Shown here: one piece after another, positions 1-64,000 of the stretch
Numbering within the stretch: the stretch's first letter is position 1
Layout of the letters: every line of letters begins with the position of its first letter
Assembly (NCBI RefSeq): GCF_008329965.1
Contig: NZ_CP036150.1
Coordinates: 2,832,439 to 2,896,438, forward strand
DNA length: 64,000 nt
Reading direction: 5' to 3'
DNA from: Oceanispirochaeta crateris
Lineage (GTDB): Bacteria; Spirochaetota; Spirochaetia; DSM-2461
Program-made: the position numbers and the translations under genes
The notes under the pieces: generated by a model
The model's input: the letters and a program-made list of their open reading frames with translations, nothing else
The model's database searches: none
What the model was told of the DNA's origin: nothing

Positions 1-1
1 T

Positions 2-844
2 CTCGTCCCCTGGCAGATTCAGGGGGAGAGAACCGGTGCTGTCTTGAAATTTATCCCCGTGGATGAATCGGGAGAACTAAACCTAGAGGTTCTGAAAACC
101 CTCTGGTCTCCCAGGACAAAACTCCTGGCCTTAACGCATATGTCCAATGTCCTTGGCACAATCAATCCCGTCAAAGAAATCATTAAACTGGCTCATGAAC
201 GGGGAGTGAAAGTCCTGATAGACGGAGCCCAGAGCGTACCTCATATAAAGGTGGATGTACAGGATTTGAATTGTGATTTCCTGGCATTTTCTGGGCATAA
301 GATGTGTGGACCCACAGGAACAGGAGTCCTCTATGGAAAAAGGGAGCTCCTGGACGAGTTGCCTCCTTTTCGCGGAGGAGGAGAAATGATCCGGTCAGTT
401 TTCCTGGATCATAGCGAATGGAACAGCCTTCCCCATAAATTCGAAGCGGGAACCCCCAATATTGCCGGAGTGGTCGGCCTGGCCGCGGCAGTCCACTACC
501 TTCAGAGCTGGGGGATGGATAGAATTGAGGAGCAGGAAAAGATTCTGACAAAAAGATTAATACGGGGATTGGACTCTCTGGAGGAATATACCCTTTACGG
601 GAAAGGACGACATAGGGGAGGAATTGCAGCCTTTACGAGAAAGGGGACCCATTCCCATGACCTGACGCAGTACTTAGACTCGAAGGGATTCGCCCTGCGC
701 GCGGGACACCACTGTGCCCACCCTCTTGCCCGAAAGCTGAATGCTCTTTCCACAACTAGAGCCAGCGTATATTTCTACAACAATGTGGGGCAGATAGACA
801 GCCTTCTTAAGACTCTGGCTGAGGCCGAAGAGTTTGTTTTATAA
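2..844 (+). CDS. sufS: Cysteine desulfurase SufS, 5'-truncated by window edge
   Basis: PLP-dependent cysteine desulfurase that takes sulfur from cysteine for Fe-S cluster assembly in the cytoplasm. The reading frame is open from the first bases of the window (LVPWQIQGERTGAV precedes the first internal start), so the N-terminal third lies outside. Seen: the PLP-lysine motif SGHKMCGPTGTGVLYG and the active-site loop RAGHHCAHP with the catalytic cysteine, which is typical of group II (SufS/CsdA) enzymes. The SufU scaffold gene lies 1.5 kb downstream but is separated from it by a two-component gene pair. Its stop overlaps the convergent kinase gene by 6 bp. Confidence 0.95.
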   Translation, partial: LVPWQIQGERTGAVLKFIPVDESGELNLEVLKTLWSPRTKLLALTHMSNVLGTINPVKEIIKLAHERGVKVLIDGAQSVPHIKVDVQDLNCDFLAFSGHKMCGPTGTGVLYGKRELLDELPPFRGGGEMIRSVFLDHSEWNSLPHKFEAGTPNIAGVVGLAAAVHYLQSWGMDRIEEQEKILTKRLIRGLDSLEEYTLYGKGRHRGGIAAFTRKGTHSHDLTQYLDSKGFALRAGHHCAHPLARKLNALSTTRASVYFYNNVGQIDSLLKTLAEAEEFVL

Positions 845-1903
845 ATTAGAACAGAAGACTTCAGGCTGCTTGTTCGAAAACTCTAGAAAAAAGCAACAAC
901 CCTCGTCAAACTCCCAGCGAACAGAGCCGTCCAGATGCTGGCTCAGAGTCTCGATCATACGAAGACCCAGACCTTTAGCACTGGTCTGAGGATCAAATCC
1001 CGAGCCGTTATCAGAAATACGAAGTAAATACTGGTTTCTTCCTAAATCATCAAGAGATATGAAAATCTCAGGGGTTCCATCAGCCGGGCAACCATATTTC
1101 AGGCTGTTCATAACCACTTCATGAACGATCAGTCCCAAATATAAAACCCTGTAACTGCTGATGGGCATTCCTGTATCGGGCCACTGCCTGTTCAGGCGTA
1201 CGTCCTGTTTTTTTATGGAAAGAACGAGATTGTCCAGGAGAGTATCCATATAGCAGGGAAGATCCAGCATTAGAGGCTGATTTTCAAGGAATAGCTGCTC
1301 ATGAATGAGGGAAATTGAAAAAACCCTGTCTTTCAACTTATCACATTCTTCTCGAAATATGGGATGTTCCATCTTATTGGAATGGAGCTGAATCAGGCTC
1401 TTTATAATGTTCAAATTATTTCTGACCCGATGATTCACCTCTTTGAGGAGCAGTTCCTTGTCTTCAAGACTTTCCCGCAAAAGGGTTTCAGCCGTCCTAC
1501 GGACTTCAATTTCTTTGATCAATTTAATGAAATATTCACTCTGATAACCTGTGATACCACCCACAAGAAGACCACTCAATTCGGCAATATACAGATTCTC
1601 AGGAACAAAAAACATTTGCCCCATTAAATAAAACATCATGATATTCAAAGGGAGGGCCATCATACCGAACAAAAGCCCTCCAGGAAAGCCATACACAAAA
1701 GAAAAGGCTATTAAAGGAATCAGAACAAAATAATTACAGGAGATTTTCAGGAAATCTCCAAAAATTAGCAGTATAATGACATACAGAGCCAAGGCAATAA
1801 AAAGACTTTTATACTTATGATTCTTTAAAATTCTGAAGAGAATAAAATTGATCTTCTTATCAAAGGGAGTCAATATTGATTTATAATTCTGGTTGCTTAT
1901 CAT
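839..1903 (-). CDS. Membrane sensor histidine kinase, HisKA_2/HWE type
   Basis: 354-residue sensor kinase. The N-terminal third has about four to five hydrophobic segments (residues ~30-125) and no periplasmic domain, so it probably senses something in or near the membrane. A short linker leads to the dimerisation motif EVNHRVRNNL with the likely phospho-acceptor H158. The ATPase domain follows, with N-box VHEVVMNSLKYG, G1 box DNGSGF and G2 box GLGLRMIETL. The HRxxNNL pattern belongs to the HisKA_2 group, whose usual partners are single-domain or unusual receivers. It diverges from a lone receiver gene 125 bp away, the likely partner. The ligand is unknown. Confidence 0.9.
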   Translation of the reverse strand: MISNQNYKSILTPFDKKINFILFRILKNHKYKSLFIALALYVIILLIFGDFLKISCNYFVLIPLIAFSFVYGFPGGLLFGMMALPLNIMMFYLMGQMFFVPENLYIAELSGLLVGGITGYQSEYFIKLIKEIEVRRTAETLLRESLEDKELLLKEVNHRVRNNLNIIKSLIQLHSNKMEHPIFREECDKLKDRVFSISLIHEQLFLENQPLMLDLPCYMDTLLDNLVLSIKKQDVRLNRQWPDTGMPISSYRVLYLGLIVHEVVMNSLKYGCPADGTPEIFISLDDLGRNQYLLRISDNGSGFDPQTSAKGLGLRMIETLSQHLDGSVRWEFDEGCCFFLEFSNKQPEVFCSNL

Positions 1904-2028
1904 GGTAATTGGATAATTTATAAGATTTATGCAATACTTGGGTCAACAGAGGTGCTCATATATTTGTGGAGTTTCCTCTAAATTATGTAAAATATTATAA
2001 CAAAATTTAAAAACGGAGACATACAAAA

Positions 2029-2391
2029 ATGGCAAAAACCATTCTTATTGTCGAGGATGAGCCTATCATAGGCATGGAACTGCGGGAAACTCTGGAAAAG
2101 GCTGGATATAAAGTGCCAGATGTTGTCAGAAATGCCGACGGAGTCATGCCCTCAGTGATAAAAAACACACCCGACCTCATTATTATGGACATTTACCTCA
2201 AGAGCTTTATAGATGGAATTGATGCAGCACAGAGAGTCAAGATGATCAATGATACACCCATCATTTTTCTCACAGCATACCCCAATGATTCAATCCGGAA
2301 AAAGGCCATGACAGTAAAACCAGCGGCCTACCTCCTTAAGCCGATCAGAGATGAAGAGCTACAAAGGAAAATAAAAGAGGTCCTGGAATAG
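2029..2391 (+). CDS. Single-domain response regulator (CheY-like receiver)
   Basis: 120 residues, only a receiver domain and no output domain. Seen: acidic pocket E9-D10, phospho-acceptor D54 (LIIMDIYL), the conserved T82-A83 (FLTAY) and K104 (LLKPI). A start at 2029 follows GGAG at a usable distance. It diverges from the HisKA_2 kinase, so it probably receives phosphate from that kinase and signals by protein contact or in a phosphorelay. It lies 13 bp before sufU on the same strand and could be co-transcribed with it. Confidence 0.93.
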   Translation: MAKTILIVEDEPIIGMELRETLEKAGYKVPDVVRNADGVMPSVIKNTPDLIIMDIYLKSFIDGIDAAQRVKMINDTPIIFLTAYPNDSIRKKAMTVKPAAYLLKPIRDEELQRKIKEVLE

Positions 2392-2404
2392 ATTAGGATA
2401 AAGC

Positions 2405-2839
2405 ATGCAGTTTGACGATTTATATAAGGAAATCATCCAGGATCACTACAGACATCCCAGGAACAAACAAGCTCTGAGCGACAAGGACCAGGGCGCCGTT
2501 TTGGATAATCCGTCCTGCGGTGACAGGGTGGCTCTCAAAATAGTTTGGGATGAAGAAGAGAGGATCTCCTCTATTTCTTTTGACGGTGAAGGCTGTTCCA
2601 TCAGCATGGCTTCGGCTTCGATGATGACAGAATTATTAAGCGGTAAAACCCGAGAGGAAGCACTGGCCACTGCCCTGGAAATACACAAAGTTTTCCGGGG
2701 AGAAGAGCCTGGGGAAAATCTGGAACCCTTTGGTGATATTGTGTCCCTTCAGGGTCTGGTGCAGTATCCAGTCCGCCTCAAATGTGCCACCTTGGCCTGG
2801 CAGACATTGGATCTATTACTAAACAAGGAAAAACTCTGA
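2405..2839 (+). CDS. sufU: Fe-S cluster scaffold / sulfur acceptor SufU
   Basis: 144-residue SufU/IscU-type protein. The three cluster or zinc ligands are visible: C38 in NPSCGDR (with D40), C64 in GEGCSIS, and C127 in RLKCATLAW. The insertion between the second and third cysteines fits SufU rather than IscU. In the SufU systems studied, it accepts persulfide from SufS. The nearby SufS gene supports this role. A long open frame starts inside its 3' end in another phase. Confidence 0.94.
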   Translation: MQFDDLYKEIIQDHYRHPRNKQALSDKDQGAVLDNPSCGDRVALKIVWDEEERISSISFDGEGCSISMASASMMTELLSGKTREEALATALEIHKVFRGEEPGENLEPFGDIVSLQGLVQYPVRLKCATLAWQTLDLLLNKEKL

Positions 2840-2844
2840 CACCA

Positions 2845-4266
2845 GTGTTACGATCTCTGCTAACGGCAGCGGGGATAATGGGAGGAATCTCATTCGTCCT
2901 CCTGCCTCTGGCAATCCGTTTCATCCTCACCCCTTTTTTATTCCGAAGAATCAGGAAGACGGGATATAAATGGGAAGATGAACTCAGCCAGGAACGAAGC
3001 AAAGCCATGATGCCTCTACTAAAAAAGAGACTGATGTCATCAGAACGGATGAATCTTCAAGAAGATATCAAGGCCCTCATAGAAGTAGTATCCCCGGCCG
3101 ATGAGACCGGCACAATCCGGCTGAACTTTACTCCTCTCCGATTTCTGGAAATCATGCTCATGGCCTATGAGGATGTCTACTCAAAAAGAAAGAAGAGCTT
3201 TCTTCTCCGTTACCTTTTGGGTCGAAAAATCAGCTGGTATACCCCCTTCCGCCGCGGGTACGAAGCAGGAAGGGTTTTGAAGAACATCCCACTTCTCCAT
3301 TTTTTAAACAAAAAAGGAATTTTTACCCAGACAATACGACTGGCACTTCTACCGGTACTGGGAATACCCGGCCTCCTGTTTTTCAGTATTAGAAGCATTT
3401 TACTCCGCCTTTTTTGGGAAGGCTTCATACGAAGCTTCTACCTCAACCTCCTCTTTAGAACATCACAATACATGCTCTATCTTTATGGTGGGCATTCAAG
3501 AGAAATAGACGACAGGCGGATCAGATTTTCAAAACATGAAATCATACGGAAAAGCCGGCATTTCGACAGAGAACTGTCTCTCATACCCAAAGGAATTCAA
3601 AACAAAGAAGTTCTAAACGATATGATCAAAGCCTATGAAAGGATTCTCCTCAATGCCGGCCTGACTCCCGATCCGGCTTTTTCACTCCATCCGGATGCAG
3701 ACTTGAAAAGATTCCGTTTCAAGGGAAAAGTAGAAGGATTTCTCAGAAAAACAATTTCAGCCGTTTATGAAGAACTGGGGTCCTCCTCTGAACCTCCTGC
3801 AACAAAGGTAATTCTGAAGCATTTGGTTCAGAGTATCTCCAGCCTTTATTATCCAGGCAAAGAAAAGCCATTGGAATCCTACAGACTGAATCAGCTTATC
3901 TCAATCTCATACAAACTCAGCATTATTGCTTTGGGATCAGTCTACTCCAATGCACCTGGAAGCCGCTTTGCCCTAGAAAAGATGTCGGTAGACCTGTTTA
4001 GAAAAGTCAGGGAATTCAGCAAACAGCCACTGATCACCCTTCTCAGCTCCAAGGGAAAAGACTCGTGGAAAAACCTCAGGCCCTTTTTCAAAATGCGGCA
4101 AATATTGAAATTAAGAAAAGCCACTCCAGGAGGCATTGCCGGACTGGGTCTGCCACTCTTTGGTAGAATACTACAGGACAAGGGAAAAGAAGTCATCCTA
4201 TACCGCATTGGCCGGGCTTTGATCCGCACTACATTGATGGAAGAAACCGAACTTCCTGATCCTTAA
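2845..4266 (+). CDS. Unrecognised membrane protein
   Basis: I do not recognise the family. The frame can open at ATG 2782, inside sufU, at GTG 2845 just after the sufU stop, or at ATG 2878. I prefer 2845 because a 58 bp overlap with sufU would be unusual, but no start has an ideal ribosome-binding site. Hydrophobic stretches occur near the N-terminus (GIMGGISFVLLPLAIRFI) and around residues ~165-220. The rest is basic and helical, rich in R and K, without catalytic motifs I can name. It ends with a 4 bp tail-to-tail overlap with the hydroxylase gene. Confidence 0.75.
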   Translation: MLRSLLTAAGIMGGISFVLLPLAIRFILTPFLFRRIRKTGYKWEDELSQERSKAMMPLLKKRLMSSERMNLQEDIKALIEVVSPADETGTIRLNFTPLRFLEIMLMAYEDVYSKRKKSFLLRYLLGRKISWYTPFRRGYEAGRVLKNIPLLHFLNKKGIFTQTIRLALLPVLGIPGLLFFSIRSILLRLFWEGFIRSFYLNLLFRTSQYMLYLYGGHSREIDDRRIRFSKHEIIRKSRHFDRELSLIPKGIQNKEVLNDMIKAYERILLNAGLTPDPAFSLHPDADLKRFRFKGKVEGFLRKTISAVYEELGSSSEPPATKVILKHLVQSISSLYYPGKEKPLESYRLNQLISISYKLSIIALGSVYSNAPGSRFALEKMSVDLFRKVREFSKQPLITLLSSKGKDSWKNLRPFFKMRQILKLRKATPGGIAGLGLPLFGRILQDKGKEVILYRIGRALIRTTLMEETELPDP

Positions 4267-5069
4267 GCGCCCTGTTTCCCCATGCCTTTGATAGAATAAG
4301 ATTTGGCTTTACCGTCAAAAGGCATGAGCAGGCTCTTTAAAATTGACCGATCTTCTCCATTCGTATAACCGGAAAGACCCAATAGAAAGCTTTTCTGATC
4401 CTGCACAGGATTCTGCCTGTACGTTCCAAAAATAAAATCCCACCATGTCAGACAAAAGCCAAAATTCCTGTTTGTTTCTCTCAAACGCACCGAATGATGA
4501 ATTCGATGCATGTCGGGTGTAACCAGAAAAAACCTGAGAACCCGGTCTGCTCCTAAGGGGATTTGAATGCAGGAATGATTAAAAAGAGAGCATCCATTGA
4601 GGATGATTTCAAAAAGGATAACTCCAGATGCCGGTACCCCAATGAGAAGAACGGCGGAGACCTTAATCCCTAGAGAAATAAAGATTTCTACAGGATGGAA
4701 GCGAACGGCAGAAGTCGCGTTCAGGGTTCTGTCTGCATGATGTACCTTATGAAGTTGCCACAAGAGGGGGACAGAATGAAACATGAGGTGTTGAAAGTAA
4801 ATGACCATGTCCAAAAGGAGCAGCGACAGGATGAGATGCACAGGAAAGGGCAGACTCAAAGAGTACAAAAATCCCCTGTTTCCGGCATTCATAGCCAAAA
4901 CAGCTATATTGATGGGAAGAATAAATACAATCAGTGAATTGATCAGCGAAAGTGAGAGATTACAGATCCTGTTTTTCAGCAGTGTCCCTTGTTGCCTTCT
5001 TGGAAAAAATGATTCCCAGAGAACAAAGAGAACAAGCAGACCTCCGAAAATAATGAGCCTTATCACCAT
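4263..5069 (-). CDS. Fatty acid hydroxylase / sterol desaturase family membrane protein
   Basis: Integral membrane di-iron oxygenase-type protein of about 268 residues. Seen: the histidine clusters HLMFH, HKVHH and HRIHH, spaced as in the family (PF04116), followed by the typical NFGFCLTWWDFIFGTY segment. The start at 5069 is supported by AAGGGAGGAACC directly upstream; a longer frame to 5162 lacks such a site. Members hydroxylate or desaturate lipids using O2. The substrate cannot be read from sequence. It diverges from the phosphoesterase-HAD gene. Confidence 0.85.
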   Translation of the reverse strand: MVIRLIIFGGLLVLFVLWESFFPRRQQGTLLKNRICNLSLSLINSLIVFILPINIAVLAMNAGNRGFLYSLSLPFPVHLILSLLLLDMVIYFQHLMFHSVPLLWQLHKVHHADRTLNATSAVRFHPVEIFISLGIKVSAVLLIGVPASGVILFEIILNGCSLFNHSCIQIPLGADRVLRFFLVTPDMHRIHHSVRLRETNRNFGFCLTWWDFIFGTYRQNPVQDQKSFLLGLSGYTNGEDRSILKSLLMPFDGKAKSYSIKGMGKQGA

Positions 5070-5127
5070 GGTTCCTCCCTTATGACTATTCCCAATTTTT
5101 CTAATATTAACTAAAATCCTAAGCAAT

Positions 5128-6501
5128 ATGAAATCACTGAAAATCGGCCATATAACCGACATTCATTACCGCTATTATACACCGGGATCGTCTCATAAAC
5201 ATAAGAACAGAAGCCGTGAGATGCCAATTATGCTCGAGAAAGTTCTCCAGAACCTGAAAGGTGAGATCGATATCCTGGTCATTACAGGTGATATCATAGA
5301 TACTCCCGGGGTTGTACTCAAGCATAACAACTATTACATGGATCTCACCACCCCTTTTAAGAAGATGATCCGGAAAGATTATCTGGCCATCAGATCTTTA
5401 TTGGATAAGTCGGGTATTCCCTGGATTATTATACCGGGGAATAAGGATGATCCGGAACTCTTCTCCGAGATATGGGGAGACCAAGCTCTGGTGAGGGATT
5501 TTATGGGATACCGGTTTATCAGTTTTCATGACCGCCAATGGGAAGGAGGACAACCCCGTCGTTTTGATAGGGAACGAAAGCTGATGGAGACCATGCTGAA
5601 TGACCCGGAGAGTCCCCCTCAGATTCATCTGCAGCATTTTCTCTGCACACCAGCCAATGGGATAAAATTGAAGCATATCTATAAGGAATCCGAAAACCTG
5701 AGAAAACTATGCGCCCGCTCTGGCAAAGTCATACTCAGTCTATCAGGGCACTATCATCCTGGAATAAAAGAATACAAAATAAACGAGACTTCCTGGATTT
5801 CTGCTCCAGCCTTCTGCGCCAAGCCCCACCCCTACCTTATCCATGAACTGAAAGGTCGATCCCTTGTAAAAACTAGACGCCTCGAAGTACAGAAGCGCAG
5901 CATACATAAAAATAAACCTGTCGTTTTTCTCGATAGAGATGGAGTCATTTCCACCCTCTCATCCTACACAACAGGTCCCGAAAAAATGGAATTGATTCCT
6001 GGGGCGGCTCAGGCAATTTGGAACCTAAAAGAGGCAGGATTTGCTGTAGTTGTGAATACAAACCAATCCTGCATTGGCCTTGGGTATGTTCCCGAATCAA
6101 TCGTCCTTTTAAACCATGAATACATGTGCTACCTCCTTACCAGTGAAACAGGGACCCCTGAGAGCCAGCCCGATGCGATCTATTTCAGTAGTGGTGCCGG
6201 AAAGAAAGCGGTCCATCCCGACTACAGCGACACCAGTATTGCTAAACCATCCCCTGTCCTCCTGAATAAGGCAGTGTCACTCCTGGGATTAAACCGAAAA
6301 CATGGTTGGATGATTGGAGATCGTGAAGGTGATTTGATTTGCGCCATCAACGGGAAGGTAACCCCCCTACTGGTAAGAACCGGTGATGGGAGGATAACCG
6401 AAAAGAATATTAAAGACAAAAAGATCCCGAACCTTGTCATAAAAAACAACATTCTGGAAGCCTCTGAATTTATTATAAACAACTTTAAATCTCAAAAGTA
6501 A
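5128..6501 (+). CDS. Metallophosphoesterase fused to HAD-IIIA-type phosphatase
   Basis: 457-residue two-domain protein. Residues ~1-240 form a calcineurin-like phosphoesterase: D11-x-H13, G54-D55, G104-N105-K106-D107 and G207-H208-Y209-H210. The usual GNHD motif reads GNKD here. Residues ~263-445 form a HAD phosphatase: DRDGV with D269 and D271, the NTNQS motif, and the late GDREGD motif. The HAD half resembles HisB/GmhB phosphatases but lacks the cysteine-histidine zinc loop of GmhB. No signal peptide is seen, so it is probably cytoplasmic. Substrates are unknown; sugar or nucleotide phosphates are possible. A hairpin terminator follows. Confidence 0.85.
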   Translation: MKSLKIGHITDIHYRYYTPGSSHKHKNRSREMPIMLEKVLQNLKGEIDILVITGDIIDTPGVVLKHNNYYMDLTTPFKKMIRKDYLAIRSLLDKSGIPWIIIPGNKDDPELFSEIWGDQALVRDFMGYRFISFHDRQWEGGQPRRFDRERKLMETMLNDPESPPQIHLQHFLCTPANGIKLKHIYKESENLRKLCARSGKVILSLSGHYHPGIKEYKINETSWISAPAFCAKPHPYLIHELKGRSLVKTRRLEVQKRSIHKNKPVVFLDRDGVISTLSSYTTGPEKMELIPGAAQAIWNLKEAGFAVVVNTNQSCIGLGYVPESIVLLNHEYMCYLLTSETGTPESQPDAIYFSSGAGKKAVHPDYSDTSIAKPSPVLLNKAVSLLGLNRKHGWMIGDREGDLICAINGKVTPLLVRTGDGRITEKNIKDKKIPNLVIKNNILEASEFIINNFKSQK

Positions 6502-6513
6502 CAAAGATGATTG

Positions 6514-6558
6514 ATTAATCCAGAATCAATGAATTCTGGTAGATTAATGCTTTTTTTT
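6514..6558 (+). terminator. Rho-independent terminator after the phosphoesterase-HAD gene
   Basis: ATTAATCCAGAAT (6514-6526) pairs with ATTCTGGTAGATTAAT (6533-6548) across a 6-base loop with a small bulge. A run of eight T follows at 6551-6558. Confidence 0.75.
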
Positions 6559-6645
6559 CCCTTGTCACCTGAATAAAACGGGTTTAATCTGGAATTCAGA
6601 TTGTTTTTAGTAAAAACTATAATTCTTCAGGGAGAGACAAATTAA

Positions 6646-7278
6646 ATGAAAAAAGCACTCTTACTTCTCGTCTGTTTAACCGTTGTTTTATCTGCAAATA
6701 TTTTTGCAGATTCAATGAAAGTTAAAACAACTTATGGTGATTGGAAAATCACATCAACCATGCTGTCACAAACAGATTTGCTTGCTGGAATGACCAAGGC
6801 AAACATCTATGCACCGCAGAGCGGAACCATGGTTTATGAGTTTAAAGCAAAGTACATTGATGGCCTCGCCGATGGAAAAGGTGGGTTCGGTATCCATGTA
6901 TTTGTAGATAAACCATCTACCGGCAAGGCTTGGGGTGAGGGAGAATCCTACCTTCTATGGGTCAATTATGATGAAAATCCCGTTTCAGATTCAACACCCA
7001 AAGGCCTGAGCGCTCAAATTTACAAGAGTGAATCCAACAGCCGGATGAATCTAGTTCAAAGTGTTTCTCTCAAGTCTGTAGAACCCATGCTTGCTAAATA
7101 TCTGGGCTACACCCTTCCTATCAAAATAGTCATTGACGGCAAAACAGGAATGGCAAAAGTGTACGACCCATTCAAAGCCAATTATTATTACAAATTTCCC
7201 TTAAGCTCTGATACACCCTTGGAGGGAAATTATATAGCCTTAAGAACAAACAGCATGGGTGTGGCTTTCAGTCAATAA
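6646..7278 (+). CDS. Secreted protein of unknown function
   Basis: 210 residues. A clear Sec signal peptide (MKKALLLLVCLTVVLSANIFA, cleavage near A21-D22) sends it across the inner membrane. No lipobox is seen. The mature part is rich in aromatic and small residues with an alternating pattern, suggesting a beta-sandwich; I cannot assign a family. A GGGAGAG site lies upstream. It is a single-gene unit bounded by terminators on both sides. Confidence 0.8.
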   Translation: MKKALLLLVCLTVVLSANIFADSMKVKTTYGDWKITSTMLSQTDLLAGMTKANIYAPQSGTMVYEFKAKYIDGLADGKGGFGIHVFVDKPSTGKAWGEGESYLLWVNYDENPVSDSTPKGLSAQIYKSESNSRMNLVQSVSLKSVEPMLAKYLGYTLPIKIVIDGKTGMAKVYDPFKANYYYKFPLSSDTPLEGNYIALRTNSMGVAFSQ

Positions 7279-7312
7279 ACCCAAGCCATCAGACTCATAA
7301 ACTCAAATTCAG

Positions 7313-7342
7313 AAGGCCGAAAGGATATTCGGCCTTTCATTT
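7313..7342 (+). terminator. Rho-independent terminator
   Basis: AAGGCCGAA (7313-7321) and TTCGGCCTT (7328-7336) form a perfect 9 bp stem with a 6-base loop, followed by a short T-rich tail. It ends the secreted-protein gene. Confidence 0.8.
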
Positions 7343-7373
7343 ATGTCCCCTCCTGTACTAGAATCGAAAGAAT

Positions 7374-7967
7374 ATGAAACAACTAAAATCTGCAATGAGA
7401 AAGACTCTCCAAGCGCGCCTGGATGATTTATCAAAAGATGAGATTTCGAGGCTGAGTCATACAATCTGCAACACCGTTCTTGGGTCTTCAGATTGGAAAG
7501 AGGCCACTGTCATTCTGGCGTACCTGTCGTTCAATCAGGAAATATCTTTAGACGAACTGGTTATGGAGTCACTTCAAGAAGGAAAGGCTGTTTTTGTTCC
7601 TAGAATCAAGGATAAGGCCATGGAGTTTCATGAAATAAAGAGCCTGGATTCGGCTTTCCTTGAAATAAATAAATGGAATATCAGAGAACCCCTGCTAGAC
7701 TCTCCCCGGTTTGATCCGGAAACATCCAGGAAGGTTCTGATGCTCGTTCCTGCGCTGGGATTTACGAGAGAAGGCATAAGGATGGGGCGGGGAGGAGGAT
7801 ATTACGACCGCTACCTTGAAAGGGTCGAAAAAAACCTGAATATGACCACCATGGGAATCTGCTGGGAGGCTGTATTAATGGATGAAATCCCTACTGAAGA
7901 TCATGATAAGAGTGTTCAGACAATCTGTTGTGAAGACCGTCTGATCCGACCTCATTCTTTAAATTGA
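7374..7967 (+). CDS. 5-formyltetrahydrofolate cyclo-ligase
   Basis: 197 residues, the usual family length. ATP-dependent conversion of 5-formyl-THF to 5,10-methenyl-THF in one-carbon metabolism. Seen: the C-terminal signature GIRMGRGGGYYDRYL, an N-terminal basic segment (MRKTLQARLDDLS) and VLAYLSFNQEISLD. The start lacks a strong ribosome-binding site, with only GAAAG nearby. The 3' end overlaps a convergent small gene by 16 bp. Confidence 0.92.
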   Translation: MKQLKSAMRKTLQARLDDLSKDEISRLSHTICNTVLGSSDWKEATVILAYLSFNQEISLDELVMESLQEGKAVFVPRIKDKAMEFHEIKSLDSAFLEINKWNIREPLLDSPRFDPETSRKVLMLVPALGFTREGIRMGRGGGYYDRYLERVEKNLNMTTMGICWEAVLMDEIPTEDHDKSVQTICCEDRLIRPHSLN

Positions 7968-8323
7968 TCCAGTTCTTTTGTTATGACTTTCAAGCTTTCT
8001 TTAGAAAAAAGACGGGGACTGCCGTCGCTGCTATTCAGGTCTTCGCCATAGAAACCAATGCGGGTTTCAAGGACAGATCGCATAGACTCCAAATACTCTT
8101 CCTTCAGGGGAATCACCCGATCCAGAATCACAATTCCTTCATAACTGGTTCTGACTTGAGCCCAGGTTAACTCACGAATTTCTTCAATTGTAAGAACAGC
8201 TGTTTCCATGAGGGCAAGGAAGTGAGACTCGGCCTTCTCCCAATGAAACTGCTCCAGCATAACAGCCGCTCTCCGGCTGTATTTATCGGCTCTGTGTTTT
8301 TGACTTCTTCTATTGGTTTTCAT
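7952..8323 (-). CDS. Small unknown protein, faintly recombinase-like
   Basis: 123 residues, strongly basic N-terminus (RRSQKHRADKYSRR), no signal peptide or membrane segment. The stretch LTIEEIRELTWAQVR followed by VIPLKEEYL recalls the start of a tyrosine-recombinase catalytic domain, but the catalytic R, H and Y set cannot be found, so I do not call it one. It overlaps the end of the cyclo-ligase gene. The start ATG at 8323 is the only early one. Confidence 0.5.
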   Translation of the reverse strand: MKTNRRSQKHRADKYSRRAAVMLEQFHWEKAESHFLALMETAVLTIEEIRELTWAQVRTSYEGIVILDRVIPLKEEYLESMRSVLETRIGFYGEDLNSSDGSPRLFSKESLKVITKELDQFKE

Positions 8324-8520
8324 CTGTCAAGGATACTATCATAATGAAAGAAGAACATCAAAACCCCCTAAAAAAGTCTGACATCCCTCTCATTTTGATC
8401 CCGCACTACCCTAACTGAGATAAAGAAATCCTTGATTGTCCTCTATTATCCTATTATCTTGAACAATACAGGCTGTCAGTAATTCTGGCAGTAAACACGC
8501 TTTAATTTAAGGACCATACA

Positions 8521-9108
8521 ATGGGTAAAATAAAGTCAGCACTTGAGTTGGCAATGGAAAAAACAGCAGATCTGAAGGCTGATAAACAGGTTGTCAAGAA
8601 GAACACGCAAATAAGGGAAGGCCGGGTATCAGCCTCTCAATATATGGACAATCCTGCCAATGCAGATTTGAAAGAAAAATTAAAGAGCCTGAAAGGTGAA
8701 GAACTGGAATGGTTTAAAACTGGTGCTGCCGAGGCATTTCTGGCAAACTTAACCCTCCCCCGGATAGAAGCGGATGTATCAAAACTTCCGGCTTTAAGCG
8801 ATGCCCTGGGAGTTCTGACAGGCAAGAAGAAAGAAATTGAGGAAATGTTTGGTCAGCTTGAGCAGCTTTTTACACAATACCTGAGCAATCTGGATCATTT
8901 GGAAGAATCCTTGAAGAAACAATATGAACCTCAACTCCGACAAAAAGAGCTGAAAATGAGGCAGCAGACCGGCCAAAGTGTGCAGTTAACACCGGAGCAG
9001 GACCCCGAATTTCTTCAGCTGCTTTCAGATCAGATGAGCCGGATGGATCAACAGTACAATGAGGTATTGAAACAAGCCAAAGATCAATTGAAACAGGGTA
9101 TGATATAA
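8521..9108 (+). CDS. Unknown cytoplasmic coiled-coil protein
   Basis: 195 residues, highly charged and helical, no signal peptide. The C-terminal half (residues ~100-195) is heptad-rich with many K, E, Q and L, suggesting a coiled coil. AAGGA lies 8 bases before the ATG. It ends 9 bp before rarA and is probably co-transcribed with it, which hints at a DNA-maintenance or housekeeping role but does not prove one. I do not recognise the family. Confidence 0.75.
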   Translation: MGKIKSALELAMEKTADLKADKQVVKKNTQIREGRVSASQYMDNPANADLKEKLKSLKGEELEWFKTGAAEAFLANLTLPRIEADVSKLPALSDALGVLTGKKKEIEEMFGQLEQLFTQYLSNLDHLEESLKKQYEPQLRQKELKMRQQTGQSVQLTPEQDPEFLQLLSDQMSRMDQQYNEVLKQAKDQLKQGMI

Positions 9109-9117
9109 TCCACCTTC

Positions 9118-11322
9118 ATGGATCTTTTTCAATCATCTCCCCAGAATGAACCACTCGCCGCCAGAATGCGCCCTCGGAATCTGGACGAATACATAGGTCA
9201 GGACCACATCGTCGGAAAAGGCCGTCTCCTCAGGCGAGCCATCAAAGCGGACCAGCTCTCATCTCTTATTTTTTACGGTCCTCCGGGAACAGGAAAAACG
9301 ACTCTGGCCAGGGTCATAGCCGGAACAACAAGCAGCCGCTTTTTAAGCCTGAATGCGGTACTAAGCGGCGTGAAACAGGTCAGAGAAGCCATACATGAGG
9401 CTCAAGAACTGAGAGATATCCACGGAAGACGCACAATACTCTTTGTGGATGAAGTCCACCGCTGGAATAAGGCCCAACAGGATGCCCTCCTTCCCTGGGT
9501 AGAAAACGGAACGATTATCCTGGTGGGGGCCACCACTGAAAACCCGTATTTTGAAGTCAATTCCGCTCTTGTCAGCCGCAGCCGGATTTTCCAACTCAAA
9601 CAACTGCAGACCGAAGATCTCTTCGGAGTAGCCAGACAGGCAATCGCCGATAAAGAGAGGGGATACGGACGATGGAATGTTATATTTGATGAGGGAGCCC
9701 TGGAACACCTGGTAAAAACAGCCGACGGGGACGCCCGGAGTCTTTTAAATTCTCTTCAACTTGCCGTAGAAACAACACCAGACTCCTACCCTCCCCCGGA
9801 TAATACAGAAATTAGAATAAACCTTGAGACGGCTGAGGAAAGCATTCAAAAAAAAGTAGTCCTCTATGACAAAGAAGGAGACTACCACTATGACACCATC
9901 AGTGCATTTATAAAATCAATACGGGGCTCAGACCCTGATGCCGCCCTCTATTGGATGGCCAGAATGATCACGGCTGGTGAAGATCCCCGCTTCATCCTGA
10001 GAAGGATGATTATCTCTGCCGCAGAGGATATAGGCATGGCCGACCCCCAGGCCTTGGTCATGGTCAACGCTGCGGCTCAGGCCTTTGATAGAGTAGGACT
10101 TCCCGAAGGTCAGTTTCATTTAACCCAGGCGGCTATTTACCTGGCAACGGCACCTAAATCCAATTCGACCATGGCGTTTTTCGATGCGGTACAGGTCGTA
10201 GAAGAAGAGGCCGCCCGGGAAGTACCCAACCACCTGCGGGACCCCAGCAGAGACAAACACGGCTTTGGACACGGAGAGGGTTACAACTATCCCCATGCCT
10301 ACAGAGATCACTGGGTGGCCCAGGCCTACCTTCCCGAGGGACTCAAGGGCAGAATCTTTTACCAGCCGGCATCGCAGGGTTATGAAGCGGAAATTCAAAA
10401 AGAAGTCATCAGCCGGAGAGAACTCCAAATGGCAGCCATGATAGACGACTCTCTCGAAAATCTCACGTTTTCTCCTGGTGATAAAGAGCGGAACTCATGG
10501 ATGCGGCGAACCAGAGGCAGTGCGGGCCGATTTTTAGAAGAAATGCGTCAAAAGATGTTCAGCTTGCTCATGACGGAACGGCATCATAAAATTTTGGTTT
10601 GGCGGGAAAACAGCGGACTCCTACTGTGGGAAGCCTGGAGGCAGGTCCCGGAAGGGGGAGTCTGTGCATGGTTTCAAGATCAGAAAAACCTCAACCTCTG
10701 CGAACATTTCCTCCGCAGTCTTCCCGAATCAGAAAGGCCCGTGTTTTTTGGCGGCTCCTCTGAGCAAATGTTCCAGGATCTTGAAGAAATACAAAAACAA
10801 TACACCCGGTTCGAAGCCATCCTGACAAGGGACTGGATTTCAAGGATTCCCTTCAGTCAATGGGAAAAAGAATGGGAAGCATTAATAAAACTCTGCACAA
10901 CCGGGTCTGTCATCTTATGCAGTGAACCTCTTCCCGCACAAGGAAGCCGGCTCAGCGACTTTCTTCCAGAAGGTGAAAAGGATCTGGAATCATGGCTTCA
11001 TATCCGCAAGGCAGAACTCCAGGTGTACAACGAGGCCTATCCCGGATTGGCATCCCAGAAATCGGCAGTTGCCTTGCTGAAAAAATGCGGAGCCTCCTCA
11101 GTCGAGGCAGAATTGCTGAAAAACAGTGAGGAAAGGATTCTCAGCAGGGAACAGCTTACAAACTGGTTAAATACAGAGAAGGAAGGCAGTCTAGGGTTCA
11201 GAATGATGAAATCCCTGGGAAAAGAGAATATGAAAGCATACAGTGAGTACTGCCTAAACCATCTCGAAGGCGCTCATGTGAATTGGCAGAGTGTCCGAGT
11301 ACTGTTAAAGGCACAATTCTAA
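9118..11322 (+). CDS. rarA: RarA (MgsA) AAA+ ATPase with long C-terminal extension
   Basis: 734 residues against about 430-450 for ordinary RarA. Residues ~1-430 are the clamp-loader-like ATPase: opening MRPRNLDEYIGQDHIVG, Walker [12 protein letters not shown], Walker B ILFVDEVHRW, sensor GATTENPYF, and the C-terminal helical part ending in the HGFGHGEGYNYPHAYRDHW region. RarA acts at stalled replication forks. Residues ~435-734 are an extra domain without obvious motifs, known as an unnamed fused region in some RarA proteins. Its pattern (RENSGLLLWEAWRQVPEG) might be a degenerate Rossmann-type fold; this is only a guess. Confidence 0.92.
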   Translation: MDLFQSSPQNEPLAARMRPRNLDEYIGQDHIVGKGRLLRRAIKADQLSSLIFYGPPGTGKTTLARVIAGTTSSRFLSLNAVLSGVKQVREAIHEAQELRDIHGRRTILFVDEVHRWNKAQQDALLPWVENGTIILVGATTENPYFEVNSALVSRSRIFQLKQLQTEDLFGVARQAIADKERGYGRWNVIFDEGALEHLVKTADGDARSLLNSLQLAVETTPDSYPPPDNTEIRINLETAEESIQKKVVLYDKEGDYHYDTISAFIKSIRGSDPDAALYWMARMITAGEDPRFILRRMIISAAEDIGMADPQALVMVNAAAQAFDRVGLPEGQFHLTQAAIYLATAPKSNSTMAFFDAVQVVEEEAAREVPNHLRDPSRDKHGFGHGEGYNYPHAYRDHWVAQAYLPEGLKGRIFYQPASQGYEAEIQKEVISRRELQMAAMIDDSLENLTFSPGDKERNSWMRRTRGSAGRFLEEMRQKMFSLLMTERHHKILVWRENSGLLLWEAWRQVPEGGVCAWFQDQKNLNLCEHFLRSLPESERPVFFGGSSEQMFQDLEEIQKQYTRFEAILTRDWISRIPFSQWEKEWEALIKLCTTGSVILCSEPLPAQGSRLSDFLPEGEKDLESWLHIRKAELQVYNEAYPGLASQKSAVALLKKCGASSVEAELLKNSEERILSREQLTNWLNTEKEGSLGFRMMKSLGKENMKAYSEYCLNHLEGAHVNWQSVRVLLKAQF

Positions 11323-11409
11323 TGGAGGGCTGAAGATCAATATATACAGGGAAAGTATAGAATCTGCTTTCCCTTTTTCCCTGAATTTAAAGAATTCAAT
11401 CTACTAATA

Positions 11410-11440
11410 TTGACAAAAACACTCTTTTATATAATTATAC
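11410..11440 (+). promoter_or_regulatory. Probable tRNA-cluster promoter
   Basis: A perfect -35 TTGACA (11410-11415) precedes an AT-rich -10 area (TATAATTATAC, 11430-11440). The exact -10 register is unclear because the perfect TATAAT is only 14 bases from the -35. It lies 19 bases before tRNA-His. Confidence 0.55.
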
Positions 11441-11458
11441 GTCACGTTCTTAAAAGAT

Positions 11459-11532
11459 GGTGAATGTAGTTCAGTCGGTAGAGCACCAGATTGTGGTTCT
11501 GGTTGTCGCGGGTTCGAGCCCCGTCATTCACC
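11459..11532 (+). tRNA. tRNA-His (GTG)
   Basis: Cloverleaf with acceptor GTGAATG/CATTCAC plus the extra 5' G (G-1) opposite discriminator C, a histidine hallmark. Anticodon stem CCAGA/TCTGG with anticodon GTG. T arm GGTTCGAGCC. No encoded CCA. Confidence 0.95.
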
Positions 11533-11543
11533 CTGTTTTTTTT

Positions 11544-11617
11544 GCGTCCATAGCTCAGCTGGATAGAGTTCCGGACTTCGAATCCGTGGGTCGCAGGTTC
11601 GAATCCTGCTGGACGTA
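11544..11617 (+). tRNA. tRNA-Arg (TCG)
   Basis: Acceptor GCGTCCA/TGGACGT, D arm GCTC/GAGT, anticodon loop CTTCGAA giving TCG, T arm GCAGG/CCTGC. The outer anticodon-stem pair is a C-T mismatch. The TCG anticodon reads CGA and, by wobble, other CGN codons. No encoded CCA. Confidence 0.92.
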
Positions 11618-11702
11618 TACAAACATCGATAAAAGGCAATTGGAATTATCCGTTGCCTCGATGTTTAATAACCAGTCTTTGGATTGGTTGGTTTTCATAC
11701 CA

Positions 11703-11775
11703 GGGCCGTTAGCTCAGCTGGTAGAGCAGCAGACTCTTAATCTGCGGGTCAAAGGTTCGATCCCTTTACGGCTCA
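11703..11775 (+). tRNA. tRNA-Lys (CTT)
   Basis: Acceptor GGGCCGT/ACGGCTC, anticodon stem GCAGA/TCTGC with loop CTCTTAA giving CTT. T arm AAAGG/CCTTT. Reads AAG. Confidence 0.95.
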
Positions 11776-11785
11776 TTTTTTTTAT

Positions 11786-11866
11786 GCGAGAGTGGTGGAA
11801 TTGGTAGACACGCTGGTCTTAGGAACCAGTGCCTTCGGTATAAGGGTTCGAGTCCCTTCTCTCGTA
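11786..11866 (+). tRNA. tRNA-Leu (TAG)
   Basis: Class II tRNA with a long variable arm (GTGCCTTCGGTAT). Acceptor GCGAGAG/CTCTCGT, anticodon stem CTGGT/ACCAG with anticodon TAG. Reads CUA and related CUN codons. Confidence 0.95.
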
Positions 11867-11875
11867 TCAATAAAT

Positions 11876-11947
11876 GCGAAAGTAGCTCAGTGGTAGAGCT
11901 CGACCTTGCCAAGGTCGATGTCGCGGGTTCAAGTCCCGTCTTTCGCT
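11876..11947 (+). tRNA. tRNA-Gly (GCC)
   Basis: Acceptor GCGAAAG/CTTTCGC, anticodon stem CGACC/GGTCG with anticodon GCC, T arm GCGGG/CCCGT. Last of the five-tRNA cluster; all lack encoded CCA. Confidence 0.95.
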
Positions 11948-11990
11948 TATTTAATGCAGGATAGTATTTTTCCTGACAAACATACAGATT

Positions 11991-12019
11991 TCGACAGATG
12001 ATGGAATTTGTTTTATACT
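11991..12019 (+). promoter_or_regulatory. Promoter of the tig-clpP-clpX-lon leader
   Basis: TCGACA (11991-11996), a 17-base spacer and TATACT (12014-12019): five of six matches at each hexamer. Predicted start near 12025-12026, directly before the leader hairpins. Confidence 0.65.
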
Positions 12020-12025
12020 TCGTCT

Positions 12026-12104
12026 GATGAAGCCTTGACCGCTTCGTCTAACGCTAAACGGAAGGTGAGGACGATCTGGGTGTTATCCGGGTCGTCTTTT
12101 TTTT
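12026..12104 (+). promoter_or_regulatory. Structured leader or small RNA upstream of tig (possible attenuator)
   Basis: About 80 bases between the promoter and tig. GATGAAGC (12026-12033) pairs with GCTTCGTC (12041-12048). The same TCGTC (12044-12048) can instead pair with GACGA (12070-12074), which is the left arm of the terminator hairpin. A third option pairs CCTT (12033-12036) with AAGG (12062-12065). This anti-antiterminator, antiterminator and terminator layout suggests conditional read-through into tig. It could also be a free-standing small RNA. Folding was done by hand only. Confidence 0.55.
12070..12104 (+). terminator. Intrinsic terminator before tig
   Basis: GACGATCTGG (12070-12079) pairs with CCGGGTCGTC (12087-12096), including G-U pairs, around a 7-base loop. 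Eight T follow (12097-12104). No promoter fits in the 33 bases between it and the tig start, so tig expression seems to need read-through. Confidence 0.85.
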
Positions 12105-12137
12105 ATACCAAACATACCACTGAATAAGGATAGTGCT

Positions 12138-13481
12138 GTGATAACCAGTAAGAGTGTCGAAAAATTGGAAAACTCTGCCGTTAAACTTTCCCTGACTGTC
12201 GGAAAAGAACACGCAGCCACAGAGTACAACGAACTTCTGAGCACGTACACAAAAGAAGTACAGATTAAAGGATTCAGAAAAGGCAAAGTGCCTACTTCTG
12301 TCATTGAAAGAAAGTTTGGAGAAGGCATCCGACAGGAAGCCGCTGCCAACCTTATGGATAAGGCTCTCAAAGCTGCCATGGAAGATCTTGAAGAAAAACC
12401 TCTAGGGTATGATTATCCGGAAGTGCAGGGAGAACCTGTTCTCAACCCTGATGAAGATTTCACCTTTGAACTGGTTTATGACACATTCCCTGAAGTGAAG
12501 TTCGGAGAATACAAGGGAATCGAGATTGAAGAAAAACAGGTAAAGATCCTTAAAAAACATGAGAATATCGAACTGGAGAAAATCCAGGAACAGAATTCTG
12601 TAGTCATGGACAAAGCCGATGAAACAGTAGCCGATGACAATATTGTCACTATTGATTACTGCGAGATGAATGGCAAAGAAGAAATTGTAGATACAAAAAG
12701 AGAAGACTTCGTTTTCACAGTCGGTACGGGCTACAACCTGTATAAGATTGACAAACAGATCATCGGTATGAAGAAAGATGAAGAAAAGGTCATTTCTAAA
12801 AAATATAAAGAAGATTTCGAAAATAAAGACTTAGCCGGTCGATCAGTAAAATTGAAAGTGAAGGTAAAAGCTGTAAAAGAAAAACAGCTTCCCGATCTGG
12901 ATGACGAACTGGCTCAGGATGTAAATGAAAAGTTTGAAACCCTGGATGACCTGAGAAGCGACATCAAAAATCAGCTGAAGGAAAAAGCTGAAGCGAAAAT
13001 AAAGGGCGAAAAAGTAGAACAGCTCATGAACAAGCTGGTTGAAGAAAGTGACATTGTCCTTCCCCTTTCCATGATTAAGGCCGAACAGGAAAACAACTGG
13101 AAAAACTTTCTCCAGCAGTCCCAGACTCAGGAAGAGCAGATGCTTCAATTCCTGCAGATGCAGGGACAGACCAAAGAGCAGATGCTCGAGGCCTGGAAAG
13201 AGAATGCCATTAAAAGCTTGAAGTCTCAGCTGATTTTCAACAAGATTATTGAAGATGAAAAAATTGAAGCCACAGACGAAGAAATGGAAGCTGAAATTGT
13301 AAAACAGGCAGAAATGTACAACATGCCTGTGGAAGATCTCAAAAAATCATTTGGCGAAGCCGGCTTAAAAGAGTATCTTAGTAGTGATCTAAAACAGAAG
13401 AAGGTAGTTGATTTTCTGCTGGACAATGCTAAGATCAAAAAAAGTGCCGACAAGGTTGATTATACCGACCTGATGGCCTAA
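12138..13481 (+). CDS. tig: Trigger factor
   Basis: 447 residues, normal for trigger factor: ribosome-bound chaperone and peptidyl-prolyl isomerase for nascent chains. Seen: the ribosome-binding signature GFRKGKVPTSVIERKFG near residues 46-62, a central FKBP-like part (residues ~150-245) and a long helical C-terminal domain. GTG start at 12138 with TAAGGA upstream. First gene of the tig-clpP-clpX-lon cluster; a terminator-like hairpin sits in its leader. Confidence 0.95.
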   Translation: MITSKSVEKLENSAVKLSLTVGKEHAATEYNELLSTYTKEVQIKGFRKGKVPTSVIERKFGEGIRQEAAANLMDKALKAAMEDLEEKPLGYDYPEVQGEPVLNPDEDFTFELVYDTFPEVKFGEYKGIEIEEKQVKILKKHENIELEKIQEQNSVVMDKADETVADDNIVTIDYCEMNGKEEIVDTKREDFVFTVGTGYNLYKIDKQIIGMKKDEEKVISKKYKEDFENKDLAGRSVKLKVKVKAVKEKQLPDLDDELAQDVNEKFETLDDLRSDIKNQLKEKAEAKIKGEKVEQLMNKLVEESDIVLPLSMIKAEQENNWKNFLQQSQTQEEQMLQFLQMQGQTKEQMLEAWKENAIKSLKSQLIFNKIIEDEKIEATDEEMEAEIVKQAEMYNMPVEDLKKSFGEAGLKEYLSSDLKQKKVVDFLLDNAKIKKSADKVDYTDLMA

Positions 13482-13509
13482 AAAAACAAATTAAAAAGGA
13501 TCTGCCGAT

Positions 13510-14103
13510 ATGCATGTTCAGAATAACACCCTGGTACCTGTTGTTGTTGAGAGAACAGGAACAGGAGAACGGTCTTATGACATATATTCCCGCCTTCTAA
13601 AGGATAGAATTGTTTTTCTGGATGGTGAAATACACGATGTAACGGCTGACCTTGTGGTTGCTCAGCTTCTTTTCTTGGAGTCTGAAGACCCAGAAAAAGA
13701 CATAAATCTATACATAAACAGCCCCGGTGGTTCAGTAACTGCCGGGCTGGCTATTTACGATACGATGCAGCACATAAAGCCGGACGTTCAAACCATCTGT
13801 ATAGGACAGGCTGCTTCCATGGGAGCCGTACTCCTGGCAGGCGGTGCCCAAGGAAAAAGATATTGCCTACCCTCAGCACGTGTCATGATTCATCAGCCCT
13901 GGGGTGGTGTACAGGGTCAAGCCCGGGATATTGGCATTCAGGCCAGAGAAATCATCCGCCTCAAAAAGATGCTGATACAATATTTTGCAGACAATACGGG
14001 AAAAGGTTACGAAGAGATTGCTTCCGATATGGAACGTGACTTCTTCATGTCTGCAGAAGAGTCGGCCCAATATGGGATCACAGACAGCATTCTCAAGAGG
14101 TAA
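13510..14103 (+). CDS. clpP: ATP-dependent Clp protease proteolytic subunit ClpP
   Basis: 197 residues. Serine peptidase that forms the tetradecameric chamber fed by ClpX. Catalytic triad by motif: S103 in GQAASMGA, H128 in MIHQPWGG, D177 in [16 protein letters not shown] lies upstream of the ATG. It starts 28 bp after tig and ends 3 bp before clpX, so the genes form one operon. Confidence 0.97.
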
Positions 14104-14106
14104 AAG

Positions 14107-15393
14107 ATGGCTAGAACAAAAAGTAAAGAATTAAAAGTATGCTCCTTCTGCGGTAAACACTCCGATGTGGCCAAAAAATTGATTGCAGGCCCTGGAGTTT
14201 ATATATGTGATGAGTGTGTACAGGTTTGTAATAAAATCATGTCTGAAGAAGAAAATATTTCTTCTGACTTTGTAGATGACATACCCACCCCCAAAGAAAT
14301 CAAACAATACCTGGATGATTATGTCATTGGGCAGGAGTCTGCAAAGAGAACCCTCTCCGTTGGGGTTTACAACCATTACAAAAGAATCATGTTCAAAGAC
14401 AAGGTTTCCGGCGATGTAGAGCTGGAGAAGACAAACGTCCTCCTCATTGGTCCTACAGGAACGGGTAAGACTCTTTTGGCTAAGACTCTCGCCAGAAAGC
14501 TGAAGGTTCCCTTCGCCATTGCCGATGCAACAACCCTGACCGAAGCTGGATATGTAGGAGAAGATGTTGAAAACATACTCCTGAAGTTGATCCAGGCAGC
14601 TGGTAACAACATTGCGGCAGCCGAAAGAGGGATCATCTATATTGATGAGATCGATAAAATCGCCCGTAAGGGTGAGAATGTGTCTATTACCAGAGACGTC
14701 TCAGGTGAGGGCGTTCAACAGGCTCTACTGAAAATCATCGAAGGTTCGACTGCGTCTGTCCCCCCCCAGGGTGGCAGAAAGCATCCTAATCAGGAAATGC
14801 TTAAAATAGACACATCCAACATCCTGATTATCTGTGGTGGAGCCTTTGTCGGCTTAGACAAGATCATTGAATCCAGAGTGAGTCAACAGCCCATGGGATT
14901 TGGTTCTGACGTTAGAAAAACAGGTGATAAGAATATGGCGCAGCTGTTCAAGCAGATGCACCCCGACGATCTTGTCCGCTTTGGTCTTATCCCTGAGTTT
15001 ATTGGACGACTTCCCATCCAGGTCAGCCTGGATACTCTGAAGAAAGAAGATTTAATCAGAGTTCTCACAGAACCCAGAAACTCTATCATCAGACAGTTTG
15101 AGGAATCACTGAAACTGGATGACACAGAGCTTGCCTTTGAAGAGGCAGCCATAGATGCCATTGCGGAAAAAGCCCTGGAAAGAAAAACAGGTGCCCGTGG
15201 TATTCGTTCCATAGTCGAAACAGTTTTGTTGGATATTATGTATGATCTGCCTTCCATGGAGGGAAAAAAGAAGGTCATCGTCACCAGGGATGTCATTAAG
15301 AATGATGCGTTGCCTGTGATTCTCACAGATCCTGACAAAATTGAGGCACCATGGGAAAATGCACTTCATGAGAATAAACAAATCACAGCTTAG
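14107..15393 (+). CDS. clpX: ATP-dependent Clp protease ATP-binding subunit ClpX
   Basis: 428 residues. AAA+ unfoldase that selects substrates and feeds ClpP. The N-terminal zinc-binding domain has CSFCGK and CDECVQVC. The ATPase has Walker A GPTGTGKT and Walker [10 protein letters not shown]. The IGF-type loop that docks on ClpP is present in variant form in the segment near [14 protein letters not shown]. The 3' end overlaps the start of lon. Confidence 0.97.
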
Positions 15394-17818
15394 TTTTCGT
15401 AAAGAGGAGCTCCCTGTCATTATCCTTCCGGATACTGTCATATTTCCTTATACGGTAGCTCCCTTTTTCCTTGCAGATGCTGTGTCCACCAGAGCTGTGG
15501 ATGAAGCAATGAAGGGGAAAAGGGATATTTTCCTTGCTTTTCAGAAAGAAGAAGCAGATTCAACCATCCAGAAAAAACATCTCTACCCCACCGGGACTGT
15601 AGCCCACATACTGCAGGTTCTTAAACTTCCTGATGGTAATTCCAGATTGCTGGTCGAAGGACGCAGTAAGGGACAGATTCTAAAATTAATCAAAAAAAAA
15701 GATATCCTGATGATCCAGTACAAAAGCCTTGTGGAGCACAGAGAGATTGGAAGAACTCTTGCTATCGGAATGGAAACACTCCAGGAAACTTTTTATGAAT
15801 ACGCACGCAAAAACAAAAAAATCACACGCGAAATAAAAACCCAGGTTGAACAAGCCCAAACACCTGAAAAGCTCATAGGCCTCATTGCATCCCAGATGTC
15901 CATTCCAACCGCAGATAAAATCGGGCTTCTTGAGATGGATAGTCCAGGGGAAAAAATCAACAAGCTTACTGAAGTCGTGCAGCTCGAGATTGAAAAGAGC
16001 ACGCTGAAGCAGGACATATCCGGCCGAGTCCGTAAAAAAATGGAGAAGACCCAAAAAGAGTATTTCCTCAATGAACAACTCAAGGAAATTAACAAAGAAC
16101 TGGGTAACTCAAACCAGGACGATCCCTCGGGAGCCATCGAACTTGAAAACCGGATTAACAGCAAGGGTATGCCCACAGACATCCATGAAAAAGCCCTGAA
16201 AGAGGTCAAACGCCTTACCCGCCTCCAGCCCATGAGTCCCGAGTCGGGTGTTCTAAGAACCTATCTTGAATGGCTTGCTGATCTCCCCTGGAGTGAAGAA
16301 TCGGATGACCGAATGAATCTGGCCAGGGCAGCCAAGGTCCTGGATGAAGATCACTATAACTTAAAAAAAGCCAAAGACAGAATCCTTGACTACATTGCAG
16401 TAAGGCAGATTAGAGAAAAACTCAAAGGACCCATCCTCTGCTTTGTGGGTCCCCCGGGGACAGGAAAAACATCCCTGGGACGTTCTGTTGCCAGGGCCCT
16501 CAACCGAGAATTTGTAAGGATCTCCCTCGGGGGGGTCCGGGATGAAGCCGAAATTCGGGGGCACCGGAAAACATATGTTGGAGCACTGCCCGGTAAGATC
16601 ATTCAATCAATTAAAAAAGCGGGGACTACAAATCCCGTTTTTCTTCTGGATGAAATAGATAAGATGAGTAATGATTTCAGGGGTGACCCCTCAGCAGCTC
16701 TTTTGGAAGTATTGGATCCTGAACAAAACAGCTCCTTTACCGATCACTACCTGGAAGTCCCCTATGACCTGTCCAAGGTTATGTTTATCACCACAGCGAA
16801 CTCTCTTCACAATGTTCCCCGTCCCCTGGTTGATAGGATGGAAGTGATTGAAATTCCAGGATACACAGAAATAGAGAAACTACGCATAGCCAAGGGCTTT
16901 ATCATTCCCAAACAGATGAAAGAAAACGGAATGGACTCAAGCAACCTGAATATCGGAGATGATGCCCTACAGACAATCATTCGAAATTACACCATGGAAT
17001 CCGGAGTGAGAAACCTTGAACGCCAAATAGGACAAGTCATTCGCAAGATTACAAGGGAAGCCATAGACAATTACCAGAAGCGCCCCGGTGGAAACAACGT
17101 ACACACGGCCAGGATTCACAAATATCAGGATTACTTCGGAACTATTGAAAATAAAGCTGACAACTTACCAGATCTTTCCCTGTTGAACCTGCAGGTACGC
17201 GGAAAGGACGTTATAAACTACCTTGGGAATCCTCCCATACAAGATGAGGATAGTGACAGGAGGGACCGTCCGGGTCTGGCAACCGGCATGGCCTGGACTG
17301 AGGTTGGCGGAAGAGTTCTCCCCGTGGAAGTGAGCCTCCTCAAAGGAGATGGCAAACTCATCCTCACTGGAAAACTAGGGGATGTCATGAAGGAGAGTGC
17401 CCAGATAGCCCTCTCTTACCTAAGAGCCAACGCAGAAGAATTCGGTATTGAATCCAACTTTCAGAAGGAATATGATATCCATATTCATGTGCCTGAAGGT
17501 GCCATACCAAAGGATGGACCTTCCGCGGGAATTACCATAACAGCAGCCCTGCTCTCAGCTCTTAAAAAGACGCCCCTGATTAGCTCGCTGGCCATGACCG
17601 GGGAAATAACACTCACCGACCGCTTACTCCCTATCGGAGGAGTGAAAGAGAAAGTTATGGCAGCCCACCGGAATAAGTGCCGAATCATACTGCTGCCAGA
17701 AAAAAATAAAAAAGATCAACTGGATCTGCCTCAGGAAATAAGGGATGATCTTCGTTTTATCTTCAGCTCTTCCGTCAAAGAGGCTCTGGAACAGCTCTTT
17801 CCGGAAGGGACATTTTAG
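15368..17818 (+). CDS. lon: ATP-dependent protease Lon
   Basis: About 816 residues. Homo-oligomeric AAA+ serine protease degrading misfolded and regulatory proteins. N-terminal substrate domain opens with [20 protein letters not shown]. Walker A is [11 protein letters not shown] and Walker B is [10 protein letters not shown]. The C-terminal protease has the catalytic S719 in [10 protein letters not shown] and the lysine in [12 protein letters not shown]. The frame reaches a TTG at 15341, but ATG 15368 (or 15359) is better placed behind GGGAAA. Either way it overlaps the clpX end by 26-35 bp, implying translational coupling. Confidence 0.96.
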
Positions 17819-17887
17819 CTTTTTCGATCCGAAATAGAAATCTGACTCTAAAGTGGTCACTATAAAGTGCGAATCTGAAAAACTTAA

Positions 17888-17916
17888 TTGCCATAAGCCG
17901 GTTTTTCTATTATAAA
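17888..17916 (+). promoter_or_regulatory. Promoter for the small secreted protein
   Basis: TTGCCA (17888-17893), 17-base spacer, TATAAA (17911-17916), about 60 bases before the AGGAGG site of the next gene. No clear terminator is seen after lon, so read-through is possible. Confidence 0.55.
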
Positions 17917-17979
17917 TTGTATAAGAGAAAATGAAATTTTATTAAAATATATATGAGAATCCACAGGAGGCCCTTTGTT

Positions 17980-18384
17980 ATGGCTAAAAAAGCTGTTTTT
18001 TTTATCCTTTTCATTATGATCGTTACTGCATCCTTCTTGTCTGCAGAGACGACAACTGCGAGTGTTTACCCCAAAACAATGGCCATAAATAGGATTTATC
18101 CTCATGCCCTTGGATACAAGGTTGACTACATCAAATCAAACAGGACGATAGGGACATTCTATGCACCTATCTCATGGTTCCAGAAGACAGCAGGATATGG
18201 AGAAATTGCATACGGGACAGGAAAACATTATCCTTATGCGACCTTCTATTATGTTGATGGAAAGATTGATCATTTCAGACTATACCTCATTGAAGACTTT
18301 AATGATCCCAGCTGGGGACACCTCAGAGGTGATGACAATGATGATAAGTTCAACGATGAAGAACTTGTAATTGAATATCAATAA
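17980..18384 (+). CDS. Small secreted protein of unknown function
   Basis: About 134 residues. The start at 17980 follows AGGAGG with good spacing; the longer frame from 17953 would read through that site. A Sec signal peptide is present (AVFFILFIMIVTASFLSA). The mature part is aromatic-rich (YGTGKHYPYATFYYVDGK) and ends in an acidic stretch (RGDDNDDKFNDEE) that might bind a cation. Family not recognised. The DHH gene begins 3 bp after its stop. Confidence 0.75.
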   Translation: MAKKAVFFILFIMIVTASFLSAETTTASVYPKTMAINRIYPHALGYKVDYIKSNRTIGTFYAPISWFQKTAGYGEIAYGTGKHYPYATFYYVDGKIDHFRLYLIEDFNDPSWGHLRGDDNDDKFNDEELVIEYQ

Positions 18385-18387
18385 TCC

Positions 18388-19356
18388 ATGACATTTACTC
18401 CCATACCCTCCTCCATTCAGGAGGGTTTTTCATCATATACAGATTTTATACTCATAGGGCATGAACACCCCGATGCCGACTGCCTGTGCTCACAATTGGG
18501 ACTGGCAGCTCTGCTTCGAAACTTGAGCAAGAACGTCCGGCTAATCTCCAAAGGACCTTTCACAAGGCCTGAAATCAAAGAAATGGAACCCCTCTTTGAA
18601 TCGACCTGGTCCTACCCTAACCCTCATGGAACACTCCTCGTTCTCCTTGATTGTTCAGATATAAGCCGCACAGGTTTTCCAGAGGATGAGCTTGAAGCCT
18701 TTGATCTGATGGTCATCGACCATCATGCTTCTGGAAGTGCTGAAGGAAAATTCCGCTATATTGATGCGGGTAGTCCCTCAACAACCCTGTTGATTCAAGG
18801 ATTGTGGGATCAATACCGGATGAAGCCTGATGCTCAGACGAGTCATTGGCTTTTTTTCGGTTTTGCGACAGACACAGGATTTTTCAGACACATGGAGGCC
18901 GGTGCTGGCCCAGTGTTCAACAGAGTGGCCGAGATGGCTGAAAATGGTGCCTCTCCCAATGCGGTGTACCGCCAGATCAATGGTGGACGCGAACTGAACA
19001 CAAGACGTCTGATGGGCCGAATCCTGGAAAGGGCCCGTTTTTATTGCCATGATAAAATCATTATTTCCTGGGAAAAAAAAGAGGACAGAGACGAACTGGG
19101 AATAGAGGATAGAGATTCTGATAAACTGTACCAACTGCTCCAAAGCGTAGCAGGCTGTGAGGCCGTTGCACTGATCAGGGAGGAATCTCCTACACTGAGT
19201 ATTATTGGACTCCGTTCAAATAACTCCATCGACGTGGGCCGTATAGCCTCCAGACTGGGAGGAGGCGGACATGTCAAGGCTGCGGGCTGTGCGGTCGAAG
19301 CCGACAGGGAAACGATACTTCAGAAATTGCTGGATCTATTTTCTGAACAAATCTAA
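18388..19356 (+). CDS. DHH-family phosphoesterase (NrnA-like)
   Basis: 322 residues. Seen: motif I GHEHPDADCLCSQ, the LLDCSDISRTG segment, the DHH motif VIDHHASG, and the C-terminal DHHA1 motif GGGGHVKAAGC. This matches the NrnA group, which degrades nano-RNA or cyclic-dinucleotide breakdown products and may dephosphorylate pAp. Cytoplasmic. It lacks a strong ribosome-binding site and follows the upstream stop by 3 bp, so it is probably translated by coupling. The exact substrate (nano-RNA, pAp or c-di-AMP/pApA) is not decided by sequence. Confidence 0.88.
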   Translation: MTFTPIPSSIQEGFSSYTDFILIGHEHPDADCLCSQLGLAALLRNLSKNVRLISKGPFTRPEIKEMEPLFESTWSYPNPHGTLLVLLDCSDISRTGFPEDELEAFDLMVIDHHASGSAEGKFRYIDAGSPSTTLLIQGLWDQYRMKPDAQTSHWLFFGFATDTGFFRHMEAGAGPVFNRVAEMAENGASPNAVYRQINGGRELNTRRLMGRILERARFYCHDKIIISWEKKEDRDELGIEDRDSDKLYQLLQSVAGCEAVALIREESPTLSIIGLRSNNSIDVGRIASRLGGGGHVKAAGCAVEADRETILQKLLDLFSEQI

Positions 19357-19385
19357 AAATTAACACTTTTTTTGCACTTATTTCA

Positions 19386-19414
19386 TTGACCATACATTGT
19401 TAATTCACTATTTT
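19386..19414 (+). promoter_or_regulatory. Promoter of the tandem TetR / RND operon
   Basis: TTGACC (19386-19391), 17-base spacer, TATTTT (19409-19414). The -10 end is covered by the operator palindrome. Confidence 0.6.
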
Positions 19415-19438
19415 TGTTAACGAACGGTCGTAAACAAA
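19413..19438. promoter_or_regulatory. TetR-type operator palindrome
   Basis: TTTGTTAACGA, spacer ACGG, TCGTAAACAAA: ten of eleven arm positions are complementary. It lies between the -10 and the start codon of the tandem TetR gene, so binding would block transcription of the regulator and the pump genes behind it. Confidence 0.75.
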
Positions 19439-19441
19439 TAT

Positions 19442-20629
19442 ATGAAAATTGAAGAAAAGCGAAGACTTAAAAAAATAGCCATTATGGAAGCGGCCCTGGA
19501 TGTCTGGTTTGAGGATGATTATAGAACCACATCCTTGTCTTCCCTGGCGACTCATCTCAAAATGACAAAACAAGCCCTCTATAGGTATTTCAAAAACAAG
19601 GATGACCTATTGGATTCCATATCCGATTACGTGGGTTCCATCGAAATGTTATGGTTCAAAGAGATAACCCAGAAGCTGAAAACAATACCTCAGAATGAAA
19701 AAGTACGCTTCTTTATTTCCGATCTTTCCAAAAACCTGACTCAGGGGCAACGTTACCTTTATTTTGACAGTTTTAATACACTCCGCCTTGATCAATTATC
19801 TCAAGGACAAAATATGGAGCATCTTGAGGAGATCAGAAAGTCTCTGAATTTACCCGGAAAAGTCCTCCATCTGATCATACTACTCTGCTTTTTTCTTTGG
19901 GGATGGCATGACACACAGCATTTGCAGAAGAAAAGGAAGAATAGCCAAAAAATAGATCTGATTATGGAAATCATTGAGAAAGGCCTGGCCACGGAGCAAT
20001 TCCGACTTTCTCAAAAGGGGAGCTCCTTTGACGAAAACCGGAATTATATGGCATTCCGGGACAGAATTCACAAGGACAATCTTGTTCAGGCCGTGACTCA
20101 AGTCATACGAGACAAGGGTTTCCAGGGTGTTACACTGGAATTGATTGCCGAAAAAGCCAGAATATCCAAGAGTACACTCTACAATTATTTCAAGAATAAA
20201 GACGACATGCTGACCAAAACAACAAATATACTTGTCAAAGAATACATGGAATATCATTCTCAACTCTTATCCGGTAGAGACAATTTTGAGGAGAAACTCC
20301 TGGTTCATATCGAGATGCAGTGTGCGCTTTTTCCCAAGAATCCACAGGCCTTTATCATCATGAAGCAATTTATGAGCAAAGATGTATTTGAAAAGGTAGA
20401 CAAACCTGCCCTTCAGCCGGGATTTCTTGATTTTCTGAAAGAAGGATTAGAAGCAAATAAATTAAAACCCATCCTCTCTGCCTATGAGTATCAGATGATT
20501 TTTAGTTTTTTTATATTTATCGAACGGGTGGTTTTAAAGAAAGAGGACGAGGGTCCTCTGACACAGGAACTCATAAACTGGTTGCGTTTGCTGGCTTATG
20601 GTATAGGACAATCAAAAAGAACAAAGTAA
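19442..20629 (+). CDS. Tandem TetR-family regulator (two fused TetR units)
   Basis: 395 residues, about twice a normal TetR protein. The first DNA-binding unit lies near residues 8-60, with recognition part LKMTKQALYRYFKNKDDLLD. The second lies near residues 213-265, with ISKSTLYNYFKNKDDMLT. Each is followed by a helical ligand-binding-type region. The similar helix-turn-helix ends suggest internal duplication and fusion. No ribosome-binding site precedes the ATG. A palindrome overlaps its promoter, so autorepression is likely. The pump genes follow within 20 bp, so it most likely controls them. Confidence 0.88.
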   Translation: MKIEEKRRLKKIAIMEAALDVWFEDDYRTTSLSSLATHLKMTKQALYRYFKNKDDLLDSISDYVGSIEMLWFKEITQKLKTIPQNEKVRFFISDLSKNLTQGQRYLYFDSFNTLRLDQLSQGQNMEHLEEIRKSLNLPGKVLHLIILLCFFLWGWHDTQHLQKKRKNSQKIDLIMEIIEKGLATEQFRLSQKGSSFDENRNYMAFRDRIHKDNLVQAVTQVIRDKGFQGVTLELIAEKARISKSTLYNYFKNKDDMLTKTTNILVKEYMEYHSQLLSGRDNFEEKLLVHIEMQCALFPKNPQAFIIMKQFMSKDVFEKVDKPALQPGFLDFLKEGLEANKLKPILSAYEYQMIFSFFIFIERVVLKKEDEGPLTQELINWLRLLAYGIGQSKRTK

Positions 20630-20647
20630 TACATGAGGAGTTTTTAC

Positions 20648-21985
20648 ATGAAGAAAGGAATGATTTTTCTAATCTTAATGATTTCAATGATTCTAAACAG
20701 CTACGGAGAGTCTATAAACATTTCAGCCGATGGAGCCGTAGCCCTAGCTCTCGAGAACAATCTGACACTCCAGAGTGATTCTTTGGATCTGAGCATGAAG
20801 GAAAGAACCCATGACACAGCCTGGAATGCCTTTGTTCCAGAGATCAGCGCTGGCGGTGGTTTGAGTTATAGCCAGATGCTTTTTGCCGATCCTGACCCCA
20901 TTTATTATAGCTCTACTAACGAAAAATGGACCGTATCAGCCTCTGTGTCTGCGTCTCTCAGCCTGAATGCAGGTGTCGCGACAGGCATGAAGCAATACCT
21001 GATAGACTACCAGGCCGGATTACTCAGCTATGACGATGCTCAAAAAAAGATAAACCGGGATGTACGCAAGCAGTACTTTAATCTTATCACCATGGAAACC
21101 AATCTCAAACTCAAGGAAATGGATATTGCTCTGGCTCAGAAGCGCTATGAGCAGGCCAGAGAGAATTACAGAAATGGACTCATTTCCGAATTGGAAATGC
21201 TCCAGTCTCAGGTCACTGCAGAGAATAACAAACCAGCCTATAACAGTCTGCTGACCTCCTATAAGAACGCATTAATGAATTTCAAACTAATCCTTGGGGT
21301 TCCCGGTTCGGTAGATCTAGTCCTGACAGACAGTCTGGATGATCTCCACCTGTACAAGCTGGATGCGGACGATCTCATTGAAAAATACAGTGCGAACAGA
21401 ATGGATGTTCTGATGATCAACAAGCAGATTGAGTCTCTTAAAAATACAAGGAAACTCAAATATCAATCAGAAAGGACTCCCTGGGTCTCCTTGAGCTCCA
21501 CCTGGAAAACGGGTGTGGTTGACGGATTCAATGGAGACAACTGGGATCAGGATGTCTGGCAGGATTCGGCGACCATAGGCCTCAGTTTGAGTTTCCCTCT
21601 GGATGGATTTATTCCAGGATCATCCACAGATGTAGCCCTTGAGAACCTCGATGATCAGATCCAGCAGCTGGAGCTACAACGGCAGCTTATTTTTGACGCC
21701 GCCGAGGTTGAAATAAGGAACCTCGTGATGACCCTGCAGAACTCAATTGACACCATTGAAACCTATGCTCTGAATGTTGATCTTGCAGAAAAGTCTTTTG
21801 AACTCGCAACAGAAGCCTACGGCCTTGGAACCAGAGAACTACTGGATGTAGAGACGGCTCAGTCAGGGCTGTTGAGTGCATCCCTGAATGTGCTTTTTGA
21901 AAAATACAATTACAAAACCAAATTACTGGATCTGGAATACGCAATCAACAGCGATGATATATCCGCAATACTGGAGGAAAAATGA
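20648..21985 (+). CDS. TolC-family outer membrane efflux protein
   Basis: About 445 residues after choosing ATG 20648, which follows GAGGAG; the earlier ATG at 20633 overlaps that site. Signal peptide MIFLILMISMILNSYG. Two TolC-like repeats with long helical hairpins (YEQARENYRNGLISELEMLQSQ; a second near residues 330-430). It provides the outer-membrane exit duct for the RND pump. The stop overlaps the adaptor gene start by 4 bp (ATGA), so translation is coupled. Confidence 0.9.
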   Translation: MKKGMIFLILMISMILNSYGESINISADGAVALALENNLTLQSDSLDLSMKERTHDTAWNAFVPEISAGGGLSYSQMLFADPDPIYYSSTNEKWTVSASVSASLSLNAGVATGMKQYLIDYQAGLLSYDDAQKKINRDVRKQYFNLITMETNLKLKEMDIALAQKRYEQARENYRNGLISELEMLQSQVTAENNKPAYNSLLTSYKNALMNFKLILGVPGSVDLVLTDSLDDLHLYKLDADDLIEKYSANRMDVLMINKQIESLKNTRKLKYQSERTPWVSLSSTWKTGVVDGFNGDNWDQDVWQDSATIGLSLSFPLDGFIPGSSTDVALENLDDQIQQLELQRQLIFDAAEVEIRNLVMTLQNSIDTIETYALNVDLAEKSFELATEAYGLGTRELLDVETAQSGLLSASLNVLFEKYNYKTKLLDLEYAINSDDISAILEEK

Positions 21986-22983
21986 GTAATAATAGATCAA
22001 CTCCCGAAACCGTAAAAAACCAAGAAGGCGGCCTGAAAACCAAAAAAAGATTATCTCCCGGCAGAATCATACTCATCATTCTGCTCCTGGTAGTCCTGGG
22101 TTTTGCCGCCTATACATTCGTCGGCATGAAGGAAAATGGAAAAGGCCGCCCTGGGGCTATGGAAGAAGAAAATAAAGAGACTATTTTTGCAGTAACCACC
22201 ACTCAGGCCGTGACTGGTCAGATCAAAGACCTGCTGGAAGTAAATGGGGATGTGATCCCAAACAGTTCTGTTGATGTATATCCTGACACCTCGGGAAAAC
22301 TATTCCGTTTAAATGTGAACCTGGGAGATTATATCAGCAAAGATCAGGTGATTGCAGAAATAGACCCGTCTCGCCCGGGGATGTCCTTTGCGTCGAGCCC
22401 GGTCAAGGCAACGGTTAGCGGTACAATTACCAGCCTGCCCTTTGATGTGGGAGCCACCATAACCCCTCAGGTTCCGATAGCCACCATTGGAAACCTTTCC
22501 AAATTACAGGTAAGAACCTTCATTCCCGAGCGTTTCATATCCCGTATCAAAAAGGGAATGAAAGCCCATCTCTCCTTTGAGTCCTACCCGGGAGAAGTAT
22601 TTGATGCGGTAGTCATAGAGCTGAGCCCTGTTGTGGATGAAATTTCCAGGACAATGGAAATAAAAATGGACATTGTTAGGAATGACAGAAGAATCAAGGC
22701 CGGAATGTATGCCAAAATCAGCTTAATTACAGAAGTCAAAGAAGGGATTGTACGCATTCCCAGTGACTGCATCATGAGCCGTTTTGGCGAAACCTTCGTA
22801 TTTGTAATGGAAGGAGAGAACACAGTTTCAAAAAGACTGATCGAGGAAGGGATACGCATTGATGGTATCTCAGAAATAACGGCCGGTCTTTCAGCAGGCG
22901 AAACAATCATCTTTCAGGGGCAGACCCTGCTGGATGACATGACTACGGTTAAGGTAGTCCGCAGTGTACAACCACTGAAATAA
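21982..22983 (+). CDS. RND efflux periplasmic adaptor (membrane fusion protein)
   Basis: 333 residues. One N-terminal membrane anchor (IILIILLLVVLGFAAYTFVG), then the lipoyl/barrel-sandwich region (VDVYPDTSGKLFRLNVNLGDYISKD... and SPVKATVSGTITSLPFDVGA), followed by the beta-barrel and membrane-proximal parts. The helical hairpin usual in long adaptors is very short or absent, since the two lipoyl halves are only about 30 residues apart. It links the RND permease to the TolC-like duct. Confidence 0.9.
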   Translation: MSNNRSTPETVKNQEGGLKTKKRLSPGRIILIILLLVVLGFAAYTFVGMKENGKGRPGAMEEENKETIFAVTTTQAVTGQIKDLLEVNGDVIPNSSVDVYPDTSGKLFRLNVNLGDYISKDQVIAEIDPSRPGMSFASSPVKATVSGTITSLPFDVGATITPQVPIATIGNLSKLQVRTFIPERFISRIKKGMKAHLSFESYPGEVFDAVVIELSPVVDEISRTMEIKMDIVRNDRRIKAGMYAKISLITEVKEGIVRIPSDCIMSRFGETFVFVMEGENTVSKRLIEEGIRIDGISEITAGLSAGETIIFQGQTLLDDMTTVKVVRSVQPLK

Positions 22984-22993
22984 GGGATATTCA

Positions 22994-25900
22994 ATGAGTA
23001 TATCAAAAACCATAGTAAACAGACCGACCACAGTCCTCATCATATTTGCCATACTGATTGGTCTCGGACTTTATATTTTACCCCAAGTACCCATTGACCT
23101 GTATCCAGAAATAAATCCACCGATACTGGTAGTTTTTACAAGCTACGATGGAGCAGGTCCTGAAGAAATAGAACAGACTCTTACCCGGCCTTTGGAAGGA
23201 CAAATGGGGAATGTGTCGGACATACAGAGGATAACATCGACCTCATCTGAGGGTCTGAGTATGATTATTCTGGAATTCGACTGGAATAGCGATTTGTCCG
23301 CTGCAGCACAGGACATTAGGGATAAACTTGAGTTCATCAAAGACTACCTTCCCAAAGAGGCTGCCAATCCCCAAATTTTCAAATTTGACCCGGCGATGAT
23401 GCCCATCATAGATCTTGTCATAAAGGGCAACAGATCTCCTGAAGAAATAAGAGCCATCGCAGAAGACCAGATCCAGCCCTATCTGGAACAGGTGCCCGGC
23501 GTAGCAACCACCATCATCACTGGAGGTCGGGAAAAAACAATCAGGGTTGAGATATCACAGAACAGACTGGAAGCTTACAACCTCAGTTTAACTCAGGTTG
23601 CTCAAATGCTGTCCACTCAGAACCTTCAAATCGGAGCTGGGTCGGTAGAAGAAGGAACGAAGAAGTATCTGGTGAGAACAGCAGGGGAATATAAGAGCCT
23701 TGAAGAAATATCCAATGCCGTTATTTCCTATAAGGTCTCAGGAGGAACGACAAAGGATGTCAGGCTCAGAGACATCGCAACCGTCAGCGAAGGGTACAAG
23801 GATGCCAGTAATACGGTGTACATCAACGGAGAACCCGGGGTCTATATTTCCATACAAAAGCAGAGCGGTGTCAACTCAATTCAGACCTCTGATAATGTTT
23901 TAGCCAAGCTGGAACAGATCAATAAGAATCTGCCCCAGGACATGTCCGTTTCTGTGATCAACAACACAACGGAGATGATCCGCGGTTCACTGGATCAGGT
24001 GACTAATTCTGCCATTACCGGTGCGATTCTGGCCATGATCATACTCTTCATCTTCCTTAGAAGCATAAAGAGCACCCTGATTATTGGTCTGTCCATTCCC
24101 ATATCCCTCCTCATAACGATCATGTTCATGTACTTTGCCGGTTTAACCCTCAATATCATGACCCTGGCCGGATTGACCCTCGGAGTTGGAATGATTGTAG
24201 ACTCCTCCATCGTAATTCTGGAGAATATATTCCGTTACAGGGAAAAGGGAGCCAAGCTCAAACCTTCGGCCATCCTTGGGACACAAGAGATGTTTATGGC
24301 CATTATGGCCTCAACATTGACAACGGTCTGTGTGTTCCTTCCGGTTATAATGTTCAAAAAAGAACTGGAAATGATCGGGGTACTATTCCAAGACCTTGCT
24401 TTTACAATCATCATTGCTCTCCTATCCTCATTACTCATAGCCGTAACACTGGTCCCAGTATTGGCCAGTCAATATGTGACCATTTATACTCGGAAGCAGA
24501 GGCCCCTCAAGTGGAAACTGCTACAGATAATTGACAATGGTATGGAGCGATTTTTTACGAGCCTGGACAATGTCTATAAAAAAGCCCTAGCTTCCTGTCT
24601 GGACAACAAGCTACTGACGATTCTGGTTATCCTGGGGCTCTTTGTCGTCAGTATTCTAATGTTTCCCTCTATAGGGATTAATTTCATGCCTGCCAGCGAG
24701 GAAGACTCCATCACTCTCAACCTCGATATGCCTGTGGGCACACGCCTGGATCTGACTCAGGACTATATGAATCAGCTGGCAATCATCGCCGAAGAAGAGG
24801 TCGACAGTGCCAGGGATATCATCATATCCACGGGTTCTGGAGGATTCCTGGCAGCAGACAACAGTAGCAGAGGAACTCTCACAATCACACTCAAAGAGTT
24901 TGAATTGCGCACAGAAACTAACGATGAGATCAAAGAAGAATTGAGAGCCCATTTTGATCATTTTCCATCTGCCACATTCAGTTTTGGCAGTTCAATGAAT
25001 ATGGGCGGCTCTGCGTCACCCATCGACATTATTGTTAAAACGGAAGACCTAGATAAAGCAAGGACTGTTGCCAATGATATCCGGGAAATGCTCAAGAATG
25101 AAGTTCCCGAGGTCACCGAACCCGATGTGAGCCTGGAAGAGGGGCTCCCTCAGGCTGAAATTGTGATAGACAGAGAAAAAGCCTACTCCCTCGGCCTGAG
25201 TGTCTACTCCATCGGAAATGAAATCTCGGCAAATGTTGATGGAGAAATAGCCTCCCGCTACAGAGTAGATGGAGATGAATTTGATATCCTCGTCATTCTC
25301 GAAGAGAAAGACCGAAGTGCCATACCCGATTTGGAAAAAATCTTCATCATGAACTCCATGGGTCAGAGAATTCCCCTGTCCAGTGTGGCTCATATCGAAA
25401 AGACAACGGGACCTGTGGATATTGCCAGAGAGGATCAGACCAGGGTTGTCCACATAACAGGAGGACTCAAACCTGGATTTGCCGCCAGTGAAGTAGAGCC
25501 AAGAGTCCGTGAGATGATAAAGGAAAACATCGTGGCCGATGACTCTGTCATCATCGATTTCAATGGCGATTACGCCGAGATACAGTCTTATTTGATCAAG
25601 TTCGTTGTGATCATGATCATTGCTGTCGCCCTCGTTTTTGGAGTTATGGCTAGCCAGTTTGAATCTTTGAGAGACCCATTTATCATCTTCTTCACCATCC
25701 CTCTAACGGCAATAGGAATTATCTTTCTGTACAAAATTACGGGAGAAGCACTCAGTATGTACTCCGCCGTAGGGGTCATCATGCTGGCAGGGATTGTCGT
25801 CAACAACGGGATTGTCATGGTAGACTATACAAACATTCTCAGAGGGAGAGGCCTGTGCATCCGGGATGCCTGTATCGAGGCGGGAGGAAACAGACTCCGA

Positions 25901-26152
25901 CCGGTACTCATGACAACCCTCACCACCGTACTGGGAATGGTTCCCATGGCATTTTCATCGGGACAAGGCTCAGAACTGGTTCAGCCCTTCGGTCAGACTG
26001 TCATCGGAGGTTTAACAATGAGTACACTGCTCACACTGTTTCTAGTTCCTGTTCTCTACGCCCTATTTAACCGTAAGCATGATGGGCAGAGTCGAGAGTG
26101 CAGTGATGCAGAAGATTACATAAAAAAGCCTAATTTGGAGAGAACCATATGA
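22994..26152 (+). CDS. RND-family efflux permease (AcrB/HAE1 type)
   Basis: 1052 residues, full length, 12 predicted membrane segments: one at the N-terminus, a group at ~335-535 and a group at ~870-1030, with two large periplasmic loops. Family motif PVDLYPEI appears as PIDLYPEINPP. The TM4 proton-relay motif reads GVGMIVDSSIVILENI, with one aspartate instead of the AcrB pair. The sequence resembles drug or hydrophobe exporters more than CusA/CzcA metal pumps, but a PII-like gene typical of metal pumps follows. Substrate unknown. Confidence 0.93.
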   Translation: MSISKTIVNRPTTVLIIFAILIGLGLYILPQVPIDLYPEINPPILVVFTSYDGAGPEEIEQTLTRPLEGQMGNVSDIQRITSTSSEGLSMIILEFDWNSDLSAAAQDIRDKLEFIKDYLPKEAANPQIFKFDPAMMPIIDLVIKGNRSPEEIRAIAEDQIQPYLEQVPGVATTIITGGREKTIRVEISQNRLEAYNLSLTQVAQMLSTQNLQIGAGSVEEGTKKYLVRTAGEYKSLEEISNAVISYKVSGGTTKDVRLRDIATVSEGYKDASNTVYINGEPGVYISIQKQSGVNSIQTSDNVLAKLEQINKNLPQDMSVSVINNTTEMIRGSLDQVTNSAITGAILAMIILFIFLRSIKSTLIIGLSIPISLLITIMFMYFAGLTLNIMTLAGLTLGVGMIVDSSIVILENIFRYREKGAKLKPSAILGTQEMFMAIMASTLTTVCVFLPVIMFKKELEMIGVLFQDLAFTIIIALLSSLLIAVTLVPVLASQYVTIYTRKQRPLKWKLLQIIDNGMERFFTSLDNVYKKALASCLDNKLLTILVILGLFVVSILMFPSIGINFMPASEEDSITLNLDMPVGTRLDLTQDYMNQLAIIAEEEVDSARDIIISTGSGGFLAADNSSRGTLTITLKEFELRTETNDEIKEELRAHFDHFPSATFSFGSSMNMGGSASPIDIIVKTEDLDKARTVANDIREMLKNEVPEVTEPDVSLEEGLPQAEIVIDREKAYSLGLSVYSIGNEISANVDGEIASRYRVDGDEFDILVILEEKDRSAIPDLEKIFIMNSMGQRIPLSSVAHIEKTTGPVDIAREDQTRVVHITGGLKPGFAASEVEPRVREMIKENIVADDSVIIDFNGDYAEIQSYLIKFVVIMIIAVALVFGVMASQFESLRDPFIIFFTIPLTAIGIIFLYKITGEALSMYSAVGVIMLAGIVVNNGIVMVDYTNILRGRGLCIRDACIEAGGNRLRPVLMTTLTTVLGMVPMAFSSGQGSELVQPFGQTVIGGLTMSTLLTLFLVPVLYALFNRKHDGQSRECSDAEDYIKKPNLERTI

Positions 26153-26427
26153 CAAGAGTTGAGATTATTGTGAATCAATCGATAGAAGCGGATCTGTTTG
26201 AAACATTCAGTCGTTATGAAATCGCCCGGCATTATACTAAGATCCCCAGTGTTCATGGAACAGGGAACTCCGACCCCAAAATGGGGGACCATATATGGCC
26301 GGAGGAGAATGCCATGATCATCATCTACTGTAAGAAAAAAGAAGCTGAAAAGATTGAAGAAGCGGTTCTTGAAGTCAAAAAAAGATTCCCCCAGGAAGGA
26401 TTGAAGATTTTTTCAACGAAATCCTGA
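26149..26427 (+). CDS. PII-like protein linked to RND efflux operon
   Basis: 92 residues. The alternating pattern (VEIIVNQSIEADLFETF ... NAMIIIYCKKKEAEKIEEAVLEVKKRF) fits the small ferredoxin-like fold of the PII superfamily without the uridylylation T-loop tyrosine of GlnB. A divergent PII group is known next to heavy-metal RND pumps, and this gene overlaps the permease stop by 4 bp. It probably senses a metal or nucleotide and modulates the pump. The assignment rests on size, pattern and position. Confidence 0.65.
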   Translation: MTRVEIIVNQSIEADLFETFSRYEIARHYTKIPSVHGTGNSDPKMGDHIWPEENAMIIIYCKKKEAEKIEEAVLEVKKRFPQEGLKIFSTKS

Positions 26428-26457
26428 GACAAATTTATATAGATCAAATTTAAATGG

Positions 26458-26486
26458 CCGTTTTCTCCTGGAGGAAGCGGTTTTTT
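26458..26486 (+). terminator. Terminator of the RND operon
   Basis: CCGTTTTCTCC (26458-26468) pairs with GGAGGAAGCGG (26470-26480), including G-U pairs, with the innermost pairs opened to form the loop. TTTTTT follows. From here to 26671 I see only a ribosome-binding site for the next gene. Confidence 0.75.
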
Positions 26487-26671
26487 AAATGGGTATCTTC
26501 CTGAAGATCTCCAGAGCCTGACACAGGCATATCGTTCAACCTTAACAAACAATCATTTCCTTGTCAGCCTGAGTTTCAGATGGTACAATTCCAGAGCTCT
26601 ATTTTCACCGTTTCCAAGCGGCACTTCTGAGCAAAACACATAAAATAAAAGAACCCTCCAGGAGGAGAACA

Positions 26672-27619
26672 TTGATCAAAGCAATTGATTTAACAAAGCG
26701 CTATGGAAAACATACTGCTGTCAACAAGATCAACTTTGAAATAGGAAAAGGAGAGATCATAGGATTCCTGGGACCCAATGGTGCCGGAAAATCCACTACG
26801 ATGAATATGATCACCGGCTACATTGCCCCGACAGATGGTCAGATTCTTGTAGATGGTGAAAATATCCTGGATGATCCGGAAAAAACAAGAGGTAAAATTG
26901 GCTACCTTCCGGAACATCCACCCCTTTACATGGATATGACAGTCAATGAATACCTCAAGTTTTCAGGACAGCTCAAGAAGATTTCCAAACCGGATTTAAT
27001 CAGAGATATGGACCGGATTTCCGAACTTGTAAAAATAAGTGATGTCCGCAAAAGATTGATAAAGAACCTGTCTAAGGGATACAAACAGCGGGTAGGGCTG
27101 GCACAGGCCCTTTTGGGCAACCCCCAACTTCTCATACTGGATGAACCCACAGTAGGTTTGGACCCCAAGCAGATCATTGAAATCAGAAACCTGATAAAAG
27201 ACCTGAGTGAAAATCATACTATCGTTCTGAGTTCTCATATTCTTCCGGAAATATCAGCTGTCTGCGATAGGGTTTTAATCATCAGCAAAGGCGATATTGT
27301 TGCATCGGATACACCCGAAAATCTGGCTCAGAATTTAGCCGGCAAACACAAATTACACTTGAGGGTCAAAGGCGGGGAAGAGCAAATCCGTGAGGCTCTG
27401 GAGGGACTGAATATCCTCCAGGACATTCATATGGAATCTTCCAGAGAAGAGGGAGTTTTAAGGGTCATCGTCGAGGCCGCCAAGGATGCAGACATTAGAG
27501 AAGATGTGTTCTATGCCCTGGCCGAACAGAAATGTCCCATCCTCCAAATGCGACCTATGGACATGACCCTGGAAGAAATTTTCCTGAACTTGACAACCGT
27601 TGAAGGAGGAAAGAAATAA
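26672..27619 (+). CDS. ABC transporter ATP-binding protein (GldA-like)
   Basis: 315 residues. TTG start at 26672 behind AGGAGGAG. Walker A GPNGAGKST, signature LSKGYKQRVGLAQAL, Walker B LLILDEPTVGLDP, switch histidine in LSSHI. The C-terminal ~95 residues form the extra domain common in the ABC-2 export group. The next genes encode an ABC-2 permease, a GldG-like protein and a DUF4340-like protein, the set seen in Gld-type ABC systems. The start and stop overlap with the permease gene is 1 bp. Confidence 0.93.
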   Translation: MIKAIDLTKRYGKHTAVNKINFEIGKGEIIGFLGPNGAGKSTTMNMITGYIAPTDGQILVDGENILDDPEKTRGKIGYLPEHPPLYMDMTVNEYLKFSGQLKKISKPDLIRDMDRISELVKISDVRKRLIKNLSKGYKQRVGLAQALLGNPQLLILDEPTVGLDPKQIIEIRNLIKDLSENHTIVLSSHILPEISAVCDRVLIISKGDIVASDTPENLAQNLAGKHKLHLRVKGGEEQIREALEGLNILQDIHMESSREEGVLRVIVEAAKDADIREDVFYALAEQKCPILQMRPMDMTLEEIFLNLTTVEGGKK

Positions 27620-28482
27620 TGCTTGCTGTATTTCGAAAAGAACTGCTTACCTACTTTACCACCTCGGTGGGATATATATTTATGGGGGTATTCCTCCTAA
27701 TTTCTGGCATACTCTTCACCACGGGAAACATATTTTCAATGAACTCCGATTATGCCTCCTTTCTATCGGGACTCATCATGATCTTCCTCCTTGTGGTTCC
27801 CCTCCTGACAATGAAGATTTTCAGTGAAGAGATGAAACAGAAGACTGATCAGCTTTTAATGACGGCACCCCAGCCAACCCTGATGATTGTAGCCGGAAAA
27901 TTCCTAGCTGCGGTAACCCTCTTTTTTCTCACACTCCTGGTCACGGGACTGTATCCTCTGCTGTTATCCTTTCATACAAAAATGGATACAGCACAGATCC
28001 TGGGAACCTACATCGGGTTCTTCCTTCTGGGAAGTTCATTCATTTCAATGGGGATTTATATTTCCAGTCTGACAGACTCTCAAGCAGGAGCCGCTATCCT
28101 GACATTCTGTTTGCTCATTATTACCTGGATCATCGATTTTATTGGCGGATTTATGCCTGTCAGCATCCTGGCGGGTGTCCTGTTTGCGTTCCTTTTGACC
28201 GCATTGGCCGCCTTCTGGATGTTCAGGGCCACTCAGAACATATCCGCAGCGGCCCTCCCCGTACTGACAGGGGTGATTATCATCGCCATCATCTATCTGA
28301 TCAACAAAGAACTCTACATTAACCTTATTGGCAAAACACTCTCCTGGTTTTCATTAACCAATCGATTTTCTAGCTTTCCCATGGGAATTCTCAAGCTTGA
28401 CGCCATAATTTATTACCTTTCATTTTCCGGTTTTTTTCTATTTTTAACGACCCAGAAAATTGAAAAACAGAGATGGAGCTAA
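27619..28482 (+). CDS. ABC-2 type permease (GldF-like)
   Basis: 287 residues, about six membrane helices, with the N-terminal signature FRKELLTYFTTSVGYIFMGVF and the FSEEMKQKTDQLLMTAP loop that usually marks the ABC-2 permease facing its ATPase. Its ATG overlaps the ATPase stop (TAATG). It forms the membrane channel of the exporter; the substrate is unknown. Confidence 0.9.
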   Translation: MLAVFRKELLTYFTTSVGYIFMGVFLLISGILFTTGNIFSMNSDYASFLSGLIMIFLLVVPLLTMKIFSEEMKQKTDQLLMTAPQPTLMIVAGKFLAAVTLFFLTLLVTGLYPLLLSFHTKMDTAQILGTYIGFFLLGSSFISMGIYISSLTDSQAGAAILTFCLLIITWIIDFIGGFMPVSILAGVLFAFLLTALAAFWMFRATQNISAAALPVLTGVIIIAIIYLINKELYINLIGKTLSWFSLTNRFSSFPMGILKLDAIIYYLSFSGFFLFLTTQKIEKQRWS

Positions 28483-28489
28483 GAGAGAT

Positions 28490-29929
28490 ATGATGCAATT
28501 TAAACTGAATTTCAAAACGCGGCATGCAGGTATGGCTGCCCTGACTACAATTGTTGTTCTGGCGGGTCTGATCCTGTTTAATCTTCTTTTTCAAAGTATT
28601 CCCGCTCAATGGGATATGACCAGGAAAAAACTGTTTTCACTGACTGACCAAACAATCTCACTTATGGAGAATCTGGACCAGGATGTCATGATTTATTTTT
28701 TGGCGAAACCCGGACAGGAACCTGTGGATATCTTGGAAGTTCTGGAGCAGTACGCCGGATCATCCTCCAGAATAAACCTGGACATAGTGGACCCGGATAG
28801 GAATCCGACCCTTGTTTCACAATATGCCGACGACGGAGAATCCATCACAAACGGCAGTGTCATTGTTGTTTCGGGAGATTACTCTCGGGTGATTGACCGC
28901 CTTGATCTTTATAGTATCAGTTATAGCCAACAAGGGCAGCCCCAGGTTCTGGGAATGACTGCAGAACAGCGGATAACTTCAGCCCTGGCCTATGTGACCA
29001 GCGGGAGAGAGCCCCTTATTTACATCTTGGAAGGCCATAATGAATTCACCCTGGATGAGCTGAATCTACAAGACGTGGTGATCAAAGCCAATTTTTCTGT
29101 CAGAACCTTGAATCTGCTAAAAATGGGAACTGTACCCGAAGATGCGGATGTTGTCGTCATCTTGTCTCCCGAGAGAGACTTAACAGAAAATGAATCTGCA
29201 TCACTGGGAAACTACCTTGAAAATGGTGGGGCTCTCTTTATCTCCCGAGATCTCACAGGGGGAGACATGAGGCATATGGATGCCCTGCTTGAACGCTTTA
29301 ATCTGATGGTAGTTCCCGGGGTTGTGATGGAGAAGGATACAAACAGACTCCTCCCCGGCATGGGAAATAACCCTCTGTTTTTCTCACCCCGTCTGGCCGA
29401 AGAGAATCCGGTAACGGATTCATTGAAGGAAAACAGCCTGGATGCCTTTGTTTTTACAGCCATGGCGGTGCAGGAAACAGCCACAAAGAAGAGGAATCTC
29501 AAGTTTACACCCCTTTTGAATTCCTCGGAAAGTAGCTGGCTTCGAAGAGATCTGAGCAATTCCTCCGAATTCAGAACGGCCGGTGACTTACCCGGACCCA
29601 TCGCCGTTGCCACCTCCCTGGCCGAAACAAACAGAGAAACAGGCAAAGAAGATGGTGCCAGGATCATTGTCCTGGCAAGCGGCCAATCCCTGTCTGCCCT
29701 TCCCGGCTTAGGGCAGATCAAGGCAAATATTGAGTTTTTTATTAACAGTTTGAACTGGTTAAGCGATTTGGAAGAATCGATCAACATACCCAGTAAGAGT
29801 CTATTCAGACTCCCTGTACAAATTAACGCTCTTCAGGCTTGGATTTATGCAGCCATCTGTGTCCTTCTCATTCCACTTTTGATCATTATCACAGCCACAG
29901 TCATCCTCTATAGGAGGAAACACCTTTGA
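28490..29929 (+). CDS. GldG-like ABC-associated membrane protein
   Basis: About 479 residues from ATG 28490; the TTG at 28460 lies inside the permease gene. One membrane helix at each end (MAALTTIVVLAGLILFNLLF; IYAAICVLLIPLLIIITATVILYRR) and a large extracytoplasmic part. The segment DMTRKKLFSLTDQTI is typical of GldG-like proteins. It probably forms the periplasmic part of the ABC complex. Confidence 0.85.
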   Translation: MMQFKLNFKTRHAGMAALTTIVVLAGLILFNLLFQSIPAQWDMTRKKLFSLTDQTISLMENLDQDVMIYFLAKPGQEPVDILEVLEQYAGSSSRINLDIVDPDRNPTLVSQYADDGESITNGSVIVVSGDYSRVIDRLDLYSISYSQQGQPQVLGMTAEQRITSALAYVTSGREPLIYILEGHNEFTLDELNLQDVVIKANFSVRTLNLLKMGTVPEDADVVVILSPERDLTENESASLGNYLENGGALFISRDLTGGDMRHMDALLERFNLMVVPGVVMEKDTNRLLPGMGNNPLFFSPRLAEENPVTDSLKENSLDAFVFTAMAVQETATKKRNLKFTPLLNSSESSWLRRDLSNSSEFRTAGDLPGPIAVATSLAETNRETGKEDGARIIVLASGQSLSALPGLGQIKANIEFFINSLNWLSDLEESINIPSKSLFRLPVQINALQAWIYAAICVLLIPLLIIITATVILYRRKHL

Positions 29930-31299
29930 AAAAGAAAAAACAGCTTCTATTCGCAATAGCAGCTCTTGTTCTTATCGGGGGAAGCTATACTGCTGTACAT
30001 CTCCTTTCAAAACCAAAGGCTCCAAATCAGGAAGCCCCCGCGACTCCTCAGGAAAGCTATGTTCTGAGTGATGTCTCCGAGGACGAACTGAAATCGATCA
30101 CCATCGAAAACGAAAGCGGCTCCTATACACTGGTTTTGGGTCAGGAGGGAATCGTCGTTGAGAACAGTCCTGAAATCATCCTGGATCAGCAGGCGGCTGC
30201 GGGTTTGACCTACACTCTCATGAGGCTGCAAAGCTTCGAGATCATCGAAAATGACAGCAGTGCCCTGGGAAATTATGGACTTGAATCACCAAAGGGAACG
30301 GTGATACTTGAAGAAACTGACGGCAGCAAAACGATTGTGAACCTGGGAAATACAACCCCATCCAAAAATGGTTACTATGCTCTCAAACAGGGAGAGAATA
30401 CTGTTTATCTTCTCTCATCTTATCACGGGACATTCTTTTTAAACCCACTTGACCTCCTCAGAGACAGGACCTTACCTCCTGTGAACTTTCAAGACCTAAC
30501 ACAGCTGACGATTACAGCTGAAAAAACAATAGAGATAGTGCCCTATTACACCTATGAAGCCTTCAGTAGCACCCTGAGTCCTCTGATCATGGTAAAACCC
30601 TATAACAGGCCTGTAGCTGTGAATACACAGACATATTCCGAGGCCCTGGAGAGTCTGTCTCAAAATTATGAAATCGTCAGATTTATTTCAGAGGATTCTG
30701 AAATTGATACCGGACTAAACCAGGACAGCCCCCGTGTCTACATGATGGATTCCACAGGAAACGAGGTGACAATACGAGTTGGCAATAAGTCAGAAAAGGG
30801 CGACCATTACTGCCAGGTCAGTTCCATCAACGGTATAGTAACCCTCTCCTCTGAGGCACTTTCACTGATCGACATTCCCCCACTGGAGATGTCCGACCGG
30901 TTTGTTCGTCTCATCGGCATTGACAACGTTAAAGAGCTGCGTGTGGAAACTCCCGATGCTAGTTGGGTGGGCAAAATCGAAATGATGGAGGACGAAACCG
31001 GCCTTTATACATTTCAGGGTGAGAGCATAGAAGAAGACTCCTTTAAAAAATTATACCAGGAAATCCTATATCTCCTGTTCGAAGGAGAGGTACCAGAAGG
31101 TTTTACCCCCTCGGGAAGATCCCAATTCACAGTAACCTACATTGGTAATGACGAAAACCCGGGAAAGACCACAGCCGAGTGCTACGAATACAATATGGAC
31201 TTTTACGCAGTGAGCATTGACGGTTATCCTCCGGAATTCCTCATTGGCAAATACCAGATTGAGAATCTCCTGGAATATCTAAGGAATTTCAAAGCCTGA
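29926..31299 (+). CDS. DUF4340-like membrane-anchored protein
   Basis: 457 residues, TTG start at 29926 overlapping the stop of the previous gene, behind AGGAGGAAA. N-terminal anchor (LLFAIAALVLIGGSYTAV) and a long periplasmic region. Repeated pattern of beta strands with YGLESPKGTVIL and VNLGNTTPSKNGYYAL, as in DUF4340 proteins that close GldA-GldF-GldG-type operons. Function unknown. Confidence 0.8.
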   Translation: MKKKKQLLFAIAALVLIGGSYTAVHLLSKPKAPNQEAPATPQESYVLSDVSEDELKSITIENESGSYTLVLGQEGIVVENSPEIILDQQAAAGLTYTLMRLQSFEIIENDSSALGNYGLESPKGTVILEETDGSKTIVNLGNTTPSKNGYYALKQGENTVYLLSSYHGTFFLNPLDLLRDRTLPPVNFQDLTQLTITAEKTIEIVPYYTYEAFSSTLSPLIMVKPYNRPVAVNTQTYSEALESLSQNYEIVRFISEDSEIDTGLNQDSPRVYMMDSTGNEVTIRVGNKSEKGDHYCQVSSINGIVTLSSEALSLIDIPPLEMSDRFVRLIGIDNVKELRVETPDASWVGKIEMMEDETGLYTFQGESIEEDSFKKLYQEILYLLFEGEVPEGFTPSGRSQFTVTYIGNDENPGKTTAECYEYNMDFYAVSIDGYPPEFLIGKYQIENLLEYLRNFKA

Positions 31300-31324
31300 A
31301 ATAGGATCATACCCAGAAACACAA

Positions 31325-31352
31325 AAACCCCTAGGAATCTAGGGGTTTTTTT
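31325..31352 (+). terminator. Terminator of the Gld-like ABC operon
   Basis: AAACCCCTAG (31325-31334) and CTAGGGGTTT (31339-31348) form a perfect stem with loop GAAT and a T run. Confidence 0.9.
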
Positions 31353-31370
31353 ATTGAAACATAGAGAATA

Positions 31371-31838
31371 TCAGACCTGGGGAATATACTTCTTAAAAGC
31401 AGTATCTTCCATGATTTCCATGATAAGAGAGGGCCGGTCTTTTATTTGAATCAGAGTAAAACCGCGGGTAAAGAGTTTCTTGAATCCCTTAAGTTCGGGG
31501 ACGCTGTCGGCCAAAGAGGCTTCGGTAATACAGGCCTTTCCCCATTTTTCAGCTATTTTACGGAATCCGCTTATATCCGATAGTAGAAATGAAATTTCAG
31601 TTTTTTCATAATTGGAATCTTTTCGATTGAACATGGCCATCAGAGCACTCTGCCGCTCAAAGTCTTCGAAGTAAACCCGATCAGCGATGATATAAAGAAG
31701 CCCGCCACGGCCATTGGTTTTGCCCGAACCGCACTCACCCATGAGGGTGGCATATGTATTGAATACAACCTTGCCGCCAAAACGTTCTTCCCGTTCTTTC
31801 CAGAAAATCTCAATCTCGCTCATTTTCACATCTGCCAT
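31371..31838 (-). CDS. Unknown cytoplasmic protein
   Basis: About 155 residues from ATG 31838, which follows AAGGAG at a long spacing; the frame is open further up to 31961. No signal peptide or membrane segment. Strand-rich middle (GGLLYIIADRVYFEDFE, TEISFLLSDISGFRKI) followed by a helix suggests a PH/GRAM-like fold, as a guess. A chance match to a Walker A motif (GECGSGKT) is present, but no ATPase context. Convergent with the ABC operon, divergent from argA. Confidence 0.65.
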   Translation of the reverse strand: MADVKMSEIEIFWKEREERFGGKVVFNTYATLMGECGSGKTNGRGGLLYIIADRVYFEDFERQSALMAMFNRKDSNYEKTEISFLLSDISGFRKIAEKWGKACITEASLADSVPELKGFKKLFTRGFTLIQIKDRPSLIMEIMEDTAFKKYIPQV

Positions 31839-31992
31839 GTTAAATTTTGTCTCCTTAGAACAGCCTTTAATATAACCTGTAAAGTAATTAACCCGCAAGC
31901 AAGAGTTCAAATCCACGAAGACCTTCTTCTCTTCAGATTTTTGATATAGATTAAAACCCAAAAGAACCGATACTCTTGTAAGAGGAGCTTCT

Positions 31993-33309
31993 ATGGATAA
32001 AGGTCAATTAAGAGAGCATGTGGACTTGATAAGAGAGGTTTTCTCTTACAACAGAAGATTCAAAGACTCCCTTTTTGTCATCAAAATAGACAGCTCGATC
32101 ATTGATCATAATTATTTTACAATCCTGGTCCGGGACTTGTCGCTACTTCACCAGAACGGGATTCGTTTTGTCATAATTCCAGGTGCCCACGATAGAATTG
32201 ATGAGATTCTCAAGCAATATCAAATTCCTTACGACAGTGTTGATGGCATCAGAATCTCCTCTGATGAAGCCATTACATTCATCAAAATGGCAGCCTTTGA
32301 CGTGTCCAATAAAGTCATGACCCAACTGTCCGGTTATGATATTCCCTCGGTCATAGGCAATTGGGTAAAAGCCAGAGGGCTAGGTGTTGTCCATGGCATT
32401 GATTTTCAAAACACAGGAAGGGTGGACAAAATAAAATCGGATGCCATCCAAACCCTCCTCGGAGAAGGACATATCCCGATTTTCCCCTGCATCGGCTGGA
32501 ATGCCAATGGTGACCCCTATAATATCTCATCAGATGAGCTGGCCAAAGTCATTGCCATAGAGTTAGGTGCTTCAAAACTGTTTTTCATAGGTTCCGATGG
32601 GGTCTTAACACAGGAAAACTGCAACATACCCGAAGAAATGCCACTGTCCGAAGATGGACGAATCTCCAAATTGTCTCTGTCTCAAGCCTCATTGTTAATT
32701 GAGGCGAATCCCGAAAACCCTCAGATGAGCAGAATCAAAACAGCCCTTTCCGCCTGTGAAGGAGGAGTCAACAGGGTCCATATTGTTGATGGGCGCAGCG
32801 ATGGTGCTCTCTTGAAAGAAATTTTCTCCAACCTTGGTATTGGAACCATGATATACACCAATATCTATGAGCGGATCAGAAACATGAGACAAAAGGATAT
32901 ATCCAGCGTCTTGAGCCTGATGAAACCATTTATCGATAGGGGTATACTCGTTTCAAGAACAAGAAAGGATCTGGAGGAAAAACTGGATGATTTTGTGGTG
33001 TACTCCATGGATGGTATCATTCATGGCTGTGCGGCCCTTCACAGGTTCAGCAATGATCTTGCCGAAATTGCGGCTTTAGCCGTCGATCAAAGGTATGTTC
33101 ACCTTAAAATTGGAGGCAAACTTGTCTCCTACCTCCTTGAAAAAGCGGAAGAAGAGGGACTGAAGAGAGTGTTTGTTTTGACAACTCAGACCTCCGACTG
33201 GTTTCAGAATCTTGGTTTTGAATCGGCAGGAATTGCTGATCTTCCTCCGGAAAAGAGGGATATGTATAACCGGGATAGAAATTCAAGGATACTGATGTAC
33301 CGTTTTTAG
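31993..33309 (+). CDS. argA: Amino-acid N-acetyltransferase (ArgA-type)
   Basis: 438 residues. N-terminal amino-acid-kinase-like domain (residues ~20-285, with FVIIPGAHDRIDEIL and GIDFQNTGRVDKIKSD) and C-terminal GNAT acetyltransferase (residues ~295-438, with AAAL-type strand CAALHRF, EIAALAVDQRY and GIGGKLV-like KIGGKLVSYLL). This is the layout of classical N-acetylglutamate synthase, first step of arginine synthesis, normally inhibited by arginine. AGAGGAG precedes the ATG. No other arg genes are in the window. Confidence 0.9.
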   Translation: MDKGQLREHVDLIREVFSYNRRFKDSLFVIKIDSSIIDHNYFTILVRDLSLLHQNGIRFVIIPGAHDRIDEILKQYQIPYDSVDGIRISSDEAITFIKMAAFDVSNKVMTQLSGYDIPSVIGNWVKARGLGVVHGIDFQNTGRVDKIKSDAIQTLLGEGHIPIFPCIGWNANGDPYNISSDELAKVIAIELGASKLFFIGSDGVLTQENCNIPEEMPLSEDGRISKLSLSQASLLIEANPENPQMSRIKTALSACEGGVNRVHIVDGRSDGALLKEIFSNLGIGTMIYTNIYERIRNMRQKDISSVLSLMKPFIDRGILVSRTRKDLEEKLDDFVVYSMDGIIHGCAALHRFSNDLAEIAALAVDQRYVHLKIGGKLVSYLLEKAEEEGLKRVFVLTTQTSDWFQNLGFESAGIADLPPEKRDMYNRDRNSRILMYRF

Positions 33310-33318
33310 GTGGACGAA

Positions 33319-34107
33319 ATGAAATCCGATCACAGCTCCCTGAAGACACTCATCGACAGCTGTTCCACCATGGATGCCCACACACATTCTGATCAATACA
33401 GGGGAGAAGATAGATCTCTCATGCTGAAAGATGTTGTTGAAGAGAGAATCCTAACTCTCAGCTCAGCCACGGACCCGGAGTCGATAAGAGAGTCTTTCAG
33501 GCTGAACAGACTCTGTCCCTGGATACTGACGGCCGCAGGGATTCATCCCTGGAAGGCCGGTCTTTTTGGTCCGCAGGATCTGGAATATCTCGAAGAAGAG
33601 TTTAAATCAGCACAACAAATCAGTGAAATTGGAATGGACAGTTACTGGGCTCCCCCCGAGGCTAAACCTGAGATGCAAAGGAAACTTTTTGAAGCCCAGC
33701 TGAGGATGGCCGTAATACACCAAAAACCGGTCACACTCCATACAAAGGGTGCTGAAAACCAGGTGTTTAACCTTCTAAAACAGTTGAATCCACCCTCGAT
33801 TCTGATCCACTGGTTTGACGGCAGCCGGGAACAACTTCAGGATTTCCTGGATTTGAATTGCTTCTTCACAATTCCCCCCTCAATCATCAGCAATGACCGA
33901 TCCACAGAAATGATCAAGAGAATTCCCCTAAACCGCCTTTTACCCGAAACAGACAATCCTCCAACATGGCCCTGGCTTTTTAACCACCCCTCCAGGGCCA
34001 TCCAAATTAAGTCCGTGGTGAGTGCTGCTTCACAAATTCTCAAATTGCCTGCCTCAGAACTTCATATGAAGTTCAAGGACAACCTGAGAGCCTTTCTGAT
34101 ATTTTAA
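33319..34107 (+). CDS. TatD-family metal-dependent hydrolase
   Basis: About 262 residues. The ATG at 33319 sits behind AGGTGG and follows argA by 9 bp; a GTG at 33310 is also possible. Metal-ligand motifs: MDAHTHSDQ, GIHPWK, SEIGMDS, LHTKGAE, IHWFDGS and ETDNP. Members are Mg-dependent DNases or related hydrolases in DNA repair and turnover. The family call is firm, the substrate is not. Confidence 0.9.
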   Translation: MKSDHSSLKTLIDSCSTMDAHTHSDQYRGEDRSLMLKDVVEERILTLSSATDPESIRESFRLNRLCPWILTAAGIHPWKAGLFGPQDLEYLEEEFKSAQQISEIGMDSYWAPPEAKPEMQRKLFEAQLRMAVIHQKPVTLHTKGAENQVFNLLKQLNPPSILIHWFDGSREQLQDFLDLNCFFTIPPSIISNDRSTEMIKRIPLNRLLPETDNPPTWPWLFNHPSRAIQIKSVVSAASQILKLPASELHMKFKDNLRAFLIF

Positions 34108-34154
34108 ACCATTTCCCATTGAACAGGGTCTCTTCCCCTATCATAATTGGTGAT

Positions 34155-36548
34155 ATGATTAGATTTATAAAAGTATTGATCCTATGCCTGATAGCCCTCC
34201 CGCCATTGAGCGCACAGGATTTCGGCATTGCCGTACAAGACCAGGTTTTTGCCCCGCTCATCAATCCCGCAGCCATGGGTGTTGGAAACTCGGCAGGAGT
34301 TGCCTATATCAATAGAGTCTCAAAAGAGCAGGGATTTCTAAATGACTACGACCTGCTTTTCTCTTTGGGAAACCTGGCCTATAGCTATGGAAATTCCTAT
34401 GGAACAGAAACGCACCTCCTGGCAAGCGGATTTCCTCTGGCTCATGGTACATACGGGGGCATCAGCTACCAATGGATTGAAAATATGCCGGGGAATCTTG
34501 GTCTCTCATTCCTGACGAGACCTACTGATTTTCTTTCTTTGGCCATCAAGGGTGTAGACCTGAATCACGAAGCGTCCGCGGAAGTGGGCATCGGCTTAAG
34601 ACCATTGATCTTCAATTCCACCACAGCCTCTCGTTTCACCCTATCGGGAGAGGCCCGTTTTCAGAAGTCTAAGTGGCAGGGAATCAGCTTAGGAGCTTTT
34701 GTAGAACCCTTAGACGGCTTTAATATTTTTAGTGATTATAACTTTGAAAGAGAGGTATTTCACTTAGGTGTCCGTCTCTCTTTTTCATATTTGGAAGTAG
34801 GCTCAACCATGGATGCCTCCGGAGAGCAAAGATGGGAAGAAGGAATATTTCAGGCTGCAGCCTCCTTCAAAAAACAAAGGAGTATCGTTGAACCCTCCCA
34901 GAATCAAGCCATCGAATACGACCTGGCCAATGTGATATTAGATGCTCCAGTAGCCGGGTATTCTACTCTATTCCCGGAAGAAGGAGTCCGCACCCTCTCA
35001 GACTTTATCCTTGATATGGAAAAGATTAAGAGAGACAGCACTGCCAAAGCCGTAATTTTTAAGAATCAGGGCTTTAGAACTAATTTTGCAAATCTTCTTG
35101 AAGTAGAAGAGGTTCTTCTTGATGTAAAAGAATCGGGAAAGGAACTCTACTTTTACTATGATTCCATCAACAACCTCCCCTATTCATTGGTCGCCTCCGT
35201 TGCCGACGAAGTCTATCTGAATCCAGCGGGAGCCGTGTATCTTCAGGGTTTTTCGGTCACCAGTTTTTACCTGAAAGACTTTTTTGAAAAGTGGGGTATC
35301 AAGATTCATAATTTCCAGTCTCATGATTATAAAACAGCGTATAACATCCTTTCTGAATCACAAATGACTGAAAAAGAACGGGAAGCCCTTCAGTATGTAT
35401 ACGATGGATTACAGTCTCAAATGACCCGTATGATAGAAGAGGGAAGGAAGGAAAAGCTCTCTGAAACCGCCCAATCTCTCATAGACCGGGGCCCTTTCAT
35501 CTATGCCTCCAAGGCTCTTGAAATGGGCCTGGTAGACACCCTCAGTTATGAGGATGAATTCAATACAATCATGAGAGAACAGGGGCTGAATGTCGTCAAA
35601 GCATCTTTGTTCCAAGACAGTATGGAATACGATTGGGATGACACGGAGAAACCCATCATTGCCGTGATTTACGCTACGGGGGGAATCAACAGGGGAGAAG
35701 GAAAGGCAGGAAGTTCTATCGGGTCTGATTCAATGATTCAAGCCATTAGAAATGCCCGAAGAAACCCTCTGGTCAAGGGGATCATACTCCGAGTGAATTC
35801 GGGAGGCGGTTCCTCTCTGGCTTCCGATCTGATTGCCCATGAGATAGCCCTATGCCGAAGTGGTGATAATCCAAAACCAGTTGTCGTATCCATGGGTGGT
35901 GCAGCCGCTTCCGGAGGATACTACATCTCGGCTCCAGCTTCCAAAATCGTCGCCTCTCCGGTAACAATCACCGGATCAATCGGGGTGATCACCATCATTC
36001 CCGATATTTCCGGTTTGATGGAAAAGTACAGCATTGCCGTAGACACAGTGAAGACAGCAGAGCATGGCGATACAGGACAAATTCTAAAATCTATGACACC
36101 CGAGGAGGAAGAACAGATCAAGGAATATGTTGCCGCTCTTTATGATCAATTTGTCTCCTTGGTCGGAGAATACAGGGAAATGTCCTATGAAGAGGTTCAT
36201 GACGTGGCACAGGGACGGATTTGGACAGGTGAACAAGCTAAAGAGAGAGGCCTTGTGGATTATAACGGCGGTCTGACCACAGCCTTTGAAGTAATTAGAG
36301 AGCTCATCCAAACCGACAAAGATTTCAGATTGATTGAAATCGTTCCAGGCCGCCGTCCCGGCTTCATGGAGCGCCTTGTGACAGACCCCTTTCTCTCCAG
36401 CATCAAGTCTGAGACCCCCATGCCTGAGGATCTTGAAAACATCTTGAAACTGTATAAGAGTTTAAGAAAATACAGAAATGGAGAAGGCCTGTATTTAATG
36501 CCCTATACAACGGAGGAACTGGGAGTTTTTTCCAAGGATGAATCCTGA
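34155..36548 (+). CDS. sppA: SppA-type signal peptide peptidase with N-terminal barrel-like region
   Basis: About 797 residues from ATG 34155, which begins a clean signal peptide (FIKVLILCLIALPPLSA). Residues ~25-270 are strand-rich with a conserved-looking NPAAMGVG start and resemble an outer-membrane barrel of the PorV/FadL sort. Residues ~285-797 are a complete double-domain SppA: general base K393 in HDYKTAYN, nucleophile S586 in GGAAASGGYYI. Normal long SppA has an N-terminal inner-membrane helix instead. The join implies an outer-membrane-anchored or periplasmic protease. The end overlaps the convergent oxidoreductase gene by 46 bp. Confidence 0.88.
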   Translation: MIRFIKVLILCLIALPPLSAQDFGIAVQDQVFAPLINPAAMGVGNSAGVAYINRVSKEQGFLNDYDLLFSLGNLAYSYGNSYGTETHLLASGFPLAHGTYGGISYQWIENMPGNLGLSFLTRPTDFLSLAIKGVDLNHEASAEVGIGLRPLIFNSTTASRFTLSGEARFQKSKWQGISLGAFVEPLDGFNIFSDYNFEREVFHLGVRLSFSYLEVGSTMDASGEQRWEEGIFQAAASFKKQRSIVEPSQNQAIEYDLANVILDAPVAGYSTLFPEEGVRTLSDFILDMEKIKRDSTAKAVIFKNQGFRTNFANLLEVEEVLLDVKESGKELYFYYDSINNLPYSLVASVADEVYLNPAGAVYLQGFSVTSFYLKDFFEKWGIKIHNFQSHDYKTAYNILSESQMTEKEREALQYVYDGLQSQMTRMIEEGRKEKLSETAQSLIDRGPFIYASKALEMGLVDTLSYEDEFNTIMREQGLNVVKASLFQDSMEYDWDDTEKPIIAVIYATGGINRGEGKAGSSIGSDSMIQAIRNARRNPLVKGIILRVNSGGGSSLASDLIAHEIALCRSGDNPKPVVVSMGGAAASGGYYISAPASKIVASPVTITGSIGVITIIPDISGLMEKYSIAVDTVKTAEHGDTGQILKSMTPEEEEQIKEYVAALYDQFVSLVGEYREMSYEEVHDVAQGRIWTGEQAKERGLVDYNGGLTTAFEVIRELIQTDKDFRLIEIVPGRRPGFMERLVTDPFLSSIKSETPMPEDLENILKLYKSLRKYRNGEGLYLMPYTTEELGVFSKDES

Positions 36549-37546
36549 TTTTGCTCCTGGGGATAAGCCCCTAGGATCTCATCAATCAGCTCCAAAACCT
36601 TAAGCCCATCCCCGTAAGAAGATTCGCATTTTCTTCCGGGATTATTCAGTAACTCAATGGCATGATTCATCATGGATGAGAAATAAGCGGTTCGTCCCTT
36701 CCAACCGGAAGACGTACAGCTCAAAGAACGGAAACCCGTGTAATAAGGGGACTCCTGTGAAGACCATAACTCATACACACCATTACCGATTCTGATCCGC
36801 CCTTTTTCAAAACTCAGATCCAGTTCGAAAACAAGATGATCCCGTCCTCCCGACACATCCAATACGATAGGAACGCTTCCTCCCCGGGCCAGGACGATCA
36901 ACTGCCCCCCCTTTCGGTATGGTTCTCCCTCGCTATGAAGGATTTCAAGGTTCTCATCGGTCAAAAATCGAAGGATATCCAACATGTGCGTGCCGTCATG
37001 ATAGAGGATTTGCGAAACCGGTCTTGTTTTTCCCATATAGAGACGGGCATTAATGCTTAAAAGCTCTCCGAAAGCCTTATCCCGGATCAAACCGCGGACT
37101 TCCCGGTAATCTCTTGAAAAACGCCTCTCATGGTTGACCAGAACAACCGAGTCTGATGAATCTATAAGGGGCAGCAGAGCCCTGGCCTCTTCCAGAGAGT
37201 TGGACAGCGGTTTCTCACAAACAACCATAGGAACTCCTGCAGAGAGTGCCATTTTAAGAATTGGTATATGGCTATCTGTGATAGATGCAATGTGAAGGAT
37301 ATGCGGCTTTATTTCTTCTACCATCAATTCGGTATTGGCATAAACGGCACAATCGGGCAGAAGGCTCTTGAAGGCTATCCGCTTGTTTTCGTCCGGATCT
37401 GATCCTGCGACCAATTGTGCTGTTCGATTGTAATCTATGGCTCCCATATGACTGGCAGGCTTTTCTCTCAAGGGATCTGATTCAAGGGAAACGCCGATGC
37501 GTCCTAATCCGGCAATAGCACAGTGAACATCATTCTTGCTTGTCAT
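36503..37546 (-). CDS. Gfo/Idh/MocA-family NAD(P)-dependent oxidoreductase
   Basis: About 347 residues. Rossmann start AIAGLGRIG, the EKPLS motif (VVCEKPLSNSLEEA) and the family's C-terminal dimer domain. Start at 37546 behind GGAGG; the longer frame to 37576 lacks such a site. Members act on sugars or sugar nucleotides. No pathway partner is adjacent. Convergent overlap of 46 bp with sppA. Confidence 0.88.
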   Translation of the reverse strand: MTSKNDVHCAIAGLGRIGVSLESDPLREKPASHMGAIDYNRTAQLVAGSDPDENKRIAFKSLLPDCAVYANTELMVEEIKPHILHIASITDSHIPILKMALSAGVPMVVCEKPLSNSLEEARALLPLIDSSDSVVLVNHERRFSRDYREVRGLIRDKAFGELLSINARLYMGKTRPVSQILYHDGTHMLDILRFLTDENLEILHSEGEPYRKGGQLIVLARGGSVPIVLDVSGGRDHLVFELDLSFEKGRIRIGNGVYELWSSQESPYYTGFRSLSCTSSGWKGRTAYFSSMMNHAIELLNNPGRKCESSYGDGLKVLELIDEILGAYPQEQNQDSSLEKTPSSSVV

Positions 37547-37664
37547 AAATCCTCCGCTTAGAATCAATATCGGCATCTCAAGAGAATGTCTTCATCGGCC
37601 ATTCACCAGAACAGACAAGAAACATTTCTTGACCCTTGGGTCTCTCCTCTCTATACTTCTACTC

Positions 37665-38147
37665 ATGACATGGGAAAGAACTTTCGTACTTGTAAAACCC
37701 GACGGAGTCAAACGGGGACTCATAGGACAGATCCTGCATCGCTATGAACGTGCCGGTTTGGTACTGGTGGGTGCAAAACTCATCTCCACATCTCGGGAAA
37801 GAGCTGAGAAACACTATGAAGAGCATAAAGGTAAGAGTTTTTTTGAACCTTTAGTAGATTTGCTTCTATCGGGACCTTCAATGGCTCTTGCCTTAGAAGG
37901 CGCTCATGCCATAGAGGTTATCCGTAAAATAAATGGAGACACCGAACCCAGAACAGCTCAGCCCGGTACAATCCGCGGTGACTTTGCCCATATGGGCTAC
38001 ACCAGGAGTCCCGAACTGAAAGGCGTCATCAACAACCTCGTTCATGCTTCGGATTCTCCTGAAAGCGCCCTCAGGGAATTGACACTCTGGTTTGATGAGG
38101 CCGATTTCGTGGAACCTTATCCAACCTGTCTGGAAGGAATGATTTAA
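37665..38147 (+). CDS. ndk: Nucleoside diphosphate kinase
   Basis: About 160 residues. Balances NTP pools by a phospho-histidine mechanism. Starts MTWERTFVLVKPDGVKRG; active-site histidine in NLVHASDSPESA; TIRGDFA loop present. The frame is open upstream to 37536, but this ATG matches the family start. The ribosome-binding site is weak. Convergent with adenine deaminase. Confidence 0.93.
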   Translation: MTWERTFVLVKPDGVKRGLIGQILHRYERAGLVLVGAKLISTSRERAEKHYEEHKGKSFFEPLVDLLLSGPSMALALEGAHAIEVIRKINGDTEPRTAQPGTIRGDFAHMGYTRSPELKGVINNLVHASDSPESALRELTLWFDEADFVEPYPTCLEGMI

Positions 38148-38165
38148 TCCTCCCAGTTCAGAAAA

Positions 38166-39890
38166 TTATTTGATACAAAGATCAACAAATTCAAATTTCA
38201 GTACATCAAAAAGGCCTTCATCCGTGAGCTTCAGCTCGGGGATGACAGGCAGTGCCATGAAAGCCAAAGTCATGAAGGGATCCACTTCCTTATTGACACC
38301 CAGGGTATGAACAGCCGTATTCAGGAGATCTTTTAATGAGGCACTGACTTCTTCGGCCGGTTTATCCGACATCAACCCGCCAATAGGCAGCGGCAACAGT
38401 CCCACCAGTTCTCCATTGGCAACAACAGAAATACCTCCACCTGAAGCCGCGAGGGAATTCACAGCCAGGGCCATGTCTTCATCACGATCTCCAACGACGA
38501 TCAGGTTATGAGAATCGTGCCCAATGGAAGATGCAATCGCCCCGCCTTTCAAACGGTAGTTTTCGACAAGCCCCAGTCCAATGGTTCCCTTTCCTCCATG
38601 TCGTTCAATAACGGCTATCTTTAGAATATCCAGGTCTGGGTGTATTTTGAAAAGGCCATTTTCGTCCCGTTCAATCTTCCTCACGGCATTCTCAGTCACC
38701 AGAGAATGAGGGAGAATGCGGATCACCCTGGCTACATCGGTTTCCATGGGAAGAGAAAAATCCTCAGCCCTAATCTTGCGAACCTTAACGGTGTTGACCA
38801 CTGCGTCTGTCACCCTGGAAGGCTGGGAAAAAAGGGCTTTTTCATCTTCGGCTACAAGCACACCTTTCTTGTACACCTGCTGAACATGAATGGACTTAAG
38901 ATCATCCAATATAACGATATCCGCATCGTATCCAGGAGCCAGAGCTCCCTTGCCTTTAAGATGATAACACTCCGCCGGATTGAGGGTCGCCATCTGCACG
39001 GCCCAGACGGGGTCCATTCCAAGGTCTATTGCCTCACGAATGTTGTAGTTGATATGCCCGTCTTTCAATATATCTTCAGGTTGTTTATCGTCAGTACAAA
39101 AAGCACACCGCCTGAGATTATATAACTTGACACCATGTATTAGGTTTTTAAGATTTCTGGCAGCAGAACCTTCTCGAATCAGAACATACATACCCCGCCT
39201 GAGGCGGGACCGCATTTCTTCCGGGGTAGAACATTCATGATCGGTTCCCACTCCTGCTCCGATATAGGCATTCAGTTCCTTCCGGTCTACCATTGGCGCG
39301 TGCCCGTCTATAGGCATATTCCGATCCAAGGCCATCTGCATTTTCTCAAGAACGGCGGGATCACCTTCAATAAGCGATGGATAGTCCATCATTTCTCCTA
39401 AACCCAGGACTCGGGGTTCTCCTGCCAACTTGACGAGGTCAGAGGCCGACAATTTTGCTCCTGAATTTTCAAAAGGAGTGGCGGGAACACAGGACGGCAA
39501 CATGAAGAGGCACTCCAGAGGGAGACCTTCGGAGGCATCCAGCATATAACGTATGCCCTCCAATCCTGCCACATTGGCAATCTCATGAGGATCAGCCACG
39601 ACTGTGGTTGTACCACGGGGAACAACCAGAGAAGCAAAGTGCTCGGGAGTTGTCAGAGATGATTCAATATGAACATGAGCATCAATGAATCCAGGAGAGA
39701 GATAGGCTCCCTTTACATCGATCTCAACCACACCCTCATAGGCGCCGTATCCCAGTATTTTTCCATCCTTGACAGCCAGAGTATTCTCAATGATTTCTCC
39801 AGTGAATACATTAATGATTTTACCGTTTCGAAAGACAATATCTGCCTTTTTACGGCCAACCGCCGCATCAATAAAATTTTTTAAATCCAT
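38166..39890 (-). CDS. ade: Adenine deaminase
   Basis: 574 residues. Converts adenine to hypoxanthine in purine salvage. Metal-binding amidohydrolase motifs: GFIDAHVHIESS, DPHEIANVAG, GHAP and CTDDKQPEDIL, with the C-terminal domain (GGKGTIGLGLVENY, SIGHDSHNLIVVG) specific to bacterial Ade. GGAGGAG precedes the ATG. It diverges from a purine permease, so import and deamination are probably co-regulated. Confidence 0.95.
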   Translation of the reverse strand: MDLKNFIDAAVGRKKADIVFRNGKIINVFTGEIIENTLAVKDGKILGYGAYEGVVEIDVKGAYLSPGFIDAHVHIESSLTTPEHFASLVVPRGTTTVVADPHEIANVAGLEGIRYMLDASEGLPLECLFMLPSCVPATPFENSGAKLSASDLVKLAGEPRVLGLGEMMDYPSLIEGDPAVLEKMQMALDRNMPIDGHAPMVDRKELNAYIGAGVGTDHECSTPEEMRSRLRRGMYVLIREGSAARNLKNLIHGVKLYNLRRCAFCTDDKQPEDILKDGHINYNIREAIDLGMDPVWAVQMATLNPAECYHLKGKGALAPGYDADIVILDDLKSIHVQQVYKKGVLVAEDEKALFSQPSRVTDAVVNTVKVRKIRAEDFSLPMETDVARVIRILPHSLVTENAVRKIERDENGLFKIHPDLDILKIAVIERHGGKGTIGLGLVENYRLKGGAIASSIGHDSHNLIVVGDRDEDMALAVNSLAASGGGISVVANGELVGLLPLPIGGLMSDKPAEEVSASLKDLLNTAVHTLGVNKEVDPFMTLAFMALPVIPELKLTDEGLFDVLKFEFVDLCIK

Positions 39891-40016
39891 AAACTAGAAC
39901 TCCTCCCCATGACAACCAAGACTTATATCCAGCAACAGAGTGGCAATGCTGAAATATATAATATCTTCATTATAGTACAAAAAAAATGATATTTTGGTCA
40001 TAAATTAATAAATTGA

Positions 40017-40046
40017 TTGCTCGATCAGTCAGGTTCATTCTATAAT
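40017..40046 (+). promoter_or_regulatory. Promoter of the purine permease
   Basis: TTGCTC (40017-40022), 18-base spacer and perfect TATAAT (40041-40046). The 208 bp between ade and this gene also holds a TATAAT reading toward ade and an A8 run (39979-39986). I see no purine riboswitch core. Confidence 0.5.
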
Positions 40047-40098
40047 TATGAAGAATCATTTCATATGGCCCGCTCGGGCACAAACTAAAGGAGTTTTC

Positions 40099-41382
40099 AT
40101 GGAAAAATTTTTCAAGTTGAAAGAGAATGGAACCACTGTAAGAACAGAAGTACTGGCAGGAATGACAACCTTTTTGACTATGGCTTACATCCTGATCGTT
40201 AACCCTCTGATTTTGTCAGATGCAGGGATGGATTTTGGTGCTGTATTTACAGCTACGGCCCTCTCTGCTGGTATTGCGACACTGGTTATGGCTCTTATTG
40301 CCAAACTCCCCTTTGCCCTCGCTCCAGGGATGGGACTCAACGCTTTCTTTGCATATGCAGTATGTCTGGGAATGGGATATTCATGGCAGTTTGCTCTGAC
40401 CGCCGTATTCCTCGAAGGTATCATCTTCATCATCCTGACATTTCTCAATGTGCGGGAAGCCATCATTAACTGTATACCCAGCAATATCAAGAAAGCTATA
40501 TCTGTAGGTATTGGTCTTTTTATAGCGTTTATTGGTTTGCAGAATGCCAAAATGATTGTCAACAATGATGCAACTCTCGTCGGTCTAGGATCTATCTCCA
40601 GTCCTGAGTTTACTCTGGCTGTCATTGGTCTAGTCATAACAGCCATCCTTTTGGCGTTTAAAGTCAAGGGAGCGCTGCTTATCGGAATCATCGCAGGAAC
40701 CCTCGCGGGTTTTCCTCTGGGACTGACTTCAGCCCCCTCTGGAAGCTGGACACCTCCTTCATTGGCACCCATCCTCTTCAAGTTTGACTTTTCTCAGGTA
40801 TTCTCACTGGATATGTTCATTGTTCTGTTTACTTTTCTTATGGTAGATATGTTCGATACAGTAGGAACCCTGATTGGTGTGTCTACAAAAGCCGGTCTTT
40901 TGACTAAGGATGGCAAGATTCCCAGAGTTAAGCAGGCACTTCTCGCAGATGCCATTGGTACAACCGTTGGAGCCTGCCTCGGAACGAGTACAGTTACGAC
41001 TTATGTAGAATCTGCTGCCGGAGTCGAAGAAGGTGGAAAAACTGGTCTTACCGCCCTTACTGCGGCCATTCTTTTCTTCGCAGCTCTTTTTCTATCTCCT
41101 CTCTTCCTGATGATCCCCGGTGCCGCTACAGCTCCTGCCCTTATTCTGGTTGGTCTGTTTATGATCACTCCTGTTAAGGACATAGAACTCCACGACATGA
41201 CAGAAGCTCTCCCGGCATTCCTGACTATATTCATGATGCCTCTTGCCTATAGTATTTCTGAAGGGATTGTATTTGGTATACTCTCTTATGTCATCCTCAA
41301 AGTATGCACAGGAAAATCAAAAGACATCCCCTTACTGACATATATCATCGCCGCTATTTTCCTCTTAAAGTTCTTTATCTAA
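40099..41382 (+). CDS. NCS2-family purine permease (AzgA-type)
   Basis: About 427 residues, 12-14 membrane helices. Start at 40099 behind AAAGGAG. Family signs: TEVLAGMTTFLTMAYILIVNP, LAPGMGLNAFFAY, VDMFDTVGTLIGVS and STVTTYVESAAGVEEGGKTG. AzgA/GhxP members import adenine, guanine or hypoxanthine with protons. The divergent adenine deaminase points to adenine or hypoxanthine here. Confidence 0.93.
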   Translation: MEKFFKLKENGTTVRTEVLAGMTTFLTMAYILIVNPLILSDAGMDFGAVFTATALSAGIATLVMALIAKLPFALAPGMGLNAFFAYAVCLGMGYSWQFALTAVFLEGIIFIILTFLNVREAIINCIPSNIKKAISVGIGLFIAFIGLQNAKMIVNNDATLVGLGSISSPEFTLAVIGLVITAILLAFKVKGALLIGIIAGTLAGFPLGLTSAPSGSWTPPSLAPILFKFDFSQVFSLDMFIVLFTFLMVDMFDTVGTLIGVSTKAGLLTKDGKIPRVKQALLADAIGTTVGACLGTSTVTTYVESAAGVEEGGKTGLTALTAAILFFAALFLSPLFLMIPGAATAPALILVGLFMITPVKDIELHDMTEALPAFLTIFMMPLAYSISEGIVFGILSYVILKVCTGKSKDIPLLTYIIAAIFLLKFFI

Positions 41383-41408
41383 ACCTCAGGAATCTGTTAA
41401 GATGATAT

Positions 41409-41439
41409 GGCCCTGGTATTTGACACCAGGGCCTTTTTT
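41409..41439 (+). terminator. Terminator of the purine permease
   Basis: GGCCCTGGT (41409-41417) and ACCAGGGCC (41425-41433), 7-base loop, T6 tail. It ends 16 bases before the next start codon. Confidence 0.92.
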
Positions 41440-41454
41440 ACGCAAGGGGAACTC

Positions 41455-42144
41455 ATGAGTACAAGGGCCATTTTCTTTGATGCCGACGGCACTCTTCTCG
41501 ATTTCAATAAGGCCGAAAAGGAAGCTTTGATCAAACTCAATAAATGGATGTCTACCGGTCATTCCTTAAGTGACTTCACACGGACATATCATGAAGTAAA
41601 TACAAAGATGTGGATGGAATTGGAAGAAGGCCAGATCACTGCGGAAGAGTTGAAAACCCAACGGTTTTACCGCTTTGCCAAGATCATGAATTCGAATCGG
41701 GATGCACAGGAACTCTCTGACTTCTATTTGGCAGCTCTGGGTGAAGGTCATTTCTACCTGAAGGATGCACCAGAGCTCCTGCACACCTTAGGCAACCGTT
41801 ACCCCCTGGTTATGGTAACAAACGGACTCAGCCTTGTTCAGCAAGCCAGATTCAAGGCACTTGAATTCGATAAGATATTTCATAAAATTCTGATTTCTGA
41901 AGAAGTAGGATCGGCAAAACCAGAGACTGAGATGTTCAAACGGGGGGCAGAAGCCATCGGAATGCCTCTTGGTTCTGAGATTCTCATGGTGGGGGACAGC
42001 CTGACCTCGGATATAGCCGGCGGTATAGCCGCGGGAATCAGCACTTGCTGGTTTAATCCTGATAGATGGGAGAACGCGTCTCCTTTTAAACCGGATTATG
42101 AGATTTCTAATTTGATGGAGCTTTTAGAGGTTCTGGAATCTTAA
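41455..42144 (+). CDS. HAD-superfamily hydrolase (YjjG-like nucleotidase)
   Basis: About 229 residues from ATG 41455, behind AAGGGGA; the longer frame would run through the terminator hairpin. HAD motifs: FFDADGTLLDFN, MVTNGLSLVQQAR, EEVGSAKPE and MVGDSLTSDIAGG. The helical cap and motif wording resemble YjjG-type 5'-nucleotidases that remove odd pyrimidine nucleotides. Substrate not certain. Four-base convergent overlap with the TetR gene. Confidence 0.88.
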   Translation: MSTRAIFFDADGTLLDFNKAEKEALIKLNKWMSTGHSLSDFTRTYHEVNTKMWMELEEGQITAEELKTQRFYRFAKIMNSNRDAQELSDFYLAALGEGHFYLKDAPELLHTLGNRYPLVMVTNGLSLVQQARFKALEFDKIFHKILISEEVGSAKPETEMFKRGAEAIGMPLGSEILMVGDSLTSDIAGGIAAGISTCWFNPDRWENASPFKPDYEISNLMELLEVLES

Positions 42145-42743
42145 ACGCAGGCAACCGAAAGACTATCCAGATAAGAGATGGTTACCTCAACCGCTCCTTC
42201 TGGTTCGAATTTTTCTATCATGGCAATCTGAAAAGCGAAGGCTTCAATAAGACTGAACAACTGGTATGCCGTCTCTTTGGCGGGAACTTTTCGGAATTCC
42301 CCCTTCTGAATGCCCTGTCGTATCAACTTTGAAAAAAGATAGATCAAACCTACCGTTCTTTTCTCGATATCTCTGGAATAGTCTTTTCCCTGTCTCTTCA
42401 TCTGAAATAGAAAATCCGCCAGACAAGAAAAAAAGTCTCTCTTTCTATAACACTTTTCAATGATGTCTCTGCAAATGAATTTTAGTTTGATCATCTCACT
42501 CTGACCATCATCCGTAAAAAGATCCTTGTAGTCCCGGAACATTCCTTCGGTCATCTGCTTCACGGCATAATAAAAGATTTCTTCCTTATCCTTAAAGTAG
42601 AGGTAGAGCGTCGGCCTGGAAATCCCGCAGCGATCCGCAATGTAAGAAAGGTTTGTATCCTGGTAACCTTTCTGAGCAAATATGACGAAAGCCCGTTTAA
42701 GAATTTCCTGTTTTCTTTTATCATGATCAATAATCTTAGGCAT
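42141..42743 (-). CDS. TetR-family transcriptional regulator
   Basis: 200 residues. N-terminal helix-turn-helix (AFVIFAQKGYQDTNLSYIADRCGISRPTLYLYFKDKEEI without gaps between residues ~17 and 52). C-terminal ligand domain not assignable. No ribosome-binding site upstream; the predicted transcription start falls about two bases before the ATG. It diverges from an EamA transporter and palindromes lie between them, so it probably represses itself and perhaps that transporter. Confidence 0.9.
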   Translation of the reverse strand: MPKIIDHDKRKQEILKRAFVIFAQKGYQDTNLSYIADRCGISRPTLYLYFKDKEEIFYYAVKQMTEGMFRDYKDLFTDDGQSEMIKLKFICRDIIEKCYRKRDFFSCLADFLFQMKRQGKDYSRDIEKRTVGLIYLFSKLIRQGIQKGEFRKVPAKETAYQLFSLIEAFAFQIAMIEKFEPEGAVEVTISYLDSLSVACV

Positions 42744-42781
42744 ATAGTTAAATTATAGACTGTCAAAGTTAATTTGACTAT
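42744..42781. promoter_or_regulatory. Promoter and operator palindromes of the TetR gene
   Basis: Minus-strand promoter TAGTCA, 17-base spacer, TATAAT (-10 at 42752-42757). Two palindromes overlap it: ATAGTTAAATTA (42744-42755) against TAATTTGACTAT (42770-42781), and GTCAAA, GTTAA, TTTGAC (42762-42778) with perfect 6 bp arms. Confidence 0.6.
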
Positions 42782-42944
42782 GACGCTCTTCAAGTTTTTG
42801 TCCGGAATAAGGAAAGTTAATCAAAATATTTTTACTTTTTCACTAAGAGCCTCTCAGGAATAAAATCAAGAACATTTCCAAAATTGATATTCTTTAGAAT
42901 CAGGCTGATCTATAATAGGCTAAGTTTAAAAGGGAGAATGACTC

Positions 42945-43856
42945 ATGGACAAAAAAAACTGGCTGCTCCTCTTGCTCCTCTCCATCCTTTGGGGAGGGTC
43001 CTATTTCTTTGTCGCCATAGCCCTCACCGGACTGCCTATATTTACGATCGTCTTCCTCAGAGTATTCAATGGTGCAGCCCTTCTTGTTCTGTTCATTTTC
43101 CTAACAGGTAGAAAGCTTCCCGGAAATGGAAGAACATGGCTCACCCTCTTTATCATGGGATTCTTCAACAATGCCATCCCCTTCACCATGATTGTGAGCG
43201 GCCAACAGTATGTCAGCAGTGGTTTTGCCTCCATCCTGATTGCCATCACACCATTCTTAACAGTGATCACAGCCCATCTCCTAACAAAAGATGAAAAGAT
43301 TTCCAGCGGGAAAATTGTAGGTATTTTTTTAGGAATACTGGGAGTCTTCATACTCATTGGCTTTGAGTCCATGCAATGGGGATCAAAGGAACTCCTGGGT
43401 AGTATTTTTGTTCTCACAGCAACCGTATCCTATTCGATTGCCAGTGTCTGGGGAAAAAAGTTTAAATCTTTAAATATGGATCCCGTTGCTACGGCAGCCG
43501 GTCAGTTGATCTGTTCGTCCTTAATTCTGCTGCCCCTCATGCTGATCAGTGACAAACCATGGCAGCTCCCCCTCCCCAACATTGAAGTTTGGGGTGCAAT
43601 TGCGGGGATTGCTCTGTTTTCTACGGCTGTGGCATACATTGTGTATTTTCAAATACTCAGGAATTCCGGTGCTACCAATGTTATGTTAGTCACATTTCTA
43701 ATTCCTATCATTGCCGTGATAATGGGCGTTATATTTTTATCTGAGAATTTCAAGATCCAATACCTTTACGGCATGATTATGATCGGCCTGGGTCTGGTCG
43801 CCATTGATGGACGCCTGTTTCAGAAAATAAAGGGTGACAACCAGGTCGGATCTTAA
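42945..43856 (+). CDS. EamA-family (DMT) transporter
   Basis: 303 residues, ten predicted membrane helices in two EamA repeats (first ~10-140, second ~155-295). Signs: WGGSYFFVAIAL, GFASILIAITPFLTVI and the second-repeat VMLVTFLIPIIAVIMG. Start behind AGGGAG. DMT members export metabolites or amino acids; the substrate is unknown. Divergent from the TetR gene. Confidence 0.9.
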   Translation: MDKKNWLLLLLLSILWGGSYFFVAIALTGLPIFTIVFLRVFNGAALLVLFIFLTGRKLPGNGRTWLTLFIMGFFNNAIPFTMIVSGQQYVSSGFASILIAITPFLTVITAHLLTKDEKISSGKIVGIFLGILGVFILIGFESMQWGSKELLGSIFVLTATVSYSIASVWGKKFKSLNMDPVATAAGQLICSSLILLPLMLISDKPWQLPLPNIEVWGAIAGIALFSTAVAYIVYFQILRNSGATNVMLVTFLIPIIAVIMGVIFLSENFKIQYLYGMIMIGLGLVAIDGRLFQKIKGDNQVGS

Positions 43857-43897
43857 AGAAATGACTTTTCTTTTAAGTATTATGCCCCCCGGGACTC

Positions 43898-44707
43898 CTA
43901 TACAAACAAAAGCAGGCTGATTGCCATCACAGCCATGCCGGCAATCAGCCCTCCAATGGCAATATGATGTTCACCATACTCTTCTGCTGTGGGCAACAGT
44001 TCATCGAGAGAAATATACACCATAATACCGGCGACACTAGCAAATATGATTCCGAAGGTCGCATCATTAAACACATTTCTTAAAAGGAAGAAACCTATCA
44101 ATGCTCCTACAGGTTCTGCCAACCCTGAAACAAAGGATAACCAGAAGGCCTTACTTTTACTCTTTGTCGCATAATAGATGGGAGCAGAAACGGCAATACC
44201 CTCAGGAATATTGTGAATGGCAATGGCAACAGCAATACTCACTCCCAAAGTAGGATCGGAAAGACCCGCCATGAAAGTGGCGAGACCCTCAGGAAAGTTA
44301 TGTATTCCAATGGCCAATGCAGAAAAAAGACCCATCCGCATCAACTTCTTATCATTGGAGGCTTTCTCTGGAATATCCAGACTCAAATGACTGATTTCAT
44401 GAGGATTTTCATATGACGGAATGAGCTTATCGATGACAGCAATCACAGCAACACCTGCAAAGAAAGACAGAGTCGTTATAATATAACCTTGTCTGATGCC
44501 ATAAAAGGCTTCTAGTGCAGCTCTTGCTTTGACAAAAATCTCAATCAGAGAAACATAGATCATAACCCCGGCAGAAAACCCCAGTGATCCAGCTAAAAAT
44601 TTAGGATTAAATTCCTTAGAAAAAAAAGACATAAGACTGCCGATACCCGTAGCTAGACCGGCAAAGACGGTAAGGCCTAAAGCAAAAATGAGATTTTCGG
44701 TTTCCAT
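43898..44707 (-). CDS. ZIP-family metal transporter (ZupT-like)
   Basis: 269 residues, eight membrane helices. The metal-binding helices carry [12 protein letters not shown] and [12 protein letters not shown], the hallmark of the ZupT/GufA group, which takes up zinc, iron or manganese. GGAGATC precedes the ATG. No metal-responsive operator was recognised upstream. Confidence 0.93.
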
Positions 44708-44812
44708 ATGATCTCCATTTATATTTCTATGTTTGAAAATATCTTTATCGATGGGACTAAAATTGTCAACATGATTAAAAATTTAATTCCAATGAGATCG
44801 TGGAAGGTAAAA

Positions 44813-44847
44813 ATAAAAAAAGGCCGTCCCATGACAGGAGCAGCCTT
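44813..44847 (-). terminator. Terminator of the fab operon
   Basis: On the minus strand AAGGCTGCTCC (44847-44837) pairs with GGGACGGCCTT (44830-44820) at ten of eleven positions, followed by a T-rich tail (44819-44813). Confidence 0.8.
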
Positions 44848-44871
44848 AAGTGCAGTTTCTTTTAGGGTATA

Positions 44872-44900
44872 CCGCCCAAGTACAACGTACCCAATGGCGG
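44872..44900. other. Hairpin in the fabV 3' region
   Basis: CCGCC (44872-44876) with GGCGG (44896-44900), and GTAC with GTAC inside. It lies between fabV and the terminator. It lacks a T tract, so it may stabilise the mRNA end. Confidence 0.4.
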
Positions 44901-44935
44901 CATTATGTCAATAACAACTGCCGTAAAAAAGATAC

Positions 44936-46117
44936 CTAATTTAAATATGCTGTAAGATCTACCTCCTTATCATAGTCAATGCCGTCTACACTGAATCCGT
45001 GAAGCTTGAGATAGTCTTCACGGAAACCATCGATATCCGATAAATCGGATACATTTTCAGTCGTGACTTGGTCCCATAAATCTGAGACCGCCTTCTGCAC
45101 ATCTTCACGCATTTCCAAATCGTCAATCCGAATACGTCCCTTCTCATCCACTGGGACATCTTTCCCCGGAATCAAACGATCCTGAAAAAGACGATAAATC
45201 TGCTCAATGCATCCTTCATGGATTCCTTTCTCTTTCATAATTTTAAAGAGCAAGGCCATATAGAGGGGAACAACTGGTATGACAGAACTGGCTCGTGTGA
45301 CAAGAGCCTTGTTGACAGAGACAAAAGCCTGTCCATGTAAATCTTTCAGCATATTGTTGAGTTCTGAAGCGCTATTTTCAAGATTCTCCTTGGCCTTCCC
45401 GATCGTTCCTTCCCTATAGACAGGGTAGGTTACTTTCGGACCTATGTAGGAATAGGAGACAGTTCTAAATCCTTCAGCCAGAATACCAGCTGACTGAAAC
45501 TGACTGATCCAGCGTTTCCAGTCCTCACCGCCCATTACTTTAACCGTCGGGGCTATTTCTTCCTCATCAGCAGGACCAATGGTAACCTCACTGACGGTCT
45601 GATTCATAAAATCTACAGACTGAGCTGTATAGGATTTTCCAATGGGTTTCAAAACAGATCGGTATGTTTCCCCTGTTTCCGGATCGACTCTCACCGGTGA
45701 TGCCAGGGAGTAAACAAGGAGATCGACCTGACCCCAATTCTCCCTGATCCAGTCAATGGCCTGAGTCTTGACGGAGTCAGAAAAGGCATCCCCGTCAATC
45801 GTATAAGATTTAAGCCCGTCTTTGGCTGAAAATTGATCAAAGGCTCTATTATTATACCAACCGGGGCTGGCTGTCCGCTTAACCGATGGACCTTTTTCAA
45901 AGGAAACACCCAATGTCTCAGCACCACCACCAAAGGCAGCTGTGATACGGGATGCCAAGCCAAAACCAGTAGAGCAACCCACAACGAGGATTCTCTTAGG
46001 CATTTTTAAAGCGCCCATATTTTTTACATATTGAATCTGGTGTTCTACTTCTTTTTCACAGCCCTCTGGATGAGCCGTAAGACAGACACTTTTTATTATT
46101 TTAGGTTCTATTATCAT
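44936..46117 (-). CDS. fabV: Enoyl-ACP/CoA reductase FabV
   Basis: 393 residues, a single-chain NADH-dependent enoyl reductase. Nucleotide-binding start RILVVGCSTGFGLASRI after a FabV-specific N-terminal extension (IIEPKIIKSVCLTAHPEGCE). Catalytic Y-x8-K in YREGTIGKAK. In the family, relatives act as FabV (fatty acid synthesis, triclosan-resistant) or Ter (crotonyl-CoA reduction). Being last in a fab operon with no other enoyl reductase supports the fatty-acid role. GAGGAAAA precedes the ATG. Confidence 0.94.
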   Translation of the reverse strand: MIIEPKIIKSVCLTAHPEGCEKEVEHQIQYVKNMGALKMPKRILVVGCSTGFGLASRITAAFGGGAETLGVSFEKGPSVKRTASPGWYNNRAFDQFSAKDGLKSYTIDGDAFSDSVKTQAIDWIRENWGQVDLLVYSLASPVRVDPETGETYRSVLKPIGKSYTAQSVDFMNQTVSEVTIGPADEEEIAPTVKVMGGEDWKRWISQFQSAGILAEGFRTVSYSYIGPKVTYPVYREGTIGKAKENLENSASELNNMLKDLHGQAFVSVNKALVTRASSVIPVVPLYMALLFKIMKEKGIHEGCIEQIYRLFQDRLIPGKDVPVDEKGRIRIDDLEMREDVQKAVSDLWDQVTTENVSDLSDIDGFREDYLKLHGFSVDGIDYDKEVDLTAYLN

Positions 46118-46178
46118 TCTGTTTTCCTCGATTAGTCCCTCGTTTCAGAACACAGGAACGGCCATTACATGGCCCTCT

Positions 46179-46601
46179 TTAATTTGCTTCAGGGGTTTTC
46201 ATGATGCACATCCAGGAGGCTTCTGCAGCCATTTCGTCTCCGACGAAGGCTTTGCCTCTCTGTTTGATCATCATACCGCTGATTCTCTCATTCACAATCT
46301 CCATACGGACCTCATCACCGGGAACAACCTGACGGCGGAACTTGGCTTTTTCAATGGAGGCCAGAAAAAAGAGGCCCTCTTCATTCCGTAATTTCTTAAG
46401 ACCCGCTCCACCACACTGAGCCATGGCCTCCACCAGAAGGACGCCCGGTACTACCGGATATTCTGGAAAATGCCCCTTAAAGAAGAAGTCATCCAGGGTG
46501 TATTTTCTATAGCCTACAACCCCTTCTTCTGAAACATTTTCCAAGCGGTCTACAAAGAGAAAAGGCGCGCGGTGAGGGAGTAATTGTTCCATTTCGTTCA
46601 T
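46179..46601 (-). CDS. fabZ: 3-hydroxyacyl-ACP dehydratase FabZ
   Basis: 140 residues, hot-dog fold. Catalytic His and Glu in FKGHFPEYPVVPGVLLVEAM; opening MEQLLPHRAPFLFVDRL. Removes water from 3-hydroxyacyl-ACP in each elongation round. Starts 4 bp after the fabF stop behind GAGGA. Confidence 0.94.
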   Translation of the reverse strand: MNEMEQLLPHRAPFLFVDRLENVSEEGVVGYRKYTLDDFFFKGHFPEYPVVPGVLLVEAMAQCGGAGLKKLRNEEGLFFLASIEKAKFRRQVVPGDEVRMEIVNERISGMMIKQRGKAFVGDEMAAEASWMCIMKTPEAN

Positions 46602-46604
46602 AAC

Positions 46605-47849
46605 TTAATCCTCGTACTTTTTGAATATGATCGACGCATTGTGTCCGCCGAATCCCAAAGAATCACTGAGTACGGCCTTCACTTCTGCGTCCACTCCCAC
46701 TCCCGGGACATAATCCAAGTCACAGCCTTCCTCGGGGTTTTTGAGAGTCAGGGTACCGGGTACAAACTGGTTTTGTATGGCCAGAACAGCAACAATAGCT
46801 TCGACACCACCAGCTCCTCCCACCATATGAGCCGTGATGGCCTTGGTGGATGTTACTTTCAATTTGTAAGCATATTCACCAAAGGCTAATTTAATGGCCT
46901 TGGTTTCAATGGGATCATTTGTCGGGGTGGATGTTCCATGGGCATTGATATAATCAATATCTCCGGGGGTCATTCCGGCATCTTCCAGAGCAAGGCTCAT
47001 AGAAGCCGCGGCGCCCAATCCTTCCGGATCGGGAGAGGTCAAATGACCGGCATCACATGTGGCACCGTAGCCTACCAGTTCGGCATAGATGGGAGCTTTC
47101 CTCTTTATGGCATGTTCCAACTCTTCCAACAAAAGAACTCCTGCGCCTTCACCCATGATAAATCCGTCACGGTCTTTGTCAAAGGGACGACAAGCTACTT
47201 CGGGAGTATCATTATATTTGGTAGAGAGAGCCTGGATTCTTGAAAATCCTCCGATGCTGAAGGGAGTAATCGCGGCTTCCATGCCTCCGGTGAACATACA
47301 ATCTACTCGTCCACTCCTGATCAGATCCAGGGACTGCCCAATGGCATCAGTGGCACTGGCACAGGCCGTGGAAACGGTGGAGCAGGGACCGTGGAGTCCC
47401 AGCTTAATAGCGACATTGGCCGGACCTTCATTGCTAATCATCTTGGGAATGGTCATGGGGGCAATCCCCGATGGACCTCGCTTAAAGAGCTGCATCATAT
47501 TTTCTTCGATGACTTCAAAGCCTCCGATACCATTTCCCAGACAAACCCCCACCCGTTGTGGATCAAAACTGCCCTCTTCAAAACGCGCATCCCGCGCAGC
47601 CTGAACAGCAGAGGCGACAGCATAAACTGTGAAGTCCGCCATTTTTCTGAGTTCTTTACGATCGACATAGAGAGTTGAATCAAAATCCTTGACCTCTCCT
47701 GTGACCCTGGAAGCGAACAGTTCACTATCAAATTTTGTATTGGCTCCAATTCCGGTCTTCCCTTCTTTCAGAGAATTCCAGAAGGCGGCAATATCATTCC
47801 CTGCGGGATTAACTGTTCCCATCCCTGTGACTACAACACGTCTTTTCAT
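46605..47849 (-). CDS. fabF: 3-oxoacyl-ACP synthase II FabF
   Basis: 414 residues, condensing enzyme for chain elongation. Nucleophile C163 in VSTACASATDA, histidines in NAHGTSTPTNDP and KAITAHMVGGAGG. AAGGAGAG precedes the ATG. The 58 bp gap to fabG does not hold the acpP gene that often sits there. Confidence 0.96.
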   Translation of the reverse strand: MKRRVVVTGMGTVNPAGNDIAAFWNSLKEGKTGIGANTKFDSELFASRVTGEVKDFDSTLYVDRKELRKMADFTVYAVASAVQAARDARFEEGSFDPQRVGVCLGNGIGGFEVIEENMMQLFKRGPSGIAPMTIPKMISNEGPANVAIKLGLHGPCSTVSTACASATDAIGQSLDLIRSGRVDCMFTGGMEAAITPFSIGGFSRIQALSTKYNDTPEVACRPFDKDRDGFIMGEGAGVLLLEELEHAIKRKAPIYAELVGYGATCDAGHLTSPDPEGLGAAASMSLALEDAGMTPGDIDYINAHGTSTPTNDPIETKAIKLAFGEYAYKLKVTSTKAITAHMVGGAGGVEAIVAVLAIQNQFVPGTLTLKNPEEGCDLDYVPGVGVDAEVKAVLSDSLGFGGHNASIIFKKYED

Positions 47850-47907
47850 ATAAATACACTCTCCTTAAGAGTTTCTTTTAATTTATGGACCGATCTGGGC
47901 CAAAAGG

Positions 47908-48639
47908 TTACATGACCATTCCACCGTCTACATTCAGGACCTGACCCGTAATGTAGGACGCTTTATCAGAAGATAGAAACAGAACGGCTTCGGCTATCTC
48001 GCGACCTGAACCAGTGCGCCCCAGAGGTATCTGCTTTTTCATTTCATCCATGATCTTATCACTCAAATTTTTAGTCATGTCGGTATCGATAAAGCCGGGG
48101 GCAATAGCATTGACCCGGACTCCCCGGGAAGCCACTTCTTTAGCCAGACTCTTGGTCAAACCGATCATTCCGGCTTTAGAAGCTGCATAATTACATTGTC
48201 CAGCATTCCCCATGACACCCACAACACTACTCATATTGATGATGCAGCCCTTTCTTTTACGAATCATCTGAGAGGCGGCAATTCTTGATACAAGAAAGGC
48301 ACTTGTAAGATTGACTTTCATAACTTGATCCCACTGCTCCATGGTCATCCGGAATATCAATCCATCTTTAGTAATCCCCGCATTATTAACAACAACGTCC
48401 AAGCCCTCTTTCGCTAGAGGTTCTACAATGGCGGTCATCTGCTCTTCATTGGACACATCTCCCTGATACCAGGTCAAAGATGTGCCTTTTTGTTCTGCCA
48501 GACTCTGGAGCTCATCCATATACGGACTGGGACTTGTGCTTATGAAATGAACCTTTGCCTCATTTTCAAGAAATAATTTCACGATCTCTTTTCCAATTCC
48601 CCGGGAGCCGCCGGTGACCAGTACTGTTTTACCTTTCAT
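47908..48639 (-). CDS. fabG: 3-oxoacyl-ACP reductase FabG
   Basis: 243 residues, short-chain dehydrogenase. Cofactor motif TGGSRGIGKEI, NNAGITKDG, catalytic S and Y-x3-K (MSSVVG, YAASK). GAGGG precedes the ATG, 3 bp after the fabD stop. Confidence 0.96.
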   Translation of the reverse strand: MKGKTVLVTGGSRGIGKEIVKLFLENEAKVHFISTSPSPYMDELQSLAEQKGTSLTWYQGDVSNEEQMTAIVEPLAKEGLDVVVNNAGITKDGLIFRMTMEQWDQVMKVNLTSAFLVSRIAASQMIRKRKGCIINMSSVVGVMGNAGQCNYAASKAGMIGLTKSLAKEVASRGVRVNAIAPGFIDTDMTKNLSDKIMDEMKKQIPLGRTGSGREIAEAVLFLSSDKASYITGQVLNVDGGMVM

Positions 48640-48642
48640 TAT

Positions 48643-49614
48643 TTATCCCTCTTCATTTTCCGAATGATTTATGCTTCCAAGAAGACGATTCAAGCCCTCA
48701 AGAGTACCGCAGGAAAAGATATCCTGCCCCATGCCGGATTTTTTCCAGAGACCTGTAAGGACAGTTCCTGGACCGGCTTCTGCTAGGCGCATGATTCCTG
48801 ACGAACCAATATTTTTTTCTATGACCAGCCACTGTACAGGGCTGACCATCTGCTGAATACTCAACTCCCGTGCTTCTTCTCCCGTAGAAACAAGAGTTCC
48901 TGTCACATTGGAATAGAAATCTTTTACCGGATTAGCAAATGTCAGGGTTCCCAGAAAGTCGGCCAGTTCTTCTTTACCGCTGTTCAGCAAGGGAGTATGA
49001 AAGGGTCCTGAAACTTTTAGGGGTATGATCCTTCTGGCTCCAGCGGCCTTCAAGACATCCTGAACTCCTGCGATGCCCGCAGCCGTACCGGAGATGACAA
49101 CCTGAACGGGACTGTTATTGTTTGCCGCATACACATCTGAAACCTGGCTATCCTTCAGAACCTTCTGGACCGTTTCAAAATCCAGGCCCACAACGGCGCC
49201 CATGCCTACTTCACCAAATCGTTTTACCACCTTATTGGCAGAGGAAGACATAATTTCGCCTCTTTTGGAAACGAGGGAAAAGACATCAGACTCGGCCAAT
49301 ATACCTGCGTCAGTCATCGCGGAAAATTCTCCCAAACTGAAACCGGCAGAGCAGGATGATCTGATACCCTCTTCTTTCAGAGCTCTGAGAACTGACAGGT
49401 TTACAAGTGTCACAGCAATCTGTGTATTCTGAGTCTCCTTAAGATCTTCAATCGATCCCTCAAATAAGAGTGATTTCATGTCCATACTGCAGATATCAGA
49501 AGCCAGAACAAACAGCTCTTTCACACAGCCATAGGACTCCCAGAGATCTTTTCCCATACCGGGAAACTGAGCCCCCTGTCCAGAAAACAAAAAGGCTACC
49601 TTGTTGTCTACCAT
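48643..49614 (-). CDS. fabD: Malonyl-CoA:ACP transacylase FabD
   Basis: 323 residues. Loads malonyl onto ACP. Oxyanion motif FSGQGAQFPGMG; nucleophile S93 in GFSLGEFSA, where the usual GHSLGE has Phe for His; second histidine in SGPFHTPLL. The start overlaps the fabH stop by 7 bp. Confidence 0.94.
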   Translation of the reverse strand: MVDNKVAFLFSGQGAQFPGMGKDLWESYGCVKELFVLASDICSMDMKSLLFEGSIEDLKETQNTQIAVTLVNLSVLRALKEEGIRSSCSAGFSLGEFSAMTDAGILAESDVFSLVSKRGEIMSSSANKVVKRFGEVGMGAVVGLDFETVQKVLKDSQVSDVYAANNNSPVQVVISGTAAGIAGVQDVLKAAGARRIIPLKVSGPFHTPLLNSGKEELADFLGTLTFANPVKDFYSNVTGTLVSTGEEARELSIQQMVSPVQWLVIEKNIGSSGIMRLAEAGPGTVLTGLWKKSGMGQDIFSCGTLEGLNRLLGSINHSENEEG

Positions 49615-50618
49615 ACTAAATAGTTTCCTCCATAAGACAGGCCGGCTCCAAAACCGACACTGACTATCTTATGATTTGTCTTTAACAATCCCTGATCCGC
49701 CATATCTGAGAGAGCCAGTGGAACAGTAGCTGCCGATGTATTTCCATAATTCTGAAGGTTAATAAAGAATTTTTCCATAGGGATTTTAAGGCGTTTTGAA
49801 GCAGCCTGAATAATTCTTAAATTGGCTTGATGAGGAACAATCCAATCCAGTTCCTCCTTATCAATACCGGCTCGTTCAAGAAGGTCGGTAATTGTCTGGC
49901 AGATGACACGGACTGCAAACTCATAAACCCGTCTGCCATCCATGGCAATATAGAGGTCTTGAGGATTCTTCAAGTCTGCCATAATTTCGGGAGTGAGAGG
50001 ATTCTTGGAACCACCTGTTTTAACAATGAGGGCATCCCAGCCGCTTCCTTCTGAGAGGAGCCTGGAAAATTGGATACCCCGCCCCTCTTCATCCGAGACG
50101 GAAATGACGACAGCTCCTGCACCATCTCCAAAGAGAACGCAAGTGTTTCTATCTTTCCAGTTTACAATAGATGAGAGGACTTCTGCTCCGACAACTATGA
50201 TATGGTCGCAGGTCCCGGCATGGATAAAACTGCGGGCCGTCTCTATGGCATAGGAAAAACCGCTGCATGCGGCAGCCAGGTCAAAAGCCCCGGCTCCGGG
50301 AATATCCAGAGCTTCCTGAATCAGGCAGGCCGTGGAAGGGAAAGCCTTGTAATCTGGTGTTGAAGTTGCGACGATCACCATGCCAATATCATTTTTATGA
50401 ACTCCAGAACGTTCCAACGCCTGTCGGGCCGCTTCAATTCCCAGGGTCGAACAGCTCTCGCCTTCAGACGCAAGATACCGGGATTCAATCCCCGTATGAG
50501 ACCTAATCCACTCATCTGATGTATCCACCCAGTTGGACAAGTCGTCATTGCTGACCTTACGGCGGGGCAGAGCTTTTCCCAAGCCGGTGATAATTCCATT
50601 ACGGACAGTCGTTGTCAT
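49608..50618 (-). CDS. fabH: 3-oxoacyl-ACP synthase III FabH
   Basis: 336 residues. Starts fatty acid synthesis by condensing acyl-CoA with malonyl-ACP. Triad: C118 in DLAAACSGFSYA, His in WIVPHQANLRII, Asn in NYGNTSAA. It is first in the operon. The ATG at 50618 has no ribosome-binding site and sits at the predicted transcription start, so the mRNA may be leaderless. Confidence 0.95.
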   Translation of the reverse strand: MTTTVRNGIITGLGKALPRRKVSNDDLSNWVDTSDEWIRSHTGIESRYLASEGESCSTLGIEAARQALERSGVHKNDIGMVIVATSTPDYKAFPSTACLIQEALDIPGAGAFDLAAACSGFSYAIETARSFIHAGTCDHIIVVGAEVLSSIVNWKDRNTCVLFGDGAGAVVISVSDEEGRGIQFSRLLSEGSGWDALIVKTGGSKNPLTPEIMADLKNPQDLYIAMDGRRVYEFAVRVICQTITDLLERAGIDKEELDWIVPHQANLRIIQAASKRLKIPMEKFFINLQNYGNTSAATVPLALSDMADQGLLKTNHKIVSVGFGAGLSYGGNYLVW

Positions 50619-50625
50619 AAAAATT

Positions 50626-50654
50626 ATTATTTACATTTTAACCTAAAATGTCAA
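50626..50654 (-). promoter_or_regulatory. fabH operon promoter with operator palindrome
   Basis: Minus-strand TTGACA (50654-50649), 17-base spacer, AATAAT (50631-50626). A perfect palindrome ACATTTTA-ACC-TAAAATGT (50633-50651) covers the spacer and part of the -35, as expected for a repressor of fatty acid synthesis. The regulator is not in the window as far as I can tell. Confidence 0.7.
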
Positions 50655-50785
50655 TAACAGGCACGGGCTTCTCCGGACATGTCCCTATGTCCCTGGCTGC
50701 TCAGAGGAGAAAACTGTCTTTTATATTTCCCATTCATCCCCCAAATGGATTATATTTGAATGAAACATTTCAATGAGGTATAAAT

Positions 50786-51247
50786 ATGCTCCAAATAGGT
50801 GATCAGGCCGAAAACTTCACGCTCATGAATGACTTGGGAGAGGAAGTCAGCCTCTCCGATTTCAAGGGAAAAAAAGTAGTCATTTACTTCTATCCAAAAG
50901 ACAACACCCCAGGGTGCACGACAGAAGCCTGCAGTTTCAGAGATGAATACAGCCGGTTTTTAGACAGCAATGCTGTGATTTTAGGAATCAGCAAAGACTC
51001 TGTAAAAAGTCATGTTTCTTTCAAGTCAAAGTATGACCTTCCATTTTTTCTACTCAGTGATCCCGAAGCCATTGTGATCAAACAATTCGGAGCCTGGGGC
51101 GAGAAGAAGAGCTATGGAAAAGTCTATGAGGGAATCATTCGTTCCACATTCATCTTAGACGAAGAAGGCAGAGTACTTCATACATTTTCTAAAGTAAAAA
51201 CAAAGGATCATGCCCTGGCAGTGTTGGAAGAAATAGCAAAGTTTTAA
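50786..51247 (+). CDS. bcp: Peroxiredoxin, BCP type
   Basis: 153 residues. Thioredoxin-dependent thiol peroxidase. Peroxidatic C44 and resolving C49 in NTPGCTTEACSFRDEY, typical of BCP-type proteins. GAGGT precedes the ATG. Probably protects this organism from peroxides; divergent from the fab operon. Confidence 0.94.
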   Translation: MLQIGDQAENFTLMNDLGEEVSLSDFKGKKVVIYFYPKDNTPGCTTEACSFRDEYSRFLDSNAVILGISKDSVKSHVSFKSKYDLPFFLLSDPEAIVIKQFGAWGEKKSYGKVYEGIIRSTFILDEEGRVLHTFSKVKTKDHALAVLEEIAKF

Positions 51248-51268
51248 TCTTTTGAAATATGGGTTGGA

Positions 51269-51310
51269 ATAAAAAAACCCCCAAGGGAAAGGAGGAAAAC
51301 CTTAGGGGTT
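51269..51310 (-). terminator. Hairpin after bcp with T tract on the minus strand
   Basis: AACCCCCAAGG (51276-51286) pairs with CCTTAGGGGTT (51300-51310) at ten of eleven positions. The A run before it makes a T tract only for minus-strand transcription. For bcp it is a stem without a T tail. Confidence 0.55.
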
Positions 51311-51430
51311 GAATAAAGAAATGAAAAAACGGTTATATTTCTAATACAACCAAAAAGAAAAAGTGTTACACAAAATATTCGGTTTTCCACCTCCCTTCTC
51401 TCAGGATATAATCTTGCTCAATCCATTGGC

Positions 51431-52342
51431 TTGAGGTATCCTTTAGGAATAGACAGGGGGATTCTTTTGATAATATTCATCATGATGCTGGGAATGGTCG
51501 CAGCTGGGTCTGCGGTAATATTTGTCAAACTCGGTTCCTTAAATCCTGTGATCCTAGCCTCATACAGACTCCTATTGTCTTCAATCCTTCTATTCCCCTG
51601 GTTTTTAAACGACTTGAGGGCAAACAAAGAGTCCTTCAGGCTCAAACAAATTGTCCCTTCTCTTCTGCCTGGTGTATTCCTGGCCTTCCACTTTGTATTA
51701 TGGATCACCGGAGCTCGATTGATTCCCGGAGCTCATGCCTCACTGATTACAACCATGAGCCTTGTTTTCATGCCTTTTTTCATGTTTTTCATGATCAAGG
51801 AAAAAATTACAAAATGGGAAATACTGGGGAGTCTGGCAGCGATTACAGGTGCCTCGTTTCTTACCTTTAAAGACAGCCGGTATGCAATGGAATATTTAAA
51901 GGGTGATCTGTTGTGTTTTCTCAGCATGATATTCATCACAGTCTATCTGGCTTTAGCCAGGCGCCATAGAAATAACACAAGATTGTGGTTCTACATGGTC
52001 CCTCTATACGCAACAGGAGGCCTTGTCTGCCTGCTCATAGGATTAGCCTCAGGAGCGAGCCTCATCCCCCGGAGTCCGGGGGACTGGCAATCCATTGTCG
52101 GCCTGGCTCTTATATGTACTGTCGGAGGGCATTCTATTAATAACTTTGGGATGAGAAAACTCAGGGGTCAGTTGGTATCTCTCTTGAATCTGACTCAGAT
52201 TCTTTTTTCTTCCCTCTTGTCGTACCTGATCTTCAATGAAATTCCTCCTGCATATTTTTATCCAGCAGCCCTTTTGATTCTGACAGGTCCACTGATTGTC
52301 ATCCTGTCTGCAAAACCAGGAATAAAGACCCAAGAAAAGTGA
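51431..52342 (+). CDS. EamA-family (DMT) transporter
   Basis: 303 residues, about ten membrane helices in two EamA halves. TTG at 51431 opens the frame; TTG 51467, behind CAGGGGG, is an equally good start. Signs: VIFVKLGSLNPVILASYRLLL and the second half ending in ILTGPLIVILSAKPG. Its stop overlaps the start of the acyltransferase-like gene (TGATG), so the two are coupled. Confidence 0.85.
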   Translation: MRYPLGIDRGILLIIFIMMLGMVAAGSAVIFVKLGSLNPVILASYRLLLSSILLFPWFLNDLRANKESFRLKQIVPSLLPGVFLAFHFVLWITGARLIPGAHASLITTMSLVFMPFFMFFMIKEKITKWEILGSLAAITGASFLTFKDSRYAMEYLKGDLLCFLSMIFITVYLALARRHRNNTRLWFYMVPLYATGGLVCLLIGLASGASLIPRSPGDWQSIVGLALICTVGGHSINNFGMRKLRGQLVSLLNLTQILFSSLLSYLIFNEIPPAYFYPAALLILTGPLIVILSAKPGIKTQEK

Positions 52343-53517
52343 TGAAAAAACGTCTGAGAGCCATTATAACAGGACAAAGAAAACACCTCGATAAAAGCTG
52401 GTACAAGCTGGATAATGCGGGCAAAATCTACCCGGCTCTACTGAGCAAGAGGATAAGCAGTCTCTTCAGAATCAGCCTCGATTTGTACGAACCCGTCTCA
52501 TATCCCCTCCTTTGCCGTGCCGTCGAAAAGACAATGCCCCGTTTCCCCTATTACCAAGTGAGTCTACGTCCAGGCTTATTCTGGTATTTTCTAGAAACCA
52601 ATCCGAGACTCCCTCCAGTAGAGGGAGATTCAATCTATCCCTGTACAGGGTTTCCTCTCAAAAAAAGAGGGATGTTCCTCTTCAGAATCAGAATATATAA
52701 AAACAGAATCGCACTTGAATGTTCTCATATACTCACAGATGGAACGGGGGCACTCACCTTTCTCAAAACATTAGCTGCAGAATACTTGCGGCAGAAAGGG
52801 ATTCCCGTAGATCCTGATGAAAGCCTGGGAATCCTCAAGCTCAATCAAAAAGCCGATCCCATAGAGTTTGATGACGCCTTTCGAAAGCATTTTAACAAGT
52901 CCCTTCCTGAGACATCCCGCAGTGCCAGAGCCTATCATTTAAGCAACATGCTCCTGCCGGCTGGAAAATATTTCATCACCACAGGAATTTGCTCCGTGGC
53001 AGATGTGAAGAGTCAGGCAAAACAATATGGGGTCAGCCTGAGCGAATTTCTTATCGCCCAACTCATTGACAGCTTTCAGGAACTCATGTCTCAGGACAAG
53101 AAGAAGAAAAAACTGCCTGTACGCCTGAATGTCCCGGTCAACTTGAGAGCCCTGTACCCCACAGTTTCCATGCGGAATTTTTTTCTATCAGTAGAGCCCT
53201 GGATTGATCCCCGCCTGGGTCATTACGAATTTGAGGAGATCTGCGCGAAGGTTCATCACTATATGAGTTATGAAGTTGATAGAAAATTTCTGAATCAACA
53301 GATCACCAGAAATATGAAAGGGGAACTGAACATTATCAATAGACTATTTCCTCTTCATATCAAAAATATGTTCATGCCTACCATTTACAGGATTCTGGGT
53401 GAAAATAACTACACCAGCGGTTTCAGTAACCTGGGAATCATAAAACTCCCTGATTCTATGAAAGAACATATAAAGAATTTTGATTTTTATCCGCCCCCAG
53501 TACGGGAAACAAAGTAA
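52342..53517 (+). CDS. Condensation/alcohol acetyltransferase-like protein, frameshifted near 3' end
   Basis: 391 residues as read. The motif SHILTDGTGAL is a variant of HHxxxDG of CoA-dependent condensation and acyltransferase domains; the segment PVNLRALYPTVSMRNFF matches the second half of such proteins. The frame stops at 53517, but the -1 phase continues with 48 sense codons that read like the natural C-terminus, so an intact gene would end at 53660. A missing A in ACAAAAG would explain this. Substrate unknown. Confidence 0.8.
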   Translation: MKKRLRAIITGQRKHLDKSWYKLDNAGKIYPALLSKRISSLFRISLDLYEPVSYPLLCRAVEKTMPRFPYYQVSLRPGLFWYFLETNPRLPPVEGDSIYPCTGFPLKKRGMFLFRIRIYKNRIALECSHILTDGTGALTFLKTLAAEYLRQKGIPVDPDESLGILKLNQKADPIEFDDAFRKHFNKSLPETSRSARAYHLSNMLLPAGKYFITTGICSVADVKSQAKQYGVSLSEFLIAQLIDSFQELMSQDKKKKKLPVRLNVPVNLRALYPTVSMRNFFLSVEPWIDPRLGHYEFEEICAKVHHYMSYEVDRKFLNQQITRNMKGELNIINRLFPLHIKNMFMPTIYRILGENNYTSGFSNLGIIKLPDSMKEHIKNFDFYPPPVRETK

Positions 53518-53660
53518 AATGCACAGCCTTAAGCTATAGTGAAGAATTACGGATATCCTTCGGAAGTCTGATCAGAGAGACAGAGATCGAAAGGCTCTTT
53601 TTTACAGGATTAAGGAAAAAAGATATCAGAATTAAAATTGAAAGCAATAGGTTTTATTAA
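53514..53660 (+). pseudogene. Out-of-frame 3' tail of the acyltransferase-like gene
   Basis: Codons from GTA 53514 to TAA 53658-53660 encode VKCTALSYSEELRISFGSL and IRETEIERLFFTGLRKKDI, then a short basic end. There is no start codon or ribosome-binding site of its own. It lies one base back from the upstream frame, whose last codons are ACA AAG TAA. Confidence 0.7.
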
Positions 53661-53684
53661 ACCTGATTTTCAAGGAGGAAGACG

Positions 53685-54401
53685 ATGCCCTATTGTTCCA
53701 GATGCGGAGTTGAAGTATATGAAAATGCAGAAAAATGCCCGCTCTGCCAATCCCCGATTCAAAAATTTGTCTCAGATCCTACTCCTGGCAGACCTTTTCC
53801 CCAGGATGAACTGGCCTCCCCACGCCCCCCGAGGATGAATAAAAAAGAGAGGATACACCTGGCCTCTGTTCTGACGGGTTTTGGCCTTCTTATCCCCATC
53901 CTGATAACATTGTCTGTTGATTTAAACTTAAATGGAACGTTGACCTGGTCCTATTACCCCTCAATCATACTGGCAGCCATCCTGCTCATAGTCCTGACAT
54001 CTCTGTATGTTACGAAATATCCAGGAAGGCTCATTTGGATAATTTTTTTGATTATCTGGGGTACAATTTTTTTGTTGAGTGCCTTTACAAACTTATCGGA
54101 TTTGGCCTGGTCTACGGGATTCCCAATCGTCTTTTTTGCGGCTATTTGCAGTCACTTAACCGTCATTATCTCATCTAAATCAAAGAGAAAAGGGGCGAAT
54201 GTAGCAGCCTTTATAATCATAGCCATCGGGTTATTCTGCTTTCTCTCTGATCTGCAGTTGAGTTTTAGACTAAAAGGGAAAATGGCCCCCGGCTGGTCTT
54301 TCATTGTACTTGCAGCGACTCAGCCGGTTGCGTTGATACTGTTATATCTTCATTACAGAAAAGATAAAGGATCTAAGTTGAAAAAATATTTCCACATTTA
54401 G
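53685..54401 (+). CDS. Zinc-ribbon membrane protein
   Basis: 238 residues. N-terminal zinc ribbon CSRCGVEVYENAEKCPLC (two CxxC pairs) then five to six membrane helices (residues ~60-230). Start behind AAGGAGG. A ribbon-plus-membrane protein of this type is often paired with acetyltransferase-like genes such as the preceding one. Function unknown. Its end overlaps the convergent coiled-coil gene by 4 bp. Confidence 0.8.
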   Translation: MPYCSRCGVEVYENAEKCPLCQSPIQKFVSDPTPGRPFPQDELASPRPPRMNKKERIHLASVLTGFGLLIPILITLSVDLNLNGTLTWSYYPSIILAAILLIVLTSLYVTKYPGRLIWIIFLIIWGTIFLLSAFTNLSDLAWSTGFPIVFFAAICSHLTVIISSKSKRKGANVAAFIIIAIGLFCFLSDLQLSFRLKGKMAPGWSFIVLAATQPVALILLYLHYRKDKGSKLKKYFHI

Positions 54402-55534
54402 TTGTCCTCGGAATTTGCTTCTCCCGTGAACAGCCTCTTCTTCTCGATTTCTTTTGCGGCGTTGGTGATCTCTTTTTTAAGAACCTTGATCTCCTGACGA
54501 CGGGCCTGGATTTCCTCTTCCAGAGACTCGATCCTGGAGTTCATATACTCCTGATCCTTATTCAACTTTTCTATATCTTTTCTGGCTTCCCATTTTTCTA
54601 TGTTCAGATTCAGCTCTATGGCATCTTCTGTCAAAGCATCGATCTCGCCAATCGCTTTTTGAACCTCAGGCAGAGACTTGAGAGCTTCTGGGGTATCTCC
54701 CGTAACCGATTCTCCCCATTTCTTCAGAGCGTCCCCGAGGCGTTCCTCTTCCAGAAGCTGCTCCTTTTTCAAAAACTCTATTCTTTTACCGGGACCTCTA
54801 CCTCCGCAGAGTTCCTTTAAACGATCCTTATTCCGGAGCTTTTCTTCTTCCAAATTCTGCTCTTCTTCTAAGACAGACTGCCACTCCTTATCAGCACGGA
54901 ACCAGGGTGTCAGTAGTTCGACATCCTTATCGCCGTCCTCCCCTTTCCCTGCTCCCATGAGCAATGCATCATTAAAACACTTCTGATACAGTTTGCTCTG
55001 GGAGTTCTCCATTGTCTTTTTTTTCCCTTTCAGAACAGACAATTTACTTTTAAGAATCAGTCCCTTAAAAAGACTTTTATCCACGATCTGAGATTCTGCC
55101 TGGTACAATTCTGTTTCATTATCCCGGATCTTTGTAATATTTTTGATGAGGGGTTCAAAAGCCTTTTTCCAGGGAACATCCAGATCGTAAGTATTGACTA
55201 GATGAAACAACTCTTCTCCCAGAGTTTCCTGAAGGAGACTCAAATTTTCCTGAGCCTCTTTTTTCCTATTTTTGAGAGACTGATCCTTCTCTTTGAAACT
55301 ATTCAAGGTCTGTTCAATCTCTGTGATTTCATTAATTTGATGATCCATGAGAGAGATTCGGCTATTGATTTCAAGAGCCGCATTCCGGTACTCAAGCATC
55401 AGCCCCTCTTCATTCTCATCTCCCTCTCCATTCATTAGAAAAAGTCCCAGATTTTTACAAACCGAGTCCCTGTTGGCCAGGTTTTCGTCGACTTGCTGAC
55501 GGAGTTCTTCAATTTTGTTCTCTATATCGGACAT
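54398..55534 (-). CDS. Large coiled-coil protein of unknown function
   Basis: 378 residues, no signal peptide or membrane segment, long heptad stretches at ~60-120, ~215-265 and ~310-370, separated by a less regular middle. AGGAGG precedes the ATG. Such proteins often act as cytoplasmic scaffolds. Family not recognised. Confidence 0.75.
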   Translation of the reverse strand: MSDIENKIEELRQQVDENLANRDSVCKNLGLFLMNGEGDENEEGLMLEYRNAALEINSRISLMDHQINEITEIEQTLNSFKEKDQSLKNRKKEAQENLSLLQETLGEELFHLVNTYDLDVPWKKAFEPLIKNITKIRDNETELYQAESQIVDKSLFKGLILKSKLSVLKGKKKTMENSQSKLYQKCFNDALLMGAGKGEDGDKDVELLTPWFRADKEWQSVLEEEQNLEEEKLRNKDRLKELCGGRGPGKRIEFLKKEQLLEEERLGDALKKWGESVTGDTPEALKSLPEVQKAIGEIDALTEDAIELNLNIEKWEARKDIEKLNKDQEYMNSRIESLEEEIQARRQEIKVLKKEITNAAKEIEKKRLFTGEANSEDN

Positions 55535-55582
55535 AATGCCTCCTCTTTCTCAGGCTTCTCTTTAAAAATAAGGATTTCCCTG

Positions 55583-56800
55583 TCAATTATCAAGAATTGT
55601 TATCTCTACTCGTCTATTTTTTCTTCGTCCCTCTTCTGTTGAGTTATCACCCAGAGGCTCCCGGGAACCCATACCCTGAACGACCATCTGCGAGTCTCTT
55701 CTAACCTCTTGACTCAGAAGGAAGGACGCCACAGCTCCAGCCCGGTCTTCAGACAGGCCCTGTCCCATATCTGGCGAAAGTCCCACACGGGCTGTATGGC
55801 CTGTGATCAGTAAATCATGATCTGGAAATTGGAGGAGAATATCCTTTAACTGCATCAGTTTCTCTACTTCACCCGGGAGGAATTCTGCAGAATCCGGCTT
55901 GAAATGAATGTCCTCCAAGGAAAGGACAACCCCATCATCGCTTATGGAAACAGAAACATCTTCCATTTCAACAACAGCCTCCTCAATTTGATTCCGCACA
56001 TCCTCTTTTTTCCATTGGTCTGCTTCTACAACTTTTCCCGAGGCACTTCCCTTAAACGTATATCTAACGCCGGACAGCATCTTGTAAACGATCTGAAACT
56101 CCTCTTCCACAGCAGCCGGAATTCCAGCCTCCGGATCCCAAAGGTAAACCTGCTTAAAGTCACCACTCACATATTCGGGTAAATCAACTCCATCCTCCGG
56201 AATGACCGAAACAGGAAGTGAATAAAGATCCAAGCCCTGGAGAAAATGATAATTGATATGGATGACGTCCACCGATCTGCCTTCATACTCATCTTTACCG
56301 GCATAGGTATAGAAAACGCGAAAAGGAATATGCAGCCTGTAATCCAGAGAAAAGAAGTGTTTCAGGTCATGGATTTCCTCTGCCATTTCGGACCAGGACT
56401 CACCCGGTTCTATCTCTCTTTCCGGAAAGGTAGGAATATTGCGAACAGAAGGTAGATATTCATCCAGAGGGATTGGACCGTATACCCCTCTATGACTCCT
56501 GTAAAACTGACGCATCTCATCGCTGTTATATATGTACAATCCTGAATCTAAAGATTTCTCAGAGATCCCATAGGAGACATCTAAAAGAGCACCGTCCCCA
56601 TCTGACTCGACAACTTTCACACCTATCCTATTGAGGATAGAACTTTGTCCTAGCAACTCTGTGTCGAACCAAACTGATTCCTGAACTTCAGAAACAATAC
56701 GATACTCCATACCCTCATTTTGGGTAAACCGAAAATCCTCTGCCGAAAGGGCCAGGATGGAGAAGGAGAAAATAAAACTAAAGATTACTATTCCTCGCAT
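55583..56800 (-). CDS. OmpA-family envelope protein
   Basis: About 405 residues from ATG 56800, behind AAGGAG. Signal peptide (GIVIFSFIFSFSILALSA). A long strand-rich N-terminal region (residues ~20-280) of unknown fold, then an OmpA-like peptidoglycan-binding domain: IHFKPDSAEFLPGEVEKL, LLITGHTARVG, LSEDRAGAVASFLL, and GMGSREPLGDN with EGRRKNRRVEI. It probably tethers the envelope to peptidoglycan in the periplasm. Confidence 0.88.
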   Translation of the reverse strand: MRGIVIFSFIFSFSILALSAEDFRFTQNEGMEYRIVSEVQESVWFDTELLGQSSILNRIGVKVVESDGDGALLDVSYGISEKSLDSGLYIYNSDEMRQFYRSHRGVYGPIPLDEYLPSVRNIPTFPEREIEPGESWSEMAEEIHDLKHFFSLDYRLHIPFRVFYTYAGKDEYEGRSVDVIHINYHFLQGLDLYSLPVSVIPEDGVDLPEYVSGDFKQVYLWDPEAGIPAAVEEEFQIVYKMLSGVRYTFKGSASGKVVEADQWKKEDVRNQIEEAVVEMEDVSVSISDDGVVLSLEDIHFKPDSAEFLPGEVEKLMQLKDILLQFPDHDLLITGHTARVGLSPDMGQGLSEDRAGAVASFLLSQEVRRDSQMVVQGMGSREPLGDNSTEEGRRKNRRVEITILDN

Positions 56801-57122
56801 GAAAACTCCTTGCATATTCTTACTTTATGTTGACAAATAAAGATCCACCATTATATTGTAATTATTATTCAGAAACTCGGAAAATAAATAGTATTTTTCC
56901 GGAGAACAATTGAGCTATTGATGGAATTTCGATCCGAGAACACTCTTGATAACGATTTTCAAAGCAATTTCAATCCTGTCTTCCGGTTCTCTGAAAAGAA
57001 CGCCGGACTTTTCTTTATACTATTTCCGTAAGATTTCTGTTTTTTTTCAGGTCTTCTCTGAATCTTTTTTGAGTATAAGATTTCAGGGTTAAGGCAATTA
57101 TTTACTACAGGAGACATCAGTC
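56801..57122 (+). promoter_or_regulatory. Long leader with promoter before the DbpA-domain gene
   Basis: 322 bases without a gene. TTGACA (56830-56835), 16-base spacer and TATATT (56852-56857) form a promoter about 260 bases before the start codon. A hairpin at 56982-57007 (TCCGG with CCGGA, TTCT with AGAA) is followed by CTTTTCTTT, so it may be a weak attenuator. A nearer TATACT lies at 57016. CAGGAGA serves as the ribosome-binding site. Confidence 0.5.
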
Positions 57123-57584
57123 ATGGGTAAACCGGACAATTTTAACAGTGATGATCTAAAGCCTGTTATTGAAAGACTGATAGATCAGGTCAAAAATCAG
57201 GAAGATCCTGATGTCCTGAAATCATACAAAAAGGCTTTCAAGAAACAGGTTCCCTTTGCACTCAGGTCATGGGTGACTGCGTATATGCTTAAAGAAATGG
57301 GTCAAAAACGTAAAGGATCCAGCAGATCAATTGCTGACGGAACGTCTCTCTTTGTGAGTATAGGGCGTAACCGTAAAGTCTTTCCAAAGGATTTGGTACA
57401 CCTCTTCGTGAACACCGGAAAGGTAGAACGAGAGAATATCGGTGATATCAAAATTTTAGACAACTATTCTTTTATAACTATCAGCCAAGCCGCAGCTGCC
57501 AATGCCATCGATAATTTGGATGGTATTGACTATAGAGGCAGAAAATTGACTGTGAATCTAGCCAAGAAGAAAACTGTCAGTTAG
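57123..57584 (+). CDS. Stand-alone DbpA-type RNA-binding protein
   Basis: 153 residues. The C-terminal ~75 residues (SLFVSIGRNRKVFPKDLVHLF ... RKLTVNLAKK, read with gaps) match the RNA-binding domain that closes DbpA/CsdA DEAD-box helicases. The N-terminal ~75 residues are helical and replace the helicase. It probably binds structured RNA, such as rRNA, or works with a helicase encoded elsewhere. Single-gene unit with its own leader and terminator. Confidence 0.85.
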   Translation: MGKPDNFNSDDLKPVIERLIDQVKNQEDPDVLKSYKKAFKKQVPFALRSWVTAYMLKEMGQKRKGSSRSIADGTSLFVSIGRNRKVFPKDLVHLFVNTGKVERENIGDIKILDNYSFITISQAAAANAIDNLDGIDYRGRKLTVNLAKKKTVS

Positions 57585-57597
57585 AGTATTTTAAAGT

Positions 57598-57626
57598 TCA
57601 GCCGGATCGGCGCCGGCTGATTTAAT
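57598..57626 (+). terminator. Hairpin terminator after the DbpA-domain gene
   Basis: TCAGCCGG (57598-57605) with CCGGCTGA (57613-57620), 7-base loop, short TTTAAT tail. It overlaps the stop end of the convergent gene. Confidence 0.6.
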
Positions 57627-58749
57627 ACAATCCCTTTGCAATAAACCAAATCAGTAAGTAATTCAAAAACATCCCTACAACCAAAACGATCCCCGACAAG
57701 GCTTCATATAAAAAGGCTCTCTTCTGACAAAATGCTGCCAGAAGTTCAGGATCTGCTGGGTAAGAAATACAACAGCCCTTCAAATCGATATCCGACATCT
57801 CCAAAAGCCCTTCTGGGATTCCATAGCAGCAATATTCTATCTCCTCAGTGTCCGGCCAGCCTGTGGGTTTTCTTGAAAATAGGATCTCCGTTTCATCCTC
57901 ACAGACAGCCTGGTTCTCCCCCTCTGCCGGATAGGAAGACAAAGAGAGTCTCATAAGATCCCTTTCTGCCCTATATTTTTTTCCTTTTTCCCAGAAACGC
58001 TGGTACAGATTGAAGAGAAAAACACCCGGAGGTAAGAACAGAATCACAGGTAAAAGAGCCATAGAGAGGCCTAAGAACTGGATTCCATAATTGTTCGTAT
58101 TCTGAAATTGCCAGAGTGTAGAAATCAATAATAGAAGAGATCCCGTTAAAATTGACCAGGGTGTTAGAAAATTCCAAAGTTCATTCGTCTGCCTCCCGCT
58201 CCATATGCAACGGGGAATAAGTGTAAATGGATCTTCATTATATATAATGACAGTCAATGGTATTTCACGGGTGCTTCTCAGGCAGTATTTCCCTCCCTGG
58301 ACATCCAGGTTCCCAAACAGAAAAAGACGGGTTCCTTCTGTCAGAGAGAAAATATCACTCCAGGGCATCTGACTCAAGGATATTTTCGGCAGGGCATAGG
58401 GGTATAAATGCCTATACAACTCGTCGTTGATTCCAGGATCTGTCTGTTTGTAAATCCTTGCATCTTTCATATCTGCCGTAATCGTCCCCGACTTTCCCCT
58501 GATCCAAAGGAGTGTACTTCCCTCAATAGCTTCCAGCTGTCCCAAGAATCGGTGCAGCCCAAGAGAAGCGCTCAAGGATGTAACTCGCGGAACAACAAGA
58601 GGGACATCAAGGGAGTGTCTTAGATTTTTTCGAAAAATCCGCCATTGACGCCGCACATAAAAAGCGCCGCTCACAGGAATCAAAAGATAAAAAAGAGCAG
58701 CCAGAGAAAGAAGCTGAACAAGGGACAGAATGGGATCAGGCAAGAACAT
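57622..58749 (-). CDS. Membrane protein of unknown function
   Basis: About 375 residues. ATG 58749 chosen over GTG 58764. Membrane segments near the N-terminus (LVQLLSLAALFYLLIPVSGAF), in the middle (residues ~200-255) and at the C-terminus (IVLVVGMFLNYLLIWFI). Soluble parts between them are strand-rich. Start overlaps the end of the upstream small gene by 14 bp. Family not recognised. Confidence 0.75.
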   Translation of the reverse strand: MFLPDPILSLVQLLSLAALFYLLIPVSGAFYVRRQWRIFRKNLRHSLDVPLVVPRVTSLSASLGLHRFLGQLEAIEGSTLLWIRGKSGTITADMKDARIYKQTDPGINDELYRHLYPYALPKISLSQMPWSDIFSLTEGTRLFLFGNLDVQGGKYCLRSTREIPLTVIIYNEDPFTLIPRCIWSGRQTNELWNFLTPWSILTGSLLLLISTLWQFQNTNNYGIQFLGLSMALLPVILFLPPGVFLFNLYQRFWEKGKKYRAERDLMRLSLSSYPAEGENQAVCEDETEILFSRKPTGWPDTEEIEYCCYGIPEGLLEMSDIDLKGCCISYPADPELLAAFCQKRAFLYEALSGIVLVVGMFLNYLLIWFIAKGLY

Positions 58750-59122
58750 TGAATATGGAACCACCGGAATAGGCCGACCCGGCAGCAGTATAAGGAGAGG
58801 GTGCCTTCAAGGCTGAGTGAAGCTGGCTGGAATATTGATCAATAAGAGCCTTGACCGATTCATCTGACATTTTGGAGAGATCCGACTGAAGTCCTGGATT
58901 TTCAGCTTTACTGACAAGACCGTTTATTAAGGTGTTCAGAATACGAAGACGATCGATCGATACGGAACCGCCGGGATTGCTTGTAGGAACACCCTGAACG
59001 TATTTAAATTGGGCATATGGAGATTGGGCCCGGGAAACAGGCAGACTGATTCTACCAGAATTGGGCTTCATATTGGCAATTTGAGCTACATTGACCTGTC
59101 CAGAAACGGACCTAAGTTCCAT
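58736..59122 (-). CDS. Small protein of unknown function
   Basis: 128 residues, no signal peptide. Low-complexity ends rich in S, P and G, with a helical core (SIDRLRILNTLINGLVSKA; SDESVKALIDQYSSQLHSA). The shape recalls small flagellar regulator or chaperone proteins, but no family motif is seen. AAGGACGG precedes the ATG. Confidence 0.7.
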   Translation of the reverse strand: MELRSVSGQVNVAQIANMKPNSGRISLPVSRAQSPYAQFKYVQGVPTSNPGGSVSIDRLRILNTLINGLVSKAENPGLQSDLSKMSDESVKALIDQYSSQLHSALKAPSPYTAAGSAYSGGSIFNVLA

Positions 59123-59210
59123 ACAACCGTCCTTTTATGATTTCATTCCTATTATCGGAAGAAATCAGGATCGGTTTAAAACTATTTTAATCTAAAAACA
59201 GGGAAAAATA

Positions 59211-59567
59211 TTAATTTTTTCTCTTTTCGCTGTCACTTTTACATTCAATGCAAAGCACTGCATAGGGAATGGCTTCCAACCTGTCTTTGGCTATTTTCTT
59301 AGTACACCGTGCACAAACCCCGTATTTTCCATTTTCAAGGCGGATTAACGCAGATTCAACCTTATTTAGCCTAAGGGTCTCCTGAGAACTAAGGGCTTCC
59401 AAGGTTCTTACATCGATATCATTTGAAGCAATATCAGCGAGATCCTTAACACCAAGATCTTCAACTGCAGCTTTGAAATCTTCATTTTCTGAAATAAGAT
59501 TTCTCAATACCTGCTCTTTTATTTCGAGCAGAGTTGTTCTCATCTTGTCCTGAAACTCTTTTTCCAT
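59211..59567 (-). CDS. DksA/TraR-type zinc-finger protein
   Basis: 118 residues. N-terminal coiled coil (residues ~5-70) and C-terminal C4 zinc finger: CARC and CIEC spaced as in DksA/TraR (YGVCARCTKKI ... AVLCIECKSD). Family members bind the RNA polymerase secondary channel and tune transcription with ppGpp. The tip DxxDxA signature reads DLADIASND, a near match. Divergent from infA. Confidence 0.88.
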   Translation of the reverse strand: MEKEFQDKMRTTLLEIKEQVLRNLISENEDFKAAVEDLGVKDLADIASNDIDVRTLEALSSQETLRLNKVESALIRLENGKYGVCARCTKKIAKDRLEAIPYAVLCIECKSDSEKRKN

Positions 59568-59643
59568 AGTTTTCCATACCTTTTTTAAAGGGGGTATTTA
59601 TATCCGCAACAATCTGTATTATTTAACAGAAAATGTCAAGGAG

Positions 59644-59672
59644 TTGACAAAGGCTATCCTATTTCATAATAT
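59644..59672 (+). promoter_or_regulatory. infA promoter
   Basis: TTGACA (59644-59649), 17-base spacer, TAATAT (59667-59672), about 33 bases before the TTG start. Confidence 0.65.
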
Positions 59673-59704
59673 GCTAATCACTATAAATGTCAGGAGTTAA
59701 CTGT

Positions 59705-59923
59705 TTGTCTAAAGAAGAAGCAATTGAAGTAGAGGGCATTGTCAAAGAATCCCTGCCCAATACAATGTTCCGAGTTGAGGTAGCCAACGGCCATGTAATA
59801 CTGGCTCACTTATCAGGTAAAATGAGAAAACATTATATCCGTATTGTCCCAGGCGACAAAGTAAAAGTTGCCCTGTCACCTTATGACCTCAGCAGAGGAA
59901 GAATCATCTACAGAGAACGCTGA
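59705..59923 (+). CDS. infA: Translation initiation factor IF-1
   Basis: 72 residues, the standard IF-1 length, when started at TTG 59705, which follows CAGGAG by 8 bases; an ATG at 59687 would add six residues and hide that site. OB-fold sequence [20 protein letters not shown] with [20 protein letters not shown] and the PYDLSRGRI end. Binds the ribosomal A site during initiation. A small inverted repeat (59918-59934) spans the end shared with the convergent Smr gene. Confidence 0.95.
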
Positions 59924-59928
59924 TTTAT

Positions 59929-60414
59929 TCAGCGCAACAATATCCAGGTAGCCCCTCCGCCGCCAGAGCTCACTTTGGCTCGACCATAATCTCTCACTAA
60001 TGGAGATTTTTCCAGATAATTTTTAACAATCGGTCGGAGGACGGATGCTCCCCCCGGGGAGTGAAGTCCTTTACCATGGACAACCATAACCTTATTCAAT
60101 CCCTTTCTTTTTGATTTTTTTAAGAAATATTCCAATTCGCTCAAGGCCTCTTGGCCAGTCCAGCCATGCAGATCGAGAGTATCCTGAGGATCCATACGCG
60201 CCAGCTCTTTTTTTCTTGTGTGTATAATGATTCTATCTGGAATTTCTTTTCTTTCGGCCAGCTTCCTGTCGGGAGGATACATTTCCAGCCAATCGTCCAT
60301 GGGAGCTGCTTTGACCTCTGCGGACTTCTTCAGTTCCACTGCCCTATCCTTGGCCGATTTGTACCTTTGCTGCTGTTCCCATTGGGAAAGGATATCTTCA
60401 AAGTTCATCATCAT
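59929..60414 (-). CDS. Smr-domain protein
   Basis: 161 residues. Smr domain in the second half: LDLHGWTGQEALSELEYFL, then VMVVHGKGLHSPGG. Stand-alone Smr proteins are thought to be nucleases acting on branched DNA or RNA. The N-terminal part is charged and unstructured-looking. Its start overlaps the end of batD by 17 bp, so it is probably co-transcribed with the Bat genes. Confidence 0.9.
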   Translation of the reverse strand: MMMNFEDILSQWEQQQRYKSAKDRAVELKKSAEVKAAPMDDWLEMYPPDRKLAERKEIPDRIIIHTRKKELARMDPQDTLDLHGWTGQEALSELEYFLKKSKRKGLNKVMVVHGKGLHSPGGASVLRPIVKNYLEKSPLVRDYGRAKVSSGGGGATWILLR

Positions 60415-62413
60415 AACTCTCTTTAGAAATATGAATTAGATCTTCCAGAAGAACCCAGCCCTCTAAGCCATAGGCCGTATGAATGAGAGAGAAATCACGG
60501 TAATTTCTAACAAGTTCAACCGAAGTACCTTCTGGAAGTTGAATCCAAGGACTGCCTTGGAGATCAGGGATTTTCCTTATGGCGACATCCTGACTGACCA
60601 CAGCCTCTTTGCGGCTCAAAATCCAGGAAGAACGAATCAACTCCCCAGCAAAAAGGAGACTGCTGAATGTGAGCAGAAAAATCAGAAGAGCAGCCGTGGA
60701 ATCATGTCTTCCTCTCCGGAGGGCGATCACAACAAAAACAAGGTTTACCGAAATGACAAATAAAAGGAACAAACCATCCATGGGTAGCAGAAGAGAGAGT
60801 TCAAACTGATGCTCTAAAGAAAGGCCCTTCTCTATAGAATCTAAGGTATTTTTAATCAGACTGCTTGTAGGTTTCAGGTATAATGAAGCACGCAATGACG
60901 CTATGGCTGGGGCATTCTCCCCACTGAGATAGTACAATACGCCTCGGTTATATAGAAAATTAGCATTCTGATCCCACTCGGCACCAGCTGTTTTATAAAA
61001 ATCCAGAGCTTTTTTGAATTCACCCCTTTCAAAGGAAGATTGGGACTCCTGGAATCCGGTTATTTCATGATTACTTGAAAGGGCCGCACTTGTCATGAAA
61101 AGAGTCAGGATAAGAGTAGAAAGGGTAAATTTTTTCCGCCCCTTCAAATGCCTGTGCATGATCAAAAAGAGAACACCGGGAAACAAAAGTAAATAAGCCA
61201 ATGGGTTGCTGTAAAGCGGCGACCTATTGCCCTTGAGGACTTCCGAAGGAGGGATGAGACTGAAATTTTGATTTTTTTGATTCAAAGAATCTATGACAGA
61301 AACAACACGCAAGTTCAATGTTTTCGATGGAGACACAGAGACCGTCCCTGTGAGAGGGTTCAACCAGGCAAAACCGGGAATCTCAATATTATAAGCTCCT
61401 TCTGAATCCAGGGTAATCAGATACTGCAGTTCTCTATATCCTTCAAATCCGGAGTTTCCGGCTGTAAAGTCTGAGACCTCTTTTCTGACGACATTCAATG
61501 TTTCGGGAAATTCAGGTTCGCCCAGAACCATGTAATTTAGATTTCCGACACCTTCCACCCTGAGTTTCAGCAGGACAGTATCACCCACAACAGCCTCTGA
61601 ATCAGGAAGCTGTAGAGAATAGGAGAATTCCCCCACGGCCCCAGTTTTTGATACCCGTTCGGGGAGAGGTTTAACGGAGATACTCTGCCTGGTAGTACTC
61701 CTTTTCAATCCCAGAATCTGAACTTGGACAGATCCCAGATTCAGAGTTCCTGGAGCTGACGGTGTGAGCATCCAGGTCTCCATGGGAACATGAAAGAGCG
61801 TTCTTTCCCCTATACTGCTGAAATGTATTTCACCCAATCCCCGAACACTTTCAAGAATAGCCGCTTGCGGGGGCTGAATGGAAACTGAATCCGGAAGGGT
61901 TATCTCTTCCAGATTGTGCATCATAAGAACCAGAGGAACTGATTGTCCAACATAAAGAGACTCAGGGATATCCAACCATTCAATCAGAAGAGGAAAATTC
62001 AAAAATGATTCATCCCTATCCAGGATAGGAATAACTAGGGCATCGCTGGTCTGAATTTCCAATCCATCAGTGACATTCACAGGCGGAACTGTGTAAATGC
62101 CGGGTTCATCTCCCCGGAGGGTATAAATCACCTGTAAAACGGTTGCAAAGCTGCCGTCTTCATTTTGAATTGTACGCTGAGCCGTATAGGGTCCTGAAAG
62201 TTTGCTGATCCCATCCGGCCAGATGGGGTCTTGGATATCAACATCCTGCCGTCCATGAAAGGATGTTATGAATTTCAGAGTGAACCGCTGCCCCTCTACA
62301 ATTTGCTCCTTCCATTCCGCTTCTATCGCCCCAGAGGGAATCAGAGGGAGTAAGAAGAAACAAAGGCTTACCAGTCCTGTTCTGAATCGGTTTCTGATTC
62401 TTTTGGATTCCAT
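60398..62413 (-). CDS. batD: BatD-like protein fused to TPR and SH3-like regions
   Basis: 671 residues. Signal peptide, then a long BatD-type beta region (VEGQRFTLKFITSFHG; RVEGVGNLNYMVLGEPEFP), one membrane helix (~430), TPR repeats (~460-530: FKKALDFYKTAGAEWDQNANFLYNRGV without gaps longer than shown), two more helices, and a C-terminal SH3-like segment ending GLEGWVLLEDLIHI. BatD proteins belong to a VWA-containing envelope complex linked to aerotolerance. The extra modules replace a separate BatE. Start behind AAGGAGGG, overlapping batC by 46 bp. Confidence 0.85.
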   Translation of the reverse strand: MESKRIRNRFRTGLVSLCFFLLPLIPSGAIEAEWKEQIVEGQRFTLKFITSFHGRQDVDIQDPIWPDGISKLSGPYTAQRTIQNEDGSFATVLQVIYTLRGDEPGIYTVPPVNVTDGLEIQTSDALVIPILDRDESFLNFPLLIEWLDIPESLYVGQSVPLVLMMHNLEEITLPDSVSIQPPQAAILESVRGLGEIHFSSIGERTLFHVPMETWMLTPSAPGTLNLGSVQVQILGLKRSTTRQSISVKPLPERVSKTGAVGEFSYSLQLPDSEAVVGDTVLLKLRVEGVGNLNYMVLGEPEFPETLNVVRKEVSDFTAGNSGFEGYRELQYLITLDSEGAYNIEIPGFAWLNPLTGTVSVSPSKTLNLRVVSVIDSLNQKNQNFSLIPPSEVLKGNRSPLYSNPLAYLLLFPGVLFLIMHRHLKGRKKFTLSTLILTLFMTSAALSSNHEITGFQESQSSFERGEFKKALDFYKTAGAEWDQNANFLYNRGVLYYLSGENAPAIASLRASLYLKPTSSLIKNTLDSIEKGLSLEHQFELSLLLPMDGLFLLFVISVNLVFVVIALRRGRHDSTAALLIFLLTFSSLLFAGELIRSSWILSRKEAVVSQDVAIRKIPDLQGSPWIQLPEGTSVELVRNYRDFSLIHTAYGLEGWVLLEDLIHISKESYDDEL

Positions 62414-62955
62414 CCACTTCCCTCCTTTCTCTTTATATATTGGAGAATTCTTCTGGCATCATCACTGACGTCCGGTGTTGTTGATGCCGAGCGGGAATCG
62501 GGAGATCCACTCTCCGCTTCAAGTCTTTCCAGGACAAGCTCCAGATTTTTTTTAGATTCCAGAGAGTTCGGCCTTAATTCAAGAGCCCGACGAAAGGCAT
62601 TGTATGCCTCTAAAAATCTCCCGGACTGATAGAGCACAACCCCTGAATTGAATCCTGCAGCAAAGAGGACTTCCTCATCCACAGTGGAACCGGCAAGCTC
62701 CCAAAGCTCCAGGGCAGGAAGCCCTTCTCCTAGGGCATAATAGACAGTGGCAATATTAAAAAGAATCCGTTCTTTATGATTCCCTTTATCCTCATCGCCG
62801 AGGTAATGCAGAAGGGCCTTCTGATAATCCCCCTGCTGATAGGCATAATTCCCTTTCAAAACGGAAAAACCCGGCTCAAACAGCCGACAGGACCCCGAGG
62901 ATAAGATTCCCAGAAGTATAAAAAACCAGGGTAGAACGGATTTTTTTAATACCAT
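62368..62955 (-). CDS. batC: BatC-like TPR protein
   Basis: About 195 residues from ATG 62955, behind GAGGTGG. N-terminal hydrophobic segment (SVLPWFFILLGILSSGSC) may be a lipoprotein signal, although the lipobox is imperfect. TPR repeats follow (YAYQQGDYQKALLHYL; FNSGVVLYQSGRFLEAYNAF). The end is charged and flexible. Part of the Bat complex. Confidence 0.82.
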   Translation of the reverse strand: MVLKKSVLPWFFILLGILSSGSCRLFEPGFSVLKGNYAYQQGDYQKALLHYLGDEDKGNHKERILFNIATVYYALGEGLPALELWELAGSTVDEEVLFAAGFNSGVVLYQSGRFLEAYNAFRRALELRPNSLESKKNLELVLERLEAESGSPDSRSASTTPDVSDDARRILQYIKRKEGSGWNPKESETDSEQDW

Positions 62956-63935
62956 TTTGACCACCTCAGCTGAGTACCAATAAGATTCAGAATGAGACAA
63001 AGAAGGGCAATGATCAGAAAAATACGAAAGCTCATCTGATCCTGCAGGCGGATTCCTTCCGCACCGGACTCTTCACTGAGCGAATTGAGGTCCTGAAAGA
63101 TGAGTCCCGGTGTTTTAACATCCGAAAGATCATAATATTTACCGGCTCCGCTGTCTGCCATTTCTCGGAGAATACTCTGATTAAGACGGGACACAACGGC
63201 TTTTCCGGAGGAATCACTGATGACGTCCCCCGAAGCATCATAGAGGAGACTTCCCTGAACAGTCCCTATTCCGGCAACAAAGAGCGTGATATCATTGAGA
63301 AAACACTCCCTGGCCATAGCGACAGGATTGCCCTCCAGAGACTCTCCATCTGTGATAAGCAGGACAACCTTCCTGGCTGGCGACCCGGTAGGAAAGGCCT
63401 GTATGGCTTTTTTTAATCCTTTGGCAATGTCCGACCCCTGCACAGTATAAAGAGAGGGACTCAAGTTGTTTACAGCAGATTCGATTATGATTTTGTCTTC
63501 AGTGAGAGGTACGAGAATGTGCCCATCTCCCTTGAAAATCACGAGAGCATTACGCCCCTCGGGAATATTCCCCGTCAAAGATCTGATCAACTCACCCGCC
63601 CGACTGAGTCTATCAGGATGAACATCTTGAGCCAGCATGCTACGGGAAACGTCTACGGCATAGACAATATCGAGTCCGGACGACTCATCCTTCACAGGTT
63701 CCTTGTTCCAGGATATCCCGGCAGTAGCCAACAATGAGAAAACAAAGAACAGAAGCATGGTCACCCAGTAGAAAACATTTTTGATAAAATAAACATGAGA
63801 CGTTTTTTCCCTTCTCCACTCTCCTCCCAAAATGGTAAGGAGACGCTTCCCGCTACTGAAGTTGAGTAAAGCGGGGAGGAGGAGAAGGAGAAGAAGGAAG
63901 AAAAACCAGAAGACCTCAGGATACAATACGGTCAT
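62946..63935 (-). CDS. batB: VWA-domain membrane protein BatB
   Basis: 329 residues. Two N-terminal membrane helices, a von Willebrand A domain with MIDAS motif DVSRSM (plus TDGES), and a C-terminal helix (FLIIALLCLILNLIGTQL). In the Bat operon the VWA proteins recruit partners at the membrane in a metal-dependent way. The start overlaps the stop of an upstream gene by 3 bp. Confidence 0.88.
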   Translation of the reverse strand: MTVLYPEVFWFFFLLLLLLLPALLNFSSGKRLLTILGGEWRREKTSHVYFIKNVFYWVTMLLFFVFSLLATAGISWNKEPVKDESSGLDIVYAVDVSRSMLAQDVHPDRLSRAGELIRSLTGNIPEGRNALVIFKGDGHILVPLTEDKIIIESAVNNLSPSLYTVQGSDIAKGLKKAIQAFPTGSPARKVVLLITDGESLEGNPVAMARECFLNDITLFVAGIGTVQGSLLYDASGDVISDSSGKAVVSRLNQSILREMADSGAGKYYDLSDVKTPGLIFQDLNSLSEESGAEGIRLQDQMSFRIFLIIALLCLILNLIGTQLRWSKWY

Positions 63936-64000
63936 AGGATCTCCCTGAAAAACAATCTTCTTAAAAGAAGATCAGTGAGGATGAGAATCAAGCCCAGAAA
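63932..64000 (-). CDS. batA: C-terminal end of a second VWA protein (BatA), truncated by window edge
   Basis: Only 22 codons lie in the window: FLGLILILTDLLLRRLFFRE and a stop at 63932. A hydrophobic helix followed by LRR.FFRE is typical of the end of BatA-type VWA proteins, and its position before batB fits. The bulk lies beyond the window. Confidence 0.65.
   Translation of the reverse strand, partial: FLGLILILTDLLLRRLFFREIL

Follow-up and report, generated by a model that had tools for sequence, protein, structure and literature searches.

The window, the whole 64,000-nucleotide stretch of DNA analysed here, belongs to a genome consisting of a single contig of 4,012,482 bases. The region under study carries an array of five tRNA genes, a promoter followed by a stem-loop and a short linker, an intrinsic terminator, and the genes tig (trigger factor), clpP, clpX and lon (Table 1). 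Upstream of the array, at 9118–11322, lies a RarA-type AAA ATPase fusion gene (NF009881).

Table 1. Features of the tRNA–tig region, in coordinates of the window
Feature	Position	Strand	Basis or detail
Putative tRNA-array promoter, TTGACA-17-AATTAT	11410–11438	+	Consensus scan, 10/12
tRNA array His, Arg, Lys, Leu, Gly	11460–11947	+	ARAGORN, Rfam tRNA
tRNA-His	11460–11533		
tRNA-Arg	11543–11618		
tRNA-Lys	11703–11775		
tRNA-Leu	11785–11868		
tRNA-Gly	11876–11947		
Genus-specific promoter, TCGACA-17-TATACT	11991–12019	+	10/12 consensus matches
5′ stem-loop at predicted transcript start	12026–12048	+	GATGAAGC(CTTGACC)GCTTCGTC, 8 bp
Conserved linker TAACGCTAAACGGAAGGT, with Shine-Dalgarno-like GGAAGGTGA	12049–12066	+	Near-invariant within the genus
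Intrinsic terminator	12067–12104	+	Stem 12067–12099, T-run 12097–12104 (T8), 15 pairs
Shine-Dalgarno sequence of tig, AAGGA	12126–12130	+	Read from sequence
tig, GTG start	12138–13481	+	TIGR00115
clpP	13510–14103	+	TIGR00493
clpX	14107–15393	+	TIGR00382, NF003745
lon, start uncertain (TTG 15341 or ATG shortly after)	15341–17818	+	TIGR00763, ORF list

A preliminary description of this DNA had reported the second promoter, the 5′ hairpin, the terminator and a distance of 33 nt between the T-run and tig, and all four are confirmed by our analysis. The hairpin has a folding energy of −9.1 kcal/mol, which is equalled by 0.5% of shuffles, and folding of a 121-nt stretch gives z = −3.67. The terminator has the GC-rich stem followed by a T-run that defines the intrinsic type.

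We compared the regions upstream of tig in about 60 genomes of the class Spirochaetia and in 80 named contigs, which include Treponema, Sediminispirochaeta, Marispirochaeta and Brucepastera; a few genomes are counted twice because they occur in both collections (e.g. L066 = G017, L067 = G013 and L096 = G016). In about 100 loci we observe the same order of tRNA array (His/Arg/Lys/Leu/Gly), terminator and tig. The synteny between tRNA genes and tig is conserved in nearly all loci of the class, with tRNA-Leu and/or tRNA-Gly upstream of tig, these being usually preceded in turn by His, Arg and Lys. We identified 103 confident terminators, 91 of which are found behind tRNA-Gly outside the window's genus. 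In these 91 loci the stem starts directly behind the last tRNA, 1–24 nt (median 7) past tRNA-Gly. In two genera of the same family, g3 and g4, this distance is 10–15 nt, and neither a promoter nor a hairpin lies between. Spacings of 79–413 nt are found only in the window's genus, in all six of its genomes. Five Treponema-type loci (L100, L131, L133, L138 and L141) have two consecutive tRNA-Gly genes before the terminator. No terminator was found in G044 (Borrelia-like), G034, G039, G031, G015, G022, L134 and L142, where the last tRNA is separated from tig by 24–81 nt; other relatives that have none show longer tRNA–tig spacers.

A covariation test on 40 diverse terminator sequences revealed that 98.2% of the cells in the stem are paired and that 8 of 11 pairs have changed on both sides. 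Cells changed on both sides number 42, against 13.7 in shuffles, and two pairs never change. The sequence itself is also conserved, with GCGAT present in 73 of the 103 left arms. With a covariance model trained on these loci, whose absolute scores are therefore partly circular, the terminator reaches 43.9 bits in the window's genome and the next match 24.4; it also ranks first in most of the genomes where it is present. The idea that it is one of many similar terminators was rejected, as its pattern matches once in the genome and the model gives it a lead of about 20 bits. In addition, no further terminator detected in the window has CGAT in its left arm.

Strong covariation, conservation of the sequence and a single strong match in each genome together indicate that 12067–12104 is, on comparative evidence, ancestrally the terminator belonging to the His-Arg-Lys-Leu-Gly tRNA operon, and that it has been retained at this position in most of Spirochaetia. 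The preliminary description had missed this class-wide relation to the upstream array, which implies an origin of the element other than as a tig leader. Furthermore, the stem sequence is kept even where tig lies at least 100 nt away, suggesting that the constraint probably comes from the tRNA side and not from tig.

In five of the six genomes of the genus, a promoter whose predicted start falls at a stem-loop, and an invariant linker, are located between tRNA-Gly and the terminator. The promoter scores 11.5 in the window with a rough sigma-70 matrix. Its hexamers and spacing are identical in G001, G002 and G004, a weaker version (AGAACA-17-TAAACT) is found in G003, and G005 has none. With the last base of the −10 box at 12019, the predicted start lies about 7 bases further on, at the first base of the hairpin; a transcript from 12026 to the end of the T-run at 12104 would be ~79 nt long. 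In the hairpin, 97.5% of the cells are paired among the five genomes that have it and two pairs have changed on both sides, and the loop varies in length and sequence. The covariation is suggestive: with five sequences it is not above that of shuffles, though it is better than in every slid version. The linker is near-invariant in the genus, the adjoining sequence diverges, and the CGCTAAACGGAAGGTGA part of the linker is also present in G005. This genome has neither promoter nor 5′ hairpin and keeps the linker, the terminator and tig in the same place.

The interval 12010–12110 is 89–93% identical to the window in four congeners. This is far above the 39–59% identity at fourfold-degenerate sites of tig between congeners, indicating that promoter, 5′ hairpin, linker and terminator are under strong selection in five of the six genomes. 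Hardly any variation is seen in the −10 box, at the predicted transcript start, in the left 5′-hairpin arm, in the linker, or in the terminator and its loop.

Several further observations concern the DNA between tRNA-Gly and the terminator. By eye, the genus linker CGTCTAACGCTAAACGGAAGG (12049–12066) resembles the 3′ end and trailer of tRNA-Gly in genus g3, CGTCTTTCGCTTAACTAAAGG, which looks like a duplication of the tRNA-Gly end by the insert. In L038, the locus of G005, two other inverted repeats seen by eye (TGTCCGG..CCGGGACA and TTCCGTTT..AAACGGAA) replace the promoter and 5′ hairpin, the conserved linker forming the right arm of the second. An insert of ~135 bp lies between tRNA-Gly and the promoter in G003 (L035:619–753) and in G002 (G002:C273:5141–5270, L034). 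At its start stands the tRNA-Gly T-arm in reverse complement, and at its end the 3′ end of tRNA-Gly is copied. Matches to this insert, a dispersed repeat that is partly in tandem, number 11 in G003, 4 in G002 and G005, and 1 in the window's genome. As to its nature, one may guess at a small tRNA-targeting element or an attC-like site. An origin of the leader insert from this repeat was rejected: the repeat is real, but the promoter and hairpin of the window do not resemble it.

Between the terminator and tig, no convincing promoter was found in the window with the rough sigma-70 matrix, where a score of at least 6 was taken as promoter-like; the best site scores 3.2 (p = 0.82). The earlier claim that there is no room for another promoter is nearly right; it needs amending for a −10-like TATACC at 12104–12109, directly after the T-run, whose best −35 is very poor. 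Promoter-like sites in this interval occur in 30 of the 44 loci whose gap is at least 75 nt and in 11 of the 42 where it is at most 50 nt, a comparison in which gap length favours the long ones. Without a convincing promoter, read-through of the terminator is the simplest route into tig, and for the short-gap species as well it seems the most economical reading. We also count the terminator-less relatives with 24–81 nt between tRNA and tig in favour of read-through.

Our preferred explanation, to which we give slightly better than even confidence, combines the tRNA–terminator ancestry with an added promoter and predicts that the tig cluster is fed by terminator read-through. Oceanispirochaeta would have gained DNA between tRNA-Gly and the terminator, carrying a sigma-70-type promoter whose transcript would begin with the stem-loop at its first base. 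Polymerase from this promoter would mostly stop at 12104, yielding the ~79-nt RNA, and tig-clpP-clpX-lon would be transcribed by the polymerases that pass the terminator and by those that leak through from the tRNA promoter. The level of the cluster would then be the product of promoter strength and a largely constitutive terminator leak, and the 5′ stem would most likely protect the 5′ end. Judging from the sequence, read-through here most likely comes mainly from the added promoter, with the tRNA promoter as a possible further source. The linker and loop are more invariant than leak and 5′ protection would need, which hints at a further function. G005, with tig in the same place and no promoter, counts against this explanation.

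The preliminary description had likewise proposed that read-through sets transcription of the cluster, governed by a protein, by translation or by temperature. The selected leader and the missing promoter after the terminator uphold the first part, whereas the fold on which it was built does not survive, and sequence analysis of the locus gave no pointer to a protein, translation, temperature or ligand as a trigger. Reading of the region by eye showed no CIRCE-like heat-shock operator. A leader peptide (GTG 12065/12080 in frame to TAA 12127) was considered and rejected, as its end differs between congeners.

The predicted ~79-nt RNA (12026–12104) could instead be mainly a free regulatory sRNA, with tig expressed separately. 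Its layout of 5′ stem, single-stranded seed UAACGCUAAACGGAAGGUGAG and terminator, its own promoter, and a linker conserved between diverging neighbours are all compatible with this possibility. We nevertheless regard it as doubtful, given that G005 retains the linker although it has no promoter for such an RNA, that conservation of the terminator sequence is older than the promoter, and that no Rfam match was found.

A weak promoter of tig itself is unlikely; it would overlap the T-run, use TATACC as its −10 and start transcription near 12116. TATACC is kept behind the T-run in all six congeners and is found in some relatives (G016, G020, G049 and L108), but it has no −35, its final base is not T, it is not class-wide, and the score of the interval is poor, as given above. 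A wider reading, which we consider speculative and improbable, would make the class-wide, sequence-conserved hairpin behind tRNA-Gly more than a terminator, namely a trailer RNA or a protein-binding element that tunes read-through. The tRNA supply and trigger factor/Clp/Lon would then form one transcription unit across Spirochaetia, and in Oceanispirochaeta the hairpin would have become an independent RNA equipped with a promoter and seed of its own.

Regulated attenuation is a quite improbable alternative. Here the linker UAACGCU (12049–12055) would pair with the terminator apex GGUGUUA (12078–12084), or the left arm would be blocked by a ribosome or a protein at GGAAGGUGA, and read-through would answer a signal. 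All 7 of 7 pairs are possible in the five genomes with the hairpin, and the helix shows up in nascent-chain folds; however, both sides hardly vary, so that conservation cannot test the pairing, the terminator is far more stable (−31.4 kcal/mol for the whole), and the switch proposed earlier is not conserved. That switch, a three-way fold with TCGTC (12044–12048) and GACGA (12070–12074) as antiterminator, is almost certainly wrong: the letters pair in the window, but the ensemble probability is 0, the constrained fold reaches −20.6 against −31.4 kcal/mol, a cost of about 11 kcal/mol, and in the other four hairpin-bearing genomes the right hairpin arm ends in TCATC or CCATC instead of TCGTC, giving 3–4 of 5 pairs, so that the conserved, mutually exclusive pairing of an attenuator is not seen.

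Arrays of tRNA genes that lead into a protein gene are a known kind of system, as are terminators in operon leaders. In E. coli, the tRNA operon thrU-tyrU-glyT-thrT continues into tufB. The present locus likewise has tRNA genes directly upstream of a same-strand protein gene, making shared transcription likely, but an intrinsic terminator lies between, this genus has a second promoter, and co-transcription is a prediction. The order of promoter, 5′ structure, terminator and operon is reminiscent of the leader terminators and attenuators of bacterial operons; here, in contrast, no conserved antiterminator was found, and the terminator predates the leader, being part of the tRNA operon. The 3′ETS-leuZ of E. 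coli, a tRNA trailer RNA, is also a conserved trailer with a terminator behind a tRNA, whereas the putative RNA of this genus would have its own promoter. The same gene cluster is known as the tig-clpP-clpX-lon-2 region of Borrelia burgdorferi (PMC2777506); unlike the window, the Borrelia-like G044 has tRNAs 57 nt before tig and no terminator. A literature search limited to open-licence papers found none on the tRNA–terminator–tig arrangement.

The comparison corrects a tempting riboswitch-like reading of the locus. Its chief interest is class-wide: a terminator is conserved in sequence and not in fold alone, and a tRNA array, its terminator, and the genes of the main cytosolic chaperone and proteases stay together across a bacterial class. 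Natural variation in the presence of the terminator or the promoter makes shared control testable. If the read-through reading is true, tRNA supply and protein quality control would share a control point in spirochaetes.
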